A stretch of DNA of 64,000 nt from Caenimonas soli (GTDB lineage Bacteria; Pseudomonadota; Gammaproteobacteria; Burkholderiales; Burkholderiaceae_C). Shown piece by piece: positions 1-64,000 of this stretch. Made by a program: the position numbers and the translations under genes. Numbering within the stretch: position 1 is the stretch's first letter; each line of letters starts with the position of its first letter. The DNA lies in the NCBI RefSeq assembly GCF_013155545.1, contig NZ_JABJVV010000007.1, forward strand, positions 248,001 through 312,000. The letters are read 5' to 3'. The notes below the pieces were generated by a model. It made no database searches. It had not been told where the DNA came from and saw only the letters and a program-made list of their open reading frames with translations.

Positions 1-167
1 ACATTGACGCCGGCGCGCTGCAGCAAGGCCCGTGGGCCATCTTCCTGGCGCAGCATGGCCACGAGCAGGTGCTCAGGTTCGATGTAGGCGTGGTCGTTGC
101 CGAGGGCAAGCGTCTGCGCCTCGGCCAGCGCTTCCTGGAATTTGGTCGTCAGTTTGTCAAGTCGCAT
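1..167 (-). CDS. clpB: ATP-dependent chaperone ClpB, N-terminal fragment (cut by window edge)
   Basis: Only the first 55 or so codons lie inside the window; the gene continues beyond base 1. The reading frame starts [14 protein letters not shown] and continues with [19 protein letters not shown], the Clp repeat N-domain typical of ClpB (known role: cytosolic disaggregase working with DnaK). The ATG at 165-167 is preceded by a GGAGT ribosome binding site about 7 bases upstream. A perfect heat-shock -35 element (CTTGAAA) sits upstream, which fits ClpB. The AAA+ domains are outside the window, so identity rests on the N-domain alone; ClpA or ClpC are less likely because of the MRLDKLT start. Confidence 0.9.
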
Positions 168-188
168 GGCAATTACTCCGTTCGCCTG

Positions 189-217
189 AAGCTTAGGCTT
201 CACCCCGGCTTTTCAAG
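189..217 (-). promoter_or_regulatory. putative sigma-32 heat-shock promoter of clpB
   Basis: On the minus strand a perfect CTTGAAA (211-217) is followed after 14 bases by CTAAGCTT (189-196), a weak match to the CCCCATNT -10 element. It lies 22 bases upstream of the clpB start codon. The -35 match is strong, the -10 weak, so this is a candidate promoter only. Confidence 0.45.
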
Positions 218-267
218 GGTCAATGTACGCTTCTGGCGCCCGGGTGCCTGTGACTAGAATCCATCTC

Positions 268-846
268 ATGAAGATTCACCAGCTTTCAGTGACCTACCTT
301 GCGGAGCAGGATCGCATCCTGATGCGGGTCAATACCGCGGCCGCCGAGGAGATGCGCCTGTGGCTGACCCGCCGCCTGATGCTGGGCCTGTGGCCCCTGC
401 TGAGCAAATTGCTGACCAAGCACCTGCTCAAGCTGGAAGCCGCCGGGAGTTCTCTCGAATCCGCCGACGAGGACTTGAAGAAGATGCTGGCCGAATTTCG
501 CAAGGAAGAGTTTCTCAAGCACGCGGACTTCGACACCCCTTACCAGGAGAATCAGGCGCAGCTTCCCTTGGGCGAGGAACCCCTGCTGGTGACAGACGTG
601 GACGCATCGCCGCTGCCCAATGGCCGGTTGCGGCTGAGCTTCAACGAGCGCCCGCCGGGCGTGGAGAAGCCCCGCAGCTTCCAGATGGAGATGGAACCCA
701 AACTGATGCAGGGCCTGATGCACCTGCTGGAGCAGGCGCTGACCCGCTCGCAATGGCCGGAAGCCTTTGGCGCCGGCCCTGTGGCGGTGGAAGACGGTTC
801 CGTCGAGGAAGATTCTTCGATCCGCAAGCCTCGTTACCTGAACTGA
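268..846 (+). CDS. conserved hypothetical protein next to clpB
   Basis: A 192-residue soluble protein of unknown function. I chose the ATG at 268 (MKIHQLSVTYLAEQ) rather than the upstream in-frame start at 223, because residues before it read like non-coding sequence. The N-terminal half contains a basic helical stretch (RLWLTRRLMLGLWPLLSKLL) and a charged helix; the C-terminal half has a likely beta-rich stretch followed by a helix. There is no signal peptide, membrane segment or metal motif. It is divergent from clpB and convergent with the following monooxygenase gene (3-base gap). Codon use looks like that of its neighbours. I do not recognise the family. Confidence 0.7.
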   Translation: MKIHQLSVTYLAEQDRILMRVNTAAAEEMRLWLTRRLMLGLWPLLSKLLTKHLLKLEAAGSSLESADEDLKKMLAEFRKEEFLKHADFDTPYQENQAQLPLGEEPLLVTDVDASPLPNGRLRLSFNERPPGVEKPRSFQMEMEPKLMQGLMHLLEQALTRSQWPEAFGAGPVAVEDGSVEEDSSIRKPRYLN

Positions 847-849
847 CAG

Positions 850-2079
850 CTATTTGCCGGACGGGTCCAACGAAAAACCGGCGATGCGCTTGTATTCCTC
901 CGACATGCGGCGCAATTCTTCCTGGCTGATCAGGTCGTCGATGTGCCTGAACGGTTTGCCGCCACTGAGTTCGTCCACCTTGATGTTGATGAAATCCGGC
1001 GGCATGGTGCGATTGGTTTCGACGATCTTCGAGGTCGGCCCCAGGCGCAAGGCCTCATAGGCCGACAGCGCGCCGGGCCCGTCAGCCGCAGTGGCCAGTT
1101 GCTGCGCCAGCGTGCGGGCGTCGATGATGGCTTGGGCGGACCCGTTGGATCCGCGCGGGTACATGGGATGAGCGGCATCGCCCAGCAGCGTGACGCGGCC
1201 GAAGGTCCACTGCGGCACGGGGTCCCTGTCCACCATCGGGTACTCGAAGATGTTCCCGGCCCCCTCGATCAGGGCCGGAACGTCGAGCCAGTCAAAACGC
1301 CAGTCCTTGAAGATCTCGGCGAAGTCCTGCGGGCGGCCGGGCTTGTTCCAGTCGTTCATGGGCGCGCCTTCGCGGCGAATCTCGGCAACCCAGTTCACCA
1401 GCTGGTTGCCCTGTCCGTCCACGTTGTCGGCGATGGGATAGATCACCATCTTGCCGGTCTCTATCGAGCCGACACGCAAGTAGCTCTTGCCGCTGAGGAT
1501 AGGCCGGTGGACTGTGACGCCGCGCCAGGTGTTGATGCCGCCAAAGGCGAGCTTTTCATGAGGATAGAACTGGCGGCGCACGGCGGAGTTGACGCCATCG
1601 CAGGCCACCACCACGTCGGCGTGGACCGGCGCAAGCGGGGCATCGCTGCTGCTGCGGAAATGGATGGTCGCGCTGCCCGCCGCCTGCTCCACCCCAACAC
1701 AGCGATGGTCGAGGTGAACATGCTGGGCACCCAGGCGTTGCAGCACGGCTTCGTAGAGCACGCGATGCAGTTTGCCGCGGTGGATGCCGATTTCCGGCAA
1801 CTCGTAGCCGGCGTGGCGACCCCGCGGCTCGCGGTAGATGAACTGCCCGAAGCGATTGAAGAACACGCTCTCCAGGTTCTCGATGCCCGCGGCCTCGAGT
1901 TGGAGCTGCAGGCCCAGCTCAGCCAGTTCGCGCATCGCGTGCGGCAGCAAGGTGATGCCTACGCCGATCTCGCGCACCTCGGGAATGGTTTCGTACAGAT
2001 CGCAGGCGAGGCCCCTTTCGTGCAAGGCCAGCGCCAAGCTGAGGCCCCCGATGCCGGCGCCGACGATTGCGATCTTCAT
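850..2079 (-). CDS. FAD-dependent aromatic-ring monooxygenase (PhzS/salicylate hydroxylase-like)
   Basis: A 409-residue class A flavoprotein hydroxylase. The FAD-binding GxGxxG fingerprint is at residues 7-12 (VGAGIGG), the DG motif at 161-162 (VVVACDGVNS), and the GD motif at 300-301 (LLGDAAHPMYPRGSNG); the last motif resembles PhzS-type flavin-dependent oxidoreductases. Such enzymes use NAD(P)H and O2 to hydroxylate aromatic or heteroaromatic acids; the substrate cannot be told from sequence. It lies 13 bases behind a Bug-type binding protein, so the two probably form an operon in which the binding protein captures the compound that this enzyme hydroxylates (inference). A MarR regulator is encoded divergently upstream. 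Confidence 0.85.
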   Translation of the reverse strand: MKIAIVGAGIGGLSLALALHERGLACDLYETIPEVREIGVGITLLPHAMRELAELGLQLQLEAAGIENLESVFFNRFGQFIYREPRGRHAGYELPEIGIHRGKLHRVLYEAVLQRLGAQHVHLDHRCVGVEQAAGSATIHFRSSSDAPLAPVHADVVVACDGVNSAVRRQFYPHEKLAFGGINTWRGVTVHRPILSGKSYLRVGSIETGKMVIYPIADNVDGQGNQLVNWVAEIRREGAPMNDWNKPGRPQDFAEIFKDWRFDWLDVPALIEGAGNIFEYPMVDRDPVPQWTFGRVTLLGDAAHPMYPRGSNGSAQAIIDARTLAQQLATAADGPGALSAYEALRLGPTSKIVETNRTMPPDFINIKVDELSGGKPFRHIDDLISQEELRRMSEEYKRIAGFSLDPSGK

Positions 2080-2092
2080 GGTCTGCGGTGCG

Positions 2093-3082
2093 CTACTCGG
2101 CCGTGATGTTCCGGGCCTTGATCAGCTCGGCCCACCGCTGGGCATCCTGCTCCACCAGGCGACGGAACTCCTCGGGGCTGCTCGTGGCCGGGTCCATGCC
2201 CTGCGTTTCGAAGGCGGAGCGAACTTCCGATGTCGCCAAGATGTCCTTGAGCTCCCGGTTGAGGCGGCTCACGAACTCCGGCGACGTACCCGGGGGCGCA
2301 AAGATGCCGTACCACATCGCCACGTTGACATCCCCGGCCCTCGCTTCGGCCAGCGTCGGCACGTCCGGCAGCAGCGGATGGCGCTTGTCGCTGCCGATGC
2401 CCAGCGCCACCAGCTTGCCCGCCTTCACATGCGGTAGCGCTACGTGGATGGGCAGGAACCCCACCTCGACCTGGCCACCCAGCAAATCCGTGACCGCCGG
2501 CGCCGTGCCGCGATAGGGGATGTGGGTGAGGAAGATGCCCGCGGTGGACTTGAACAGTTCCATCGACAGGTGGTGCGGCGTGCCCACACCCGGGCTGGCG
2601 TAGTTGATCGAGCCGGGGCGGCTCTTGGCGGCGGCGATGAGCTCGCCGGCTGACTTGTAGCCCGCCTTTGGACTGGCGATCAACAGCAATTGGCCCCAGC
2701 TGGTCAGCGAGACGGGCACGAGATCCTTCACCGGATCGAAGGACAGCTTGGGATAGAGGCTGCGGTTCATCACCAATGTGTTGACACTGACCAGCAGCGT
2801 CGAGCCATTGGGCGCCGCGCGCACCACCGCCTCGGTGCCGATATTGCCCGAGGCGCCGGCACGGTTGTCCACCACCACCGGGCGGCCCAGCCGTTCGCCC
2901 AGCTTCGGGCCGACGGTGCGGGCAATGAGGTCGATGCCCGTGCCGGGTGTGAAAGGAACGATCAGGCGCAGCGGTGCTTGGGCTGGGGCCTGTGGAGGGG
3001 TTGCGGGGGCCTGGGCGGCAGCGCTAAAAACAGCCAGTGCACCCAGCGCCAGCACGGCGGGTTGCCGCCAGAAGGAGACCAT
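2093..3082 (-). CDS. Bug family (TctC-type) periplasmic solute-binding protein
   Basis: A 329-residue secreted binding protein. The first 24 residues form a signal peptide (hydrophobic ALGALAVFSAA, cut near AQA), followed by an Ala/Pro linker and the family hallmark LRLIVPFTPGTGIDLIAR and VVVDNRAGASGNIGTEAV. Bug proteins of Burkholderiales bind carboxylates or aromatic acids, sometimes for tripartite TctABC uptake and sometimes as orphan sensors. No tctA or tctB lies nearby, so this is an orphan. The start ATG has a GAAGGAGA ribosome binding site. It heads an apparent two-gene operon with the flavin monooxygenase. Confidence 0.92.
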   Translation of the reverse strand: MVSFWRQPAVLALGALAVFSAAAQAPATPPQAPAQAPLRLIVPFTPGTGIDLIARTVGPKLGERLGRPVVVDNRAGASGNIGTEAVVRAAPNGSTLLVSVNTLVMNRSLYPKLSFDPVKDLVPVSLTSWGQLLLIASPKAGYKSAGELIAAAKSRPGSINYASPGVGTPHHLSMELFKSTAGIFLTHIPYRGTAPAVTDLLGGQVEVGFLPIHVALPHVKAGKLVALGIGSDKRHPLLPDVPTLAEARAGDVNVAMWYGIFAPPGTSPEFVSRLNRELKDILATSEVRSAFETQGMDPATSSPEEFRRLVEQDAQRWAELIKARNITAE

Positions 3083-3114
3083 GTTTTCCCCCTAAGTGTG
3101 TATGCTAACTATTA

Positions 3115-3132
3115 TTGGCGGCGCGCCGCCAA
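3115..3132. promoter_or_regulatory. perfect 18-bp palindrome, candidate MarR operator
   Basis: TTGGCGGCGCGCCGCCAA is its own reverse complement with no spacer. It lies in the 60-base gap between the divergent Bug gene and the marR gene, 10 bases before the marR start codon. MarR-family dimers bind such dyads in divergent promoters. Function is inferred. Confidence 0.5.
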
Positions 3133-3142
3133 GGCACAATCC

Positions 3143-3661
3143 ATGGATTCCCTAAACACCAGCCAATTCGTGTCCTTAAACGCCAAAACGCCCGTCAGCT
3201 TATCCCGCCTCTATGCGCGCCCGGGCTTCCTGCTGCGGCGCGCGCACCAGATATCGGCTGCCGTATTCGAGGACGAGTGCCGCGAGCTGGCGCTGACGCC
3301 GGCACAGTTCGGGGTGCTCACGGTGCTCAGGTCGCACCCGGGCCTCGGCCAGTCCAGCCTGGCGCGGGCGCTGGGTTTCGACAAGGTCACGGTGCTGCGG
3401 GTGCTGCGCGGGCTCGAAACGCGCGGCTATGTCGCCCGGGCGCCCGCTGCGGACAACAAACGCAACGTCTCGGTGGCTCTCACGGCCGAGGGCATCGCGG
3501 TGTTGTCGCAGGCGCAAAGGCCGGCGGAGCGGGCCTACAAACGTCTGCTGGCCCCGCTCGACAAGAATCAGCAAGCCCAGTTGGTCGAGTTGCTCCAACT
3601 GCTGACCGGCGAACTCGAAGACGACGCCAGGGCCGCGTTCGTGCCGCCTGGACAGCGCTGA
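3143..3661 (+). CDS. MarR family transcriptional regulator
   Basis: A 172-residue winged-helix regulator. The start is ATG at 3143 (MDSLNTSQF); the frame is open far upstream but that part is antisense to the Bug gene. The helix-turn-helix and wing are visible as LTPAQFGVLTVLRSHPGLGQSSLARALGFDKVTVLRVLRGLETRGYVARAPAADNKRNVSVALT (residues about 50-115), with the wing Asp-Asn-Lys-Arg typical of MarR. Ligand unknown. Being divergent from the Bug-monooxygenase pair with a perfect palindrome between, it probably represses that pair and itself until the aromatic substrate is present (inference). Confidence 0.9.
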   Translation: MDSLNTSQFVSLNAKTPVSLSRLYARPGFLLRRAHQISAAVFEDECRELALTPAQFGVLTVLRSHPGLGQSSLARALGFDKVTVLRVLRGLETRGYVARAPAADNKRNVSVALTAEGIAVLSQAQRPAERAYKRLLAPLDKNQQAQLVELLQLLTGELEDDARAAFVPPGQR

Positions 3662-3664
3662 CGC

Positions 3665-4147
3665 TCAGGCGTTGTCCGCGTCGATGCCCCATTTGGCCAA
3701 TGCCGCGTCATCGCTGGCGCGGGCATCGACCCATTGCGCACCCTGCGGCGTTTGTTCCTTCTTCCAGAAAGGCGCCTGGGTCTTGAGGTAGTCCATCAGG
3801 AACTCGCAGGCCTTGAAGCTTTCGCCCCTGTGCGCGGAAGTGACGGCCACCATCACGATCTGGTCCAGCGGCTGCAACAGGCCGACGCGATGGATCACCC
3901 GGGCCGCGTAGATGTCGAAGCGGCGCTGCGCCTCGTCGATCATGCCCTCTATGGCCTTCTCCGTCATGCCCGGATAGTGCTCGAGCTCCATGCTGAGCAC
4001 CGGAGGCCCTTTGTTGCCCTCGTGACCATCGCGCACGGTCCCGACAAAACTGCACACCGCACCCACTCGCGCGTCCTGCCGGCGCAGGGCCGCTATTTCG
4101 TCGGCGAGGTTGAAGTCCTCGGTCTGGATGGAAACGCGGGCCGGCAT
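3665..4147 (-). CDS. moaE: molybdopterin synthase catalytic (large) subunit MoaE
   Basis: 160 residues, the usual MoaE length. Family landmarks are VGAVCSFVGTVRDGHEGN near residue 30, SMELEHYPGMTEKAIEGM near 55, RVIHRVGLLQPLD and the catalytic Lys region FWKKEQTPQGAQWVDAR near 130. It combines with thiocarboxylated MoaD to convert cyclic pyranopterin monophosphate into molybdopterin in the cytosol. It is the last gene of the minus-strand Moco run and starts 1 base after the moaD stop, so the two are translationally coupled. Convergent with marR (3-base gap). Confidence 0.97.
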   Translation of the reverse strand: MPARVSIQTEDFNLADEIAALRRQDARVGAVCSFVGTVRDGHEGNKGPPVLSMELEHYPGMTEKAIEGMIDEAQRRFDIYAARVIHRVGLLQPLDQIVMVAVTSAHRGESFKACEFLMDYLKTQAPFWKKEQTPQGAQWVDARASDDAALAKWGIDADNA

Positions 4148-4148
4148 T

Positions 4149-4400
4149 TCAGCCTCCGGTCACCGGGGGAAAGAAAGCGACCTCGCAGCCCTCGCTCAAC
4201 GCGGCAGCCTCGTCGCTCATCACCTGGTTCAGCGCCATGCGCACGGATTTACCGCGTGCCAGGGCCTGGGCATAGGCGCCGCCGCGCGCGACCAGCTCAT
4301 CGCGCAGCGCCTGCAGGTCGGCGGCCGATGTGTCCACGGCTTCGCTGCCCTGCCCCAGCGCCTCGCGGATCGACGCGAAGTACTTGACGGTGAGTCTCAT
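4149..4400 (-). CDS. moaD: molybdopterin synthase sulfur carrier (small) subunit MoaD
   Basis: 83 residues with a ubiquitin-like fold and the essential C-terminal Gly-Gly (PPVTGG), which is adenylated and thiocarboxylated and delivers sulfur to MoaE. N-terminus RLTVKYFASIREALG is typical. The ATG overlaps the moeA stop codon (ATGA, 4397-4400). No moeB or other sulfurylase is in the window; that activity must be encoded elsewhere. Confidence 0.96.
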   Translation of the reverse strand: MRLTVKYFASIREALGQGSEAVDTSAADLQALRDELVARGGAYAQALARGKSVRMALNQVMSDEAAALSEGCEVAFFPPVTGG

Positions 4401-5626
4401 GACAGCAGTTCCGCGAAAGAAACGAAAGACACCGGGTCACCGCGCGCAATGGACTGCCCCGGCGGGTTATCCACCAGTCCGTCGCCCCAGGCAACCGAAG
4501 TCAGCACGCCGGAGCTCTGGTTGGGGAACAGGTCCAGGCCACCCTCGGCGTTGCGGCGCGCACGCAGGAACTCGCGGCGCTTGTCGGCGCGTGGCCAGGT
4601 GAAATGCGCAGGCAAGGGTACGGCCTTGGGCGCGACCTGGGTGGCGCCTTGCAGCCTCAGCAGGAAGGGGCGCACCAGCAAGAGGAAAGTGACGAAACTG
4701 GAAACCGGATTGCCGGGCAGGCCGATGAAATGCGCGGCGCCGACCTTGCCATACGCGAAGGGCTTGCCGGGCTTGATGGCGATCTGCCAGAGATCGAGGG
4801 AGCCCAGGGACTGGACGGCGGGCTTGATGTGGTCTTCTTCGCCCACCGACACCCCACCGCTCGTGAGGATGAGGTCGTGCGCCTCGGCCGCCACGCGCAA
4901 AGCCTGCTGGGTCGCGTCCAGCCTATCCGGCACGACTCCGTAGTCGGTGACGTCGCACCCCAGGCGCTTCAGCAGCGCCCTCAAAAAGAAGCGGTTCGAG
5001 TTGTAGATGGCGCCGGGCTTCATGTTCTCGGGCGCCACCTGGCCCGGCATCACCAGTTCGTCGCCGGTGGAAAAAAGCGCCACCCGGGGACGGCGTGCCA
5101 CTACCAGCTGGTCCATGCCGATGCTGGCCGCCAGGCCGAGGCCGGCGGGCGACAGGCGCTCGCCCTTGGCCAGCACCGTGGCGCCACGCTGGATGTCCTC
5201 GCCACTCTTGCGGATCCACTGGCCGGGCTTGGGCACGCGCAGGATGCGCACGATCTGCTCGCCGGCGGGTTCGGTCTCTTCCTGCATCACGACCGCATCG
5301 GCGCCATCGGGGATGGACGCACCCGTGAAGATGCGGGCTGCGCTGCCCGGCACCAGGGGCTCGGCGGCGCTGCCGGCGGGAATGCGTTGGCTGACGGGCA
5401 GCGACACGCCCTCGTCGGCGATCTCGCGGCTGCGGACCGCGTAGCCGTCCATGGAGCTGTTGTCCTGCGGCGGAACCTGCAGCGCCGACACCAGGTCCTG
5501 GGCCATCACGCGCCCGTCCGCGTCGAAGGTCGACACCGACTCGGTGCCCTCCAGCGGCCGCGCATGGCCCAGCAACTCGGCCAGTGCTTCGTCGAGCGGC
5601 CGCAGCGCGGGACGGGGAGCGTTCAT
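4397..5626 (-). CDS. moeA: molybdopterin molybdenumtransferase MoeA
   Basis: A 409-residue enzyme inserting molybdate into adenylylated molybdopterin. I chose the ATG at 5624-5626 (MNAPRPALRPLDEAL) because it overlaps the mobB stop as ATGA and has a GGAGA ribosome binding site; the longer reading would run into mobB. Landmarks: QDNSSMDGYAVRS near residue 60, FTGASIPDGADAVVMQE near 105, the MPT-binding SGGVSVGEEDHIKP near 250 and GLPGNPVSSFVTF near 300. Tight overlaps on both sides place it in the mobB-moeA-moaD-moaE operon. Confidence 0.96.
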   Translation of the reverse strand: MNAPRPALRPLDEALAELLGHARPLEGTESVSTFDADGRVMAQDLVSALQVPPQDNSSMDGYAVRSREIADEGVSLPVSQRIPAGSAAEPLVPGSAARIFTGASIPDGADAVVMQEETEPAGEQIVRILRVPKPGQWIRKSGEDIQRGATVLAKGERLSPAGLGLAASIGMDQLVVARRPRVALFSTGDELVMPGQVAPENMKPGAIYNSNRFFLRALLKRLGCDVTDYGVVPDRLDATQQALRVAAEAHDLILTSGGVSVGEEDHIKPAVQSLGSLDLWQIAIKPGKPFAYGKVGAAHFIGLPGNPVSSFVTFLLLVRPFLLRLQGATQVAPKAVPLPAHFTWPRADKRREFLRARRNAEGGLDLFPNQSSGVLTSVAWGDGLVDNPPGQSIARGDPVSFVSFAELLS

Positions 5627-6156
5627 GCAAACATCTCCGATTTGTAGTCGAAGCGGTCCTGATTGTCCGTCAGCCACTGGGCCAGCGCCTCCGGATCGTT
5701 CAAATCCAGCACGGGGCGCAGGGTGGCCTGGGGCAGCTGGTCCGGCGAATCCGTGGCGATCGCCACGATGAAATCGTCATCGGGATAGAGCGCCGGCTTG
5801 CCCGAGGCGCCGCGCCACACCTCGACCTTCTGCAGGTTGCTTTCCTTGAAGCCCTCGACCAGGACCCAATCGACGCCCTCGTAGAGTTCCGCGATCAGGT
5901 GGTGCACCGTAAGCTGCGCGGGCCGCTCGAATTCGCGGATGAGGGCCAGCCGCTGGTCGGATGCCACGACCACTTCGAAGGCGCCGGCTTCGCGATGCCG
6001 GTAGGTGTCCTTGCCGGGGTGATCGATATCGAACTTGTGGTGCGCGTGCTTCACCACCGAAACACGCAAGCCCCGCAGCTTGAGGGCGGGAATCAGGCGC
6101 TCGACCAGCGTGGTCTTGCCCGACCCCGAGAAACCGGCGAAGCCGACGACTTTCAT
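5623..6156 (-). CDS. mobB: molybdopterin-guanine dinucleotide biosynthesis adapter MobB
   Basis: 177-residue P-loop GTPase. The Walker A GFSGSGKTTLVERLIP is at residues 7-22; KHAHHKFDIDHPGKDTYRHREAGA (36-60) and WVLVEGFKES near residue 104 are MobB signatures. MobB is a non-essential partner of MobA and MoeA in forming the MGD form of the cofactor. It follows thrC by 7 bases and overlaps moeA by 4 bases. mobA is not in the window. Confidence 0.93.
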   Translation of the reverse strand: MKVVGFAGFSGSGKTTLVERLIPALKLRGLRVSVVKHAHHKFDIDHPGKDTYRHREAGAFEVVVASDQRLALIREFERPAQLTVHHLIAELYEGVDWVLVEGFKESNLQKVEVWRGASGKPALYPDDDFIVAIATDSPDQLPQATLRPVLDLNDPEALAQWLTDNQDRFDYKSEMFA

Positions 6157-6163
6157 CCCGGCT

Positions 6164-7579
6164 TCAGGCGCAATGGCCCGCGATGAACTCCTTGACCGCC
6201 TGCGCGTCCGAGCGCAGGAGCGTGACGCGCTTGGGCAGCGCCTCGATCCCTTGGAACTTGGCAGGACGGTCCGGTTCGCGGCCCAGCGCTTCGACGATGG
6301 TCGCCGCGAACTTGATCGGCAGCGCGGTTTCCAGCACGATCATCGGCACGCCGGGCTGCGGGTATTGGCGCGCCACCTTCAGGCCGTCGGCGGTGTGCGT
6401 ATCGATCACGAGCTTGAAGCGTTCGTAGGTGTCGCGGATGGTGGCGAGGCGGTCGGCATGCGTGCTCTTGCCGCTGACGAAGCCGTAGCGCTGCGCAGCC
6501 TGCTTGAAAGCCGGCTCGGCGCTCAGGTCGAACTGGCCCTTGGCGGACAGCTCGGCGCCGAACAACTGCTTGACTTTGGCGCCGTCGCGCCCCAGCAGAT
6601 CGAAAACGAAGCGCTCGAAGTTGCTCGCCTTGCTGATGTCCATCGAAGGGCTGGACGTTTCGTGGGTGTCGGCGCTCGAACGCACGCGGTACACACCCGT
6701 GCGGAAGAATTCGTCGAGCACGTCGTTCTCGTTGGTCGCCGCCACCAGGCGCTCGATCGGCAGGCCCATCATGCGCGCGACGTGGCCGGCGCAGATGTTG
6801 CCGAAGTTGCCCGAAGGGACGGTGAAGCTCACCTTCTGGGCATTGCTCTTCGTTGCCTGGAAATAGCCCGCGAAGTAGTAAACCACCTGCGCCACCAGGC
6901 GCGCCCAGTTGATCGAGTTGACGGTGCCGATCTTGTACCTGCGCTTGAATTCCAGGTCGTTCGACACGGCCTTGACGATGTCCTGGCAGTCGTCGAAGAC
7001 GCCCTCGATCGCCAGGTTGTGGATGTTCGCGTCCTGCAGGCTGAACATCTGCGCCTGCTGGAAGGGGCTCATCCTGCCATGGGGCGAAGTCATGAAGACA
7101 CGCACGCCCTTCTTGCCGCGCATCGCGTACTCGGCCGCACTGCCCGTATCGCCCGAAGTCGCCCCCAGGATGTTCAGCTCTTCGCCGCGGCGGGCCAGTT
7201 CGTACTCGAACAGGTTGCCCAGCAACTGCATGGCCATGTCCTTGAAGGCCAGGGTCGGGCCGTTGGAGAGGGCCTCGAGGTACAAGCCATCCTCCAGCTT
7301 CTTCAGCGGAACGATGGCCTGTGTGCCGAACACCTCTTCGGTGTAGGTCTTGCGGCAGATGGCCTTCAGGTCCGCGGCCGGAATGTCGTCGATATACAGC
7401 GACAGGATTTCGAACGCCAGCTCTGGGTACGGCAACCCGCGCCACTTGGCGAGGGTTGCGGCGTCGACCTGCGGGTACCGTTCCGGCAGGTACAGGCCGC
7501 CGTCCGGCGCCAGGCCCTCGAGCAGGATTTCGCAGAAATGCTTGCGGTCCGCGTGGCCGCGGGTGGATAGGTACTGCAT
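6164..7579 (-). CDS. thrC: threonine synthase
   Basis: 471-residue PLP enzyme converting O-phosphohomoserine to threonine. Lys113 in SNGPTLAFKDMAMQ is the PLP lysine; GATSGDTGSAAEYA (phosphate loop) and TVPSGNFGNICAGHVARMMG are present. The length matches the long threonine synthases of proteobacteria. The start codon overlaps the stop region of hom by 1 base, so hom and thrC are coupled, as usual in betaproteobacteria. thrB (homoserine kinase) is not in the window. Confidence 0.97.
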   Translation of the reverse strand: MQYLSTRGHADRKHFCEILLEGLAPDGGLYLPERYPQVDAATLAKWRGLPYPELAFEILSLYIDDIPAADLKAICRKTYTEEVFGTQAIVPLKKLEDGLYLEALSNGPTLAFKDMAMQLLGNLFEYELARRGEELNILGATSGDTGSAAEYAMRGKKGVRVFMTSPHGRMSPFQQAQMFSLQDANIHNLAIEGVFDDCQDIVKAVSNDLEFKRRYKIGTVNSINWARLVAQVVYYFAGYFQATKSNAQKVSFTVPSGNFGNICAGHVARMMGLPIERLVAATNENDVLDEFFRTGVYRVRSSADTHETSSPSMDISKASNFERFVFDLLGRDGAKVKQLFGAELSAKGQFDLSAEPAFKQAAQRYGFVSGKSTHADRLATIRDTYERFKLVIDTHTADGLKVARQYPQPGVPMIVLETALPIKFAATIVEALGREPDRPAKFQGIEALPKRVTLLRSDAQAVKEFIAGHCA

Positions 7580-8889
7580 CAGGCCAGTTCTTCCTTGCGG
7601 ATCCGCGTGATCGGCGCCAGCACGGTGGGCAGGCCCTGCATCTGCGCGATCACTTCGTTCATCGTGCCTTCGCGCACGCTATGGGTCAGGATGATCAGGT
7701 CGGTCTGCTTCTCGCCTTCGCCGGCCTCGCGTTGCAACATGGCGTCGATGCTGATGCCCGCTTCCGCGAGCTGCCCGGTGACCTTGGCCAGCACGCCCGC
7801 CTGGTCGGCGACGCGCAGGCGCAGGTAGTAGCTGGTCACGACCTCGCTCATCGGCAGCACCGTCGCATCGCTCATCGAATCGGGCTGGAAGGCCAGGTGC
7901 GGCACGCGATGCGCGGCATCGGCGGTGTGCAGTCGGGTGATGTCCACCAGGTCGGCGATCACGGCGCTGGCAGTGGGCTCGCTGCCCGCGCCCTTGCCGT
8001 AGTAGAGCGTGGTGCCGACGGCGTCGGCCTGCACCATCACCGCGTTCATGGCGCCTTCGACATTGGCGATCAACCGCTTGGCCGGAACCAGGGCCGGGTG
8101 TACCCGCAACTCGATGCCCTTGGCCGTGCGCTTGGTGATGCCCAGAAGCTTGATGCGGTAGCCCAGCTGCTCGGCGTAGCGGATGTCCTGGGCGCCCAGC
8201 TTGGTGATGCCCTCGACATAAGCCTTGTCGAACTGCACCGGGATGCCGAAGGCGATCGCCGACATGATGGTGGCCTTGTGCGCGGCGTCCACCCCCTCGA
8301 TGTCGAAGGTGGGGTCGGCCTCGGCATAGCCCAGGCGCTGAGCCTCCTTGAGGGCGACGTCGAAGTCCAGCCCCTTGTCGCGCATCTCGGACAGGATGAA
8401 ATTGGTGGTGCCGTTGATGATGCCGGCGATCCACTCGATGCGGTTGGCTGTGAGACCCTCGCGCAGCGCCTTGATGATGGGAATGCCGCCCGCGACCGCG
8501 GCCTCGAACGCCACCATCACGCCCCGGCGATGGGCCGCGGCGAAGATTTCCGTGCCGTGCACGGCGAGCAGCGCCTTGTTCGCCGTGACCACGTGCTTGC
8601 CCGCCTCGATGGCCTCCATGACCAGGGCCTTGGCGATCCCGTAGCCGCCGATCAACTCGACGACGATGTCGATCTCTGGATTGGCGATGATCGTGCGTGC
8701 GTCGTTCACGACCTTGACCGTGTCGCCCACGATCTTCTGGGCCCGCGCCGTGTCGAGGTCGGCGACCATCGTGATTTCGATGCCGCGGCCCGCGCGGCGC
8801 TTGATCTCTTCCTGGTTGCGCTTCAACACATTGAAGACGCCGCTGCCGACGGTACCTATGCCCAGCAGGCCTACTTGGATGGCTTTCAT
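7579..8889 (-). CDS. hom: homoserine dehydrogenase
   Basis: 436-residue NAD(P)H-dependent enzyme for aspartate semialdehyde to homoserine, the branch to Thr and Met. N-terminal Rossmann motif VGLLGIGTVGSGVFNVL (7-23), catalytic region with EAAVAGGIPIIKALREG and NGTTNFILSEM, and FAYADPTFDIEG-like AEADPTFDIEGVDAAHK. The last 80 residues form an ACT domain (YYLRLRVADQAGVLAKVTGQLAEAG begins it), which implies feedback control by threonine. The start ATG overlaps the alaA stop by 4 bases. Confidence 0.97.
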   Translation of the reverse strand: MKAIQVGLLGIGTVGSGVFNVLKRNQEEIKRRAGRGIEITMVADLDTARAQKIVGDTVKVVNDARTIIANPEIDIVVELIGGYGIAKALVMEAIEAGKHVVTANKALLAVHGTEIFAAAHRRGVMVAFEAAVAGGIPIIKALREGLTANRIEWIAGIINGTTNFILSEMRDKGLDFDVALKEAQRLGYAEADPTFDIEGVDAAHKATIMSAIAFGIPVQFDKAYVEGITKLGAQDIRYAEQLGYRIKLLGITKRTAKGIELRVHPALVPAKRLIANVEGAMNAVMVQADAVGTTLYYGKGAGSEPTASAVIADLVDITRLHTADAAHRVPHLAFQPDSMSDATVLPMSEVVTSYYLRLRVADQAGVLAKVTGQLAEAGISIDAMLQREAGEGEKQTDLIILTHSVREGTMNEVIAQMQGLPTVLAPITRIRKEELA

Positions 8890-10112
8890 GACGAATGACG
8901 TTTTCTGTAGTGTTCGAGGAATTTCGCGATACGGCCGACGGCTTCGCGCAGGTCGTCTTCGTGTGGCAGGAAGACAATGCGGAAGTGATCCGGCGTCGCC
9001 CAGTTGAAGCCCGTGCCCTGCACCAGCATCACGCGGGTTTCCTGCAGCAGTTCCAGGAAGAACTGGCGATCATCGGCGATCGGGTAGACCTTGGGGTCGA
9101 GCCGGGGGAACATGTAGAGCGCGGCCGAAGGCTTGACGCAGCTGACGCCGGGGATGGCGGTGATAAGGTCGTAAGCCATGTCGCGCTGGCGGCGCAGGCG
9201 CCCGCCCTCGCCCACCAGCTCATTGATGCTCTGGTAGCCGCCCAGCGCGGTCTGGATGGCGTACTGCCCCGGAACGTTGGCGCACAGCCGCATGTTCGAG
9301 AGCATGTTCAGGCCCTCGATGTAGTCGGCCGCGGGCTTCTTGTCCCCCGACACCACCAGCCAGCCGGCGCGATAGCCGCAGGAACGGTAGCTCTTGGACA
9401 GCGAATTGAAGGTCAGCGTCAGAACGTCGTCAGAGAGGCTGGCGATGGCGGTGTGCTTCGCCCCGTCGTAGAGCACCTTGTCGTAGACCTCGTCCGCGAA
9501 GATCACCAGGTTGTTCGCGCGGGCGATTTCCACGATTCCCTTGAGCAGCTCATCGGAATAGAGCGCTCCAGTCGGGTTGTTGGGGTTGATGACCACGATG
9601 CCCTTGGTCCTCGGCGTGATCTTGCCGCGGATGTCCGCCAGGTCCGGCATCCAGCCGTTGGCTTCCTCGCACAGGTAGTGCACGGGTGTACCACCGGACA
9701 GGCTCGCGGCGGCGGTCCAGAGCGGGTAGTCCGGGGCGGGCAGCAGCAGTTCGTCGCCATCGTCCAGCAGGGCATTGGTGGACATGGCAATCAGCTCACT
9801 CGCCCCATTGCCGAGGTAGATGTCATCCAGGGTCACGCCCTGGATACCCTGCTTCTGGGTTTCATGCATCACGGCCTTGCGCGCCGCGAATATGCCCTTG
9901 CTGTCCGAGTAGCCCGCCGAGTTGGGCAGATTGCGCGCCATATCCTGCTGGATTTCCTCCGGCGCATCGAAGCCGAACACGGCAAGGTTGCCAATGTTGA
10001 GCTTGATGATCTTGTGGCCCTCTTCTTCCATCTGCCGGGCCGCATCCATGATGGGGCCGCGGATGTCGTAGAGCACATTGGCGAGTTTGGCTGACTTCTG
10101 GACGGTTTTCAA
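8886..10112 (-). CDS. alaA: glutamate-pyruvate aminotransferase (AlaA type)
   Basis: 408-residue class I/II PLP aminotransferase making alanine from pyruvate and glutamate. The start is a TTG at 10110-10112 with a strong GGAGG seven bases upstream; the longer open frame covers the promoter and an antisense gene. It follows AlaA of E. coli closely: KLENV-like KLANVLYDIRGPIMDAA, GNGASELI, PAPDYPLWTAA, VINPNNPTGA, FADEVYDK and the PLP lysine K240 in FNSLSKSYR. The E. coli motif NIGNPAPFGFDAP reads NIGNLAVFGFDAP here. It leads the hom-thrC-mobB-moeA-moaD-moaE run, overlapping hom by 4 bases. Confidence 0.93.
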   Translation of the reverse strand: MKTVQKSAKLANVLYDIRGPIMDAARQMEEEGHKIIKLNIGNLAVFGFDAPEEIQQDMARNLPNSAGYSDSKGIFAARKAVMHETQKQGIQGVTLDDIYLGNGASELIAMSTNALLDDGDELLLPAPDYPLWTAAASLSGGTPVHYLCEEANGWMPDLADIRGKITPRTKGIVVINPNNPTGALYSDELLKGIVEIARANNLVIFADEVYDKVLYDGAKHTAIASLSDDVLTLTFNSLSKSYRSCGYRAGWLVVSGDKKPAADYIEGLNMLSNMRLCANVPGQYAIQTALGGYQSINELVGEGGRLRRQRDMAYDLITAIPGVSCVKPSAALYMFPRLDPKVYPIADDRQFFLELLQETRVMLVQGTGFNWATPDHFRIVFLPHEDDLREAVGRIAKFLEHYRKRHSS

Positions 10113-10206
10113 AAAAGCCCCTCCGGACCGTTTTCTAAGGTGAAAACCTATAATTTGACCATAGTTCTGCATACTTTTAGTGCAGCGTACCAATGCCCCT
10201 CGCCCC

Positions 10207-10584
10207 ATGAAGCTGCAACCCGACAAATCCGACGTGCAATCCATCAGCGGGTATGGCCCGGGATGGGTGGGCGTTGACGGCGAGAAGATCACGCATAGCG
10301 TCATATTGAGCTCCCGGGGGGAGCGCATCGCCTGGCCCTCCCAACGTTTCGAGGACCTGGGGCCCGAGCATTTCGCCCAGTTGGCCGAGGTGGAGGCGGA
10401 AGTCGTCATTTTCGGCAGCGGTTCCCGCATCCGCTTCCCCCAAGCCGCCTGGCTCACGCCCCTCATGGCCCGGCGCATCGGGATCGAGACCATGGACACG
10501 GCAGCCGCCTGCCGGACGTACAACATCCTCGCCCAGGAAGGGCGCAGCGTGGCAGTAGCCCTTCTGCTTGAGCAGGCGGCCTGA
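10207..10584 (+). CDS. Mth938-like domain protein (DUF498)
   Basis: 125-residue protein with the Mth938 fold signature: a loop ISGYGPGWVGVDGEKITHSVIL near the N-terminus, then VVIFGSGSRIRFP and IGIETMDTAAACRTYNILAQEGRSVAVALLL. In mitochondria the relative NDUFAF3 is a complex I assembly factor; in bacteria the role is unknown. The ATG at 10207 is preferred over an in-frame ATG at 10180 because the family begins here. It is divergent from alaA; the AT-rich gap (10113-10206) carries a TATAAT at 10149-10154. Confidence 0.88.
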   Translation: MKLQPDKSDVQSISGYGPGWVGVDGEKITHSVILSSRGERIAWPSQRFEDLGPEHFAQLAEVEAEVVIFGSGSRIRFPQAAWLTPLMARRIGIETMDTAAACRTYNILAQEGRSVAVALLLEQAA

Positions 10585-10696
10585 CCGCCTCGGGCCCGGC
10601 AGGGCCGATTCAGGGTAAAATTGCAGGTTGCAACGGGATATCCCAACTATCCCCAGAAGTAGCAACGAGCAATCCTGTCACACGAGAAACAAATTC

Positions 10697-11173
10697 ATGG
10701 CGATCGTTGTCAACAAACCTATCCCCGAATTTGAAGCTGTCGCCACGGGCGGGCTCAAAGTCACCAATACCTCCCACAACGGCCATGTCCTGGTGTTGTA
10801 CTTCTACCCGAAGGACAACACCCCCGGCTGCACGACCGAGGCGATGCAGTTCCGCGATAAGTACAAGGACTTCGTGAAGGCCGGCGCGACCGTGTTCGGC
10901 GTTTCGCGCGACAACATGAAGTCGCACGACGACTTCAAGGCCAAGCTCGAGCTGCCATTCGAGCTAATCGCCGACACCGAAGAGAAGATGTGCCATATGT
11001 TCGGCGTGGTCAAGAACAAGATCATGTACGGCAAGAAGGTCAAGGGCATCGAGCGCAGCACCTTCCTCATCGGCGCCGACGGCGTCCTCAAGCAGGAATG
11101 GCGCGGCCTGAAGGTTCCCGGCCACGTGGACGAAGTGCTCAAGGCCGTCAAGCTGTTGAAGAAAGCTGCTTGA
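10697..11173 (+). CDS. bcp: thioredoxin-dependent peroxiredoxin, Bcp/PrxQ type
   Basis: 158-residue peroxiredoxin that reduces H2O2 and organic peroxides. The peroxidatic Cys45 is in FYPKDNTPGCTTEA. The usual PrxQ resolving cysteine five residues later (position 50) is Met; the only other cysteine is Cys99 (EEKMCHMFG), in the helix alpha-3 position that some PrxQ proteins use for resolution. The ATG at 10697 gives the family N-terminus; the extra 23 upstream codons do not fit. A terminator-like hairpin follows at 11284. Confidence 0.93.
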   Translation: MAIVVNKPIPEFEAVATGGLKVTNTSHNGHVLVLYFYPKDNTPGCTTEAMQFRDKYKDFVKAGATVFGVSRDNMKSHDDFKAKLELPFELIADTEEKMCHMFGVVKNKIMYGKKVKGIERSTFLIGADGVLKQEWRGLKVPGHVDEVLKAVKLLKKAA

Positions 11174-11283
11174 CGTTTTGTAGCAACAAGCGGCATGGCG
11201 CCGTTGTAGTGCCATCCGAGTTGTGCATAATGAATTCATGCAGTTGATCCCGACGCCACGCGTCATCACCGCTAAACCAGTCA

Positions 11284-11312
11284 AAGCCGCCCGGCTCGCC
11301 AGGCGGCTTTTT
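11284..11312 (+). terminator. rho-independent terminator downstream of bcp
   Basis: Inverted repeat AAGCCGCC (11284-11291) and GGCGGCTT (11302-11309) with a 10-base loop, followed by a T run to 11312. It separates bcp from phoH. Confidence 0.75.
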
Positions 11313-11346
11313 CACTTCTTGATCTCTACCGGGAACCTGACGCCCT

Positions 11347-13032
11347 ATGCCATTGCCCCCCGCCCCCACCAAGCGCGCCGCCCTGCTACCGCCGGAAGCC
11401 TACGATGCTCCGGCCCGTTCCTCGCACAAGGCTTCGCGAAAATCGGAGGCGGTTCAATCCGATAGCCCGCTGGCTGAAAAGCCCCAGGCCCTGGATTTCG
11501 ACCCCAGGGGCGGCGGCGAACTTCATCCGGAAGCGTACCGCGACGACGCGGGCATCCACGTGGAGCTGCCTGAGCCTGCGGCCTACAAGAAGCGTGTGGC
11601 CGTCGAGCCCGCGCCGCGCCCGGCCCGTAAAGCCAAGCCCACCGGACCGGCCAAGCTGTTCGTGCTGGACACCAACGTGCTCATGCACGACCCGATGAGC
11701 CTGTTCCGCTTCGAGGAACACGACATCTTCCTGCCGATGATCGTGCTGGAAGAACTGGATGGCCACAAGAAGGGCATGACGGAAGTCGCCCGCAATGCGC
11801 GCCAGGCCAGCCGAACGCTCGACGCCCTGGCGGGCGCCCAGGGCGCGGACATCGCCAGCGGCCTGAAGCTCAGTACCACGGGCCATCCCGAGGCCGGCGG
11901 CTGCCTGTTCTTCCAGACCCAGGCACTGGCCAACAACCTGCCGGCCAGCCTGCCGCAAGGGAAGGCCGACAACCAGATCCTGGGCGTGGTGCAGTCTCTG
12001 CGCGAGCAGCACGCGCCGCGCGAAGTGGTGCTGGTGTCCAAGGACATCAACATGCGAGTCAAGGCCCGGGCGCTGGGCCTAGCCACCGACGACTACCAGA
12101 ACGACAAGGTGCTGGACGACCTGGAACTGCTGTATGCCGGCGCCCTCGCGCTGCCGTCCGACTTCTGGGCCAAGCACGGCAAGACCATCGAGAGCTGGCA
12201 AAGCGGCCAGCACACCTTCTATCGCATCACCGGCCCCGTCGTCCCCAGCCTGCTGATCAACCAGTTTGTCTACTTCGAGTCGCCCGGCGAGCCCAGCCTG
12301 TACGCACGCGTGACCGAGATCCGCGCCAAGACCGCGGTGCTCAAGACGCTGAAGGATTACGGCCACCTGAAGAATTCGATCTGGGGCGTGACCACACGCA
12401 ATCGCGAGCAGAACTTCGCGATGAACCTGCTGATGGACCCGGAAGTGGACTTCGTCACGCTCACCGGCACCGCCGGCACCGGCAAGACACTGATGGCGTT
12501 GGCCTCCGGCCTCACCCAGGTGCTGGACGATCGCCGCTATACCGAGATCATCATGACCCGCGCCACGGTTAGCGTGGGCGAGGACATCGGTTTCCTCCCC
12601 GGCACCGAGGAAGAAAAGATGGGCCCGTGGATGGGCGCCCTCGACGACAACCTGGAAGTGCTGGCCAAGACGGAAACGGCTGCCGGCGAATGGGGCCGCG
12701 CCGCCACCAACGAGCTGATACGCAGCCGCATCAAGATCAAGAGCATGAACTTCATGCGCGGCCGCACCTTCCTGAACAAGTACGTGATCATCGACGAGGC
12801 ACAGAACCTCACGCCCAAGCAGATGAAGACCCTCATCACCCGCGCGGGGCCGGGCACGAAGATCATCTGCATGGGCAACCTCGCGCAGATCGATACGCCC
12901 TACCTCACCGAGGGCTCGTCGGGCCTCACCTTCGCGGTGGACAAGTTCAAGGGCTGGCCGCACAGCGGGCACATCACGCTGGCGCGCGGCGAGCGCTCGC
13001 GGCTGGCCGATTTCGCGAGCGAAGTGCTTTAG
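11347..13032 (+). CDS. PIN-domain / PhoH-family ATPase (YlaK type)
   Basis: 561 residues in two parts. A low-complexity N-terminal 100 residues precedes a PIN ribonuclease domain (LFVLDTNVLMHDP, Asp108; IVLEELDGHKKG; LVSKDINMRVKA). The C-terminal half is a PhoH ATPase with Walker A GTAGTGKTLMALASG around residue 375, SVGEDIGFLPGT and Walker B YVIIDEAQNLTPKQMKTLITR. PIN-PhoH proteins of mycobacteria (PhoH2) are RNA helicase/ribonucleases; the physiological role in proteobacteria is unclear. ATG at 11347 has only a weak ribosome binding site. Convergent with the capA-like gene, 12-base gap. Confidence 0.92.
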   Translation: MPLPPAPTKRAALLPPEAYDAPARSSHKASRKSEAVQSDSPLAEKPQALDFDPRGGGELHPEAYRDDAGIHVELPEPAAYKKRVAVEPAPRPARKAKPTGPAKLFVLDTNVLMHDPMSLFRFEEHDIFLPMIVLEELDGHKKGMTEVARNARQASRTLDALAGAQGADIASGLKLSTTGHPEAGGCLFFQTQALANNLPASLPQGKADNQILGVVQSLREQHAPREVVLVSKDINMRVKARALGLATDDYQNDKVLDDLELLYAGALALPSDFWAKHGKTIESWQSGQHTFYRITGPVVPSLLINQFVYFESPGEPSLYARVTEIRAKTAVLKTLKDYGHLKNSIWGVTTRNREQNFAMNLLMDPEVDFVTLTGTAGTGKTLMALASGLTQVLDDRRYTEIIMTRATVSVGEDIGFLPGTEEEKMGPWMGALDDNLEVLAKTETAAGEWGRAATNELIRSRIKIKSMNFMRGRTFLNKYVIIDEAQNLTPKQMKTLITRAGPGTKIICMGNLAQIDTPYLTEGSSGLTFAVDKFKGWPHSGHITLARGERSRLADFASEVL

Positions 13033-13044
13033 ATCCGGCGTCCG

Positions 13045-14151
13045 TCACCATGCCAGTGACAGCGCGCCCTGCGCGTCCGCCGTCACGCGCGTACCCAATG
13101 CGCGGCCTTCCCTCTCGAGGGTGCCGCGCAACCACGACACATCGTCCGCAGCCGCACGTTCCAGCCGGAAACGGCGGATGCGCATCGGCACCGCGTCCAG
13201 AGCACGCAACTCGCCGGTGGCTGCATCGAGTGCGGGAAAGTACATGAGCGAAAGATCGGGCCGGTATTCCTCATGCCCTGAAATGCCTTCGTAGTCGTTC
13301 AGGAAATCGCCGCAGCCATAGAGAACGAGCTTGCCCCGGTGGACCTCGATGCCCTTGACGTGGTGCGAGGAATGGCCGTAGACGACATCGGCTCCGCCGG
13401 CATCGATGAGACCATGCGCAAACGTCCGCTCCTCGCGTGGGATGTCGAAGCCCCAGTTATCGCCCCAATGCACCGACGCGACGACGATGTCGCCGGCCCG
13501 CCGGTGCTGGAGCATCGTCTCGGCCGCACGCTCCGCGCTACGGCCGGACAACTCGCCGAGGAAGTTGACCCCGCCGCGCTGCCTCGTTGCGGCCCAGTCG
13601 GCCGGAGTACCACTGGTCGGCGTGGCGTATGCAAAAACGAGGACCCTGGCCCCAGCGGCGGGCAGTTCCACTACCGCGGGCGCCTCTGCTTCCTGCGCAT
13701 CGCGTCCAGCGCCGGCGGTGCGCAAGCCCGCCGCATACAAGAGCATGAGCGTCTCGGCAAGCCCCGCGCGGCCCCAGTCCAGGACATGGTTGTTGGCGAG
13801 AGCACAGCAATCGATGCGTGCGCTCGTGATGCATGGCAAATTGTCGGGGTGCATGCGGTAGTGAATCCCTTTGCCGGGCTGGGCGTCGTCGCTGGCCGTG
13901 ACCGCGGTTTCGAGATTGATGATGCGAGCGTCGGGCCTGCGCTCCGCCAATACCGCGAGCGCCTCGCCCCAGGGGTAGGCAAAGTCGAGCCCGCGCCCGA
14001 TCGAGCCGGAGGCACGTTCGGCCAGCTGGACATATCCAACGGCCGAGCGGATGTACGATTCGAACAGGTCGGGCTTGCCCGCATGCGGAAGCACCTGATC
14101 GATGCCCCGGCCAGTCATGACGTCGCCGCAAAGGAACAGCTTGCTCATCAA
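13045..14151 (-). CDS. CapA family protein (poly-gamma-glutamate-synthesis-type metallophosphatase fold)
   Basis: 368 residues matching the PGA_cap/CapA domain: FLCGDVMTGRGIDQVL at the start, IINLETAVTASD near residue 80, LANNHVLDWGRAGLAETL near 120, VHWGDNWGF and VYGHSSHHVKGIEVHRGKLVLYGCGDFLNDY near 250-290. The Asp/His/Asn set is that of calcineurin-like phosphoesterases. No signal peptide is seen and no other capsule gene is nearby, so it is probably not part of a PGA capsule system; the role is unknown. Divergent from the copper-storage-type gene. Confidence 0.88.
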   Translation of the reverse strand: MMSKLFLCGDVMTGRGIDQVLPHAGKPDLFESYIRSAVGYVQLAERASGSIGRGLDFAYPWGEALAVLAERRPDARIINLETAVTASDDAQPGKGIHYRMHPDNLPCITSARIDCCALANNHVLDWGRAGLAETLMLLYAAGLRTAGAGRDAQEAEAPAVVELPAAGARVLVFAYATPTSGTPADWAATRQRGGVNFLGELSGRSAERAAETMLQHRRAGDIVVASVHWGDNWGFDIPREERTFAHGLIDAGGADVVYGHSSHHVKGIEVHRGKLVLYGCGDFLNDYEGISGHEEYRPDLSLMYFPALDAATGELRALDAVPMRIRRFRLERAAADDVSWLRGTLEREGRALGTRVTADAQGALSLAW

Positions 14152-14211
14152 GCGCCCGTAAACAATCGCGCCCAGTGTAAAAGACTGCGCCGCGCGGCCT
14201 CAAGCTCCTTT

Positions 14212-14227
14212 CCAGTTCCTAAACTGG
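14212..14227 (+). promoter_or_regulatory. small inverted repeat over the csp ribosome binding region
   Basis: CCAGTT (14212-14217), a 4-base loop, then AACTGG (14222-14227), ending 5 bases before the start codon and covering the beginning of the weak GGTGA ribosome binding site. It could be an operator half-site pair or an mRNA hairpin; neither is shown. Confidence 0.3.
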
Positions 14228-14232
14228 TGAGC

Positions 14233-14577
14233 ATGTCGCACGAGAAATACGAGGAATACCAGGACTGCATCGCCGCGTGCCATGCGTGCGTGGTGGCGTG
14301 CAACCATTGCGCGGCCTGCTGCCTGCAGGAAGCGGACGTCAAACAAATGGTCCGCTGCATCGGGCTCGACACGGACTGCGCCCAGGCATGCCAGTTGGCG
14401 ATCGCCTTCATGGCGGGCGGCAGCGAACATGTCGCGGCCGCGTGCAGGTTGTGCGAGGAAGTCTGCCGGGCCTGCGGCGATGAATGCGCGAAGCACGACA
14501 TGGACCATTGCCAGCAATGTGCCGAAGCCTGCCGGCGCTGCGCCGAGGAATGCGGCAAGATCGTGACCACTGCATAG
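14233..14577 (+). CDS. cysteine-rich four-helix-bundle copper-binding protein (Csp family)
   Basis: 114 residues with 20 cysteines (12, 16, 19, 23, 26, 29, 30, 42, 49, 53, 71, 74, 78, 81, 85, 93, 96, 100, 103, 107), mostly spaced CxxxC and CxxC so that they line the inside of amphipathic helices. This is the pattern of Csp copper storage proteins, tetrameric bundles that hold many Cu(I) ions through Cys thiolates. There is no signal peptide, so it resembles cytosolic Csp3. The start ATG at 14233 has only GGTGA upstream. A universal stress protein gene follows after 28 bases and may be co-transcribed. No copper ATPase or CueR is nearby. Confidence 0.88.
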   Translation: MSHEKYEEYQDCIAACHACVVACNHCAACCLQEADVKQMVRCIGLDTDCAQACQLAIAFMAGGSEHVAAACRLCEEVCRACGDECAKHDMDHCQQCAEACRRCAEECGKIVTTA

Positions 14578-14605
14578 GCGTCCCCACGCCTGAAGGAGAA
14601 ACGCC

Positions 14606-15064
14606 GTGTACCAGCGGATTCTCGTACCGATCGACGGCAGCCCCACCTCCGACAAGGCCCTGGCTGCCGCCATCCAGATGGCCCAGGCATTCGGCGCTCG
14701 CCTGCGGCTGATCCATATCATGGAGGAAACAGCCTACCTGGCGGGCTATGACCCGTTTGGCGGCTACGCGGGTGATCTGATCAGGATCATGCGCGAAAGC
14801 GGCGAGAAGATCCTGCAGGAAGGTATGACTGCGGTCCAGGCCGCGGGTGTTGCGGTGGACACGATGCTTTTCGACCAATTGGGCCAGCGCCTCGGGGAAT
14901 CCGTCGCAAGCGCCGCCAAGCACTGGCCCGCCGATCTCATCGTGGTCGGCACGCACGGACGGCGTGGCATCGGGCGCTTGCTGATGGGAAGCGGCGCCGA
15001 GCAGATCATCCGGCAGGCGCCCATTCCGGTCCTGGTGGTGCGGGCCGCTGACCGCGCGCCCTGA
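14606..15064 (+). CDS. universal stress protein UspA family
   Basis: 152 residues, GTG start at 14606 with a GAAGGAGAA ribosome binding site. Single Usp domain: RILVPIDGSPTSDKAL at the N-terminus and the ATP-binding signature VVGTHGRRGIGRLLMGSGAEQI (G-2x-G-9x-G-S) near residue 125, so it should bind ATP. It lies directly behind the copper-storage-type gene. Convergent with the DUF3014 gene. Confidence 0.94.
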   Translation: MYQRILVPIDGSPTSDKALAAAIQMAQAFGARLRLIHIMEETAYLAGYDPFGGYAGDLIRIMRESGEKILQEGMTAVQAAGVAVDTMLFDQLGQRLGESVASAAKHWPADLIVVGTHGRRGIGRLLMGSGAEQIIRQAPIPVLVVRAADRAP

Positions 15065-15076
15065 CGACATCCAGGC

Positions 15077-15907
15077 TCAACGCATCGGGGCGCGCTTGAT
15101 AAGCTCCTGCCGGATTTCCGCCAGTTTTCCCTTGAGCCTCCGCTGGTTCACCGGCCCTACCCGCACGAGGATTTTTTGCCCGGCGGAAAGGGATTCGAGC
15201 TCGGGGTCGGCGAACTCATAGCGCACCCACGGCCGCAGCGGTGTGATGGGCCCCTTCACCTCGGTCAACTGAAGCTTCACCGGGTACTCGACCTCCGGCG
15301 TAGCAAGCAGCAGGTCGATCACGTCGACCAGCCGGTCGTTGAAGTAGCGATTGGGAAAGCCCAACTCCTCGTACGCTCGCTGCAACAAGGGGTACATGCG
15401 AATGTAGAGACCGACCATGCGGACCGAGTCGACCTCCTCGATCAGCAGCACGAGCGGCGTGTATCGGTTGCCGTTGTCTGCGCTAATGACCGTGGCACCG
15501 TCAAGTTGGGCGACCATGAAGCGATCGGGTGTGGGATGGACGGGCCAGAGCGCGGCGGGTGCATGCGATCTCGCCAGGTTGTCCACCGTCGTGACCAAGC
15601 GGCGCGGGAATTCATCGATCTGCACGAACGTATGAACGGCCTTCGCGCCGAGCAGATCGGTCAAGGCCCGCCCGACTTCGTTGGCGCTCAGCCGCGCCGT
15701 CCAGGGAGTGTCGACCGGATGCCTGACCGATGGCTGAGGGGGCGCGGCTTCATTGTCGGTAACCGCGGCGGGCTCAGGCACCCACGCGCTGGGCGTTTCC
15801 GTTCCCGGCCCCGGGAGCAGCCCCAGGCGCCACAGCGTCAAGCCGGCTGCGATGGCGCCCGCCATGATCAGCAAAACCAGAGATTGATTCACCCGGACCA
15901 TGCGCAA
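15077..15907 (-). CDS. DUF3014 domain protein, membrane-anchored
   Basis: 276 residues. An N-terminal membrane anchor (SLVLLIMAGAIAAGLTLWRLGLL, residues 9-31) is followed by a Pro/Ala-rich linker and the DUF3014 domain with VVTTVDNLARSHAPAALWP-like LVTTVDNLARSHA, LYIRMYPLLQRAYEELGFPNRYFNDRLVDVIDLLLATPE. The domain should face the periplasm. Function of the family is unknown. It lies between uspA and dnaB, convergent with the former. Confidence 0.85.
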   Translation of the reverse strand: MRMVRVNQSLVLLIMAGAIAAGLTLWRLGLLPGPGTETPSAWVPEPAAVTDNEAAPPQPSVRHPVDTPWTARLSANEVGRALTDLLGAKAVHTFVQIDEFPRRLVTTVDNLARSHAPAALWPVHPTPDRFMVAQLDGATVISADNGNRYTPLVLLIEEVDSVRMVGLYIRMYPLLQRAYEELGFPNRYFNDRLVDVIDLLLATPEVEYPVKLQLTEVKGPITPLRPWVRYEFADPELESLSAGQKILVRVGPVNQRRLKGKLAEIRQELIKRAPMR

Positions 15908-15967
15908 AATCTAACATAACGGCGCGCTTTCCGGGGGCAGCGGTTCAGCAGGCTAAACCCTAGAAGT

Positions 15968-17371
15968 CTAGAAGTCACCCCCGCCGGACGCCAGGCTTTC
16001 GAAGCGCGTCATTTCCTTCAGGAACGCCAGCTTCACGGTACCGGTTGGCCCGTTACGCTGCTTGCTGATGATGATCTCGGTGACGCCGGGTTCCTTGGAG
16101 TCCTTGTTGTAATAGTCGTCACGGTAGATGAACATGATGACGTCGGCATCCTGCTCGATCGCGCCCGATTCGCGCAGATCGCTCATCATGGGCCGTTTGT
16201 CGGTGCGCGACTCCACGCCTCGGCTGAGCTGCGACAGCGCAATCACCGGGCACTGCAGTTCCTTGGCCAGCATCTTGAGGCCGCGCGAGATTTCACCGAC
16301 CGCGGTCGCGCGGTTCTCATCGTTCATGCTGCTGGACACGCTCATGAGCTGCAGGTAGTCCACCACGATCAGGCCCAGCTTGCCGCACTGGCGTGACAGT
16401 CGGCGCGCGTTGGCGCGCAGCTCGCTGGTGGTCAGGCCCGGGGTCTCGTCGATGTGCAGCGAGATATTGCGCAGCTTCTCGATCGCCTCCGTCAGGCGCG
16501 GCCACTCGGCGTCGGTGAGCTTGCCGGTGCGCAGGTGGCCCTGGTCGATGCGGCCAATCGAGCCGACGATACGCACGGCCAGCTGGCTGGCGCCCATTTC
16601 CATGGAGAACACGGCCACCGGCAGGCCTTCGTTCAGCGCCACGTGCTCGGCGATGTTGATCGCCAGCGCGGTCTTGCCCATGGATGGGCGCGCCGCCAGG
16701 ATGATCATGTCGCCGGCCTGCATGCCCGAGGTCATGCGATCCAGGTCGTAGAAGCCGGTGGGCACACCCGTGATGTCGTTCGGGTTGTCCGCCATCTCCT
16801 GCACGCGGTCCAGCAGCTGCACGACCAGGCTGTCCATCCCCTGGAAGCCCTGCTTCATGCGCGAGCCTTCCTCGCCGATGTTGAAGATCTTCTGTTCGGC
16901 TTCGTCGAGGATCTTGTCGACCGGCTTGCCTTGCGTGTTGAAGGCGGCGGTAGCGATCTCGTCGCTCGCACTCACCAGCTTGCGCAGGATCGAGCGCTCA
17001 CGCACGATCTCCGCGTATCGGCGAATATTGCTCGCACTGGGCACGTACTGCGCCAGCGAATTGAGGTAAGCCAGCCCCCCGATCTCTTCCGCCTTGCCGA
17101 GACCCTGCAGCTGCTCATAGACGGTGATGACGTCGGCCGGTTTGGTAGCGTTGATGAGCCCGCCGATCGACGCATAGATCAGCCGGTGCTCGTAGCGGTA
17201 GAAATCGCTGTCGGTGAGCAGGTCGCCGACGCGGTCCCAGGCGCCGTTGTCCAGCAGCAGGCCGCCCAGCACGCTGGATTCGGCTTCGATCGAGTGTGGC
17301 GGGACGCGCAGCTGCGCGATCTGATGGTCGCGAGAAAAATCGTCGCCGACGGAAGTGAGAACTGCGGACAT
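15968..17371 (-). CDS. dnaB: replicative DNA helicase DnaB
   Basis: 467 residues from the ATG at 17369-17371 (MSAVLTSVGDDFS), which has AAGGA four bases upstream; an in-frame GTG at 17392 would add 7 residues. N-terminal DnaB domain (RVPPHSIEAESSVLGGLLLDN), linker helix (YLNSLAQYVPSASNIRRYAEIV), and RecA-like motor with Walker A ARPSMGKTALAIN and LIVVDYLQLM, LSQLSRGVESR. It unwinds DNA at the replication fork as a hexamer. It follows the ribosomal protein operon but is separated from rplI by a terminator, so it probably also has its own promoter. Confidence 0.97.
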   Translation of the reverse strand: MSAVLTSVGDDFSRDHQIAQLRVPPHSIEAESSVLGGLLLDNGAWDRVGDLLTDSDFYRYEHRLIYASIGGLINATKPADVITVYEQLQGLGKAEEIGGLAYLNSLAQYVPSASNIRRYAEIVRERSILRKLVSASDEIATAAFNTQGKPVDKILDEAEQKIFNIGEEGSRMKQGFQGMDSLVVQLLDRVQEMADNPNDITGVPTGFYDLDRMTSGMQAGDMIILAARPSMGKTALAINIAEHVALNEGLPVAVFSMEMGASQLAVRIVGSIGRIDQGHLRTGKLTDAEWPRLTEAIEKLRNISLHIDETPGLTTSELRANARRLSRQCGKLGLIVVDYLQLMSVSSSMNDENRATAVGEISRGLKMLAKELQCPVIALSQLSRGVESRTDKRPMMSDLRESGAIEQDADVIMFIYRDDYYNKDSKEPGVTEIIISKQRNGPTGTVKLAFLKEMTRFESLASGGGDF

Positions 17372-17483
17372 TGATTCCTTGGGGATAGCCACGGATGCTA
17401 CGCCGAGCTCGGCCGGGCGTCATTGGATAAACCTGTGGATAAGACGTGGGTTTCCGGTGGGAGAGCCCCGGAAGCCTGTGGTC

Positions 17484-17509
17484 AAAAAGAAAAGCCGCCC
17501 GGAGGCGGC
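17484..17509 (-). terminator. terminator between rplI and dnaB
   Basis: On the minus strand GCCGCC-TCCG-GGCGGC followed by TTTTCTTTTT. It ends the rpsF-priB-rpsR-rplI transcript 20 bases after the rplI stop. Confidence 0.8.
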
Positions 17510-17529
17510 CTCTGCTGGCTGGCGTAGCT

Positions 17530-17982
17530 TTACGTCGTTTCGCCGAGCACGGTGACGTTGATTTCAACAACGACGTCCGTATGCAGTGCAACGCTGACGC
17601 TGCTGTCGCCAACGGTCTTGATCGGGCCATTGGGCATGCGCACCTGGGCCTTGGCGACCTTGTAGCCTTGCTTGTTAAGCTCTTCGGAAATATCGAAGTT
17701 GGTGACCGAGCCGAACAGGCGGCCGTCCACGCCGGCCTTCTGGGTCAGCTTGACGGTGGTGCCGGCGAGCTTTTCGCCCTGCTTCTGCATTTCTGCAAGC
17801 TTGGCGGCGGCAGCCTTTTCGAGTTCGACGCGCTTGGCTTCGAATTCGGCCTTGTTGGCTTCCGTGGCGCGGCGAGCGCGGCCTTGCGGGATCAGGAAGT
17901 TGCGGGCGTAGCCGTCCTTGACCTTGACGATTTCGCCGAGGTTACCGAGGTTGACGACCTTGTCGAGCAGAATGACTTGCAT
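17530..17982 (-). CDS. rplI: 50S ribosomal protein L9
   Basis: 150 residues, standard length. N-terminal signature [34 protein letters not shown], long central helix rich in Ala/Glu/Lys, and C-terminal domain. Binds 23S rRNA. Last gene of the rpsF-priB-rpsR-rplI operon, 12 bases after rpsR. Confidence 0.99.
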
Positions 17983-17994
17983 GTTGTTCGCCCC

Positions 17995-18276
17995 TTAGAT
18001 GCGGTGCTGGTCGCTGTACGGGACCAGGGCCAGGAAGCGCGCGCGCTTGATGGCGGTGTTGAGCTGGCGCTGGTAGATCGCGCGGGTGCCGGTGAGGCGG
18101 GCCGGGATGATCTTGCCGTTTTCAGCGATGAAATCGCGCAGGGTGTCGACGTCCTTGTAGTCGATTTCCTCGACGCCGGCGACGGTGAAGCGGCAGAAGC
18201 GCTTGCGCTTGAACAGCAGCGACTGGGTGTTGCGCTTCGGACGCTTGTCCTTGTTGAATTTCTTGAACGTGGCCAT
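17995..18276 (-). CDS. rpsR: 30S ribosomal protein S18
   Basis: 93 residues. Core motif [23 protein letters not shown] and [22 protein letters not shown]-terminal [13 protein letters not shown]. Pairs with S6 on the 30S platform. Starts 16 bases after priB. Confidence 0.99.
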
Positions 18277-18292
18277 GTGGGACCTCTTTCGA

Positions 18293-18583
18293 TTAACTGA
18301 TCTGAACGAATGACTGGATATGGAGCACGGGGTGCTTGCCGTTGCGGGGTGTCGCCAGGAATCCGGTGAACTTCCAGCTGCTGCCTAGGGCCTGCTTGCC
18401 GAGGGTTTCGGCCACGCTGCCAAAGGCCACTGCCTTGATCGCCGCCTTGACTTGCCTCACCTGCCCTGCTTCGGTGATCTCGGACTCGTGTTCGAGACTG
18501 AAATCCAGGGCCGGAAGTCCGGCAGGTGTGTATCGCAAGGCGCTGGCCTGCGCGATACAGGCGCTCAAGACAAGCTGGTTCAC
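18293..18583 (-). CDS. priB: primosomal replication protein N (PriB)
   Basis: 96 residues, GTG start at 18581-18583. Single OB-fold: [33 protein letters not shown] and [12 protein letters not shown] small ssDNA-binding protein in PriA-dependent replication restart. Its place between rpsF and rpsR is the classic beta/gamma-proteobacterial arrangement and supports the call. Confidence 0.93.
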
Positions 18584-18602
18584 TGCTTGCCGGCGGTCAC
18601 CA

Positions 18603-18971
18603 TCAGCTGTTGGCGTACTCCGCCTGCTGGGCCTTGCGGGCCTCTTCGCGTTCGACGGTCTTCATCATAGAAGACGGGCCGGTGTCGGCCTTCTTCCTGA
18701 CGACCGTCAGGTGGCGCAGCACGGCGTCGTTGAAGCGGAATGCATGCTCCAGTTCGGCCATCACGGGCTGGTCGGCCTCGATGTTCACGCACAGGTAGTG
18801 GGCCTTGGCGAGCTTGTTGATCTGGTAGGCCAGCTGGCGGCGCCCCCAGTCTTCGACACGGTGCACTTTACCGCCGCCGGCGGTGATCATGCCCTTGTAG
18901 CGCTCCAGCATGGCCGGAACCTGTTCGCTCTGGTCCGGGTGGATCAGCAAGATGATTTCGTAATGACGCAT
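18603..18971 (-). CDS. rpsF: 30S ribosomal protein S6
   Basis: 122 residues from the ATG at 18969-18971 ([18 protein letters not shown]); ten codons of upstream open frame are not part of the family. Motif [21 protein letters not shown] is typical. The C-terminal tail is charged. First gene of the operon with priB, rpsR and rplI. Confidence 0.98.
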
Positions 18972-19122
18972 ATGGCTCCTTGAGGGTGGAATTGCAGCCA
19001 CCCACGGCGTCGGACGTGGTGTGGCAAGGAAAGCCCGCGATTATAGCAGAGGGCGCCGAGACGGCCGGGCCAAGGTCCGCTGGCTCGCTGGCGTCCCATG
19101 GTGGCTTTTGCGATGATGTCGC

Positions 19123-19536
19123 ATGAGCCTCCTTCGCCCGAATCCGATGAATTCCAGGATGGCCGAGGGCGTGGGACGGGTCGGTTTCCGGAAGTGGTAT
19201 GAGCGGGAACTGCTGTCCAGTCACGCTTATCTGGTGCTGGCCTTTCTGAGCGTGATCGGCCTGATCGGTAGCATGGAAGCTTTCGGCTTGGGTTCCAACT
19301 ACGACAAGGTCACGAATGTCGTGTCCATCGTCGTTTGCGCCGTGGTGGGCGCCTGGTCATTGCGCCGTTATCTTTTCCTTCTAATGCGTGCTGAAGAAGT
19401 GGCGAACCAGGCCAATTGCTCAGCCTGTGGCGAGTATGGGCGCTTCACGGTCGTAGGGGAAGACAGAAGCCGTGCCGAAACCGAAGTTCGCTGCCGCAAG
19501 TGTTCCCATCGGTGGACGATCAGCGTCATCGACTGA
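19123..19536 (+). CDS. hypothetical membrane protein with C-terminal zinc-ribbon-like motif
   Basis: 137 residues, family not recognised. Two predicted membrane segments (about 35-52 and 64-88) are followed by a short tail with two cysteine pairs: Cys99/Cys102 (CSAC) and Cys124/Cys127 (CRKC), the spacing of a zinc ribbon, ending HRWTISVID. The tail probably faces the cytosol. The gene is divergent from rpsF and convergent with the symporter gene, from which it is separated by a terminator. An alternative start is Met9. A zinc-dependent folding or redox role can only be guessed. Confidence 0.65.
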   Translation: MSLLRPNPMNSRMAEGVGRVGFRKWYERELLSSHAYLVLAFLSVIGLIGSMEAFGLGSNYDKVTNVVSIVVCAVVGAWSLRRYLFLLMRAEEVANQANCSACGEYGRFTVVGEDRSRAETEVRCRKCSHRWTISVID

Positions 19537-19546
19537 ACCGCGACGT

Positions 19547-19580
19547 GAAAAAGCCGCCTGGGCCGAAGGCCGAGGCGGCT
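19547..19580 (-). terminator. terminator of the DUF4212-symporter operon
   Basis: On the minus strand AGCCGCCT (19573-19580) pairs with AGGCGGCT (19552-19559) and is followed by a T run (19547-19551). The middle can pair further (CGGCC/GGCC). It lies 53 bases after the symporter stop. Confidence 0.8.
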
Positions 19581-19632
19581 GGAAGCTGGAAGAAGGCTGT
19601 TTCAGCTCGTCGGAACGGCGCCTTTTGCTATC

Positions 19633-21777
19633 TTACGTGGCCAAGCCGTGGATCTTGCTCTTGGCGGTGCCTTTCAGGCTGGGATAGCGCACGTGCTCCA
19701 CCAAGTCCTGGATCCGGGCGTTGGGGGCGGGCGTCACCAGGCTGACCAGGATGATGACCGCGAAGCCTAGCGGCACGCCGAACACCCCTGCCGAGATGGG
19801 CTGGATGCCCCACCAGAGTTCGATGGGCGAAGTCACGCCGAACACCCCGCGCAGCCAGGGCTGCGTCATCACCATGTAGTAGAGCGTGACTCCTAGGCCG
19901 GCCATCATGCCCAGCGACGCGGCGATGCCCGTGGCTCGTTTCCAGAAGATACCCAGGACCAGTGCCGGGAAGAACGACGCCGCCGCGAAGGAGAACGCCG
20001 CCGACACCAGGAACAAGATGTCCGCCGGTTTTTGCGCCGCAACCGCCGCAGCCGCGAGGGCCACTACCAGCAGCAGCATCTTGGACAGCGTCACCCGCCG
20101 TGCCGTGGAGGCATTCGGGTCGATCATCTTGTAGTACAGATCGTGGCTGAGGGCGTTGGCGATGGTCAGCAGCAGGCCGTCGGCAGTTGACAGCGCGGCT
20201 GCCAGGCCGCCGGCGGCCACCAGGCCGGAGATCACATAGGGCAGCCCACCGATTTCCGGGGTGGCCAGCACGACGATGTCGCCGCCGATGGTGATTTCGC
20301 CGATCTGCAGGATGCCGTCCTTGTTGAGGTCCACCACGTTCAGCAGGGTCGGGTCTACGCGCTGCCAGCTGGCGATCCACGCCGGTAGCTTGTCGAATGG
20401 TGTTCCCACCAGGACGTTGAACACCTCGTACTTCACCAGCACGGCCAGGGTCGGGGCCGTGAAATACAGCAGGAAGATGAAAAACAGCGACCAGGTCACC
20501 GAGTCCCGCGCTTCTTTCACGCTGGGGGTCGTGTAGTACCGCATCAGGATGTGCGGCAACGCCGCGGTGCCCACCATCAGGCAGAAGATCAGGGCCAGGA
20601 AGTTTCGCCGGGAGGTGTCGAAGGCGTCCTTGGCCTTGGGGTCGCCGTTCGGGTCGCCGGCGAACTGCTGCGCGTGGCGCGGCATGCCGCCCAACGGCTT
20701 GGCCCGGTTTTCTGCGGCGGTCTTGGCCGCGGTCCAGGTCTTCCTTGCCGCGGCCTCGTCCTTCGGCACCGCCGCAAGTTCCTTCTCGGCCGCCGTCAGC
20801 TGCGACGCCAAGGCGTTGTTGGCCTTGAGGTCGGCAACCTTCTTCTCTGCGGCAGCCCGGTCGGCAGCGAGGGCCGTCTTCGGGTCCTTCAGCTTTTCAC
20901 CCAGCGCCGCAGCGCGATCCGAATAGACCTTGATGACTTCCAGCTCCTTCGGATCCTTCATCAGCACGGCTTCTCGCGCGGTGACCTGCTCTAGCTTGTA
21001 CCCGTAAACCACTTGCGGAACCGGGACGTTGCTTTGCTTCATGCCCAACCAGATCACCGGGATCATGTAAGCAATGATCAGGATGATGTATTGCGCAACC
21101 TGAGTCCAGGTTACAGCGCGCATCCCGCCGAGGAACGAACACACCAAGATGCCGCCGAGGCCCAGGAAAATCCCGATCTCGAAGGCCACGCCCGTCAGCC
21201 GGGTGGTGATGATGCCCACGCCGTAGATCTGCGCCACCACATAGGTGAAGGAACACAGGATGGCCGCCACGATGCCTATGAAGCGCGGCAGGTTGCCGCC
21301 GTAGCGCTCGCCCAAGAAGTCGGGGATGGTGAACTGCCCGAATTTGCGCAGGTAGGGCGCGAGGAAAAGCGCGACCAGGCAGTAGCCGCCGGTCCAGCCC
21401 ATGATGAAGGCCAGGCCGCTGTAGCCAGTGAGGTACAAAGTGCCCGCCATGCCGATGAACGACGCGGCCGACATCCAGTCCGCCCCCGTGGCCATGCCGT
21501 TGTAGACGGCAGGGACGCGGCGACCGGCGACGTAGTATTCGGCGGCGTCCGTGGTCCGGCTCATGATGCCGATGCCGGCATACAAGCCGATGGTGGCAAG
21601 CAGGAAGATGAAACCGATCCACTCGCGTTTCAGCCCGAATTGCTCCAGGATGGCCAGCACGATCACGAAGGCGATGAATCCGCCCGTGTAGAACGCGTAG
21701 ACCTTGTTGAGTTGTTTGCGAAACGCCGCATTGGCGGCGGTGCCGGTGGCATTGGTGGAAGGTGAGAGCATGGCCAT
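19633..21777 (-). CDS. long sodium:solute symporter, VC_2705 subfamily (acetate/carboxylate-type)
   Basis: 714-residue SSS-family transporter, start ATG 21775-21777 two bases after the DUF4212 stop. About 13 membrane segments; SSS landmarks AGRRVPAVYNGMATGADWMSAASF (84-107), GWTGGYCLVALFLAPYLRK, FTYVVAQIYGVGIITTRL, and the sodium-site helix GGLAAALSTADGLLLTIANAL (523-543). Two insertions set it apart: a charged coiled-coil-like stretch at about 255-390, and a canonical EF-hand loop D483-L-N-K-D-G-I-L-Q-I-G-E494 just before TM8. Substrate is probably a short carboxylate such as acetate or pyruvate; ppsA two genes beyond its paralogue supports this, but it is inference. Confidence 0.9.
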   Translation of the reverse strand: MAMLSPSTNATGTAANAAFRKQLNKVYAFYTGGFIAFVIVLAILEQFGLKREWIGFIFLLATIGLYAGIGIMSRTTDAAEYYVAGRRVPAVYNGMATGADWMSAASFIGMAGTLYLTGYSGLAFIMGWTGGYCLVALFLAPYLRKFGQFTIPDFLGERYGGNLPRFIGIVAAILCSFTYVVAQIYGVGIITTRLTGVAFEIGIFLGLGGILVCSFLGGMRAVTWTQVAQYIILIIAYMIPVIWLGMKQSNVPVPQVVYGYKLEQVTAREAVLMKDPKELEVIKVYSDRAAALGEKLKDPKTALAADRAAAEKKVADLKANNALASQLTAAEKELAAVPKDEAAARKTWTAAKTAAENRAKPLGGMPRHAQQFAGDPNGDPKAKDAFDTSRRNFLALIFCLMVGTAALPHILMRYYTTPSVKEARDSVTWSLFFIFLLYFTAPTLAVLVKYEVFNVLVGTPFDKLPAWIASWQRVDPTLLNVVDLNKDGILQIGEITIGGDIVVLATPEIGGLPYVISGLVAAGGLAAALSTADGLLLTIANALSHDLYYKMIDPNASTARRVTLSKMLLLVVALAAAAVAAQKPADILFLVSAAFSFAAASFFPALVLGIFWKRATGIAASLGMMAGLGVTLYYMVMTQPWLRGVFGVTSPIELWWGIQPISAGVFGVPLGFAVIILVSLVTPAPNARIQDLVEHVRYPSLKGTAKSKIHGLAT

Positions 21778-21779
21778 GG

Positions 21780-22037
21780 TTATTCCTCCTCGGCGACGCC
21801 GAATTCCTGGTCCAGCTTGTTCATGTAGCGAGCGTAGTACCAGATGATCAGTACATAGATGATCAGTGCACCCTGAGCGCCCATCCAGAAGCTGAAGGGC
21901 CAACCGAAAAAGCGGAAGTTCAGGTCGCGGGCCATGTAGCCCACCACATAGGTCACCACGAACCATATAGCCATCAGGATGGCCGTGATGGTCAGGTTTT
22001 TCCGCCAGTACAGGCGGTGCCTTTCAGTTAGTTGCAT
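21780..22037 (-). CDS. DUF4212 small membrane subunit of sodium:solute symporter
   Basis: 85 residues with two membrane helices (LTITAILMAIWFVVTYVVGYM and SFWMGAQGALIIYVLIIWYYARYM), DUF4212 signature WRKNL and FRFFGWPFSFWM. The ATG at 22035-22037 has a GGAGA site; the longer frame upstream is not conserved-looking. Family members always precede the long symporters, and here the stop is 2 bases before the symporter start, so the pair is translationally coupled and probably forms one complex. Confidence 0.92.
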   Translation of the reverse strand: MQLTERHRLYWRKNLTITAILMAIWFVVTYVVGYMARDLNFRFFGWPFSFWMGAQGALIIYVLIIWYYARYMNKLDQEFGVAEEE

Positions 22038-22145
22038 GCCATTGTCTCCTTTGAACCCTTTAGCGGTCCTGGTTAGCTGCCACTCAGCGACCCTCCACCA
22101 CGAATGCAGTGGCCTGCAACGGGTCACACCTCGCAAAGTACCCTC

Positions 22146-22721
22146 TCAGCTGGCGGGCGAGACAAAAATACCCGTCTCGCGTTCCAGCTGGGCGGCCACT
22201 TTGGGCTCGAACTTCTTGAGGTGCCGGATGATTTTCCGGGCCTCATCGGGTTCGTGCCGGTCCACATGGACCCGGGCAAGCTGATACCAGCCGTACGGGC
22301 TCATGGGTTGCAATTGGGTGTTCTTCTTGAGGGCCACGACGGCTTCATCGAAGCGCTCCAGCCTGATCAAGGCCAGGCCCAGCCCATACCAGGCGCGGTC
22401 CAGTTCGGGGGCCAGTTCTGTAGCGCGCCGCAAAGCGGCTTCGGACTGTTCGTAGTCGCCCAGTTCCTCGAGGACGAAACCGTAGTTGAACCAATGCTTG
22501 CCGTCGGTCGGCTCGATCTCGAGGAGCTGCTTTAGGGTCTGGGCCGCGGCGCGCCGTTTTCCGAGCTGCGCCTGGAGATGCCCCTTACTCGCCAGAAAAT
22601 AGGGATCGCTCGGGAATTCAGCCAGCGCGGACTCGAACAGGGCAAGCGCGGATTCACGCCGGCCGGCCACCAGCAACGCCAGGGCGGTCCACTTCACGCC
22701 GCGACGGCGCAGGCTTTGCAT
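22146..22721 (-). CDS. tetratricopeptide repeat protein
   Basis: 191 residues from the ATG at 22719-22721, which overlaps the preceding stop as TAATG; the longer open frame upstream is the wrong frame of the neighbouring gene. TPR units are visible, for example ALALFESALAEFPSDPYFLASKGHLQAQLGK and SEAALRRATELAPELDRAWYGLGLALIRLERFDEAVVALKKNTQLQP. No signal peptide; a short hydrophobic N-terminus (WTALALLVAG) may begin the first repeat. Probably a scaffold for the adjacent membrane proteins, function unknown. Confidence 0.85.
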   Translation of the reverse strand: MQSLRRRGVKWTALALLVAGRRESALALFESALAEFPSDPYFLASKGHLQAQLGKRRAAAQTLKQLLEIEPTDGKHWFNYGFVLEELGDYEQSEAALRRATELAPELDRAWYGLGLALIRLERFDEAVVALKKNTQLQPMSPYGWYQLARVHVDRHEPDEARKIIRHLKKFEPKVAAQLERETGIFVSPAS

Positions 22722-23017
22722 TATTTGCACAGCTCCACCCCGATCCGGACGCAGATGTTGATCTTCGCCACCGTAGCTGCGATCCAGACGAAGGACATGA
22801 GCAGGAACGCCACGAGAGGCACGTGGCGGTCGATGACGATCTTGGGAGTGACCAGGCGCGTCGCCGTCACGAACGGGCGGGTTAGCACTTGAAGCAGCTG
22901 GTAGAACAGATTCTGCTCTTTCTTGGCCCCGGCGAGCAGGCCAAGCAGCCACTGACCAGCCATGGCCAGAAGCGCGATTTCGGCCAAGAGCTTGACGATG
23001 CTGACCAGCGTTAGCAA
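22721..23017 (-). CDS. small two-helix membrane protein, YggT-like
   Basis: 98 residues: an N-terminal helix (VKLLAEIALLAMAGQWLLGLLAG), a central amphipathic part with RPFVTATRLVTP, and a second helix (VPLVAFLLMSFVWIAATVA). The RPF...P pattern and two-helix layout recall half of a YggT protein, but the match is loose. It overlaps the TPR gene by one base, so the two are coupled. The 223-base stretch upstream (23018-23241) shows no gene. Confidence 0.65.
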   Translation of the reverse strand: MLTLVSIVKLLAEIALLAMAGQWLLGLLAGAKKEQNLFYQLLQVLTRPFVTATRLVTPKIVIDRHVPLVAFLLMSFVWIAATVAKINICVRIGVELCK

Positions 23018-23241
23018 CCTGTCTCCACTTTTTTGCGTTCATGCATGGTTCAAATCATGGCTTACTCATTCCTTACAACGGAGCCGGCTCGGACGTAAAC
23101 CCCCTCAGGGATTACCCGTCTGCGGCGGGCGAGGGATCGTTGCGCGTTTGCACTGCAGCCTATGACTGAGGTGAGACTCCCACTCGACGGCTGCAGGTCA
23201 TCTACTTACACTGAACTGACAAAACATTCGGGGGCAACGTG

Positions 23242-23742
23242 ATGCAGAAGAACCTCGTCTATCACAAGTCGGCCAAAGGCACGGAAGCCATCTCGACGCG
23301 CCAGCACGGGTTGACTCCCAAACTGCGCTCGATGCTGATACTGGTCGACGGCAAGCGGAGCTTAGAGGATCTGGCCAAACTTTCCCAGCTGAACGACACC
23401 GAGCAGTTGTTGGGCCACTTGCTTGATCAGGGCTTCATCGAACCTGGGGCAGCCGCGGTGCCCATTGCTCCCGTCTCGTCCGCCCCCGCCCCGCTTGCGG
23501 CCGCCACCGGGCAGCGCGCGACCAGCCTGACGGAAGCTCAGCGCTTCGCGGTGCGCCGGCTGACGGACGTCATGGGACCGAACGCCGAGGAGCTTTGCCT
23601 GCGAATAGAGGCGGCGCGTAACGTCCATGATTTGCAGGTGGCCGTGGCAAGGGCTGAAGGCACATTGCGCCAATTCGTCAATTCGCACACCGCGGCGCAG
23701 TTCATGGCCGACATCCAGGCCCACATGCCCGCGGCCTCCTAG
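23242..23742 (+). CDS. conserved hypothetical protein, possible N-terminal winged helix
   Basis: 166 residues from ATG 23242 (a GTG immediately before is an alternative). The N-terminal 65 residues (GLTPKLRSMLILVDGKRSLEDLAKLSQLNDTEQLLGHLLDQGFIE) look like a small winged-helix or HTH-like helical domain, then an Ala/Pro linker (75-95), then a helical C-terminal domain (RRLTDVMGPNAEELCLRIEAARNVHDLQVAVARAEGTLRQFV). No known family is recognised. It is the only plus-strand gene in the symporter cluster and shares a CTAG with the symporter stop (convergent 4-base overlap). Confidence 0.7.
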   Translation: MQKNLVYHKSAKGTEAISTRQHGLTPKLRSMLILVDGKRSLEDLAKLSQLNDTEQLLGHLLDQGFIEPGAAAVPIAPVSSAPAPLAAATGQRATSLTEAQRFAVRRLTDVMGPNAEELCLRIEAARNVHDLQVAVARAEGTLRQFVNSHTAAQFMADIQAHMPAAS

Positions 23743-25793
23743 TCGGCGCGCAAGGTCAGCAAGCTCACGATGAAGGCGACCGCGAAGCCCGCTGCGACGC
23801 CGAAAACGCCCGCCGACAGCGGCACGATGCCAAACCATAGCTGGGGATCCGGCGACAGCTTGAGAAAAGCCCTGATCGTCGGCGAGTTGACCAGCATGTA
23901 GTAGATCGTGATCCCCAGCCCGGACAGCATGCCGGCAACCGCTCCGGCGCGTGTGGCGCCCTTCCAGAAAATGCCCAGCACCATGGCGGGCACGAAGGCC
24001 GAGGCTGCCAACGAGAATGAAGCGGAAACCAGCGGCAGGATGTCGGCGGGCTTGAGCGAGGCCACCATCGCGGCCACCAACGCCACCGCCAGCAGGGCAA
24101 ACTTGGACAGGATCACCCGCTGTTCGGGCGTGACGTGGTGGCTGATTTCCTGGGAATACACGTCACGGACCATCGCATTGCTGATGGTGAGCAGCAAGCC
24201 GTCCGCCGTGGACAGGGCCGCCGCCAGCCCTCCCGCCGCCACGAGGCCGGACACCACGTAAGGCATGCCGCCGATCTCGGGTGTCGCCAGCATGATGATG
24301 TCGGCGCCCAGCCGGATTTCGCCGAACTGGACGATCCCGTCGCCATTGACGTCGCTCACCGAGATGAGGGAAGCATCCACCTTGCCCCATTGAAGGATCC
24401 AGGACGGCAGCGCATCGAAGCTGCTGCCCACCAGGCTTTGCATCACTTCGTACTTCACCAGCACGGCTAGGGCGGGCACGCTCAGGTACAGCAAGGCGAT
24501 GAAGAACAGGGCCCAGCCGACCGAGGACCGGGCCTCGGCCACGGTGGGGGTGGTATAGAAGCGCGTCAACAGGTGGGGCAGGCCCGCCGTCCCGACCATC
24601 AGGCAGAAAATCAACGCCAGGTAGTTGCGGCGCGACAGATCGAAAAGCTCCTGCTGCTCGGGAGTGCCGTCGGGGTCACCGGCAAAGGCCTGTCCGTGCG
24701 GCAGCAGCCCGCCCAGGGGCTTGGCCCGCTCATGGCTTTCGTGCATGGCTCGGGTCCAGAGTTCGCGCGCTCCCGTTTCCGTGCGCGGCAGCGCAGCCAG
24801 TTCGCGGTTGGCCGCAACGATGTGGGCCGAGTCGGCGTTCTGCGCCTTGAGCTGGCGGATCCGTTGCTGGGCGGCCGCGCGCTCGCGTTGAAGCGAGCCT
24901 TCGATGTCCGACAGGCGCGCCTGGTATTCGGCCGCCCTTCGCTTGTACTCCGCCTGCACCTGCTTCTCGGCCGGAGAATCCATCAAGGTCTTCTCGATCT
25001 CGGTGATCTTCTGCAGTTGCTTGCCATAGACCAGCGGCGCCAGGGGGTTGCCCAACTGCTTGTAGGCCAGCCACGACACCGGGATCAGGAACGCCAGCAG
25101 CAATATCACGTATTGGGCGACCTGGGTCCAGGTGATGGCGCGCATGCCGCCGAGGAAGGAGCAAAGGAGCACGCCGCCCAGACCAAGCAGGATGCCGATC
25201 TCGAACTGCACGCCGGTCAGGCGCGAAGCGATCAGTCCGATGCCGTAGATCTGGGCCACGACGTAGGTGAACGAGCACAACATCGCGGAGAAAGCGGCGA
25301 TCAGCCGGGGCCAGCGCCCGCCATACCTGGCCGCGAAATAGTCGGGCACCGTGTACAGGCCGAGCTGGCGCAGGTAAGGCGCCACCAGCAGCGCGACCAG
25401 GCAGAAGCCGCCGGTCCAGCCCAGCACATAAGCCAGCCCACCGGGATGCGTTGCCGAGCCCGAGAAGCCCTGGAGGTAGAGCCCGCCGGCGAGGCTGATG
25501 AAGGAGGCCGCACTCATCCAGTCGGCGGCCGCCGCCATGCCGTTGTACATGGGCGGGATGCGCCGGCCGGCCACGTAGTACTCCTCGGGATCGGTCGTGC
25601 GGCCGTAGATGCCGATGGCGGCGTAGATCATCACCGTGGAAAACAGGAAGATCGGTCCCAACCAGTGGCGCGAAAGTCCGTTGCGCTCGGCCCAGGCCAT
25701 GAGGCCCAGAACAACGCACAGGCCCACGACGTACAGCGTGAGAATGCGTGCAAGCCGCTGCTTGTACGCGGCGTAGTCGCGGTTATCGCCCAT
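23739..25793 (-). CDS. second long sodium:solute symporter, VC_2705 subfamily
   Basis: 684-residue paralogue of the symporter at 19633-21777, with the same landmarks: AGRRIPPMYNGMAAAADWMSAASF (75-98), GWTGGFCLVALLVAPYLRQ, FTYVVAQIYGIGLIASRL, and GGLAAALSTADGLLLTISNA (521-540). It also carries the charged insert (about 255-388) and an EF-hand loop D481-V-N-G-D-G-I-V-Q-F-G-E492. The start is uncertain: ATG 25791-25793 (MGDNRDYAAYKQ) aligns with the paralogue but has no close Shine-Dalgarno; the frame is open to 25850. No DUF4212 gene accompanies it. ppsA lies upstream on the same strand, 68 bases away. Confidence 0.88.
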   Translation of the reverse strand: MGDNRDYAAYKQRLARILTLYVVGLCVVLGLMAWAERNGLSRHWLGPIFLFSTVMIYAAIGIYGRTTDPEEYYVAGRRIPPMYNGMAAAADWMSAASFISLAGGLYLQGFSGSATHPGGLAYVLGWTGGFCLVALLVAPYLRQLGLYTVPDYFAARYGGRWPRLIAAFSAMLCSFTYVVAQIYGIGLIASRLTGVQFEIGILLGLGGVLLCSFLGGMRAITWTQVAQYVILLLAFLIPVSWLAYKQLGNPLAPLVYGKQLQKITEIEKTLMDSPAEKQVQAEYKRRAAEYQARLSDIEGSLQRERAAAQQRIRQLKAQNADSAHIVAANRELAALPRTETGARELWTRAMHESHERAKPLGGLLPHGQAFAGDPDGTPEQQELFDLSRRNYLALIFCLMVGTAGLPHLLTRFYTTPTVAEARSSVGWALFFIALLYLSVPALAVLVKYEVMQSLVGSSFDALPSWILQWGKVDASLISVSDVNGDGIVQFGEIRLGADIIMLATPEIGGMPYVVSGLVAAGGLAAALSTADGLLLTISNAMVRDVYSQEISHHVTPEQRVILSKFALLAVALVAAMVASLKPADILPLVSASFSLAASAFVPAMVLGIFWKGATRAGAVAGMLSGLGITIYYMLVNSPTIRAFLKLSPDPQLWFGIVPLSAGVFGVAAGFAVAFIVSLLTLRAD

Positions 25794-25861
25794 TATTCTG
25801 TGGAAGCTCCTCGGTGCGCGCATCATCGCACCGAGGCCGCCGCCGGCCAACAGGGTATGCG

Positions 25862-28255
25862 CTAGCGGCCGGCGAGTTGCTGCCAGGTCGTGATCACGCT
25901 GTCCGGATTGAGGGAGATCGAGGAAATACCCTCATCCGCCAGCCACTGCGCGAAGTCCGGGTGGTCGCTGGGGCCCTGCCCACAGATCCCGACGTACTTG
26001 CCCTGGGCCTTGCACGCCGAGATGGCGCGAGTGAGCAGCGCCTTCACGGCGGGATCGCGCTCGTCGAAATCCGCAGCGAGCAGTTCCAGCCCCGAGTCGC
26101 GGTCCAGGCCCAGCGTGAGCTGGGTCAGGTCGTTGGAGCCGATGGAGAAACCGTCGAAGTACTTCAGGAACTCGTCGGCCAGGATGGCGTTGCTGGGCAC
26201 TTCGCACATCATGATGACCTTCAAGTCGGCCTCGCCGCGCTTCAGGCCATGCTGGGCCAGCAGTTGCGTGACCTTGTCGGCCTGCCCCAACGTACGCACG
26301 AACGGCACCATGACCTGCACGTTGGTCAGGCCCATGTCGTTGCGCACGCGGCGCAGCGCCTCGCATTCCATCGCGAACGCCTCCTTGAATTCGCCGCTGA
26401 TGTAGCGCGCCGCGCCACGGAAGCCGAGCATCGGATTCTCTTCCTCGGGCTCGTAGCGCGAGCCGCCAATGAGCTTGCGGTACTCGTTGGACTTGAAGTC
26501 CGAGAGGCGCACGATCACCGGCTTGGGCCAGAAGGCGGCGGCGATGGTCGCCACGCCTTCGGCCACCTTGTCCACGTAGAAGGCCCGGGGCGATGCGTGG
26601 CCGCGGGCCACGGATTCAACCGCCTTCTTGAGGTCGGCATCGACGTTGGGATAGTCGAGGATGGCCTTGGGGTGCACCCCGATGTTGTTGTTGATGATGA
26701 ATTCCAGCCGCGCCAGGCCCACGCCTTCGTTGGGCAGCTGAGCGAAGTCGAAGGCCAGCTGGGGATTGCCCACGTTCATCATGATCTTGGTCTTGATGCT
26801 GGGCATCTCGCCGCGCTGCACCTCGCTGACCTCGGTCTCCAGCAGGCCGTCGTAGATGAAGCCGGTATCGCCCTCGGCGCAGCTCACCGTCACCAGCGTG
26901 CCCTCGCGCAGCAATTCGGTCGCATCGCCGCAGCCGACCACCGCCGGGATGCCCAGCTCGCGGGCGATGATGGCGGCGTGGCAGGTGCGGCCGCCTCGGT
27001 TGGTGACGATGGCGCTGGCGCGCTTCATCACCGGCTCCCAATTGGGATCGGTCATGTCGGTCACCAGCACATCACCGGCCTGGACCTTGTCCATCTCCGA
27101 AATGTTGTGCACCAGGCGCACCGGGCCGGTGCCGATCTTCTGGCCGATGGCCCGCCCTTCGGCCAGTACGTTACCGCGGCCCTTGAGCTTGTAGCGCATC
27201 TCGGCCTTGCCCTGCTGCTGGCTCTTCACCGTTTCGGGACGGGCCTGCAGGATGTAGATGTGGCCATCGGTGCCGTCCTTGCCCCACTCGATGTCCATAG
27301 GACGGCCGTAATGGCGCTCGATAACCAAGGCGTAGCGGGCCAGCTCTTCCACCTCGGTATCGGTCAGCGAATAGCGGTTGCGCTGCTCCAGCGGAACGTC
27401 GGTGGTCTTCACGAGCTTGCCGGTGGCGGCCCGTTCGTCGGCGCCGGCGAACACCATCTGGATCAGCTTGGACCCCAGGTTACGGCGGATCACTGCGCGC
27501 TTGCCCGCGGCCAGCATGGGCTTGTGCACATAGAACTCGTCGGGGTTCACCGCGCCCTGCACCACCGTTTCGCCCAGGCCATAGCTGGAGGTGATGAACA
27601 CGACTTCCTGGAAACCCGATTCGGTGTCGATGGTGAACATCACGCCCGCGGCGCCCAGGTCGCTGCGCACCATGCGCTGCACGCCCGCCGACAAGGCCAC
27701 GTCGGAATGCGCGAAGCCCTTGTGGACGCGGTAGCTGATGGCGCGGTCGTTGTACAGGGAGGCGAACACCTCCTTCATCTTGTGCAGCACTTCTTCGATG
27801 CCCACCACGTTCAGGAAGGTCTCCTGCTGGCCGGCGAACGAGGCATCGGGAAGGTCTTCCGCCGTGGCCGATGAACGGACGGCGAAGCTCGCCTGCTTGT
27901 TCTCGCCCGACAATGTGACGAACGCCTCGCGGATCGCTTTTTCCAGGTCCGCCGGAAACGGCTGGGCCTCGATCCAGGAGCGAATCTCCGCGCCAGCGAC
28001 GGCCAGGGCCCGAACGTCCTCGGTGTCGAGCGTACTCAGCCGCGCGCTGATTCGTTGCGCCAGCCCGGCGTGGGCGAGGAACTGGCGGAAGGCGTGCGCG
28101 GTCGTGGCAAAACCCGTTGGGACGCGCACGCCCTGGGGTAGCTGGGAGATCATCTCGCCGAGGCTGGCGTTCTTGCCGCCGACCGCCTCGACATCGCTCA
28201 TTCTCAGGTTTTCAAACGGAACGACCAGGGCGGTCGCGCTGAAAAGTGCAGACAT
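25862..28255 (-). CDS. ppsA: phosphoenolpyruvate synthase
   Basis: 797 residues, standard length. N-terminal ATP-grasp domain ([53 protein letters not shown]), central phosphohistidine domain with the catalytic His in [23 protein letters not shown], and C-terminal PEP/pyruvate TIM-barrel ending with the conserved [19 protein letters not shown]. Converts pyruvate + ATP to PEP + AMP + Pi for gluconeogenesis on acids such as pyruvate, lactate or acetate. Start ATG with GGAG site. The regulator ppsR is divergent; two carboxylate-type symporters follow on the same strand. Confidence 0.98.
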
Positions 28256-28438
28256 GGGAAAACTCCAAAAGTAAAAACGGGGTCTGCGCTCCAGCGGAGC
28301 GGCGCGGCATGACGAAGCGGACGGCTTTGGTCTTGTTGGAATGGGCCGGGACGGGTCATGCGCGAAGGAATTGGATAATTGGCGTCATTGTAGGCGCCGC
28401 CGCCCATCTTGCGGCTTGCAGCAATCTGAAAGAATTAC

Positions 28439-29260
28439 ATGCACACCCGCACCGTTTTCTACATCTCCGACGGCACCGGCATCACCGCAGAAACCTTCGG
28501 AAACGCCATCCTGGCGCAGTTCGAGTTCAAGCCCCGCCACGTTCGCCTGCCTTTCATCGACAGCGTGGACAAGGCGCACCAGGTGGTGCGGCAGGTCAAC
28601 CACACCGCGGAGATCGAGGGCCGCAAACCCATCGTCTTCACCACGCTGGTGAATGCGGAAATCCTGCAGGTTATCGAAAACGGCTGCAAGGGAATGCTGC
28701 TGGACATGTTCGGAACCTTCGTGCGGCCGCTGGAAATCGAGCTGGCGATCAAGTCCAACCACCGCATCGGGCGATTCTCGGACGTGAGCAAGAGCAAGGA
28801 ATATCACGACCGTATCGAAGCCATCAACTTCAGCCTGGCCCACGACGACGGGCAGTCCAATCGCGACCTGGAGCAGGCCGACGTGATCCTGGTGGGCGTG
28901 AGCCGCAGCGGCAAGACCCCCACTTCGCTGTACCTGGCGATGCAATATGGCCTGAAGGCCGCCAACTACCCCCTCATTCCCGAGGACTTCGAGCGCCAGC
29001 AGCTGCCTACGGCGCTGGTGCCGCACCGCAAGAAGATCTTCGGCCTGACCATCCAGCCCGAGCGCCTGGCCGAGATCCGCAACGAGCGGCGCCCCAACTC
29101 GCGCTACGCGGCCCTGGAGAACTGCCGCATGGAAGTCGGCGAAGCGGAGGCTATGATGCGCCGGGCCGGCATCCGCTGGCTCAGCACCACCACCAAGTCC
29201 ATCGAAGAGATCGCCACCACGATCCTGCAGGAAATCCGGCCCGAGCGGCTGGAGTACTGA
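28439..29260 (+). CDS. ppsR: PEP synthase regulatory protein (bifunctional kinase/pyrophosphorylase)
   Basis: 273-residue DUF299 protein. Signatures: [23 protein letters not shown] at the N-terminus, P-loop [32 protein letters not shown] near residue 155. It phosphorylates and dephosphorylates the Thr next to the catalytic His of PEP synthase, using ADP and Pi. Divergent from its target ppsA (183-base gap), the usual arrangement. Confidence 0.97.
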
Positions 29261-29263
29261 GCC

Positions 29264-29343
29264 CCATAGGCATTTCCTAATCCCGTCATTCGGTCAATAA
29301 ATTGGCCTGATGCGGGGAGCATCCGTACTATCCATAGGCGTTT
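29264..29343 (+). promoter_or_regulatory. repeated CCATAGGC[A/G]TTT upstream of ahpC, possible OxyR site
   Basis: Two copies of CCATAGGC[A/G]TTT at 29264-29275 and 29332-29343. The first reads ATAG-n7-CTAA, close to an OxyR half-site pair (ATAG-n7-CTAT); the next two quarter-sites at the right spacing match poorly. A role in peroxide control of ahpC is a guess. Confidence 0.25.
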
Positions 29344-29378
29344 GCAATCAATTCATCTAAATCAACAGAGGAAAACTA

Positions 29379-29951
29379 ATGTCACTGATCAACACCCAAA
29401 TCACTCCCTTCCAGGCGACCGCCTATCACAACGGCAAGTTCGTCCCCGTCAGCGAGGAGAACTTCAAGGGCAAGTGGTCGGTTGTGGTGTTCTACCCCGC
29501 TGACTTCACGTTCGTCTGCCCGACCGAGCTGGGCGACCTGGCCGACCACTACGACGAATTCAAGCGCCTGGGCGTGGAAATCTACGGCGTGTCCACGGAC
29601 ACCCACTTCACCCACAAGGCCTGGCACGACACCTCCGACACCATCCGCAAGGTCAACTACCCGCTGGTCGGCGACCCCAACCACCAACTGGCGAGCTTCT
29701 TCCAGGTCCTGATCACCGAAGGTGAAGACGCCGGCCTGGCGCTGCGCGGCACGTTCGTGATCGACCCCAAGGGCCGCATCAAGACCATTGAAGTTCATGA
29801 CAACGGCATCGGCCGCGACGCCACCGAAACGCTGCGCCGCGTGAAGGCAGCCCAGTACATCGCCGCCCACCCCGGCGAAGTGTGCCCCGCCAAGTGGAGC
29901 GAAGGCGCCGAGACGCTGACGCCCTCGCTGGACCTGGTCGGGAAGATCTAA
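29379..29951 (+). CDS. ahpC: alkyl hydroperoxide reductase subunit C (peroxiredoxin)
   Basis: 190 residues, typical 2-Cys peroxiredoxin AhpC. Peroxidatic Cys47 in [19 protein letters not shown], resolving Cys169 in [14 protein letters not shown]-terminus [21 protein letters not shown] resembles enteric AhpC closely. Reduces H2O2 and alkyl peroxides with AhpF as reductase, which follows after 25 bases. Ribosome binding site GAGGAA upstream of ATG. Confidence 0.98.
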
Positions 29952-29976
29952 CCGAAGAAAGAAGGAGCGGTCCATC

Positions 29977-31524
29977 ATGCTCGACGCCAACCTGAAAGCG
30001 CAACTGGGCGCCTACCTTCAGCGGATCGAAAATCCGGTGGAGATCGTCGCTTCCCTCGACGACACGGAAGCATCGGCCAAGCTTCGCGATCTGATCAAGG
30101 ACATCGCCGAGGCGTCGCCCCTGATCCAGGTGGTGGAAACGCGCGGTGGACCGCACCGTACGCCCTCGTTCTCGGTCAACCGGCCGGGCGAGGCCGGCGG
30201 CCTGCGCTTCGCGGGCCTGCCCATGGGCCACGAATTCACCTCGCTGGTACTGGCACTGCTGCAAGTGGGCGGTTATCCGCCGAAGGTCGATGAAGCCATA
30301 CTGAAACAGATACGCGAGCTCGAGGGCGACTTCGAGTTCGAGATCTACATCTCCCTCACCTGCCACAACTGCCCGGACGTCGTGCAGGCGCTGAACCTGA
30401 TGGCGATCCAGAACCCGCGCATCAAGACGACAATGATCGACGGCGCGCTGTTCCAGGACGAGGTGAAGGAACGCCAGGTGATGGCGGTCCCCACCGTGTT
30501 CCTGAACGGCACGCACTTCGGCCAGGGTCGCATGAGCCTGGAGGAAATCCTGGCGAAGATCGACACCGGCGGAGCCGCCCGTGAAGCGGAGAAGATCGCC
30601 GCCAAGGAACCCTTCGACGTGCTGATCGTCGGCGGCGGTCCCGCCGGCGCAGCGGCCGCGGTGTATGCGGCGCGCAAAGGCATCCGCACCGGCGTCGCTT
30701 CGGAACGCTTCGGCGGCCAGGTGCTGGACACGCTGGGCATAGAGAACTTCGTCTCGGTGAAGGAAACCGAAGGGCCCAAGTTCGCCCACGCCCTGGAAGA
30801 ACACGTGCGCCACTACGACGTGGACATCATGAACCTGCAGCGCGCCAAGGCGCTGGTGCCGGCTTCCGGCCTGATCGAGGTGCAGCTGGAAAGCGGCGCT
30901 TCCCTCAAATCGCGCACGGTGATCATCACCACCGGCGCACGCTGGCGCAACATCAACGTGCCGGGCGAAAAGGAGTACCGCAACAAGGGCGTCGCCTACT
31001 GCCCGCACTGCGACGGCCCCTTGTTCAAGGGCAAACGCGTCGCGGTGATTGGCGGCGGTAACTCCGGAGTGGAAGCCGCCATCGACCTGGCGGGCCTCGT
31101 GGCGCATGTGACGCTGGTCGAATTCGACACGCAGCTGCGCGCGGACGCCGTGCTGCAGCGCAAGCTGGCCACCTTGCCCAACGTCACGGTCATCCTGAAT
31201 GCGCAGACCACGGAAGTCACCGGCGACGGCCAGAAGGTCAACGGCCTGGTCTACAAGGACCGTGCGTCCGGCGAATCGAAGCGGGTGGAACTCGAGGGCG
31301 TCTTCGTGCAGATCGGGCTCGTGCCCAACACCGAATGGCTCAAGGGCGCCGTCGAGCTTTCGCGCCACGGCGAGATCATCGTGGATGCCAGGGGCCAGAC
31401 CTCGCTGCCGGGTGTGTTCGCCGCGGGCGACGCAACCACGGTGCCGTTCAAGCAGATCATCATCGCCGCGGGCGATGGTGCCAAGGCGGCGCTGGGCGCA
31501 TTCGATCACCTCATGCGCAGCTGA
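29977..31524 (+). CDS. ahpF: alkyl hydroperoxide reductase subunit F
   Basis: 515-residue NADH:disulfide oxidoreductase. N-terminal tandem thioredoxin-fold domain with CHNC ([13 protein letters not shown] near residue 130), FAD-binding [18 protein letters not shown] near 215, redox-active [12 protein letters not shown] near 345, NADH site [17 protein letters not shown], and C-terminal [19 protein letters not shown]. Passes electrons from NADH to AhpC. Operon with ahpC; bfr follows 42 bases downstream behind a hairpin. Confidence 0.98.
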
Positions 31525-31536
31525 ATGGGTCACAAT

Positions 31537-31561
31537 CTCCCGCGAGAATAATTCGCGGGAG
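31537..31561 (+). promoter_or_regulatory. hairpin enclosing the bfr ribosome binding site
   Basis: CTCCCGCGA (31537-31545) and TCGCGGGAG (31553-31561) form a perfect 9-bp stem with a 7-base loop. The GGGAG at 31557-31561 is the only Shine-Dalgarno candidate for bfr (5 bases before ATG 31567), so the stem would hide it. There is no T run after it, so it is not an ordinary terminator. Confidence 0.6.
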
Positions 31562-31566
31562 TTCCC

Positions 31567-32043
31567 ATGCAAGGCGATCCTCAAGTCATCCAGCACCTTC
31601 AAGCCCAGCTCAGGAATGAGCTGACGGTGACCAACCAGTACTTCCTCCACTATCGAATCCTCAAGCACTGGGGGCTCGAAAAGCTGGCGAAGAAGGAGTA
31701 CGAGGAATCCATCGGCGAGATGAAGCACGCCGACCGCCTGATGGAGCGCATCCTGATGCTGGACGGCCTGCCCAATCTGCAGGACCTGGGCAAACTCCTG
31801 ATCGGCGAGGACGTGCCGGAAATCCTCGACTGCGACCTGCGCAGCGAGCGCGGCGCCCAGGCGGCGGTCAAGGAAGGTATCGCCCACTGCGAAAGCGTGC
31901 GCGATTATGTTTCTCGCGAAATCCTCGAGGACATCCTGCAGGACACCGAGGAGCACATCGACTTCCTGGAAACGCAGATCGACCTGCTCGCCAAGGTCGG
32001 ACTGCAGAACTACCTGCAGTCGCAGATGGGCGGCGCGAGTTAA
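31567..32043 (+). CDS. bfr: bacterioferritin
   Basis: 158 residues, the usual length. Ferroxidase ligands Glu18, Glu51 and His54 ([13 protein letters not shown]), later Glu and EEHIDFLE; Met52 is the heme ligand. It stores iron as a 24-mer with ferroxidase centres. It follows ahpF in the same direction and may be read from the ahpC promoter. The bfd gene that would release its iron lies 5.4 kb downstream. Confidence 0.97.
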
Positions 32044-32126
32044 CACTTTCAGCTAACCTAGGGAATCTGCCTAATGCCGAGCTGAGCCGATAGTGGTGTC
32101 ATTGCCTTCCCCGGAAGGAGGGTGCC

Positions 32127-34253
32127 ATGGCTCATGCTGCGGATAGTTCGCCGTACACGGCGGCGATCGAGGGTGAACTCGCCCGGGCGCATGAAGCGCT
32201 CGCGGCGCTGCGTCAGTCGCAAGCGCTGCTGCTGTCCACGCTGGATGCCGCCAGCAACGGCATCCTCACGCTCCAGTATTCGGACAACGCCTTCTTCTAC
32301 AACATCCGGTTCGTCGAGCTGTGGGGCATCCCCGAGGACAAGCTCAGCGACATGGACGTGCAGGCGCTGGCGGACTTCCAACTGACCCGGGTGAAGGACC
32401 CGCAGGGCTGGCTCCAGCGTGCACAGCATTGCCTCGACAACCCGGACGAGGAACACCGCTGCGTGGTCGAGCTGAAGGACAGCCGGGCGTTGGAGTGTCA
32501 TGTCCTGCCGCAGCGTATAGCTGGTCGTTGCGTGGGAAGCGTAGTCACCTTCCGCGACATCACCGAGCAAAGGCGCCATGAACAGGAGATTCGCCGGGCC
32601 CGGGATATGGCGGAGGAAGCCACGCGCATGAAGTCGGAGCTCCTGGCCAACATGAGCCATGAGATCCGCAGCCCTATGAACGCGATCATCGGGCTGTCAG
32701 ACCTTGTCCTGAAGACCGGGCTGGCCCCGCGCCAGCGCGACTACATCCAGAAGGTGCGGGCTTCCGGTCAGTACCTCCTCGGCATCGTCGACGACATCCT
32801 GGACTTCTCGAAGGTCGAGGCGGGCAAACTGGACCTGGCGAACGAGGACTTCCAGCTGGAACAGCTGCTGGGCCACACCGCTAGCTTGGTCAGCGAAAAA
32901 TGCCATGCCAAGGGACTGGAACTGGTGTTCGACGTCGCCCCGGACGTTCCGGGCCGCCTGGTTGGCGATTCGCTGCGGCTGGGACAGATTCTGCTGAACT
33001 ACGCCAACAACGCCGTCAAGTTCACGCGCAAGGGAGAAGTTCTCGTCTCGGTGCGTGCCAGCGAGCGCACCGAGCGCGATGTGCTGCTGCACTTCCGAGT
33101 GCGCGACACCGGGATCGGACTCACGGGCGAACAGCAGGGGCGGCTGTTCCAGAGCTTTACCGAGGGCGACGCGTCCGCCAACCGCAAGTTCGGCGGCACC
33201 GGGCTGGGTCTGGCCATTTGCAAGCGTCTGGCCGCCCTGATGGGAGGCGAAGTGGGCGTCGAAAGCGGCTATGGCAGTGGCAGCACTTTCTGGTTTTCGG
33301 CGCGGCTGGGCATCGGCCAGGCTGCCGGGCGCGAGCTGCTTCCCAGCCCCGACTTGCGCGGCCGGCGTGCCCTGGTGGTGGACGACAACGAACACGCGCG
33401 CGCGTCTATCGCGGCGATGCTGCAAGCCATGACGTTCACCACCGCGGAAAGCGCCGACGGGGCGGCGGCGGTCGACGCGGTGCGTCGTGCCGCCGGTGAA
33501 GGCCGGCCTTACGACATCGTGTACATGGATTGGCGCATGCCCGGAATGGACGGCATCGAGGCGGCGCGGCAAATCCGCGCCCTGGGCCTGAAGTTGCCGC
33601 CCTTGCTGCTGATGGTTCCTGCCTACGGCGAGGAAACGCTGGAGAAGGCGGCACAGGACGGGATTACGAGCGTCCTGACCAAGCCGGTCAGCCCCTCGCT
33701 GCTGTTCGACGCGACCATGAGCGCCATGGGTGCGGCCCGGCATCCCGGCACGCAGGACCTTGACGTCTACCTGCGGCGGCAGATACCCCCATGCCGGACC
33801 GCCCCCTCGCCCGCCGCCCAGTATCCGCGTGTCGACCTGCCGGAGGACATAGCCGGCCTGGACACGGCTCTGGGCTTGGCGAACATGGCGGGCAAGACGG
33901 GCTTGTACATGGCCATTCTTCGGCGCTATGTCGACGGCCAACGCGAAATCGGCTCGCAGATGCGGCGCGCCCTCGGCAGGGGCAATCGCGCCACCGCGCA
34001 CAAGCTCGCGCACGCGCTCAACGGCTTGTCGGCCAATATCGGCGCCGTGCATGTCCAGCAGCAGGCCGCAGTGCTGGAGGAGGCCATTCGCGGCGGCGAA
34101 CCGCTGGAGGCCTTGCAGATGCGGCTGGTCGAACTCGAGCTGCCGTTGCACGGCCTCATCGAGTCGCTGGAAGCTCAATTGGGCAGCGCCAGCGGGCCCG
34201 CGCCCGACGATCACGACTCCCCGTCGCAGCTCGATCTACTCGGATGCAAATAA
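32127..34253 (+). CDS. hybrid sensor histidine kinase with PAS, receiver and Hpt domains
   Basis: 708 residues, no membrane segment, so a cytosolic sensor. N-terminal coiled coil (residues 10-35), PAS domain (36-148, ending GSVVTFRDITEQ), HisKA with His178 in NMSHEIRSPMNAIIG, HATPase (N-box NYANNAVKF 291-299, DTGIGL 327-332, GGTGLGLAI), receiver (VVDDNE 417-422, phospho-Asp468 in YMDWRMPGMDG) and Hpt domain with His625 (AHKLAHALNGLSANIGA). A full phosphorelay in one chain but with no output regulator next to it. It sits between bfr and the siderophore receptor; a Fur-type box overlaps its stop codon. Signal unknown. Confidence 0.92.
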   Translation: MAHAADSSPYTAAIEGELARAHEALAALRQSQALLLSTLDAASNGILTLQYSDNAFFYNIRFVELWGIPEDKLSDMDVQALADFQLTRVKDPQGWLQRAQHCLDNPDEEHRCVVELKDSRALECHVLPQRIAGRCVGSVVTFRDITEQRRHEQEIRRARDMAEEATRMKSELLANMSHEIRSPMNAIIGLSDLVLKTGLAPRQRDYIQKVRASGQYLLGIVDDILDFSKVEAGKLDLANEDFQLEQLLGHTASLVSEKCHAKGLELVFDVAPDVPGRLVGDSLRLGQILLNYANNAVKFTRKGEVLVSVRASERTERDVLLHFRVRDTGIGLTGEQQGRLFQSFTEGDASANRKFGGTGLGLAICKRLAALMGGEVGVESGYGSGSTFWFSARLGIGQAAGRELLPSPDLRGRRALVVDDNEHARASIAAMLQAMTFTTAESADGAAAVDAVRRAAGEGRPYDIVYMDWRMPGMDGIEAARQIRALGLKLPPLLLMVPAYGEETLEKAAQDGITSVLTKPVSPSLLFDATMSAMGAARHPGTQDLDVYLRRQIPPCRTAPSPAAQYPRVDLPEDIAGLDTALGLANMAGKTGLYMAILRRYVDGQREIGSQMRRALGRGNRATAHKLAHALNGLSANIGAVHVQQQAAVLEEAIRGGEPLEALQMRLVELELPLHGLIESLEAQLGSASGPAPDDHDSPSQLDLLGCK

Positions 34254-34268
34254 GATTGATTCGCATTT
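34248..34268 (+). promoter_or_regulatory. putative Fur box / iron-regulated promoter of the siderophore receptor
   Basis: AAATAAGA-n5-TCGCATTT, the same layout as the perfect inverted repeat before bfd, sharing GATTCGCATTT. It overlaps the kinase stop codon (34251-34253). Promoter elements ATGCAA (34244-34249) and TAATGT (34268-34273), 18 bases apart, straddle it; TAGAAT at 34273-34278 is an alternative -10. Confidence 0.65.
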
Positions 34269-34344
34269 AATGTAGAATCCGGCCTGACCCGGCCAGCCAA
34301 GTATTTCGCACGGTTCGTGCGCCAGCCAGCCTCTTGTTGAACCC

Positions 34345-34370
34345 AGCCCGCATCGCGCGGGCTTTCGTTT
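34345..34370 (+). terminator. terminator-like hairpin in the leader of the siderophore receptor gene
   Basis: AGCCCGC (34345-34351), 5-base loop, GCGGGCT (34357-34363), then TTTCGTTT-like tail to 34370, directly before the GGAGG of the receptor gene. It would end the kinase transcript but lies downstream of the Fur-type promoter. Confidence 0.5.
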
Positions 34371-34380
34371 GGAGGCCATC

Positions 34381-36621
34381 TTGGCGCACAGTCCTGCTCG
34401 TTCCGTTTCCGATTCTTCGCTCCTCCCCCTGGGCGCGCTCATGCTGGCCGCATCGGTCAGCAGCTGGGCCCAGACCACTCCCTCCGACGCCCGGACGCTG
34501 CCGGCCGTTACCGTCAGGGAAAAGGCCGAGGCGCCCGAGGGCAAGGAAGCCTTACGCGCCACCACCACGACCATCGGCAAGGGCAACCAGGAACTGCGCA
34601 ATATCCCGCAGTCGATCACCATCGTCACCGAGAAACTGATCGACGACCGCAACCTGGACACGATGAAGGACGTGCTGCGCAACACGGCGGGGATCACCTT
34701 CCAGGCGGCCGAAGGTGGCGAGGAGGACATCCGCCTGCGCGGCTTCTCGCTGGCCGGCACCGGCGACATCTTCGTCGACGGCATGCGCGACCCGGCCTTC
34801 TACGACCGCGACACCTTCAACAACGACCGCATCGAGGTGCTGCGCGGTTCGGCCTCCATGCTGTTCGGGCGCGGCTCCACGGGCGGCGCCGTGAACCAGG
34901 TGAGCAAGGTGCCGCGCCTCATCACGGAACACGAGGTCACGACCACGCTAGGCAGCCATTCGTATCGCCGGGTCACGGGCGACTTCAACATCAAGACCGG
35001 CGAAAACGCGGCACTGCGCCTGAATGCCATGGCCACCAAGGCCGACAACAACGGGGCCGGCAGCAGCATCGACAAGAATGGCCTGGCCGCCGCGTACCGC
35101 TTCGGCATTGGAACGGCCGACGAGTTCATGGCGAGCCTCTACTACCTGAACAACGACAACGGCATCAACTACGGCCTGCCCTGGATCAAGCCGCGCGCAA
35201 GCGACACCAGCGCAGCCAACACCATCATCGGCAGCCTGGATCCCACGGCCTACTACGGCATGGCCAGCGATTACAACGCCGGCAGCGCGACGATGGCGAC
35301 CTTCAGCCACGTGCACCGCTTCGGGCTCGCCAGCGAGCTGAAAACGCAGGTGCGCAAGGGACGCTTCGAACGCGATCAGCGCGCCAGCACCATTCGCTTC
35401 GCATCGGCGGCCACCGATCTGACGAACTTTGGACCAAACACGGCGTTTCGCCGCGGCACGCCGCTGAAGATCCAGGACGTGGATACGCTCCACGCACAGA
35501 GCGATCTCAGCACCCGCTTCCAGGTCCTCGGCGTGAACCACGACTTGCAGACCGGGGTGGACTTCGCCCGCGAAGAAAAGACCGTTCACCTGGCGCGCAC
35601 GGCGGCCCAAGGGGGCGTGAACCTGGTCAAGCCCGACACGCGGGCAGGAACACCGGATGACGGCGCCGCGATCGACGAGGCCACACGCGTGCTGCGGGTG
35701 GGCAACCAGTTCGTGGCCAAGAGCTGGGGCGTCTACGCGCAGGACCTGGTGCAGGTCGCGCCGCACTGGAAAGTGCTGGGCGGTCTGCGCTACGACAACC
35801 TCGACGGCCAATACGATTCGCTCGCCATCCCGACGGCCGCGCCCGGCCCGGTGACGGCCACGAGCTACAGCCAGAAGATCTCCAAGGTCAGCAAGCGCCT
35901 GGGCCTGCTTTTCCAGCCCTCCGACCGGCATTCGTTCCATCTCTCCTACGGCACGTCGTTCAACACATCGGGCGACACGTATTCGTACAACGCCCTGAGC
36001 GCCAACACGCCACCGGAGCAAAGCGAGAACATCGAGCTGGGCGCCAAGATAGATTCGGCCGACAAGCGCTTCTCCACCCGCTTCGCCATCTTCCGCGCAA
36101 CCAAGAAGAACGAACGCAACACCGACCCCGACACCGCCGCCACGCGCCTGCTGCTTTCCGGCAAGCGCCATACCGCGGGCTTCGAGGTCGATGTCGTCGG
36201 CCGGCTGACGCCCCAATGGGAAGTCTTCGGCTCGTACACGTGGATGCCAATCGCACGCGTCGATGTGGCCGCTTCGACCGTTACCACCGCGGGCAACCGT
36301 GTCGGCGACCGCCCGGGCCTCAGCCCCAAGCACAGCGGCACGGTGTGGACGACCTACCAGCTCACGCCGCAATGGCGAGTCGGCGGCGGCCTGACCTTCC
36401 GTGGCAAACAGGCGCCCGCCGATGTGACCGCCCCGGCTTGGGAGGCACCCGGTTTCGTGACGGCCGATTTGATGGCCGAGTACTTGATCAACCAGCAGTT
36501 CAGCGTCAAAGCCAACCTCAGCAACGTGGCCGACAAACTCTATGCCGAATCGCTCTACCGAGGCCATTACGTGCCGGGCGCGGGGCGGCTGCTGCAAGTA
36601 GCCCTGACCGCCAGGTTCTAA
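34381..36621 (+). CDS. fiu: TonB-dependent siderophore receptor, Fiu-like
   Basis: 746 residues from a TTG at 34381, five bases after GGAGG; an earlier in-frame TTG (34369) would overlap that site. Signal peptide ([18 protein letters not shown]), TonB-box-like [10 protein letters not shown], plug domain ([74 protein letters not shown]) and a 22-strand barrel ending in ...[10 protein letters not shown] with terminal Phe. Being followed by ybiX, as in E. coli fiu-ybiX, it is probably a catecholate siderophore receptor. Expected to be induced by iron lack through the upstream Fur-type box. Gene symbol is by similarity of order and family. Confidence 0.9.
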
Positions 36622-36644
36622 CCATCCACAGCAAAGCCGCCGCC

Positions 36645-37325
36645 ATGCTTCTTATCCTTCCCCAACTCCTCAGCGACAGCGAACTGGCGCAAGCCCGCGC
36701 CGTCCTGGCCACCGCTCCCTGGGCCGACGGCCGCGTCAGCGCCGGGCCGCAGGCCGCCCAGGTGAAGAACAACGAGCAACTGCCCGCCGGCTGCGATGCC
36801 GCGCGAGCGGTGGGCGCGCTGGTGTTGGGCGCGCTCGACCGTTCGCCGCAATTCCTGGCGGCCGCCCTGCCCCGCAAGGTCTTCCCGCCGCGCATCAATC
36901 GGTACAGCGGCGGCGCCAACTACTACGGCCGGCACGTCGACAGCGCCATCCGCTTCACCGAGGGCGGTGTCCGGGTGCGTACCGATATCTCCTGTACCGT
37001 GTTTCTCTCCGATCCGGACGACTACGACGGCGGGGAGCTCACGGTCTACGAGGCCGGCACCACGCGCCAGATCAAGCTGCCGGCGGGCCACGCGGTGCTG
37101 TACTCGGGAACGCATGTCCACGAGGTCACGCCGGTCACCCGAGGTGAGCGCCTGGCCGCCTTTTTCTGGATCGAAAGCATGGTGCGCAGCGATGCGCAGC
37201 GCCGCCTGCTGCACGAGTTCGATCTGGCGTTGACGGACCTGAGGGGGCGGGACGGCGAGAGCGACACCACCGTCGCTCTCACCGGCACCTATCACAACCT
37301 GCTGCGGATGTGGGCCGAAACCTGA
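36645..37325 (+). CDS. ybiX: PKHD-type Fe(II)/2-oxoglutarate dioxygenase YbiX
   Basis: 226 residues, the E. coli YbiX length. ATG at 36645, 23 bases after the receptor stop. Jelly-roll iron ligands: His and Asp in [11 protein letters not shown] and His in [39 protein letters not shown] and [13 protein letters not shown] are family motifs. It is an iron-using oxygenase of unknown substrate, always linked to iron-uptake receptors (PiuC group). Same operon as the receptor. Confidence 0.93.
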
Positions 37326-37355
37326 GCCCGAGCGGCCGCAACCCAAGCAGGGTTA

Positions 37356-37385
37356 TTGCAAATGCGATCGATTCGCATTTATACT
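37356..37385 (+). promoter_or_regulatory. promoter with embedded Fur box upstream of bfd
   Basis: Perfect inverted repeat AAATGCGA-n5-TCGCATTT (37360-37380) lying between a -35 TTGCAA (37356-37361) and a -10 TATACT (37380-37385), 18 bases apart. Binding of Fur-Fe would block the promoter. It would drive bfd-tonB-exbB-exbD-hemP. Confidence 0.75.
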
Positions 37386-37427
37386 CTACCCACTTCATCA
37401 ATTAGCCCAGCCAGAGCCTTTCCCGCC

Positions 37428-37673
37428 ATGATCGTCTGCGTTTGCCACCGCGTTTCCGACCGCGAAATTGCCCGCCATGTTCGAGCCGGGATGGATTTCG
37501 ACGACATCCAGTTCGAGCTGGGCGTGGCCACGCAGTGCGGCCAATGCGAAAGCTGCGCCCGCGACGTGGTGGCCCAGTGCAGCGCCGCCGCACCGGTGGC
37601 CGCCATCCAGCTCGCTTCCTCCATCACGGAAGGCAGAGCATGGACTTCGCAGCAGGCCTTGGGGCCAGTCTGA
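37428..37673 (+). CDS. bfd: bacterioferritin-associated ferredoxin Bfd
   Basis: 81 residues from ATG 37428. [2Fe-2S] ligands Cys4 and Cys6 ([14 protein letters not shown]) and the CGQCESC cluster near residues 36-42. Bfd binds Bfr and delivers electrons that release stored iron. First gene behind the Fur-type promoter, 5.4 kb from bfr. The C-terminal tail ([16 protein letters not shown]) overlaps a possible microprotein gene in another frame. Confidence 0.93.
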
Positions 37674-37714
37674 TCCTGGTAGTGATTGCTGCACGGTGGG
37701 TTCTGCGCGGCTAG
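37640..37714 (+). CDS. candidate 24-residue membrane microprotein between bfd and tonB
   Basis: A short reading frame that begins inside the 3' end of bfd (+1 shifted) and ends 25 bases before tonB. It encodes [20 protein letters not shown] plus VLRG: one membrane-spanning stretch with positive residues at the C-terminal end. GGAAGG lies six bases before its ATG, a better ribosome binding site than that of tonB. Its position inside an iron operon suggests a TonB/ExbB helper or leader peptide, but this is conjecture and it may be chance. Confidence 0.4.
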
Positions 37715-37739
37715 CGCGCAGCCTGTGCCCTCCTACACT

Positions 37740-38435
37740 ATGGCATTGCCCGTTTCCTCCTACCTGCCGGTGCGACAACTCAACCGCAACATCGTCATTG
37801 GCGGCAGTGTGGTTCTGTTCCACGTCGCCGCGCTGTGGGCCTTGCAAAGCGGCCTGCTGCGCCGCGCCGTGGAAATCGTGGTGCCGGTCGCGATCCTGAG
37901 CGATATCGTCACGCCGCCCATGCCCAAAGCCGAGCCGGTGCCGCAGCCGCCAGTGCCCAAGCCGCCTGAGCCCGTCAAGCCGGTGGTCCGCAAGGTAGAA
38001 CGCGCCCAGCCGCCCACTCCACAGCCCGTGGCCGTCCCCAGCCCCGCCCCGGCGCCCCAGGCGCCTACTGGCGTGGAAACACAGGCCCCAGTTGCTCCTG
38101 CCGCCCCCGCGGTCACCGCGGCGTCACCCGCGCCCAGCCCTGCCCCCGCCAAGGTGGAACTGCCCTCGAGCGACGCCGACTACTTGCGCAACCCGGCGCC
38201 CAGCTACCCGCCCATGAGCAAGCGCCTGGGCGAGCAGGGCAAGGTCCTGGTGCGCGTTCTTATCGGCGCGGATGGCACGCCGCAGAAGGCGGAGCTCAAG
38301 CGCTCCAGCGGGTTTGATCGCCTGGACCGCGCGGCCCTCGAATACGTCATGAAATGCCGCTACGTGCCAGGCAAGGTGGCAGGGGTGCCGCAGGCCATGT
38401 GGCACGAAGCCCCGGTCAATTTCGTTCTTGAATAG
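37740..38435 (+). CDS. tonB: energy transducer TonB
   Basis: 231 residues from ATG 37740 ([15 protein letters not shown]); no clear Shine-Dalgarno, and an earlier in-frame ATG (37686) exists. N-terminal membrane helix ([23 protein letters not shown]), proline-rich periplasmic spacer ([22 protein letters not shown]), and C-terminal TonB domain ([43 protein letters not shown]). Transfers proton-motive energy to outer-membrane receptors. Followed by exbB and exbD. Confidence 0.95.
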
Positions 38436-38454
38436 TCTTGCGAGTAACAACAAC

Positions 38455-39168
38455 ATGAACACTCAATTCGGCCTGATCAACCTGTGGACCCAGGGCGACC
38501 TCATCACCAAGGGCGTCGCCCTGCTGCTCCTGGCCATGTCGCTTGCAACCTGGATGGTGATCATCATCAAGGCGCTGGACCTGCGCAAGATCGCCGCCCA
38601 GGCCCGGGCCACGGAAAGCTTCTGGCACGCCGCCGACTTTGCCGACGGCCTGAACAAGCTGGGCGCCGATCCGGCCAATCCCTTTCGCGCGCTGGCCGTG
38701 GAGGGCCGCGAGGCCACGGCACACCACCATGCCCAGCAGCAGCTGCATGATTCGCTGGACGTCAGTGAATGGCTCAGCCGCTCGCTGCGCAATTCCATCG
38801 ACGAGTCCACCGCTCGACTGCAAGCCGGCCTGGCGGTGCTGGCTTCGGTGGGTTCCACCGCGCCATTCATCGGCCTGTTCGGCACCGTGTGGGGCATCTA
38901 CCATGCGCTGATGTCCATCAGCGCGGCCGGGCAAGCCACCATCGACAAGGTAGCCGGGCCGATTGGCGAGGCGCTGATCATGACGGCACTGGGCCTGGCG
39001 GTAGCAATTCCCGCCGTACTCGGCTACAACGCCCTGGTGCGCGGCAACAAGGCCATCCTGAACAAGCTGAATCGCTTCTCGCACGACCTGCATGCCTACT
39101 TCTTGACCGGCGCGCGGGTGTCTTCCAACGGCGACACGAAGGTCGTCCCGATGAAGAACCGGAGCTGA
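38455..39168 (+). CDS. exbB: biopolymer transport protein ExbB
   Basis: 237 residues from ATG 38455 (MNTQFGLINLWTQGD); the frame could also start at an upstream TTG overlapping tonB. MotA/TolQ/ExbB membrane protein: first helix GVALLLLAMSLATWMVIIIKA, then LAVLASVGSTAPFIGLFGTVWGI and ALIMTALGLAVAIPAVLGYNAL. Pentameric proton channel of the TonB complex. exbD follows after one base. Confidence 0.96.
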   Translation: MNTQFGLINLWTQGDLITKGVALLLLAMSLATWMVIIIKALDLRKIAAQARATESFWHAADFADGLNKLGADPANPFRALAVEGREATAHHHAQQQLHDSLDVSEWLSRSLRNSIDESTARLQAGLAVLASVGSTAPFIGLFGTVWGIYHALMSISAAGQATIDKVAGPIGEALIMTALGLAVAIPAVLGYNALVRGNKAILNKLNRFSHDLHAYFLTGARVSSNGDTKVVPMKNRS

Positions 39169-39169
39169 C

Positions 39170-39583
<414 letters not shown>

Positions 39584-39590
39584 GCCTGCC

Positions 39591-39785
39591 GTGACCCAGA
39601 GCGAAACAAACGGCGTCGTCGGTCAGGCTCAGGCCCAATCTTCACAGGCTCCGCAGCCGGCACAGGGCGGGCCCCTGGACAGTTCCAAGCTCCTGCGCGG
39701 CGCCAAGAGCGTCGAAATCAGCCACAACGGCGCGGTCTACCGTCTCCAGGCCACCCGGCTGGGCAAACTCATCCTGACCAAATAA
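39591..39785 (+). CDS. hemP: hemin uptake protein HemP
   Basis: 64 residues, GTG start at 39591, seven bases after exbD. The C-terminal half SKLLRGAKSVEISHNGAVYR and LQATRLGKLILTK is the HemP domain. In Burkholderia HemP/HmuP is an iron-responsive activator or accessory factor for heme uptake genes. No heme receptor is in the window. The N-terminal half is Gln/Ala-rich and variable. Confidence 0.9.
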   Translation: MTQSETNGVVGQAQAQSSQAPQPAQGGPLDSSKLLRGAKSVEISHNGAVYRLQATRLGKLILTK

Positions 39786-39790
39786 ACTGA

Positions 39791-40201
39791 CTAAGAGAGG
39801 CCCAGGGCGGCAATTCCGGCGCGGGCGATCTGGGCATCTTCGGTGGACTTCACGCCACTCACGCCCACGGCGCCCAGGCATTGGCCGTCCTTGATGATGG
39901 GCACGCCGCCCTCGAGCAGGCCCTTCAGGTCCGGCGCACTCAGGAAAGATACCCGGCCGCCATTGACCATTTCTTCGTAGACCCGGCTTTCGCGCCGGCC
40001 CAGCGCGGCGGTGTTGGCCTTGGCGGGGGCGATATGCGCGGAAATGGGCGCCGCGCCGTCCAGGCGCTGCAGCCACAGGAGGTGGCCGCCGTCGTCCACG
40101 ATGGCGATCGACACGGCCCATTGATTCTTGGTCGCCTCAGCTTCGGCAGCGGCAGCGATGGCCTTTATATCGGCGAGTTCGAGGGTGGCTTTGTTTTTCA
40201 T
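39791..40201 (-). CDS. GlcG/HbpS family protein (DUF336)
   Basis: 136 residues from ATG 40199-40201 (MKNKATLELADIKAIAAAAE); an upstream ATG (40234) with a more hydrophobic start is possible. Family motifs: WAVSIAIVDDGGHLLWLQRLDGA, KANTAALGRRES, GGVPIIKDGQCLGAVGVSG. Streptomyces HbpS binds heme; GlcG lies in glycolate operons. Here the gene ends 5 bases from hemP in convergent direction, which favours a heme or iron role (inference). Confidence 0.88.
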   Translation of the reverse strand: MKNKATLELADIKAIAAAAEAEATKNQWAVSIAIVDDGGHLLWLQRLDGAAPISAHIAPAKANTAALGRRESRVYEEMVNGGRVSFLSAPDLKGLLEGGVPIIKDGQCLGAVGVSGVKSTEDAQIARAGIAALGLS

Positions 40202-40341
40202 GAGCGTCGGTTGCGAAAGGGAAACTGCGAGCATAACGGCTGCCCCGCCTTGAGAAAAAAGAACTCCCCCTGGCGCCTTGGGCTTGAACCAACCTAGAAT
40301 GCGCCCATCTAACTGCCGTCAGGCTTATAGGAGAGTTGGAT

Positions 40342-41031
40342 ATGAATGAGCAAGTTCGCACCGTAGATTACGGCTACGCCCTCCCGGCGGAGCAGCGCAA
40401 CAGAGTCCTGCGCAATACCTACTGGCTACTCGCACTCAGCCTCCTGCCCACGGTGCTGGGCGCCTGGGTCGGCGTGGCCACCGGCGTCACCCGGGGCTTG
40501 ACGGGCGGCATTGGCCTGATGGTCTTCCTGGGCGGCGCCTTCGCCTTCATGTTCGCCATCGAGAAGACCAAGAACTCCGCGGCCGGCGTTCCGGTCCTGC
40601 TGGCGTTCACCTTCTTCATGGGCCTGATGCTTTCGCGCCTTATCGCGGTGATGCTGGGATTCAAGAACGGTCCCAGCCTCATCATGACGGCCTTCGGCGG
40701 TACGGCTGGCGTGTTTTTCGTGATGGCCAGCCTGTCCACGGTGATCAAGCGCGACCTGTCGGGAATGGGCAAGTTCCTGTTCGTGGGCGCCTTGGCGATC
40801 ATGATCGGCGCCATCATCAACGTGTTCGTCGGTTCCACCGTCGGCATGATGGTGATCAGCGTGATGGCAATCGGCATCTTCAGCGCCTACATGCTGTATG
40901 ACCTCAAGCAGATCATCGACGGCGGCGAAACCAACTACATCAGCGCCACCCTGGCCCTGTACCTGGACATCTTCAACGTGTTCCAGAGCCTGCTGGCGCT
41001 GCTGGGGCTTGCCGGCGGCGAACGCGAGTAA
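40342..41031 (+). CDS. Bax inhibitor-1/YccA family membrane protein
   Basis: 229 residues from ATG 40342 with GGAGAG six bases upstream. Seven hydrophobic helices (for example LALSLLPTVLGAWVGVATG, IGLMVFLGGAFAFMFAI, LFVGALAIMIGAIINVFVG, ISVMAIGIFSAYMLYDLKQII) and the BI-1 ending TLALYLDIFNVFQSLLALLG. YccA in E. coli modulates the FtsH protease; others are pH-dependent calcium leaks. Ends at a strong shared terminator. Confidence 0.94.
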   Translation: MNEQVRTVDYGYALPAEQRNRVLRNTYWLLALSLLPTVLGAWVGVATGVTRGLTGGIGLMVFLGGAFAFMFAIEKTKNSAAGVPVLLAFTFFMGLMLSRLIAVMLGFKNGPSLIMTAFGGTAGVFFVMASLSTVIKRDLSGMGKFLFVGALAIMIGAIINVFVGSTVGMMVISVMAIGIFSAYMLYDLKQIIDGGETNYISATLALYLDIFNVFQSLLALLGLAGGERE

Positions 41032-41050
41032 GCGTCACGCCACCAAACGG

Positions 41051-41076
41051 AAAAAGGGCCTGCGGGCCCTTTTTTC
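41051..41076. terminator. bidirectional terminator between yccA-type gene and rlmD
   Basis: AAAAAGGGCC-TGCG-GGCCCTTTTTT: a GGGCC/GGCCC stem flanked by A and T runs, so it works in both directions for the two convergent genes. Confidence 0.88.
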
Positions 41077-42478
41077 ATACCCGCTCGAAAACCGCCATGC
41101 TTTCAACATGCGCCGTGTGCGGGAACATGTTGACGACGCCCGCCGCCGTGCAGCGGTAACCCGCCTGGTGCACCAACAGACCGGCGTCGCGCGCCAGGGT
41201 CGCCGGGTTGCAGCTGACATAGACGATGCGGGCAGGCGGCGTCCAGCCGACTCCCAGTTCGGGTTGCTGGTGCAGGTCCGCCATTGCCTTGGCCAGCGCG
41301 AAGGCGCCCTCCCGCGGCGGATCCACCAGCCAGCGCTCCGCCACCCCGTCGGCGACGAGCTGCTGCGGCGTCATCTCGAACAGGTTGCGTGCCGCGAACA
41401 GGGCAGTTCCCAGCGGTGGCCCTTTCCGCACCATCGACTTGTTGCGCTCATAGTTTTCGCGGGAGCGCGCCACCAGCGTTTCACTGCCCTCGATCCCCAG
41501 TACCTCGCGCACCCGGGTGGCAATGGGCAGCGTGAAATTGCCGAGCCCGCAAAACCAGTCGATGACACGCTCACCCTGCTGCGCGTCGAGCAGCCGCAAG
41601 GCGCGCGAAACCAGCACCTGGTTGATGTACGGGTTGACCTGGGTGAAATCCGTGGGCTTGAAAGGCATGGTGATGCCGAATTCGGGCAGCGAGTAGCTGA
41701 GTGCGGGCCCGCCCTCGTCCAGCAGCTTCACGGTGTCCGGCCCTTTGGGCTGCAGCCACCACTGGACGCCGGGGTGATCTGCCGCGAATGCCCGCAGTTT
41801 CGACAGATCGCCGTCGCTGAGGGGCTCCAGGTGACGCAGCACCAGTGCCGTCACCTCGTCGCCGCAAGCCAACTCGATCTGCGGGCAGGTTTCGATGGCC
41901 TCCAGCGAGCCAATCAGCACGCGCAACGGCAGCAGCAGATCGCTCACATGCGGTGGCACGACGTGGCATTCGCGGATGTCCGCCACGTACCGGCTCTTGC
42001 GTTCATGAAAGCCGACCAGCACCGTGCCCTTCTTGCGCACGTGGCGAACCGAGAACCGCGCCCGCCAGCGGTAACCCCAGGCCGGCCCTTCGATGGGCCG
42101 CAAGATGGTTTCTGCCTTCACCTTGCCCAGGTGCCAGAGGTTGTCCTCGAGCACCCGTTGCTTGATCGCGACCTGGGCACCCACGTGCAGATGCTGCATC
42201 TTGCAGCCGCCGCAGGCGCCCTCGTGCAATCCGAAGTGCGGGCAGCGCGGGCGCACCCTCTGGGACGACTCGTGGTGGATCGCCGTCAGGCTCGCCTGCT
42301 CCCAGTTGTTCTTCTTGCGGTTGACGTTGGCGGACACCAGTTCGGACGGCAGGGCGCCGTCGATGAACACCACCTTGCCGTCCGCTCGACGTGCCACGCC
42401 CTGCGCGTCGATGTCGAGCGCGTCCACTAGTAACCAGCCTTCGGGCAAGGCGGCCTTTTTCTCGATCTCTACTGTCAT
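41075..42478 (-). CDS. rlmD: 23S rRNA (uracil-1939-C5)-methyltransferase RlmD
   Basis: 467 residues. TRAM domain at the N-terminus, 4Fe-4S cysteines ([20 protein letters not shown], plus a later Cys in [11 protein letters not shown]), SAM-binding [14 protein letters not shown], and catalytic Cys in [16 protein letters not shown]. Uses SAM to make m5U1939. Its 3' end overlaps the shared terminator. Confidence 0.95.
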
Positions 42479-42530
42479 CCCCCGATTCTCTCAGGTGCAT
42501 ACTTTCTGCCCGAACCGAAGGGGAAAACGC

Positions 42531-42947
42531 ATGGAGATCCGCATCTGCATCGACGTCGACGACCTGGAACGCGGCATCGCCTTCTACACGCAGGGCCTGG
42601 GCCTGCGCATGGGCAGGCGGCTGGGCAATGACTGGGTCGAACTGCTAGGCGCAGGCAGCACCATCGACCTGCTGGCCAACGCCGCGGATACGGCGCCCCT
42701 GGGAGAAAGCCATCCCCAACGCCGCGATTACGCGCGCCATTGGACGCCGATCCATCTTGATTTCGTAGTGACCGAACTGGATGGCGTCGTGCAGAAGCTG
42801 GTGAGCCAGGGCGCCACGCTGGAGCGCCCGATCCAGGAGAGGAAATGGGGCCGGATGGCCAACCTGGCCGATCCGTTTGGCCACGGCCTGGATCTGCTGG
42901 AGTTCAGGGGTCGCGGGTACGACGAGTTACTGTCCCCAGGCGGCTAG
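42531..42947 (+). CDS. VOC (glyoxalase/dioxygenase-fold) family protein
   Basis: 138 residues from ATG 42531; the longer open frame upstream is antisense to rlmD. A single glyoxalase-like repeat pair: RICIDVDDLERGIAFYTQGLGLRMGRRLGNDWVELLG and HLDFVVTELDGVVQKLVSQGATLERPIQERKWGRMANLADPFGHGLDLLEF. Possible metal ligands are His in PIHLDF and Glu in LLEF. Substrate unknown. Overlaps the convergent exonuclease gene by 21 bases. Confidence 0.85.
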   Translation: MEIRICIDVDDLERGIAFYTQGLGLRMGRRLGNDWVELLGAGSTIDLLANAADTAPLGESHPQRRDYARHWTPIHLDFVVTELDGVVQKLVSQGATLERPIQERKWGRMANLADPFGHGLDLLEFRGRGYDELLSPGG

Positions 42948-43727
42948 GTATTCCTGCCAGTGCTGCTCCTGGGGCGCGAGATTTCCCAGAGTTGCCTTGA
43001 CCATCGCTATTTCCTGGTCGTATTCCGCCTCCGTGAGGCCGCCGCGCATCTTCTGGAAGCGGCAGTACAGGAGGTAGGTGTTCATGACGTCCGTTTCGCA
43101 GTAGCGGCGGATGTCCTCGAGCTTGCCTTCGAGGAACGCGGAATAGACCTGCGAACCATCCATGCCCAGCTTGCCGGGGAAGCCGCAAAGTTTGGCCATG
43201 GCATCCAGCGGCGCGTTGTTCTTGGGCTGGTACATCGCGAGCAGATCCATCAGGTCCAGATGGCGCGTGTGGTAGCGGCTGATGTAGTTGTTGTACTTGA
43301 ACTCGCGCGCATCCGAGCCGCCCTCCTCGCCCATGCACCAGTACTTGTCGGCGACGACGCCGTGGCGCAAACCCCGGTAGTGCAGAACGGGGAGGTCGAA
43401 TCCGCCACCGTTCCAGCTGACCAGCTGGGGCACATGTTTCTCCAGCGTGTTGAAGAACGTCTGGATGACCTTGCCTTCGCTCGCATTGTCGCGGTCCACG
43501 AAGGAATGCACGCGAAGGCCCTCGGCGTTGCGGAACACGCAGCTGATCACGAGCACGCGCTGCAGGTGCAGCGGCATGAAGTCGTTCTGGCCCTTGTCCT
43601 TGCGCTCCTGGCACCAGCCCGCATAGACCTGCTCGTCGGAGGTCTCGGGAACAGCGTTGCGCAGCAGGCGCAAGCCCGCCACATCGGGGATCGATTCGAT
43701 GTCGAAAACAAGTACAGGCCAGCTCAT
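42927..43727 (-). CDS. 3'-5' exonuclease related to PolB exonuclease domain
   Basis: 266 residues, DEDDy type (PF10108-like). Exo I VLVFDIESIPD (residues 5-15), exo II LVSWNGGGFDLPVLHYRGL near 105, and exo III IRRYCETDVMNTYLLYCRF near 215, giving Asp, Glu, Asp, Asp and Tyr. Probably degrades ssDNA or RNA; no polymerase domain. It starts 17 bases after the rpoS stop on the same strand, so it may be the last gene of the surE-pcm-nlpD-rpoS operon. Confidence 0.9.
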   Translation of the reverse strand: MSWPVLVFDIESIPDVAGLRLLRNAVPETSDEQVYAGWCQERKDKGQNDFMPLHLQRVLVISCVFRNAEGLRVHSFVDRDNASEGKVIQTFFNTLEKHVPQLVSWNGGGFDLPVLHYRGLRHGVVADKYWCMGEEGGSDAREFKYNNYISRYHTRHLDLMDLLAMYQPKNNAPLDAMAKLCGFPGKLGMDGSQVYSAFLEGKLEDIRRYCETDVMNTYLLYCRFQKMRGGLTEAEYDQEIAMVKATLGNLAPQEQHWQEYLAAWGQ

Positions 43728-43744
43728 GCGCCCGACTTTATCAG

Positions 43745-44764
43745 CTAGAAGAGCGCTTCCTTGCTGATGCCGTTGCGCACCATGTGGCGCTTGAGTTTGA
43801 GCAGGGCCTCGTTCTGGATCTGGCGCACGCGTTCGCGCGTGAGTCCCAGCCGGTCGCTGAGCACTTCCAGCGTTTCCGGCTCGCGGTCATGCAGGCCGAA
43901 CCGGCCCTCGAGCACTTCCTTTTCGCGGTTGGACAGCGCCTCGATCCAGTTGTTCAGGAGCCGCTCGACCTCGTGGTTCTGCGTGACCCCTGTGGGGTCG
44001 ATCGCCAGCTCGTCGGCCATGGAATCGCCCAGGGTGTGTTCGTCGTCCATGCGGTCCATCGCTGCGTCCAGGGACCGCGGGGCCTCGGCCATGGCCAGCA
44101 ACTCCGCTACTTCCTGGACGTCGCGGCCCAGCAAAGCTGCCACGTCCTCCACACGAACGCCTTCACCCTCGAAGCCGTTGCGCGTCGCGGCAAAGGCGGG
44201 ATCGTTCTCGAGCGTACGGCGGGCACGCAGCACCTGCTGCAGCTCGCGCACCACATGCACCGGGAGCCGGATCACGCGGCCCTGGTTCATCACCGCGCGC
44301 TCGACCGCTTGGCGGATCCACCAGGTGGCATAGGTCGAGAAGCGGAAGCCGCGCTCGGGCTCGAACTTGTCGATCGCATGCATCAGGCCGAGGTTGCCTT
44401 CCTCGATCAAATCCGACAGCGGCACGCCTCGTCCCAGGTAGCCCTTGGCGATGCTCACCACCAGGCGCAGGTTGTGCTCGATCATGGACTGCCGGGCGGC
44501 GAAGTCGCCGCCGCGAGCGCGGGTGGCGGTCTCGAACTCTTCCTGCGCCGTGAAAAGCTGGGTGCGGCGCACGTCGCGCAGGTAGAGCGTCAGCGTGTCG
44601 CTGGATTCGCCTGCGATCTCGGCCGGGATGTCGCGGGGGTTGATCTCCGGCACATCCTGGGCGGCATTCGATCCGCCTTCGGCCATGGCGCCCGGCGCAG
44701 GCGCGCCGTCGTCCAGAGGCGCACTCGGAACGGCAGGCTTGCTGTATCCGTTGCGCTTTTTCAT
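43745..44764 (-). CDS. rpoS: RNA polymerase sigma factor RpoS
   Basis: 339 residues from ATG 44762-44764, with GAGG four bases before it inside the nlpD end; the upstream open frame is not part of the protein. Sigma-70 regions: 1.2 ([21 protein letters not shown]), 2 ([58 protein letters not shown]), 3 and 4 ([34 protein letters not shown]). The N-terminal 60 residues are a Pro/Ala-rich extension. Context surE-pcm-nlpD identifies it as RpoS rather than another group 2 sigma. General stress and stationary-phase sigma factor. Confidence 0.96.
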
Positions 44765-44765
44765 G

Positions 44766-45644
44766 CTACCTCGAGGGTAAATATTTGGCGGGATCGACGG
44801 GCTTGCCCTGCCGCCTGATCTCGAAATGAAGCTTGACGCGATCGGCGTCGCTGCTTCCCATCTCGGCAATCTTCTGTCCTTTGCGCACGGTCTGATCTTC
44901 CTTGACCAACAGGGCCTGGTTATGAGCGTATGCCGAAAGGAATGTGTTGTTGTGTTTCAGGATGATCAGGTTGCCATAGCCGCGAAGGCCGGCGCCTGCA
45001 TATACAACGCGCCCGTCGGCAGATGCGAGCACAGGATCACCCGGCTTGCCCGCCAGGTCAAGACCCTTATTGCGTTGCTCGTCGAAACCGGCCAGCACTA
45101 TGGCAGCGCCCGAAGTCGGCCAGCCCCAGGGGAGGTCGTCTTCCCCGGCCGACACGGCAGGCACATTGTTCGCGGGCGGCGCGACGGCGACAGGCGCCAA
45201 AGCCGTGCCACGGGGCGCGCTGGCAGCTGCGGTCGGCGTGCCGGCGACGGGTGCCGAGGCGCTGGGGGTCACCGGCCGGGCACCGGCAACCTCGGGGACC
45301 GAGCCGACCGGCGGAATCACACGCAGCACCTGGCCGACTTCGATGACATTGGGATTGTCGATATTGTTCCAGCGCGCGATGTCGCGCCAGTTCTGGCCGC
45401 TGTCCAGCGAAATGCGAATCAGCGTATCGCCTTGACGCACGGTGTAGTAACCCGGCTTGCCGGCGTTTTCAGCGCCGGGCAGTATCTTGGTGGGATCGGC
45501 TACGACCGCGGGCTGCGAACGCGCCCCGGCGCCGCGGTCCTCCACCGGCGCCGGCGCGCGTGAGCCCGAGGCACACCCGACGAGCAAAGCCGCTGCCAGC
45601 ACCAACCCCGCCCACTTCCACCCCTGACCGCGCAACTCGAGCAT
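44766..45644 (-). CDS. nlpD: murein hydrolase activator NlpD (LysM + degenerate LytM lipoprotein)
   Basis: 292 residues from ATG 45642-45644 with AAGGA upstream; a TTG at 45662 overlapping the pcm stop is an alternative. Lipoprotein signal with lipobox LLVGC, LysM domain ([30 protein letters not shown]), Pro/Ala linker, and LytM domain ([40 protein letters not shown]). The first metal His of active LytM peptidases is Asn and HxH is LxH, so it is catalytically dead, as in E. coli NlpD, which activates amidase AmiC at the septum. An rpoS promoter may lie inside it, as in enterics. Confidence 0.94.
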
Positions 45645-45658
45645 CTTGTTAATTTCCT

Positions 45659-46405
45659 TCAAGCTATTCCCGATTTTAGGGGGACAAAGTGGACAGCCTC
45701 AAGCACAGTTTGTTTCATTTCGCGGGCGGTTCTTTCCATAACTACCAATGCTTGCTGTCCGGTGGGCATGACCGTGGGCGCCACGATGCGTCCGCCCACT
45801 GCCAACTGCTCGATCCAGGCGGCCGGCACCGCATCGCCACCGGCGGCCGCGATGATTCCGGCATAAGGAGCACCTTTGGCATAACCGACCATGCCGTCGC
45901 CGAAAAGCAGGTGGACGTTGGCAAGGCGGAACGGCCGCAGGTTCTCACGGGCCTTGTCGTGCAGGCCACGCAGCCGTTCGATGCTGTACACCTCGGAAGC
46001 CACCAAGCCGAGCACGGCGGCCTGGTAGCCGCAGCCTGTGCCGATCTCCAGCACGCGGCCCAGCTTGCCGGAAGCATCGCGCTTGCCCCCCAGCAGCAAT
46101 TCGATCATGCGGGCCACCACGTTGGGCTTGGAGATCGTCTGGCCCAGGCCGATCGGCAGGCTGGTGTCCTCGTAGGCCTGGTTCACCAGTGCGCTGTCGA
46201 CGAAGCGATGCCGCTCCACGGACCCCATCGCGGCGAGCACCTGTGCGTCGGCTATGCCTTGGGCGGCGAGTTTTTGCACCATGCGCGCGCGCACCGCCTG
46301 GGAGTCCAGGCCGATGCCGCCGGGCATGACCGGCGAAAAACTCACCGGCTTCTTGGCCACGGGTGGGGGGCCCAGCCGTGCCGGGAAACTGGGACGGCGC
46401 GACAT
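45659..46405 (-). CDS. pcm: protein-L-isoaspartate O-methyltransferase
   Basis: 248 residues from ATG 46403-46405, overlapping the surE stop as TAATG. An extra 40-residue N-terminus precedes the core. Motifs: VERHRFVDSALVNQAYEDTSLPIGLGQTISKP, SAM-binding VLEIGTGCGYQAAVL, and GIIAAAGGDAVP. Repairs isoaspartyl residues in aged proteins. Typical neighbour of surE and rpoS. Confidence 0.96.
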   Translation of the reverse strand: MSRRPSFPARLGPPPVAKKPVSFSPVMPGGIGLDSQAVRARMVQKLAAQGIADAQVLAAMGSVERHRFVDSALVNQAYEDTSLPIGLGQTISKPNVVARMIELLLGGKRDASGKLGRVLEIGTGCGYQAAVLGLVASEVYSIERLRGLHDKARENLRPFRLANVHLLFGDGMVGYAKGAPYAGIIAAAGGDAVPAAWIEQLAVGGRIVAPTVMPTGQQALVVMERTAREMKQTVLEAVHFVPLKSGIA

Positions 46406-47157
46406 TAGCGCCCCGCCTGGATGGCCGCGGCCCAGGAGGCCAACTCGTCGTGGTCGGTCAGGTCGACCTTCAGCGGCGTGATCGACACATGGCCCTGGGC
46501 CGTGGCGTGGAAATCGGTTCCGTCGGCATCGTCCTTGGCCGGCCCCGCGCCGCCGATCCAGTACATGGTCTCGCCGTGCGGACTGGTCTGCGAAATCACT
46601 TTCTCGGCGGCATGGCGGCGGCCGAGGCGGCAGACCTTGAAGGGCTTGAGCTCCCCGTAGGGCAGGTTCGGGATGTTCACGTTGAGCAACCAGGGCTTGT
46701 CTGCCGCAGCCTTCGCGAGCATCCGCTGCACCAGCTCGCGCGCCATGCGTGCTGCATCGTCCAGGTGGGCCCAGCCCTTTTGCGTCTGCGAGAAAGCGAT
46801 GGCCGGAATGCCGAACAGATAGCCTTCCATCGCCGCGCCGACAGTGCCCGAGTAGATGGTGTCGTCGCCCATGTTGGCGCCGTTGTTGATGCCGCTCACG
46901 ACGAGGTCGGGCCGATAGCCGAGCAGCCCCGTCAAGGCCACGTGGACGCAATCGGCGGGCGTGCCGTTGACATAGCGAAAGCCGTTGCCCGCCTGGTGCA
47001 CGTAGAGCGGCGAGTGCAAAGTGAGCGCATTGGACTTGGCGCTGTTGTTGTGTTCGGGCGCAACGACCTCGACGTCGCCGAGGTCCTTGATCGCTTCGTA
47101 GAGGGCGACGATGCCGGGCGCCTGGTAGCCGTCGTCGTTGGAGAGCAGTATTTTCAT
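46405..47157 (-). CDS. surE: 5'/3'-nucleotidase SurE
   Basis: 250 residues. Metal-site start [16 protein letters not shown] with Asp8 and Asp9, then [12 protein letters not shown] (Ser/Asn ligands) and [26 protein letters not shown]. Hydrolyses nucleoside monophosphates and polyphosphate in stationary phase. First gene of the surE-pcm-nlpD-rpoS cluster. Confidence 0.97.
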
Positions 47158-47264
47158 CGGCGTAGGGATTCAAAAGATTGTAGGGCGGCAAGGGGTCACC
47201 CCAGAGACATTTGTGCCTATTTCATCCGCCTATCATTGCGTCAGTTTTTACTGAAGGAACACCC

Positions 47265-48239
47265 ATGCAAGCCTGGCTTTGCGAGAACCCTGTGGGCGTC
47301 GAGGCGCTGCAGTGGAAGGAAATGCCCACGCCCCAGCCCAAGGCCGGCGAAGTGCTGATCGAGATCAAGGCGGCCAGCCTGAACTTCCCCGATCTGCTGA
47401 TCGTGCAGAACAAGTACCAGATCAAGCCTCCCCTGCCCTTCGTGCCGGGCTCCGAGTACGCCGGCGTGATCCAGGCCGTCGGCGAAGGCGTGACGCAGCT
47501 CAAGGTCGGCCAGAGCGTCGCCTGCCTGTCGGGCACCGGCGGATTCGGCACCCATACGATCGCGCCCGCTGCGCTGTGCATGCCGCTGCCTCCGGGCTTT
47601 CCGCATGTGGATGCCGCCGCATTCATCATGATCTATGCCACGTCCCACCACGCGCTGGTGGACCGGGCCCAGCTCAAGGCGGGCGAAACCGTGTTGGTGC
47701 TGGGCGCAGCCGGCGGCGTGGGCACTTCGGCCATCCAGATCGCCAAGACGATGGGTGCGCGTGTCATCGCCGCGGCTTCCACCGACGAGAAATGCGAACT
47801 GTGCAAGTCGATCGGCGCCGACGCCACCATCAACTACACGCGCGAGAACCTGCGCGATGCCATCAAGGCGGCCACGGGCGGCAAGGGCCCTGACGTGATC
47901 TATGACCCGGTAGGTGGCGACTTCGCCGAGCCGGCCTTCCGCTCCATCGCCTGGCGCGGCCGCTACCTCGTCGTCGGCTTTGCCTCCGGACCTATCCCGG
48001 CGCTGCCGCTGAACCTGCCGCTGCTCAAGGGCGCTTCGCTGGTGGGCGTGTTCTGGGGCGACTTCGCCAAGCGCGAGCCCAAGGCCAACGCCGCAATGAT
48101 GATGGAGTTGGCCCGTTGGTACGGCGAGGGCAAGATCAAACCCGTGATCGACCGCACCATGCCCATGGCCGAGCTCAAGGCAGCCTATGCCCACATGGGT
48201 TCACGCGGCGTCAAGGGAAAACTGGTGATGGTCACCTAA
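47265..48239 (+). CDS. NADPH:quinone oxidoreductase (MDR family)
   Basis: 324 residues from ATG 47265 with GAAGGA upstream. Zinc-free medium-chain reductase: GroES-like N-domain (GEVLIEIKAASLNFPDLLIVQNKYQ; PFVPGSEYAGVIQAVGEGV) and Rossmann domain VLGAAGGVGTSAIQIAKTMGARVIAAAST. Uses NADPH to reduce quinones or enoyl/enone compounds. Divergent from surE; tRNA-His follows. Confidence 0.92.
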   Translation: MQAWLCENPVGVEALQWKEMPTPQPKAGEVLIEIKAASLNFPDLLIVQNKYQIKPPLPFVPGSEYAGVIQAVGEGVTQLKVGQSVACLSGTGGFGTHTIAPAALCMPLPPGFPHVDAAAFIMIYATSHHALVDRAQLKAGETVLVLGAAGGVGTSAIQIAKTMGARVIAAASTDEKCELCKSIGADATINYTRENLRDAIKAATGGKGPDVIYDPVGGDFAEPAFRSIAWRGRYLVVGFASGPIPALPLNLPLLKGASLVGVFWGDFAKREPKANAAMMMELARWYGEGKIKPVIDRTMPMAELKAAYAHMGSRGVKGKLVMVT

Positions 48240-48257
48240 CGGTGCGTTCGCGCCCGC

Positions 48258-48263
48258 TATAAT
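48258..48263 (+). promoter_or_regulatory. -10 box of the tRNA-His promoter
   Basis: A perfect TATAAT 12 bases before the tRNA 5' end. No clear -35; the gap to the oxidoreductase stop is only 36 bases. Confidence 0.6.
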
Positions 48264-48275
48264 CGCAGTCTCTAC

Positions 48276-48352
48276 GGTGGCTGTAGCTCAGTTGGTAGAG
48301 TCCAGGATTGTGATTCCTGTCGTCGTGGGTTCGAGTCCCATCAGCCACCCCA
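48276..48352 (+). tRNA. tRNA-His (GTG anticodon)
   Basis: Cloverleaf with acceptor GTGGCTG/CAGCCAC, D-loop AGCTCAGTTGGTAGAG, anticodon arm CAGGA-TTGTGAT-TCCTG (anticodon GTG) and T-arm GTGGG-TTCGAGT-CCCAT. The encoded extra 5' G (position -1, base 48276) opposite C73 is the identity element of tRNA-His. The 3' CCA is encoded. Confidence 0.97.
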
Positions 48353-48715
48353 CTCTTTCTTTCCCCATCTGAATCGCCGGCGCTAGTGGCCTTTTCGGGC
48401 TTATCTATGCGCCGCTTCTCGAAGTCGCGCAGGTGGGCCAGCGCGCTTTCTGATCCTTGACCGGAACGCCCTTCGCTGCCGGACCCTTCTGCGGTCCCTT
48501 CCTCGGCTTCGTTGATATCTTCAGGCGAACCTGCGGATTTCTTGCTGATGGTTTGTGGGTTCTTCACTGGCGCAAACTCTCGTGACTGGCTTTGTCGATT
48601 GCCGGACATGCGGCTTGGCACGCACCTTAGGGGCCCACACCACCGATGTCTGTAGGACAAGGTTGATAGCCTGTAGGACAAAGCGCATGGGGCCTGCGCT
48701 TTGTCGGCCCAGCGA
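48353..48715. other. gene-free stretch between tRNA-His and ppiD
   Basis: No convincing gene. A minus-strand frame could encode a Ser/Glu/Gly-rich peptide (from about 48609) but it only stays open by running antisense through tRNA-His. The right end holds two copies of CTGTAGGACAA (48650-48660 region and 48671-48681) and a strong stem-loop. A tRNA 3' end is a common integration site, but no integrase or repeated tRNA end is seen. Confidence 0.5.
48677..48705. repeat. perfect 11-bp stem-loop downstream of ppiD
   Basis: GACAAAGCGCA (48677-48687), 7-base loop TGGGGCC, TGCGCTTTGTC (48695-48705). No T run in either direction, so not a classic terminator; it may protect the ppiD mRNA 3' end or be a REP-like element. 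It overlaps the second CTGTAGGACAA copy. Confidence 0.55.
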
Positions 48716-50641
48716 CTATTGAGTCTGCGATGCCTCGGTCCCGGTCGGCTTGGGGACCTTGACCTGCACTTTGAATCGCTCCTTCAGCAGCTCGTAATAA
48801 GCCAGGTTTTCCGCGGAGGCCCACCACTGGCCGTATTGCTGGATCTCCTGCTTGGCTACCTCCGGTGGCTGCGTCTCGCGCGGCAGCACCTTGTTGACCT
48901 TCACCACGGCATAGCCTTGGTCGCCGAGGTCCACGCCCACCAACGCCGGCAATGCCGCCGGGTCGGCACGCAGCGCCGTCTCGACCACTGCCGCCGGTAG
49001 CTTCTGCGTCTCCTGCCGCGACACCGGGACGGCCGGCGGCAGGCTGGCGCTCGCCGGATTGGCCTTCCAGGCAGCCAGCTTCTCCGTGCCCTCTTTCTTG
49101 GCCAGTTCGGCGGAGCGGGCTGCGACCAGCCTCTCGCGCGCGCGGTCTTTCACTTCGTTGAGCGGAAGGGTGCGCGCCGGTGCGTACTGCACCACGCGCC
49201 CGGCGGCTAGGGTGTTGGGCGCAATCTCCACGGCTTCGGTGTTGCGCTTTTTCTCGACGCTGTCGGGCGAGAACAGGGCGTTGAGGAACTTCGAATTGGC
49301 CAGCGGGCCGGTGACACCCGGCGCGGGCGCGCGGCGCACGTTGCTCGCCGTCTTGATTTCCAGCTTCAGGCGGTCCGCGACCGGCTTGAGGCTGTCTGCC
49401 TGCTCGTAAACGCCGTTGCTGAACGCGTCGGCGCTTTCGGCGAACTTGCGCTGCGCCTGCTGTTTCTTGAGTTCGGCTTCGAGCTCGGGCTTCATTTCCT
49501 CGAAGCTGCGCTGCTTCGGGGCTTTCACATCCGTGACCTTGATGATGTGATAGCCGAACTCCGTCTCCACCACGCCGCTGATTTCGCCTTTGCCCAGTGC
49601 GAAGGCCGCGTCTTCGAATGCCTTGGTCATCGCACCGCGCGCGAAGAAATCGAGGTCGCCCCCGTTGGCCGCGGACCCCGGGTCCTGCGAGTTCTTCTTC
49701 GCCACCTCGGCGAAGGTGTCGGGCGCCTTTTTCACCGCCGCGAGCAGTTCCTCTGCCTTGGCTTTGGCCTTGGCGCGGTCAGCCGCCGATGCGTCCTTGG
49801 CTGCGGTGATCAGGATATGGCTGGCCCGGCGTTCCTCTTTTCCGCTGATGCGCGCGGCGTTCTGCTCGAAGTAGGTCTTGAGGTCCTGCTCATTGACGGT
49901 GATGCTCTTCTTGACGCTGTCGAGGTCGAGCACCGTGTATTCGATGTTGGCCTGTTCGGGCGCCTGGAACAGCGCCGCGTTGCTCTTGTAGAAGGCCTCG
50001 ATCTCGGCATCGGTCGGATTGACGTTGCCTGCGTGGGCTGCGGGTGCAAAACGCGCAACCTGCACCTCGCGGGTCTCGAAGTAGGCGTTCAGCGCAAGCG
50101 CGGCCTGCGCGGGCGTGGCGAAGGTCGTGCCGCCCAGGCCCGCCAGTACCTGGCGCGCGGACACGTCGGCCCGGACACCGGCTTCGAACATTTCGGGCGT
50201 CATGCCCTGTGCGGCCACGAGCTGGCGATAGCGCGCCATGTCCAGCTTGCCGTCGGGTCCGCGCAAGGAGGCGATCGTTTCGTTTTGCTGCAGCTCGCGA
50301 GCCAGACGCTGGTCGCTGGTCATCAACTTGGCCTTGGCAGCGGCGGCGGCAACCACGCGGTCGCGAATCATCCGCTCCAGCGTGCCGTAGCGAGCGGCCG
50401 GCGAATCGAGCAGCTTGACATCGAGCGTGGGCATCTGCTGGCGAATGCGCTCCACCTCCTGCTTGTGCGTGGCGTCCCACTCGCCCTGCATGATTTCGAC
50501 CCCGTCGACCTTGGCTACCGCTTCGCCCTTTTCGTTGTACCGGTTGTAGCCTTCCAGGCCGAACAGGACGAACGACGGGAAGATCAGCAGGAACAGCAGG
50601 AACTGCATGACCCGGGTGTGCTTGCGAACGAAATCAAACAT
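48716..50641 (-). CDS. ppiD: periplasmic folding chaperone/peptidyl-prolyl isomerase PpiD
   Basis: 641 residues from ATG 50639-50641 ([32 protein letters not shown]), where one membrane anchor is followed by a SurA-like N-domain and a parvulin domain ([88 protein letters not shown], about residues 265-360), then a C-terminal domain. Inner-membrane anchored periplasmic chaperone working near the Sec translocon. Downstream of hupB and tRNA-Val, the usual order. Confidence 0.94.
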
Positions 50642-50700
50642 GCTCAAACTCGATAGACAAAAAACACGAAAGGCGAACAACTGTTCGCCTTCGCTTGGGT

Positions 50701-50776
50701 TGGTGGGTGCTGACGGGATCGAACCGCCGACCTACGCCTTGTAAGGGCGCCGCTCTACCAGCTGAGCTAAGCACCC
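50701..50776 (-). tRNA. tRNA-Val (TAC anticodon)
   Basis: Minus-strand cloverleaf: acceptor GGGTGCT/AGCACCC, D-arm AGCTCAGCTGGTAGAGC, anticodon loop CTTACAA (anticodon TAC), T-loop GGTTCGATCCC. CCA is encoded. It lies between hupB and ppiD and is probably read with them. Confidence 0.96.
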
Positions 50777-50793
50777 CACCGATAACTGGCCGC

Positions 50794-51066
50794 TCAGTTC
50801 AGCGCATCCTTGAGCGCCTTGCCGGGACGGAACTTGGGAACCTTGGCTGCCTTGATTTTAATCGCTGCGCCGGTGCGGGGGTTGCGGCCGCTGCGAGCAG
50901 CCCTTTTGCCTACCGCGAACGTGCCGAAGCCCACCAGCGAAACCGCGCCGCCTTTTTTAAGGGTTGTCTTCACGGCGCCGATCATCGATTCCAATGCGCG
51001 GGTGGCCGCGGCCTTGGAAATATCGGCATGCTTTGCGATGTGCTCAATCAGTTCGGTCTTGTTCAC
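50794..51066 (-). CDS. hupB: DNA-binding protein HU
   Basis: 90 residues, standard [54 protein letters not shown] (arm), [13 protein letters not shown]. Nucleoid protein bending DNA. In many proteobacteria lon lies directly upstream, but here the upstream 292 bases (51067-51358) hold no gene and a tartrate dehydrogenase-type gene follows. Confidence 0.98.
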
Positions 51067-51358
51067 AAGGGCCCCTCGTAGAGAGAAAGAGTTGACAGGA
51101 GTGTCTCGTCATTGAATTTATGTTCCCCCATCCTGCAGCCACCGAGCGATGGGTTGAAGCGAGATGCGGGTCACTTCTTTCGCGGCTTCAAGCCACCGGC
51201 CGATTAAAGCCACGCGGCAACACGGTGTCAATACGACGGGCGGCTTTACAACAGCGCGGAGGCGGATTCTAGTCTGTTTTGACTAGGTTCCATGCGGGTT
51301 GCGGGCCGGTTTCCATGCGGCACTGCGCAATTTTCAGACACTCGATCGTGCGCACGCA

Positions 51359-52444
51359 TCAAAGCGCGGAAGCGATCGCGCGGCCCAGGTCGGCGGTGCT
51401 CGCAGTGCCGCCGATGTCGGGGGTGCGGGGCGCGCCGCTTTGCGGATGCAGCACTTTTTCTATCGCGGCCAGCACGGCATCGTGCGCCTGCTTGTGACCC
51501 AGGAACTCCAGCATCATTGCGCCGCACCATACCTGCCCGATCGGGTTGGCGATGCTGCGCCCGGCAATGTCCGGCGCGGAGCCGTGCACCGGCTCGAACA
51601 GCGACGGAAACTTCCGATCCGGATTGAGGTTGGCGCTCGGCGCGATGCCGATCGTGCCGGTGCAGGCCGGCCCCAGGTCGCTGAGGATGTCGCCGAACAG
51701 GTTGCTCGCGACCACCACGTCGAAGAAGTCCGGGCGCTGCACGAAATGCGCGGTGAGGATGTCGATATGGAACTTGTCCTGCTTGATGGCGGGGTAGGCC
51801 TTCGCCATTTCGGCGACCCGCTCATCCCAGTAAGGCATGGTGATCGCGATGCCGTTGGACTTGGTTGCGCTGGTCAGGTGCTTCTTCGGCCGCGACTGGG
51901 CGAGTTCGAATGCGAACTTCAATACACGGTCCACACCGATGCGCGACATCACCGTCTCCTGCATGACAATCTCGCGCTCGGTGCCCGGATACATGCGCCC
52001 GCCGATGCTGGAGTACTCGCCTTCGGTGTTCTCGCGCACGATGTACATGTCGATCTCGCCGGGCTGGCGGGCGCTGCCGTCGCGCCGCACCACCGGGGCG
52101 ATGATGCCCGGCATCAGGCGCGCGGGCCGCAGGTTCACGTACTGGTCGAACTCGCGCCTGAACAACAGCAGCGAGCCCCAGAGCGAAACGTGATCCGGAA
52201 TCTTGTCGGGCCAGCCCACGGCGCCGAAATAGATGGCATCGTGGCCCCCGATCTGGTCCTTCCAGTCGTCGGGCAGCATCTTGCCGTGCTTCTCGCAGTA
52301 GTCCCAGCTGGAAAAATCGAAATGGTCGAATGCCAGGTCGATGCCGAACTTCGTGGCCGCCGCTTCCATCACGCGGATGCCCTCGGGCATGACTTCCTTG
52401 CCGATGCCGTCGCCGGCGATCACTGCGATTCTCTGGGTGCTCAT
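51359..52444 (-). CDS. ttuC: tartrate/D-malate dehydrogenase (isopropylmalate dehydrogenase family)
   Basis: 361 residues of the beta-hydroxyacid oxidative decarboxylase family. Motifs: AVIAGDGIGKEVMPEGI, LLLFRREFDQYVNLRPARL, VRENTEGEYSSIGGR, TSATKSNGI, and the metal/NAD region VVASNLFGDILSDLGPACTGTIGIAPSANLNP; EPVHGSAPDIAGRSIANPIGQ. NAD-, Mg- or Mn- and K-dependent; oxidises tartrate, D-malate or related 2-hydroxyacids. TtuC and DmlA cannot be told apart by eye. The start overlaps the hydrolase stop (ATGA), so the two form one operon facing away from a LysR regulator. Confidence 0.9.
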   Translation of the reverse strand: MSTQRIAVIAGDGIGKEVMPEGIRVMEAAATKFGIDLAFDHFDFSSWDYCEKHGKMLPDDWKDQIGGHDAIYFGAVGWPDKIPDHVSLWGSLLLFRREFDQYVNLRPARLMPGIIAPVVRRDGSARQPGEIDMYIVRENTEGEYSSIGGRMYPGTEREIVMQETVMSRIGVDRVLKFAFELAQSRPKKHLTSATKSNGIAITMPYWDERVAEMAKAYPAIKQDKFHIDILTAHFVQRPDFFDVVVASNLFGDILSDLGPACTGTIGIAPSANLNPDRKFPSLFEPVHGSAPDIAGRSIANPIGQVWCGAMMLEFLGHKQAHDAVLAAIEKVLHPQSGAPRTPDIGGTASTADLGRAIASAL

Positions 52445-53334
52445 GGTTGTTTCCTCAAAAATTCAAAGGCTTCGTGAAGCAGAAGAGGCGGCGCCTCTTC
52501 CGCGATGTAGTGGCCGCAAGGCACGCTGCGGCCGGTGACCTGGTTTGCGCGCTCGCGCCAGAGCGACAGCACGTCGAAGCATTGCCCCACCACGCCGTGC
52601 TCTCCCCACAGCACGTGCAGCGGCATCTCGAGGCGGCGTCCGCCGGCGATGTCCGCGCGGTCATGCTCCAAGTCGACTCCCGCGCTGGCGCGATAGTCCG
52701 CGCAAATGCCTTGCGCGGTGCCGGGCACGCCGGCGCAGCGCTCGTACTCGGCCAGGGCTTCGGGCGCGAAGGCCGCCAGCCCGGCATGGCGCTTGCCCAT
52801 GACGCTGCGAACGTAGCGGACCGGGTCGGACTCGATCAGCGCCTCGGGCAGCGGCGGCGGCTGGATCAGGAAGAACCAGTGCCAGTAGGCCTGCGCGAAC
52901 GCCAGCGATGTCTGTTCGTACATGGCGAGCGTCGGCGCGATGTCCAGCAGCATCAGCCGATCGACGGCGTGGGCGTGGTCCGCGGCAAGCCGATGGGCCA
53001 CTCGCGCGCCTCGGTCATGGGCCAGCACGCCAAAGCGCTGGAAGCCCTGTTCCTCCATCACCGCCAATGCGTCGAGCGCCATCTCGCGCTTGCTGTACGC
53101 GCAGCTGCCCTCGCCGGGCTCGGGCCTTGCGGAGTCGCCGTAGCCGCGCAAGTCCATCATCACGACGGAAAACTCCTCGGCCAGGGCAGGCGCCACGCGA
53201 TGCCACATCGCATGCGTCTGCGGGTGCCCGTGCAGCAGCAGCAACGGACGGCCCCGACCGGCGCGCCGCCCGTACAGGCGCACGCCGTTGCGCACGACCA
53301 CGAACGTTTCGAACGACTCCAACATGGCGCTCAT
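52441..53334 (-). CDS. alpha/beta hydrolase with fluoroacetate dehalogenase signature
   Basis: 297 residues. The residue set of fluoroacetate dehalogenase (FAcD) is complete at matching spacing: nucleophile Asp107 with Arg108 and Arg111 (AHDRGARVAHR; FAcD D110, R111, R114), acid Asp131 (DIAPTLAMY), halide pocket His152, Trp153 (AYWHWFF) and Tyr214 (CADYRA), and general base His275 (CGHYIAEE). HGHPQTHAMW supplies the oxyanion region. FAcD-type enzymes hydrolyse haloacetates to glycolate. The start could be Met1 or Met4. It overlaps ttuC by 4 bases. Epoxide hydrolase is an alternative but would need two Tyr lid residues. Confidence 0.85.
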   Translation of the reverse strand: MSAMLESFETFVVVRNGVRLYGRRAGRGRPLLLLHGHPQTHAMWHRVAPALAEEFSVVMMDLRGYGDSARPEPGEGSCAYSKREMALDALAVMEEQGFQRFGVLAHDRGARVAHRLAADHAHAVDRLMLLDIAPTLAMYEQTSLAFAQAYWHWFFLIQPPPLPEALIESDPVRYVRSVMGKRHAGLAAFAPEALAEYERCAGVPGTAQGICADYRASAGVDLEHDRADIAGGRRLEMPLHVLWGEHGVVGQCFDVLSLWRERANQVTGRSVPCGHYIAEEAPPLLLHEAFEFLRKQP

Positions 53335-53402
53335 TCTGGCATTGCCGCCCCCGGCGCAGCAAGCAATAATCCGGCAATCTTTTATTTCCGTACTGGCAAC
53401 AA

Positions 53403-54380
53403 TTGGACAAGCTGCTCGACCGTGCCGATCTGGAACTGCTGCTGGCGGTGCGCGCCCACCCCAGCCTTGCGGCCACCGCCGCCGAGGCGGGCGTGGTCCC
53501 CTCCGTCATCACCAAGAAGCTGGCGGCCCTGGAAGCACGGCTCGGCTTCAAGCTGTTCCAGCGCACCACCCGGCGCATCATTGCCACCGCCGAAGGCGAA
53601 GCCCTTTGCGGCCGCGCCGGCGAACTGCTGCAGGCTTTCGCGCAGCTCGAAGCCGATCTGCAGGAACGCCGCAGCGAACCGTCCGGCCTGATCCGCATCG
53701 CCGCCACCTTCGGTTTCGGGCGCCTGTGGCTGGGTCCGGCGCTGGCGGAATTCCAGGCGCGACATCCGCTGCTGCAGGTCGAGCTACAGCTGACCGAGCA
53801 GTTGCCCAACCTCGCCGTCGAAGGCTATGACGGGGCGGTATGGCTGTGGTCGGTGCAGGGCCGCCGCGCCTCGGAATGGGTGAGCCGGCGGCTTGCCCGC
53901 AACCAGCGCGTGCTGGTGGCCGCCCCCGAGTACCTGCGGCGGCACGGTACGCCGCAAAGGCCCGAGGACCTGGCGCAGCACGCCTGCCTGGTGGTGCGCG
54001 AACACGAACAGCGCTTCGACACATGGGCGCTGCGCAAGGAGCGCCAGAAAGCCGAGATTCGGGTCAGGGTGAAGGGACCGCTGTCCGGCAACTCCGGAGA
54101 ACTGGCGCGCGACTGGTGCCTGGGGGGCCACGGCATCATGCTGCGCAGTTTATGGGACGTCGCGCCCCGGCTGGCCTCTGGCGAGCTGGTTCGGGTGCTA
54201 CCGGGCTACGCCATGCCCGACGCCGACATCCATTGGCTCGCACCGCATCGCGCGCAAACGCCCAAGCGGGTGCGGCTGCTGATCGACTTCCTGGCGGAAC
54301 GCTTTCGCGGCGAACCCTGGAAGCTCAAGGACGCGGCGCCGGAGGCGATCGCACCACGAGGCTCACGCCGACCGCCGTGA
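53403..54380 (+). CDS. LysR family transcriptional regulator
   Basis: 325 residues, TTG start at 53403 (MDKLLDRADLELLLAV). N-terminal HTH: LAVRAHPSLAATAAEAGVVPSVITKKLAALEARLGFKLFQRTTR; substrate-binding domain from about residue 95 (GLIRIAATFGFGRLWLGPALAEFQARHPLLQVEL). Divergent from the hydrolase-ttuC operon (68-base gap containing ATAA/TTAT sequences that could be a LysR box), so it probably controls that operon, as TtuA or DmlR do for tartrate or malate genes. Its 3' end overlaps the convergent eamA gene by 56 bases. Confidence 0.92.
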   Translation: MDKLLDRADLELLLAVRAHPSLAATAAEAGVVPSVITKKLAALEARLGFKLFQRTTRRIIATAEGEALCGRAGELLQAFAQLEADLQERRSEPSGLIRIAATFGFGRLWLGPALAEFQARHPLLQVELQLTEQLPNLAVEGYDGAVWLWSVQGRRASEWVSRRLARNQRVLVAAPEYLRRHGTPQRPEDLAQHACLVVREHEQRFDTWALRKERQKAEIRVRVKGPLSGNSGELARDWCLGGHGIMLRSLWDVAPRLASGELVRVLPGYAMPDADIHWLAPHRAQTPKRVRLLIDFLAERFRGEPWKLKDAAPEAIAPRGSRRPP

Positions 54381-55215
54381 GGGCCATGCCCGCGACAGTG
54401 AAAGCGGTGATCGCTTCGCCGAACAGCAGCCAGGCCATCACCGCGGTACAGGGCGGCACCAGGTACAGCAGGCTGGTCACGGCCGTGGCCGCTCCGCGCT
54501 GGATCAACAGATACAAGAGCGAGCTGCCGCCCAAGGTCAGCGCCAGCACCGACCAGGCCATCGAGCCTGCCAACTGCCCGTTCCAGTTCATCGCTTCGGG
54601 TTCCAGCAGGGCCAGCGGCAAGGTCACGACGAAGGCAGCGCACAACTGCGCCAGGCTCGCGGTGCGCACATCGCAAGGCGCGAGGAAGCGCTTCTGATAG
54701 AGGGTGCCGGCAGTGATGCTGAGCAAGGCCCCCAGCGCCAGCAGGAAGTTCAGGCCATGAATCTCGCCTATCCCCAGCTTCTGCCACACCACCAGGGCCA
54801 GCCCGCCAAAGCCAAGCGCCAAACCGGCCCATTGCCGGGGCGATACCGCCCCGCCGCGCGAAGACACCCAGACGGCGGTGAGTACAGGCTGCAGGCCCAC
54901 CAGCAACGCCACCAGGCCGGCGCCCATGCCCAATTTGACCGCGGCCCACACCCCACCGAGGTACCCGGCGTGCATCAGGATTCCGGTGACCGCCAGGTGC
55001 TTGACCTGGGTGCGGTTGGCCGGCATCGGGGCCCGCGCGGCGAATGCCCACACGGCGAAGCAGGCGACGGAAAGAAGGTAGCGCACCGCCAGGAACTTCA
55101 TCGGCGGTGCATGCGGCATGCCGTAGCGTGCCACGATGAAGCCGGTGCTCCAGATCAACACGAAGACGACGGGCATCGCCGCCACCAGGCGGTCCTGCCG
55201 CGAGACTGAGGTCAT
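54325..55215 (-). CDS. EamA/DMT superfamily transporter
   Basis: 296 residues with ten membrane helices in two EamA repeats (residues about 15-140 and 150-290), for example MPVVFVLIWSTGFIVARYGMPHAPPM at the start and LVPPCTAVMAWLLFGEAITAFTVAGMALTAVGVSLVVR at the end. A probable exporter of amino acids or metabolites; substrate unknown. 7 bases upstream of pgsA's stop, but pgsA reads in the same direction from farther away, so eamA may be the last gene after uvrC-pgsA... in reverse order: pgsA and uvrC lie upstream of it. Confidence 0.92.
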   Translation of the reverse strand: MTSVSRQDRLVAAMPVVFVLIWSTGFIVARYGMPHAPPMKFLAVRYLLSVACFAVWAFAARAPMPANRTQVKHLAVTGILMHAGYLGGVWAAVKLGMGAGLVALLVGLQPVLTAVWVSSRGGAVSPRQWAGLALGFGGLALVVWQKLGIGEIHGLNFLLALGALLSITAGTLYQKRFLAPCDVRTASLAQLCAAFVVTLPLALLEPEAMNWNGQLAGSMAWSVLALTLGGSSLLYLLIQRGAATAVTSLLYLVPPCTAVMAWLLFGEAITAFTVAGMALTAVGVSLVVRSPPAPRP

Positions 55216-55222
55216 TCCTGCC

Positions 55223-55789
55223 CTACTTCACTCGTTTTCTGATTTCCGGCAGGGCCTTTTGCAGGTAGTACACCATGGACCAGACCGTGAGGATGGCCGA
55301 CAGCCAGATCAGCCAAGTGCCCCACAAGCCGGTGTCTATCAGGCCGAGGATGCTGCCGTCGAACAGCAGGAAAGGGATGGCGATCATCTGGACCGTGGTC
55401 TTGACCTTGCCCAGCATGTGCACCGCCACGCTCTTGGACGCACCGATCTGCGCCATCCATTCGCGCAACGCCGAAATCGCGATCTCCCGGCCAATGATGA
55501 TCAACGCCACGAAGACATCCGCGCGCTGCAGGTGCACCAGCACCAGCAAGGAAGCGCAGACCAGGAACTTGTCCGCCACCGGGTCCAGGAAGGCCCCGAA
55601 TGACGACGTTTGATTGAGCTTGCGGGCCAGGTAGCCGTCCAGCCAGTCCGTAAGGGCGAACGTGATGAACATCGCCGTGGCGATCAGGTTCTGCACCGGA
55701 TGCGCCAACCCCAGGTAGAACACGCCCACGATCAGCGGAATCGCGACGATGCGTGTCCAGGTCAATATCGTGGGGATGGTGAAGAACAT
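55223..55789 (-). CDS. pgsA: CDP-diacylglycerol-glycerol-3-phosphate 3-phosphatidyltransferase
   Basis: 188 residues from ATG 55787-55789 (MFFTIPTILTWTRI). CDP-alcohol phosphotransferase motif D-G-x2-A-R-x8-G-x3-D-x3-D is present: DGYLARKLNQTSSFGAFLDPVADK, about residues 53-77. Several membrane helices. Makes phosphatidylglycerol phosphate. It starts 28 bases after uvrC and is followed by an EamA gene, same strand; the uvrC-pgsA pair is common in proteobacteria. Confidence 0.96.
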   Translation of the reverse strand: MFFTIPTILTWTRIVAIPLIVGVFYLGLAHPVQNLIATAMFITFALTDWLDGYLARKLNQTSSFGAFLDPVADKFLVCASLLVLVHLQRADVFVALIIIGREIAISALREWMAQIGASKSVAVHMLGKVKTTVQMIAIPFLLFDGSILGLIDTGLWGTWLIWLSAILTVWSMVYYLQKALPEIRKRVK

Positions 55790-55817
55790 TGCCCCGATTC
55801 TGGCATGGCCCAAGCTT

Positions 55818-57794
55818 CTAATGCAGCGCCCGATAAATCTCTTCTGCCAGTTCGCGCGAAATGCCTTCCACGCTGGCGATGTCGTCCACGCCGGCGGCCG
55901 CCACGCCCCGCACGCCGCCGAAGCGCTGCAACAGGCGCGCGCGCTTCTTGGCGCCTATGCCCGGAATCTCCTCGAGGCTGCTGCCGCCCACCCGGACTTT
56001 GGCGCGGCGCGCCCGCATGCCCGTGATGGCGAAGCGGTGCGCCTCGTCGCGGATCTGGGCCACCAGCATGAGCGCGGCCGAATCCTTGCCCAGGTACACC
56101 TTGTCGCGTCCGTCGGCAAACACCAGTTCTTCCAGGCCGACTTTGCGGCCCTCGCCTTTTTCCACCCCTACGATGACAGCCAGGTCCAGCCCCAGCTCGG
56201 CGAACACCTCGCGCGCCATGCTCACCTGCCCCTTGCCGCCGTCCACCAGTACCAGGTCCGGCAGCCGGCCGGCGCCGCCACCGCTTGCGCGCGCGGGCGT
56301 GGCGTCCGGCGGATCGCGGCCCGCCTCCGCCAGCTTGCTGTAACGGCGCATCAGGACCTGCCGCATGGCGGCGTAGTCGTCGCCCGGGGTGATGCCGTCG
56401 ATGTTGTAGCGGCGATATTCCGAGTTCTGCATCTTGTGATGGTGGAACACCACGCAGGACGCCTGGGTGGCCTCGCCGGCCGTGTGCGAGATGTCGAAGC
56501 ACTCGATGCGGAAGGTGTCCAGGTTGTCCGGCGCCAGGTCGAGCGCGTCCACCAGGGCCCGGGTGCGGGCCTGCTGCGAGCCTTCCTCGGCCAGCAACCG
56601 AGCGAGCTGGATGTCTGCGTTTTTCTGCGCCATCTCCAGCCACAGGCGGCGCTGTTCCCGAGGGTTGTGCACGGCACTGATCTTGATGCCGCTCTGTTCG
56701 CACAATGCATCGATCAGCTCGCGGCTCACTGCGTGGCTGGTGATGAGTGCGGGCGGGACCGGCACGCCGATGTAATGCTGCGCGATGAAGGCCTCCAGCA
56801 CGTGCACCTCGACCGGCTGCGGCGGGGCGGCGGCGGCGCCTTCGTCCGCGATGTTGTCGAAGTCCTGCACGGCGGCTGCATCTTCCACATGGGTGGGGAA
56901 GTAGGCCCGATCGCCCAGGTGGCGGCCGCCGCGCACCATGGCCAGATTCACGCAAGCCTTGCCGCCCTGTACCTTTACCGCCAGGATGTCCACGTCCTTG
57001 TCCGAAATGGTCTCCACCGACTGCTGGTGCAGCACCTTCGACAGCGCACTCATCTGGTTGCGCAGTTCGGCGGCCTGCTCGAACTCCAGCTTGTCGGCGT
57101 GCTGCATCATCCGCGCCTCCAGCGCTGCCAGTACGGCCTGGGTTTCGCCGCGCAAAAAAGCCTCTGCGTTGTGCACGTCCTGCGCGTAGTCCTGCGGCGA
57201 TATGAAGTTCACGCAGGGTCCCGAGCAGCGCTTGATCTGGTAGAGCAGGCAGGGCCGGGTGCGGTTGGCGAACACCGTGTCTTCGCAGGTGCGCAGCCGG
57301 AACACCTTCTGCAGCAGCTGGATCGATTCCTTCACGGCCCAGGCGCTGGGGTACGGGCCGAAATAGCGGTGCTTGCGATCGACCGAGCCACGGTAGTAGG
57401 CGACGCGCGGGAAGGTCGAGGCCGTGAGCGGCGCAACTTCGCTGGTTCCGACCTTGTCCGAACCGGCGATCTTCAGGTATGGATAGCTCTTGTCGTCGCG
57501 AAACAGGATGTTGTAGCGCGGGTTGAGCGTCTTGATCAGGTTGTTTTCGAGCAGCAGGGCCTCGGCCTCGGAGCGCACCACCGTGGTTTCCAGCCGCGCG
57601 ATCTTGCCGATCATGTGGCCGATGCGCGTGCCGCCGTGGTTCTTCTGGAAATAGCTGGAGACTCGCTTTTTCAGGTTGCGCGCCTTGCCCACGTAGAGCA
57701 CGCCATCGTCGGCGTCGAAATAGCGATAGACGCCCGGCAACGGGGGCAGCGCGGCGACTTGCGCCAGCAATTGATCGGAATGGACCTCGGACAT
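55818..57794 (-). CDS. uvrC: excinuclease ABC subunit C
   Basis: 658 residues. GIY-YIG nuclease ([31 protein letters not shown], residues 20-50), UVR motif ([20 protein letters not shown]), RNase H-like C-terminal nuclease ([38 protein letters not shown]), and tandem HhH ([40 protein letters not shown]). Makes both incisions in nucleotide excision repair. Divergent from earP. Confidence 0.97.
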
Positions 57795-57838
57795 ACAACC
57801 GCTATTGTGGACAATCCGTAAAAGGCCATCGCCACCTC

Positions 57839-58927
57839 ATGCTCTGGGACATCTTCTGCAAGGTCATCGACAACCACGGCGATATCGGCGTGTGCTGGCG
57901 CCTGTCGGTTCAGCTCGCCGAGCGGGGCGAGTCGGTGCGCCTGTGGGTGGATGATGCTTCGGCGCTGGCCTGGATGGCCCCGCAAGGCCATCCGCGGGTG
58001 CAGGTGTCGGGCTGGGAGGGTTCGGCCACCATCGAGCCCGGCGAGGTCGTGATCGAGGCCTTCGGCTGCGACCTCACGCTGCGCTTCCAGGCCGCCATTG
58101 CCGCAAAAGCCCAGGTCCGGGGCCGGCAGCCGGCATGGATCAACCTGGAGTACCTGACGGCCGAAACCTTTGCCGAGCGCAGCCATGGCCTGCCCTCGCC
58201 CGTGCTGTCAGGCCCGGCGGCGGGCCTGACCAAGCATTTCTTCTACCCGGGTTTCACACCGCGCACCGGCGGCTTGCTGCGGGAGCCCGACCTCGAGCAG
58301 CGCCAGGCGGCATTCGATCGGGCGGCGTGGCTGCATGAACACCGCATCGCCCATCGCGGCGAGGCCCAACTGGTCAGCCTGTTCTGTTACGAGCCCCCGG
58401 CGCTCGACCAGATGCTCACGCAATGGGCCGCGGGCCCCGCTCCTACCCATGTGCTGGTGACTGCGGGGCGCGCCACGGCGGCGGTGCGCGCCGCGGTAGA
58501 AAAAAAGCAGCACGCCGATCTTTCCTGGAACAGCGCGTCGCTGCTGTCGATCACCTGGCTGCCACTGCTCAGCCAGCCCGATTTCGACCACCTGCTGTGG
58601 GCCTGCGACCTCAATTTCGTGCGCGGCGAGGATTCGCTGATACGCGCCTTGTGGGCCGGCAAGCCCATGGTCTGGCAGATCTACCCGCAGCACGACGAGG
58701 CGCACCACGCCAAGCTCGCAGCCTTCCTGGACTGGCTGGGCGCGCCCGCGGACTTGCGGGCGTTTTACGGGGCCTGGAACGGTATCGGCGAGCTACTGCC
58801 TCCTGTTGATGCACCGGCATGGGCTACCTGCGTACAGCAGAGCCGCACGCGGCTGCAGGGCCAGGACGACCTGGTTACACAGCTCATGGGCTTCACCGCA
58901 CGCGGCCCGCAGGCCATGCCTCTTTGA
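57839..58927 (+). CDS. earP: EF-P arginine rhamnosyltransferase EarP
   Basis: 362-residue GT-B glycosyltransferase. N-terminal WDIFCKVIDNHGDIGVCWRL with catalytic-region Asp11 and Asp15, and Glu264 in NFVRGEDSLIRALWAGKPMVWQIYPQ near the dTDP-rhamnose site. It rhamnosylates Arg32 of EF-P, which is needed to rescue ribosomes at polyproline. The partner efp, with Arg32, is the next gene. Confidence 0.96.
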   Translation: MLWDIFCKVIDNHGDIGVCWRLSVQLAERGESVRLWVDDASALAWMAPQGHPRVQVSGWEGSATIEPGEVVIEAFGCDLTLRFQAAIAAKAQVRGRQPAWINLEYLTAETFAERSHGLPSPVLSGPAAGLTKHFFYPGFTPRTGGLLREPDLEQRQAAFDRAAWLHEHRIAHRGEAQLVSLFCYEPPALDQMLTQWAAGPAPTHVLVTAGRATAAVRAAVEKKQHADLSWNSASLLSITWLPLLSQPDFDHLLWACDLNFVRGEDSLIRALWAGKPMVWQIYPQHDEAHHAKLAAFLDWLGAPADLRAFYGAWNGIGELLPPVDAPAWATCVQQSRTRLQGQDDLVTQLMGFTARGPQAMPL

Positions 58928-59050
58928 GGGGTACGGAAAAACCGTTAAAATCCAAGGCTTTGCGCAGTTCTGCGGGTGCACAACCCAAGCGCAATGCTTA
59001 TCTCCGGGGCTTTGCAAAGAGCAGCCCGGCCCAACCCTGAATACATCGCT

Positions 59051-59605
59051 ATGAAAATCGCTCAAGAAATCCGCGCCGGCAACGTGATCATGCACGGCAA
59101 AGACCCCATGGTGGTCCTGAAGACCGAATACAGCCGCGGCGGGCGCAATTCCGCGACGGTGCGCATGAAGCTCAAGAGCCTGATCGCCAACTTCAACACC
59201 GAAGTGGTCCTGAAGGCCGACGACAAGATGGACCAGATCGTGCTGGACAAGAAGGATTGCACCTACTCCTACTTCGCCGACCCGATGTACGTGTTCATGG
59301 ACGCCGACTACAACCAGTATGAAGTCGAGGCCGAAAACATGGGCGACGCCCTGAACTACCTCGAAGACGGCATGCCCGCCGAAGTGGTGTTCTACGAAGG
59401 CAAGGCCCTGTCCGTGGAGCTGCCCACCAGCGTGGAGCGCGAGATCACCTGGACCGAGCCGGCCGTCAAGGGCGACACGTCGGGCAAGGTGCTCAAGCCC
59501 GCCAAGATCGCGACCGGTTTCGAGATCGGCGTGCCGATCTTCGTGGCCCAGGGCGACAAGGTCGAAATCGACACCCGCACCGGCGAATACAGAAGGCGTG
59601 TGTAA
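59051..59605 (+). CDS. efp: elongation factor P (Arg32 type)
   Basis: 184 residues from ATG 59051 ([19 protein letters not shown]); the upstream open frame is not coding. Three OB-like domains; the loop [14 protein letters not shown] has Arg at position 32, the residue modified by EarP (lysine in EpmA-dependent EF-P). Ends GEYRRRV. Helps translate polyproline stretches. 123 bases after earP; a strong terminator follows. Confidence 0.98.
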
Positions 59606-59640
59606 CCCGCCGCGCCGGCCGCCACACCAACACCCACGAC

Positions 59641-59668
59641 AAGGCTCCGCAAGGGGCCTTTGTTTTTT
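59641..59668 (+). terminator. rho-independent terminator of efp
   Basis: AAGGCTCC-GCAA-GGGGCCTT: an 8-bp stem (one T-G pair) with a GCAA tetraloop, followed by TGTTTTTT. It ends 6 bases before the next start codon. Confidence 0.85.
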
Positions 59669-59674
59669 CAGCCC

Positions 59675-60463
59675 ATGAACTTCGACTTCAGCCAGATCGC
59701 CGTGCCCTTCCGCATGCAGCCGGGCCTGCGGCGGGTGGCTGGGGATGAGGTCCGCCTGACCCCCCTGGATACTGGAAGCGCCCTGTATGCGGAAAAGCGG
59801 GCTGTGCTGGAGGCTGGGCAGTCACGGCACGCCTTGCCGGGCTTCGATCCGGCCCCGGCTCTGCGAGCCATCGCGGCGCGGGCCGCAGGACCTGCTCATG
59901 CCCAACTGCCGCCGGAGCTGGCGTTCGAGGAAGATTTCGCCGTGCTCGATGGCGCGACCGGCACCCTGCCCTGGCTGTGCGTTTGCGTGCCTTCGCATTG
60001 GGTGCCCGAGGACAAGCTGGGCCTGGACTTTGCCGCCGTGCATGGTCCGGTGGCCGACAACGCCGCGCTCGTGGCGGCCTCGCAGCAACTGGTGGCACTG
60101 GCCACTTCGGGCGATTGCTGGGAACGCTTTGTCTGGACCATCAGTCCCTCTGCACGCCATGACCAGCATCCGCGCCGCCATGCGCGCACGCCTTGGCCGG
60201 CCACCACGGACCCGGAAGTCTTTGCCGGCCAGTGCTGGCTGCGCGCCGAGCGCCAGGTGTTCTTCCCCGTGGGCCAGGGCACGCGGCAGGCGGTCTTCGC
60301 CATCCGAGTGATGATCCAGCCCCTGGCGCAAGCCGTGCAAGCCCCCGGCGCGGCGGCGCGCCTGCGCGATTCGCTGGCTTCGATGTCGCAAGCGGTTCTC
60401 GACTACAAGAATTTGGGCGAGGCGCGCGATCGCTTGCTGCGCTGGCTGGGACCCCGTGCCTGA
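59675..60463 (+). CDS. DUF3445 / heme-dependent oxidative N-demethylase-like protein
   Basis: 262 residues from ATG 59675 (MNFDFSQIAVPFRMQPGLRRV). Features of DUF3445: an early PFRMQPGL motif, VCVPSHWVPEDKLGLDFAAVHGPV in the middle, and LRAERQVFFPVGQGTRQAVFAIRVMIQPL late. One family member is the heme-containing alpha subunit of an oxidative N-demethylase; most are uncharacterised. No reductase subunit lies nearby. Start codon is just after the efp terminator, so it may depend on read-through or an own promoter within efp. Confidence 0.8.
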   Translation: MNFDFSQIAVPFRMQPGLRRVAGDEVRLTPLDTGSALYAEKRAVLEAGQSRHALPGFDPAPALRAIAARAAGPAHAQLPPELAFEEDFAVLDGATGTLPWLCVCVPSHWVPEDKLGLDFAAVHGPVADNAALVAASQQLVALATSGDCWERFVWTISPSARHDQHPRRHARTPWPATTDPEVFAGQCWLRAERQVFFPVGQGTRQAVFAIRVMIQPLAQAVQAPGAAARLRDSLASMSQAVLDYKNLGEARDRLLRWLGPRA

Positions 60464-60466
60464 TGC

Positions 60467-61129
60467 TCAGTACACGCGCCGGTACAGCAGCAGCATCAGG
60501 CCGATGACCAGCGCCACACCGGCCAGCGCGATATACAGAGAGTGCGCCGACGGACCGCGTGGCGCAACCAGATCGGGCCCCAGCGGCGCGGGTTCGGTGA
60601 ACGGGGTGGCGGCAGGCAGCCATTGCGCCAGTTCCATCGCCGACTCCGGCGTGAACAGTTCGAGCGCGACACGTTGTAATTTCTTCGCCGGGTCGCAACG
60701 CAGCCCCAATTCGACCTGCGAGCCCGTAACGCGTGCGTGGACCACGTCCTTGATGGGAATCTTCACGCGGCCTTCCTTCAAGCCCAACCCCTGGCGGAAC
60801 CTGCCCGCCAGCCGCAGCACGTTGTTTTGAACCCGTACCTCGATCTCTCCCTTGAACCGGGGGATGTCCAGTCCTCGCCCCTCGACCTGTAGCACACTTG
60901 CGGAAAACCTGGCTTGCACCACGGAGAAGCTGCCGCTGCGTTCGGGATTGAAGGAAGCCGGCCGGGGTTGGTGGATGAGGTCCGCTACCGTCAGTTGGCC
61001 ACCGTCGGTGCCGATGAGCACGTGATCGCTGGTCAGCGCTTTCTTGATGCGCATGCCAACGATGGTTCTGCGATCGTAGGGCCCCACCGTTCGTCCCTCG
61101 AGCAGGACGTGATAGATCGTCTGGTCCAA
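60467..61129 (-). CDS. hypothetical tail-anchored protein with GYF_2-like N-terminus
   Basis: 220 residues, TTG start at 61127-61129 with AGGGGA six bases upstream; the long open frame further upstream is antisense to the LOG gene. The N-terminus YHVLLEGRTVGPYDRRTIVGMRIKKALTSDHVLIGTDGGQL resembles a GYF_2 (DUF4339) domain; a beta-rich PH-like middle follows (about 70-175), and the C-terminus is a single membrane helix (SLYIALAGVALVIGLMLLLYRRVY). Cytosolic domain anchored by its tail is the likely topology. Function unknown. Confidence 0.7.
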   Translation of the reverse strand: MDQTIYHVLLEGRTVGPYDRRTIVGMRIKKALTSDHVLIGTDGGQLTVADLIHQPRPASFNPERSGSFSVVQARFSASVLQVEGRGLDIPRFKGEIEVRVQNNVLRLAGRFRQGLGLKEGRVKIPIKDVVHARVTGSQVELGLRCDPAKKLQRVALELFTPESAMELAQWLPAATPFTEPAPLGPDLVAPRGPSAHSLYIALAGVALVIGLMLLLYRRVY

Positions 61130-61199
61130 CTCTGTCCCCTCAGATTCTTTGGACGCAAGGATAGCGGAGAAATGGCCCGGATTGCCGCAGAATGGCGCC

Positions 61200-62063
61200 A
61201 TGCCTTCTACCCGCAATATCCATGACCGCCGCCTGGCCGACGCCTGGGCCACGCTCCAAGCCCACTCCAGCGAGGGCCTGCCGCTGGACCCCGACGCCAG
61301 CCGGCTGGCCTTCGCCGATCCCGAGTTTTTGCTGCGCCGCGAAACGCGCGGCATCCGCTTCCAGCTCGAGCTGCTCAAGCCCGACCTGGAGCAGCAGGCC
61401 CACGGCATAGAGAACACCATCGTCGTGTTCGGCAGCGCCCGCTTCCGCAGCGACGAGGAATCGGCCGCGCTGGTCGTCGCAGCCGAAAGCTCGGGCGACG
61501 AAGTGCAGATCAGGCGCGCCCGGGCCCTCGCACGCAACGCCCACTATTACGAGAAGGCGCGCGCCTTCGGCAAGCTGGTGGCGCACTACAGCGCCGGCAA
61601 GAACCCCGAGGACATGCTCTTCATCTGCACTGGCGGCGGCCCCGGGATCATGCAGGGCGCGAATCGCGGCGCGTATGAGGGCGACGGCATCAGCGTGGGC
61701 CTGTCCATTGCCTTGCCGATGGAAGAAAGCGCCAATCCGTACGTCACGCCGGCACTGTCATTCAAGTTCCACTACTTCGCCTTGCGCAAGATGCATTTCA
61801 TGATGCGCGCCAAGGCTCTGGTGGCGTTTCCGGGCGGCTTCGGCACGCTGGACGAGCTGTTCGAAGTGATCACCCTGGTGCAGACACGCAAGGCCAAGCA
61901 GGTGCCGATCGTGTTGTTCGGAACCGACTACTGGAAGCGGCTGATCAATTTCGACGTGCTCATCGAAGAAGGCGTGATCTCCGCAGCCGATCTCGACCTG
62001 TTCCAGTATGCCGACGACCCCGAGACCGCCTGGGACATCATCAAGGGGTTCTATCGCCTCTAG
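61200..62063 (+). CDS. LOG family protein (TIGR00730 type)
   Basis: 287 residues from ATG 61200 (MPSTRNIHD). Rossmann-like lysine decarboxylase-like fold: VVFGSARFRSDEES, ICTGGGPGIMQGANRGAYEGDGISVGLSI, and the signature PGGFGTLDELFEVITLVQT. Many LOG proteins are nucleoside 5'-monophosphate phosphoribohydrolases (cytokinin activation in plants; nucleotide hydrolysis in bacteria). The long N-terminal 75 residues before the fold are typical of the larger proteobacterial form. Convergent with the MFS gene, sharing CTAG. Confidence 0.93.
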   Translation: MPSTRNIHDRRLADAWATLQAHSSEGLPLDPDASRLAFADPEFLLRRETRGIRFQLELLKPDLEQQAHGIENTIVVFGSARFRSDEESAALVVAAESSGDEVQIRRARALARNAHYYEKARAFGKLVAHYSAGKNPEDMLFICTGGGPGIMQGANRGAYEGDGISVGLSIALPMEESANPYVTPALSFKFHYFALRKMHFMMRAKALVAFPGGFGTLDELFEVITLVQTRKAKQVPIVLFGTDYWKRLINFDVLIEEGVISAADLDLFQYADDPETAWDIIKGFYRL

Positions 62064-63223
62064 GGCGCGCGGGCCTCGCCGAGCTTGAAGGCCAGTCGGG
62101 AGCCCCCGGCGACGATGGCGCCCGTGATCCAGAAAACGCCGGAAATTCCGATGGCGGTGCCCGCCAGGCCGAACAGCATGGGCATGGTGACGCTGGAGGC
62201 ATTGATTGCCATCATCCGCAGGGCCACCGCTTCGCCATGACGGTGCTCGGGCGTTATCTGGTGCAGCATGCTCATGATCATGGGCTGCACCGTACCCAAG
62301 GCCAGCCCCAGCAGGATGGAACACATGCCCATGGCCAGGGGGGCATGCACCAAGGGGTAGATGCCGAACAGCAGCGCCGTTGCGATCATCGCACCCGCGA
62401 TCACCGTCCACTCACGCAGGTGCGCGGCGATGAGCGGCAGCACCACGCGCACCAGCGCCGCGGCGATGGCAAACGCCCCCAGGATGGAGCCGATCACCGA
62501 CGCCGACAGGCCGCGCTCGTGGCCCAGCACCGGAACCACGAAGGTGTGAACGTCCCAGCACGAAGACAGGAACCAGTTGACCAGCAGCAGCCTGCGAAAC
62601 ATGGGCTCGCGCACCAGGTCCCAGGCCTTGCCCCCGCGGTGCTTGTCGGACGGGATGACGGGCGGCAAGTCCTGCACCGACTTCACCCAGAACCAGGACA
62701 CCAGTGGCAACGCAGCCATCAGCAGGAAGGCCGGCCGAAAGCCTGCGTGGTCGATCATCAGGCCGGCACTGAACGGCCCCAGGAAATTCGAGATGGCCGG
62801 GCCGATGGCCAGCCATGAGAACACCTGCTTGAGTTGCGTCGGGTTCTCCGCCGCCCGGCCGACATGGCGCTGCAGCGCAATCGACGCCGCGCCGGTCGCG
62901 CCTCCGGTCAGCAAGGCGCTCAGGCAAAGCACCGGAAACACCGGAAAGGCCACGGCCAGGCCAGCCCCAACGGTCGCAGCCACCACGCTCAACCCCATGG
63001 GCCGCCTGAGGCCGTGCCGGTCGGCGTAACGCCCGGCCGGTAGCGCAAGGAAAACCTGGGTCAGCGCGAACAACGCCAGTAGCACGCCGACGGCGGCCTC
63101 GCTGTGGCCCTGCCGCAGTGCCAGCAGCGGCGCGGCCATGCGGGTGCCGGCCATGCACGCATGCAGGAAGATATGGCCGGCGATGAGTCGGGCAAGCGCG
63201 GGGCTGAGGCCACCACCGGTCAT
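62060..63223 (-). CDS. MFS transporter
   Basis: 387 residues with 12 membrane helices. MFS motif A variant GRYADRHGLRRPM in the 2-3 loop (about 63-75) and LIAGHIFLHACMAGTRMAAPLLALRQG at the start; central loop with KSVQDLPPVIPSDKHRGG. Substrate unknown; a drug/metabolite exporter is plausible. The start overlaps the rmuC stop by 4 bases. Confidence 0.92.
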   Translation of the reverse strand: MTGGGLSPALARLIAGHIFLHACMAGTRMAAPLLALRQGHSEAAVGVLLALFALTQVFLALPAGRYADRHGLRRPMGLSVVAATVGAGLAVAFPVFPVLCLSALLTGGATGAASIALQRHVGRAAENPTQLKQVFSWLAIGPAISNFLGPFSAGLMIDHAGFRPAFLLMAALPLVSWFWVKSVQDLPPVIPSDKHRGGKAWDLVREPMFRRLLLVNWFLSSCWDVHTFVVPVLGHERGLSASVIGSILGAFAIAAALVRVVLPLIAAHLREWTVIAGAMIATALLFGIYPLVHAPLAMGMCSILLGLALGTVQPMIMSMLHQITPEHRHGEAVALRMMAINASSVTMPMLFGLAGTAIGISGVFWITGAIVAGGSRLAFKLGEARAP

Positions 63224-64000
63224 TCGGCTGCGTCGTCCCCTTCCGCCACCTGGGGCAGCAGCGCCTGGGCCTGCGCTTCAGGCAAGGCCTCCACCACCTT
63301 GAGAGCTCGCCGCATCATCTTCGTTCGGCTGTCCGCCTTGTCCAAGGTGTCGGAGGCTTTTTGCACCTGCTCCTTGATGCGGGCTACCCATTCGCCGTAG
63401 CGCTCGAACTCGGTCTTGACCGCGCCCAAAACCTTCCAGACCTCGGACGCTTGCTGCTCCAGCGCCAGCGTCCGGAAGCCCATGTGCAGGCTGTTGAGCA
63501 TCGCCAGCAGCGTCGTCGGCCCGGCCAAGGTCACCCGGTAGTCGCGCTGCAAGCTGTCCATCAGGCCTGGCCGGCGCAGCACCTCGGCATAGAGGCTCTC
63601 GATGGGCAGGAACAGGATGGCAAAATCCGTGGTCTGCGGCGGGCACAAATAGCTTTCGCTGATGGACTTGGCTTCGGTGCGGATGCGCGCTTCCAGGGCG
63701 CGCGCGGCGATGTCGGCCGCTGCCGGGTCGGCCCGATCCTGCGCGTCGAGCAATCTCTCGTAGTCGTCGCGCGGGAACTTGGCGTCGATCGGCAACCAAA
63801 CCGGCGTGCCGTCGGCGCTGCGGCCGGGAAAGCGGATGGCGAAGTCCACCCGCTGGTTGCTGCGCGGCTTGGTTTCCACCTGCTTGGCGTACTGCTCGTG
63901 CGTCAGCACCTGTTCGAGCAATGCTTCCAGCTGCACCTCGCCGAACATGCCGCGGGTCTTGACGTTGGTCAGCACGCGCTGCAGATCGCCCACGCCCTGA
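63220..64000 (-). CDS. rmuC: DNA recombination protein RmuC, C-terminal part (cut by window edge)
   Basis: The frame is open through the right end of the window (upstream codons read QGVGDLQ), so the N-terminal coiled coil is missing. The RmuC nuclease-like domain is clear: NVKTRGMFGEVQLEALLEQVL, VWLPIDAKFPRDDYERLLDA, YLCPPQTTDFAILFLPIESLYAEVLRRPGL, TLAGPTTLLAMLNSLHMGFRTLALEQ. Predicted to limit inversions between short repeats. Operon with the MFS gene (ATGA overlap). Confidence 0.94.
   Translation of the reverse strand, partial: QGVGDLQRVLTNVKTRGMFGEVQLEALLEQVLTHEQYAKQVETKPRSNQRVDFAIRFPGRSADGTPVWLPIDAKFPRDDYERLLDAQDRADPAAADIAARALEARIRTEAKSISESYLCPPQTTDFAILFLPIESLYAEVLRRPGLMDSLQRDYRVTLAGPTTLLAMLNSLHMGFRTLALEQQASEVWKVLGAVKTEFERYGEWVARIKEQVQKASDTLDKADSRTKMMRRALKVVEALPEAQAQALLPQVAEGDDAAE

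Follow-up and report, generated by a model that had tools for sequence, protein, structure and literature searches.

A Dx[DN]xDG calcium-type loop in EL4 of VC_2705-family sodium/solute symporters and its replacement by a Cys pair in one branch

The window, by which we mean the whole 64,000-nucleotide stretch of Caenimonas soli DNA that was analyzed, encodes a VC_2705-family sodium/solute symporter with a Dx[DN]xDG calcium-type loop in EL4. The loop itself, the ligand-specific conservation seen across the family, its place in EL4 of a confident model and its mutually exclusive replacement by a Cys pair in one branch were established by computation. We regard as new the setting of this known type of calcium loop and its exchange, specific to one lineage, for a Cys pair. 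On balance we favor the reading that the loop binds Ca2+ in the periplasm and serves, at the EL4 tip, as a structural clamp.

The symporter gene and its neighbors

The symporter, its small subunit and a tandem paralogue are encoded on the minus strand. The features of this part of the window are as follows.

19636..21777, minus strand: VC_2705-family (TIGR03648) sodium/solute symporter, large subunit, 714 aa (TIGR03648, PF00474)
20296..20331, minus strand: Dx[DN]xDG calcium-type loop DLNKDGILQIGE, residues 483-494 (translation, alignment, model)
21783..22046 (stretch scanned), minus strand: small subunit, DUF4212 (PF13937, 99.2 bits, cut-off 30)
23742..25817 (scanned stretch; true start +/- a few codons), minus strand: tandem large-subunit paralogue (TIGR03648, 676.9 bits)
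24318..24353, minus strand: the paralogue's loop DVNGDGIVQFGE, in the same place as in the 714-aa symporter (translation, alignment)
25865-28255, minus strand: PEP-synthase-type gene (Pfam scan)
28439-29257, plus strand: kinase-pyrophosphorylase family gene, divergent (Pfam scan)

With 796.4 bits against the NCBIfam profile TIGR03648 (cut-off 320.75) the 714-aa protein is a full family member, and its PF00474 match reaches 189.8 bits. It shares the family, the loop and an adjoining small-subunit gene with the TIGR03648 / VC_2705 symporters that have a DUF4212 subunit, and its domain make-up does not differ from theirs. The DUF4212 frame lies directly upstream of the large subunit, with 2 bases between the end of the frame and the symporter start; the likely start Met of the small subunit is three codons inside the scanned stretch. 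The paralogue, 58% identical to the 714-aa symporter and about two kilobases away on the same strand, has kept the loop and is flanked by a 167-aa ORF and the PEP-synthase-type gene; unlike the VC_2705 symporters that have a DUF4212 subunit, it has no DUF4212 small-subunit gene directly adjoining it within the window. The 167-aa ORF (23239-23742, plus strand) has no Pfam match. A 137-aa ORF at 19123-19536 (plus strand), for which the Pfam scan also gave no match, is hydrophobic in its N-terminal part and carries a zinc-ribbon-like motif of four cysteines, CSAC...CRKC, in its C-terminal part.

Members of the kinase-pyrophosphorylase family are regulators of PEP synthase in other bacteria. Because of the PEP-synthase-type and kinase-pyrophosphorylase neighbors, and because the next-best family matches of the symporter are monocarboxylate and acetate symporters, the substrate is likely a small organic acid, e.g. 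pyruvate, lactate or acetate. The words symporter and DUF4212 do not occur in the excerpted text of PMC9007349.

An earlier note on this DNA had placed a calcium loop at 20296-20331, directly before the sodium-site helix of the symporter. Both points hold, as DLNKDGILQIGE forms residues 483-494 of the 714-aa frame and GGLAAALSTADGLLL lies downstream, with 28 residues from the loop end to GGL. When the protein was shuffled 20,000 times with its composition preserved, D-x-[DNS]-x-D-G-x-hydrophobic-x3-E, the full pattern, arose in two shuffles and the core Dx[DN]xDG in 75; a chance motif is ruled out by the family-wide conservation described below.

Position of the loop in the transporter

The AlphaFold2 model of the symporter, built from a 68-sequence alignment and holding no ion, has a mean pLDDT of 93.3 and a pTM of 0.92, with values of 98 and 96 for the blocks containing the loop. 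In the model TM7 (residues 420-456) is followed by EL4a, a strand, the loop, a second strand, EL4b and TM8, where the names TM7, EL4 and TM8 follow the LeuT scheme by homology.

20356..20382, minus strand: EL4a helix, residues 466-474 (AlphaFold2 model)
20335..20343, minus strand: predicted strand into the loop, residues 479-481 (AlphaFold2/DSSP)
20287..20295, minus strand: predicted strand out of the loop, residues 495-497 (AlphaFold2/DSSP)
20251..20274, minus strand: EL4b helix, residues 502-509 (AlphaFold2 model)
20122..20238, minus strand: LeuT-scheme TM8, residues 514-552 (vSGLT alignment and AlphaFold2 model)

Within residues 483-494 the model contains a bridge residue, 489, and one helical turn, 492-494. 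In fold comparison with the PDB, SSS/SLC5 transporters come first, with Z values of 36.8 for outward-facing CHT1, 35.1 for SiaT, 31.5 for SGLT2, 31.1 for NIS, 28.6 for SMCT1 and 24.7 for vSGLT, in Foldseek and VIA lists that show the fold and give no detail on EL4. The overall fold is common to the symporter and the SLC5/SSS structures of SiaT, vSGLT, SGLT1/2, NIS, CHT1 and SMCT1. At E 0.001 the symporter matches 16 distinct PDB sequences, all bearing the names of other SSS/SLC5 proteins and none that of a VC_2705 member, and in the vSGLT alignments shown the significant match stops before EL4 and picks up again at TM8. In the sequence alignment, query residue 512 corresponds to vSGLT residue 346, and hence S530 to vSGLT residue 364. 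We take the latter to be one Na2 serine, so that S530/T531 presumably fall on the serines of the vSGLT Na2 site. From the order of elements in the model, the fold matches and the vSGLT alignment, the loop is predicted to lie at the EL4 tip, between EL4a and EL4b, and by homology on the periplasmic side. The same three lines bear out the assignment to EL4, the outer lid, that had been proposed from the letters of the sequence.

Elsewhere in the model, a helical insert of ~125 residues is seen between LeuT-scheme TM5 and TM6 (20638-21018, minus strand, residues 254-380). This insert, by homology EL3 and periplasmic, is modeled confidently (pLDDT blocks 95-98) and is confined to long members, those of ~570 aa being too short for it.

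Conservation of the loop and the Cys-pair branch

A sample of 398 Pseudomonadota genomes, with at most three candidates scored per genome, gave 127 proteins over the TIGR03648 cut-off, from 122 of the genomes, and all 127 were read, the window's two included. In their alignment the Asp at position 1 is kept in 121/127, the Asn at position 3 in 121/127 (with Asp in two more), the Asp at position 5 in 123/127 and the Gly at position 6 in 125/127, and position 12 is Glu in 121, the others having Asp (three), Asn, Gly and a gap (one each). The entropy is 0.25-0.36 bits at D1, N3, D5 and E12 and 0.13 at G6, and 1.3-2.6 bits at positions 2, 4 and 7-11. When scored by pattern, D-x-[ND]-x-D-[GHR] is present in EL4 of 121 of the 127 proteins, 119 of them with Gly; the remaining six comprise four in which a Cys pair replaces the loop and two with neither (L139 and L159). 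The distal Glu is present in 120 of the 121 loop-bearing proteins, with Gly in the exception, L141. Thus the check on positions 1, 3, 5, 6 and 12 that the earlier note had suggested finds them kept in 121-125 of the 127 proteins, and the loss of acidic ligands from most orthologues, which would have spoken against its proposal, is not seen, the ligands being kept in most.

The distance to the distal Glu is far less constant than the ligands. The canonical 12-residue spacing of EF-hands occurs in 25 of the 121 loop-bearing proteins (16 by pattern and nine by eye, the 12 rows missed by the pattern having been read by eye), and in 95 (93 by pattern and two by eye) an insert of about 5-62 residues precedes the Glu, so that the distance from G6 to the distal Glu ranges within the family from 5 to 67 residues. 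Because the Glu stands at the canonical distance in only these 25 proteins and past an insert in 95, the conserved unit is, by alignment, D-x-N-x-D-G with a later Glu and no fixed 12-mer; that this Glu is a ligand in the 95 insert-bearing proteins likewise rests on the alignment. The counts are based on the 127 proteins, since the same-family set (30 loci) and the named set (80 listed) are top-scoring picks. Both sets point the same way. Among the top-scoring same-family loci, D1, N3, D5 and E12 are present in 29/29 and G6 in 28/29. Among the matches listed, 74 of the 80 named loci have strict Dx[ND]xDG, five have Asn, His or Arg for G6, and one (L260) is assigned to the loop class in the 257-row alignment described below; of the 74 strict loci listed, four have Gly and three (L300, L305 and L306) Asp at position 12.

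Departures from the full ligand set are few. L139 lacks D1 and N3 (E-x-I-x-D), L159, barely above the family cut-off, has no loop, and G6 is missing in L151 and L158 as well as in the five named loci, among the matches listed, mentioned above. In L294, L297, L299 and L303, all from Caballeronia, and in L141 the segment reads DVNGDGIVRW(A/S)GI, with Gly for the distal Glu and D1, N3, D5 and G6 intact, which may represent a natural weakening of the presumed site. Because a few members of the fold family lack the full ligands, the site is, to judge from their sequences, not indispensable everywhere.

On these alignments the loop is a trait of the VC_2705 family, with nothing special to the protein in the window. 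A trait of the window's genus only was rejected, as the loop is found in Alpha- and Gammaproteobacteria (4/4 named loci fetched, L307-L310), in many named Burkholderiales and in L306. The latter, from a Chloroherpetonaceae MAG, is a member ~50% identical that carries DKNGDGVVQFAD, with Asp at position 12, and is the only non-Pseudomonadota member among the matches listed with a taxon given. A general feature of SSS proteins was also rejected, as seven relatives below the family cut-off (L001 and L161-L166) lack the loop; L160, which at 281 bits also falls short of the cut-off, shows a partial DxNxDN and is included in the 227 loop-type rows given below. A tblastn search of plasmids with the window protein at E 1e-60 gave nothing; searches that started from two relatives yielded 46 and 36 records.

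In four of the 127 proteins (L147, L148, L155 and L156) a Cys pair is found and the loop is absent. The two taxonomic families that hold this type were sampled further, with 121 genomes giving 22 proteins over the cut-off (15 + 7); 19 are Cys-type, including three genes already seen (L147, L148 and L155), two are loop-type (L197 and L198), and one, L181, is not counted as Cys-type, its contig stopping after the first Cys. L204, below the family cut-off, has the Cys pair too. Altogether 257 rows were aligned, comprising 227 loop-type (pattern D-x-[ND]-x-D-[GNHR]), 24 Cys-type and six with neither. The spacing is exactly C-x13-C in 24/24 Cys-type rows; since three genes are each represented by two rows, the number of different segments is 21. 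No Cys occurs in the EL4 segment of any of the 227 loop-type rows, and D-x-[ND]-x-D occurs in none of the 24 Cys-type rows.

The model of the Cys-type protein L176 (mean pLDDT 87.9, pTM 0.89) retains both strands (374-376 and 406-408), the bridge residue (400) and the helical turn (403-405). C377 is positioned immediately past the first strand and C391 in a short inserted helix, 384-392, that occupies the place of D-x-N-x-D. In a 57-row tree calculated without the EL4 columns, the four Cys-type rows group as a single clade (support 93) with loop-type L145 as sister (support 84), nested in the loop-type family. The tree is a quick one, its support is moderate and some of its branches are long. 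A small-subunit match by tblastn is present in the flanks of 124/137 loop-type and 18/20 Cys-type loci, some of the loci being incomplete. The Cys-x13-Cys pair is probably a disulfide that would do the job of the loop. In three Cys-type proteins (L172, L178 and L180) another two cysteines stand close together upstream of those in EL4, five residues apart at residues 273-280, and by position belong to the EL3 region.

Loop type and candidate role

The loop had been described from the letters as a canonical EF-hand through which Ca2+ might gate or stabilize the lid. The part of that interpretation that stands is a calcium-type loop in EL4 with conserved ligands; the canonical EF-hand does not stand, and the gating finds no support. 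In common with calmodulin-type EF-hands, this protein has the 12-residue pattern D1-N3-D5-G6-hydrophobic8-E12, but it differs from them in lacking both flanking helices in the model and a second Dx[DN]xDG in the symporter. The loop is modeled as strand-loop-strand, flanked by residues 479-481 and 495-497 with no helix-loop-helix, its 36-aa segment scores 12.1 bits against Pfam EF-hand_5 (cut-off 25.9), and no Pfam EF-hand match is obtained for the 51-aa segment or the whole protein. Membership of the EF-hand family is ruled out by the strand flanks and the EF-hand_5 score, and the spacing found in 25/121 proteins is at odds with a canonical EF-hand as well. Judged on alignment and model together, the loop type is that of the Dx[DN]xDG calcium loops, as both the motif (121/127) and a later acidic residue (Glu in 120/121) are conserved in the homologues.

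In the excerpted text of Rigden et al. 2011 (PMC3123361), the Dx[DN]xDG calcium-binding element is described from 16 structural contexts. One or more additional ligands always follow it in the sequence, at a distance of 2-112 residues, and plentiful extracellular Ca2+ is suggested there to ease the fixing of the motif. The symporter loop resembles the loops described there in motif spacing, the Asn at position 3, a distal acid at variable distance, non-helical flanks and an extracytoplasmic location, the last by homology. It differs from the contexts in that excerpt in lying in EL4 of an integral-membrane transporter; the words transporter and symporter are absent from the main text of PMC3123361. 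The spread of distal spacing, 5 to 67, is moreover contained in one family in the symporter, whereas that in the excerpted PMC3123361 is across families. Another LeuT-fold protein with a metal site on EL4, according to the excerpted text of PMC5354487, is the human dopamine transporter, whose allosteric Zn2+ site has ligands in EL2, EL4A and EL4B. That site is a tetrahedral Zn2+ site with His ligands that links EL2 to EL4, in contrast to the acidic linear loop within EL4 of the symporter. No description of the loop was found in the open-licence literature, to which the search was confined.

We read the loop as a Ca2+ site because it fits each point of the Dx[DN]xDG description in the excerpted PMC3123361, and the replacement by cysteines points to a role in pinning the hairpin between EL4a and EL4b. 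In the favored clamp, one Ca2+ would be held by D483, N485, D487, the backbone carbonyl of 489 and E494, tying together the strands that follow EL4a and precede EL4b. At millimolar external Ca2+ the site would always be filled, which would keep the hairpin of the lid rigid and allow EL4b to dock when the transporter closes, EL4 presumably being the lid over the substrate path as in LeuT-fold symporters. In the Cys-x13-Cys branch a probable disulfide would take the role of the clamp. We infer that the ion is Ca2+ and is bound all the time, that the two cysteines are joined by a disulfide, and that the role is mechanical.

The same loop could instead act as a gate, with external Ca2+ going on and off in the physiological range and thereby switching or tuning uptake. 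Its location, joining EL4a to EL4b ahead of the Na+-site helix, would suit such a gate, as would the allosteric effect of the EL4A/EL4B/EL2 Zn2+ site on the human dopamine transporter (excerpted text of PMC5354487), but a disulfide can pin the hairpin and cannot sense Ca2+, and we consider gating unlikely for this reason. In its model the Cys-pair branch otherwise keeps the EL4 hairpin, the small-subunit gene still flanks 18/20 of its loci, a permanent bond could not report Ca2+, and the variable insert ahead of the Glu also fits a static site. The Ca2+-gated lid of the earlier note finds no support, and the Cys-pair swap suggests that the loop acts as a structural clamp, a static one being favored over a sensor because a likely disulfide stands in for the metal site. 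A metal-controlled lid, for which external Ca2+ would be needed for closure and uptake would follow Ca2+, with one branch under redox or thiol control via the disulfide, appears rather improbable to us.

A turn without metal, in which the Asx turns of D-x-N-x-D-G would cap the hairpin and conservation would reflect folding only, seems a little less probable still. Turns rich in Asp, Asn and Gly can be structural, and AlphaFold2 is confident on the loop with no ion; such a turn, however, would need no distal Glu, yet the Glu persists past inserts as long as ~60 residues, and conservation is concentrated at positions 1, 3 and 5, at 6 and at the distal Glu and much weaker at 2, 4, 7, 9 and 11. 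Least probable of all, in our view, is that a different cation (Mg2+, Mn2+ or a third coupling Na+) is bound by the loop and participates in transport. By homology, transport in this family is coupled to Na+, and Asp at position 12, which leans to Mg2+ in EF-hands, is present in a few members (L300, L305 and L306). The distal Glu in 121/127 proteins, combined with Gly6 and a hydrophobic position 8, is, however, the Ca2+ pattern, and two cysteines are hardly a substitute for a coupling-ion site.

The family is widespread, with a member over the cut-off in 122/398 of the sampled Pseudomonadota genomes. If the site binds Ca2+, assays of family members in buffers with EDTA or other chelators may be probing a lid that has come loose. 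A conserved calcium-type site in the lid, together with a natural swap for cysteines, offers a direct handle on the rigidity of EL4 in the transport cycle.
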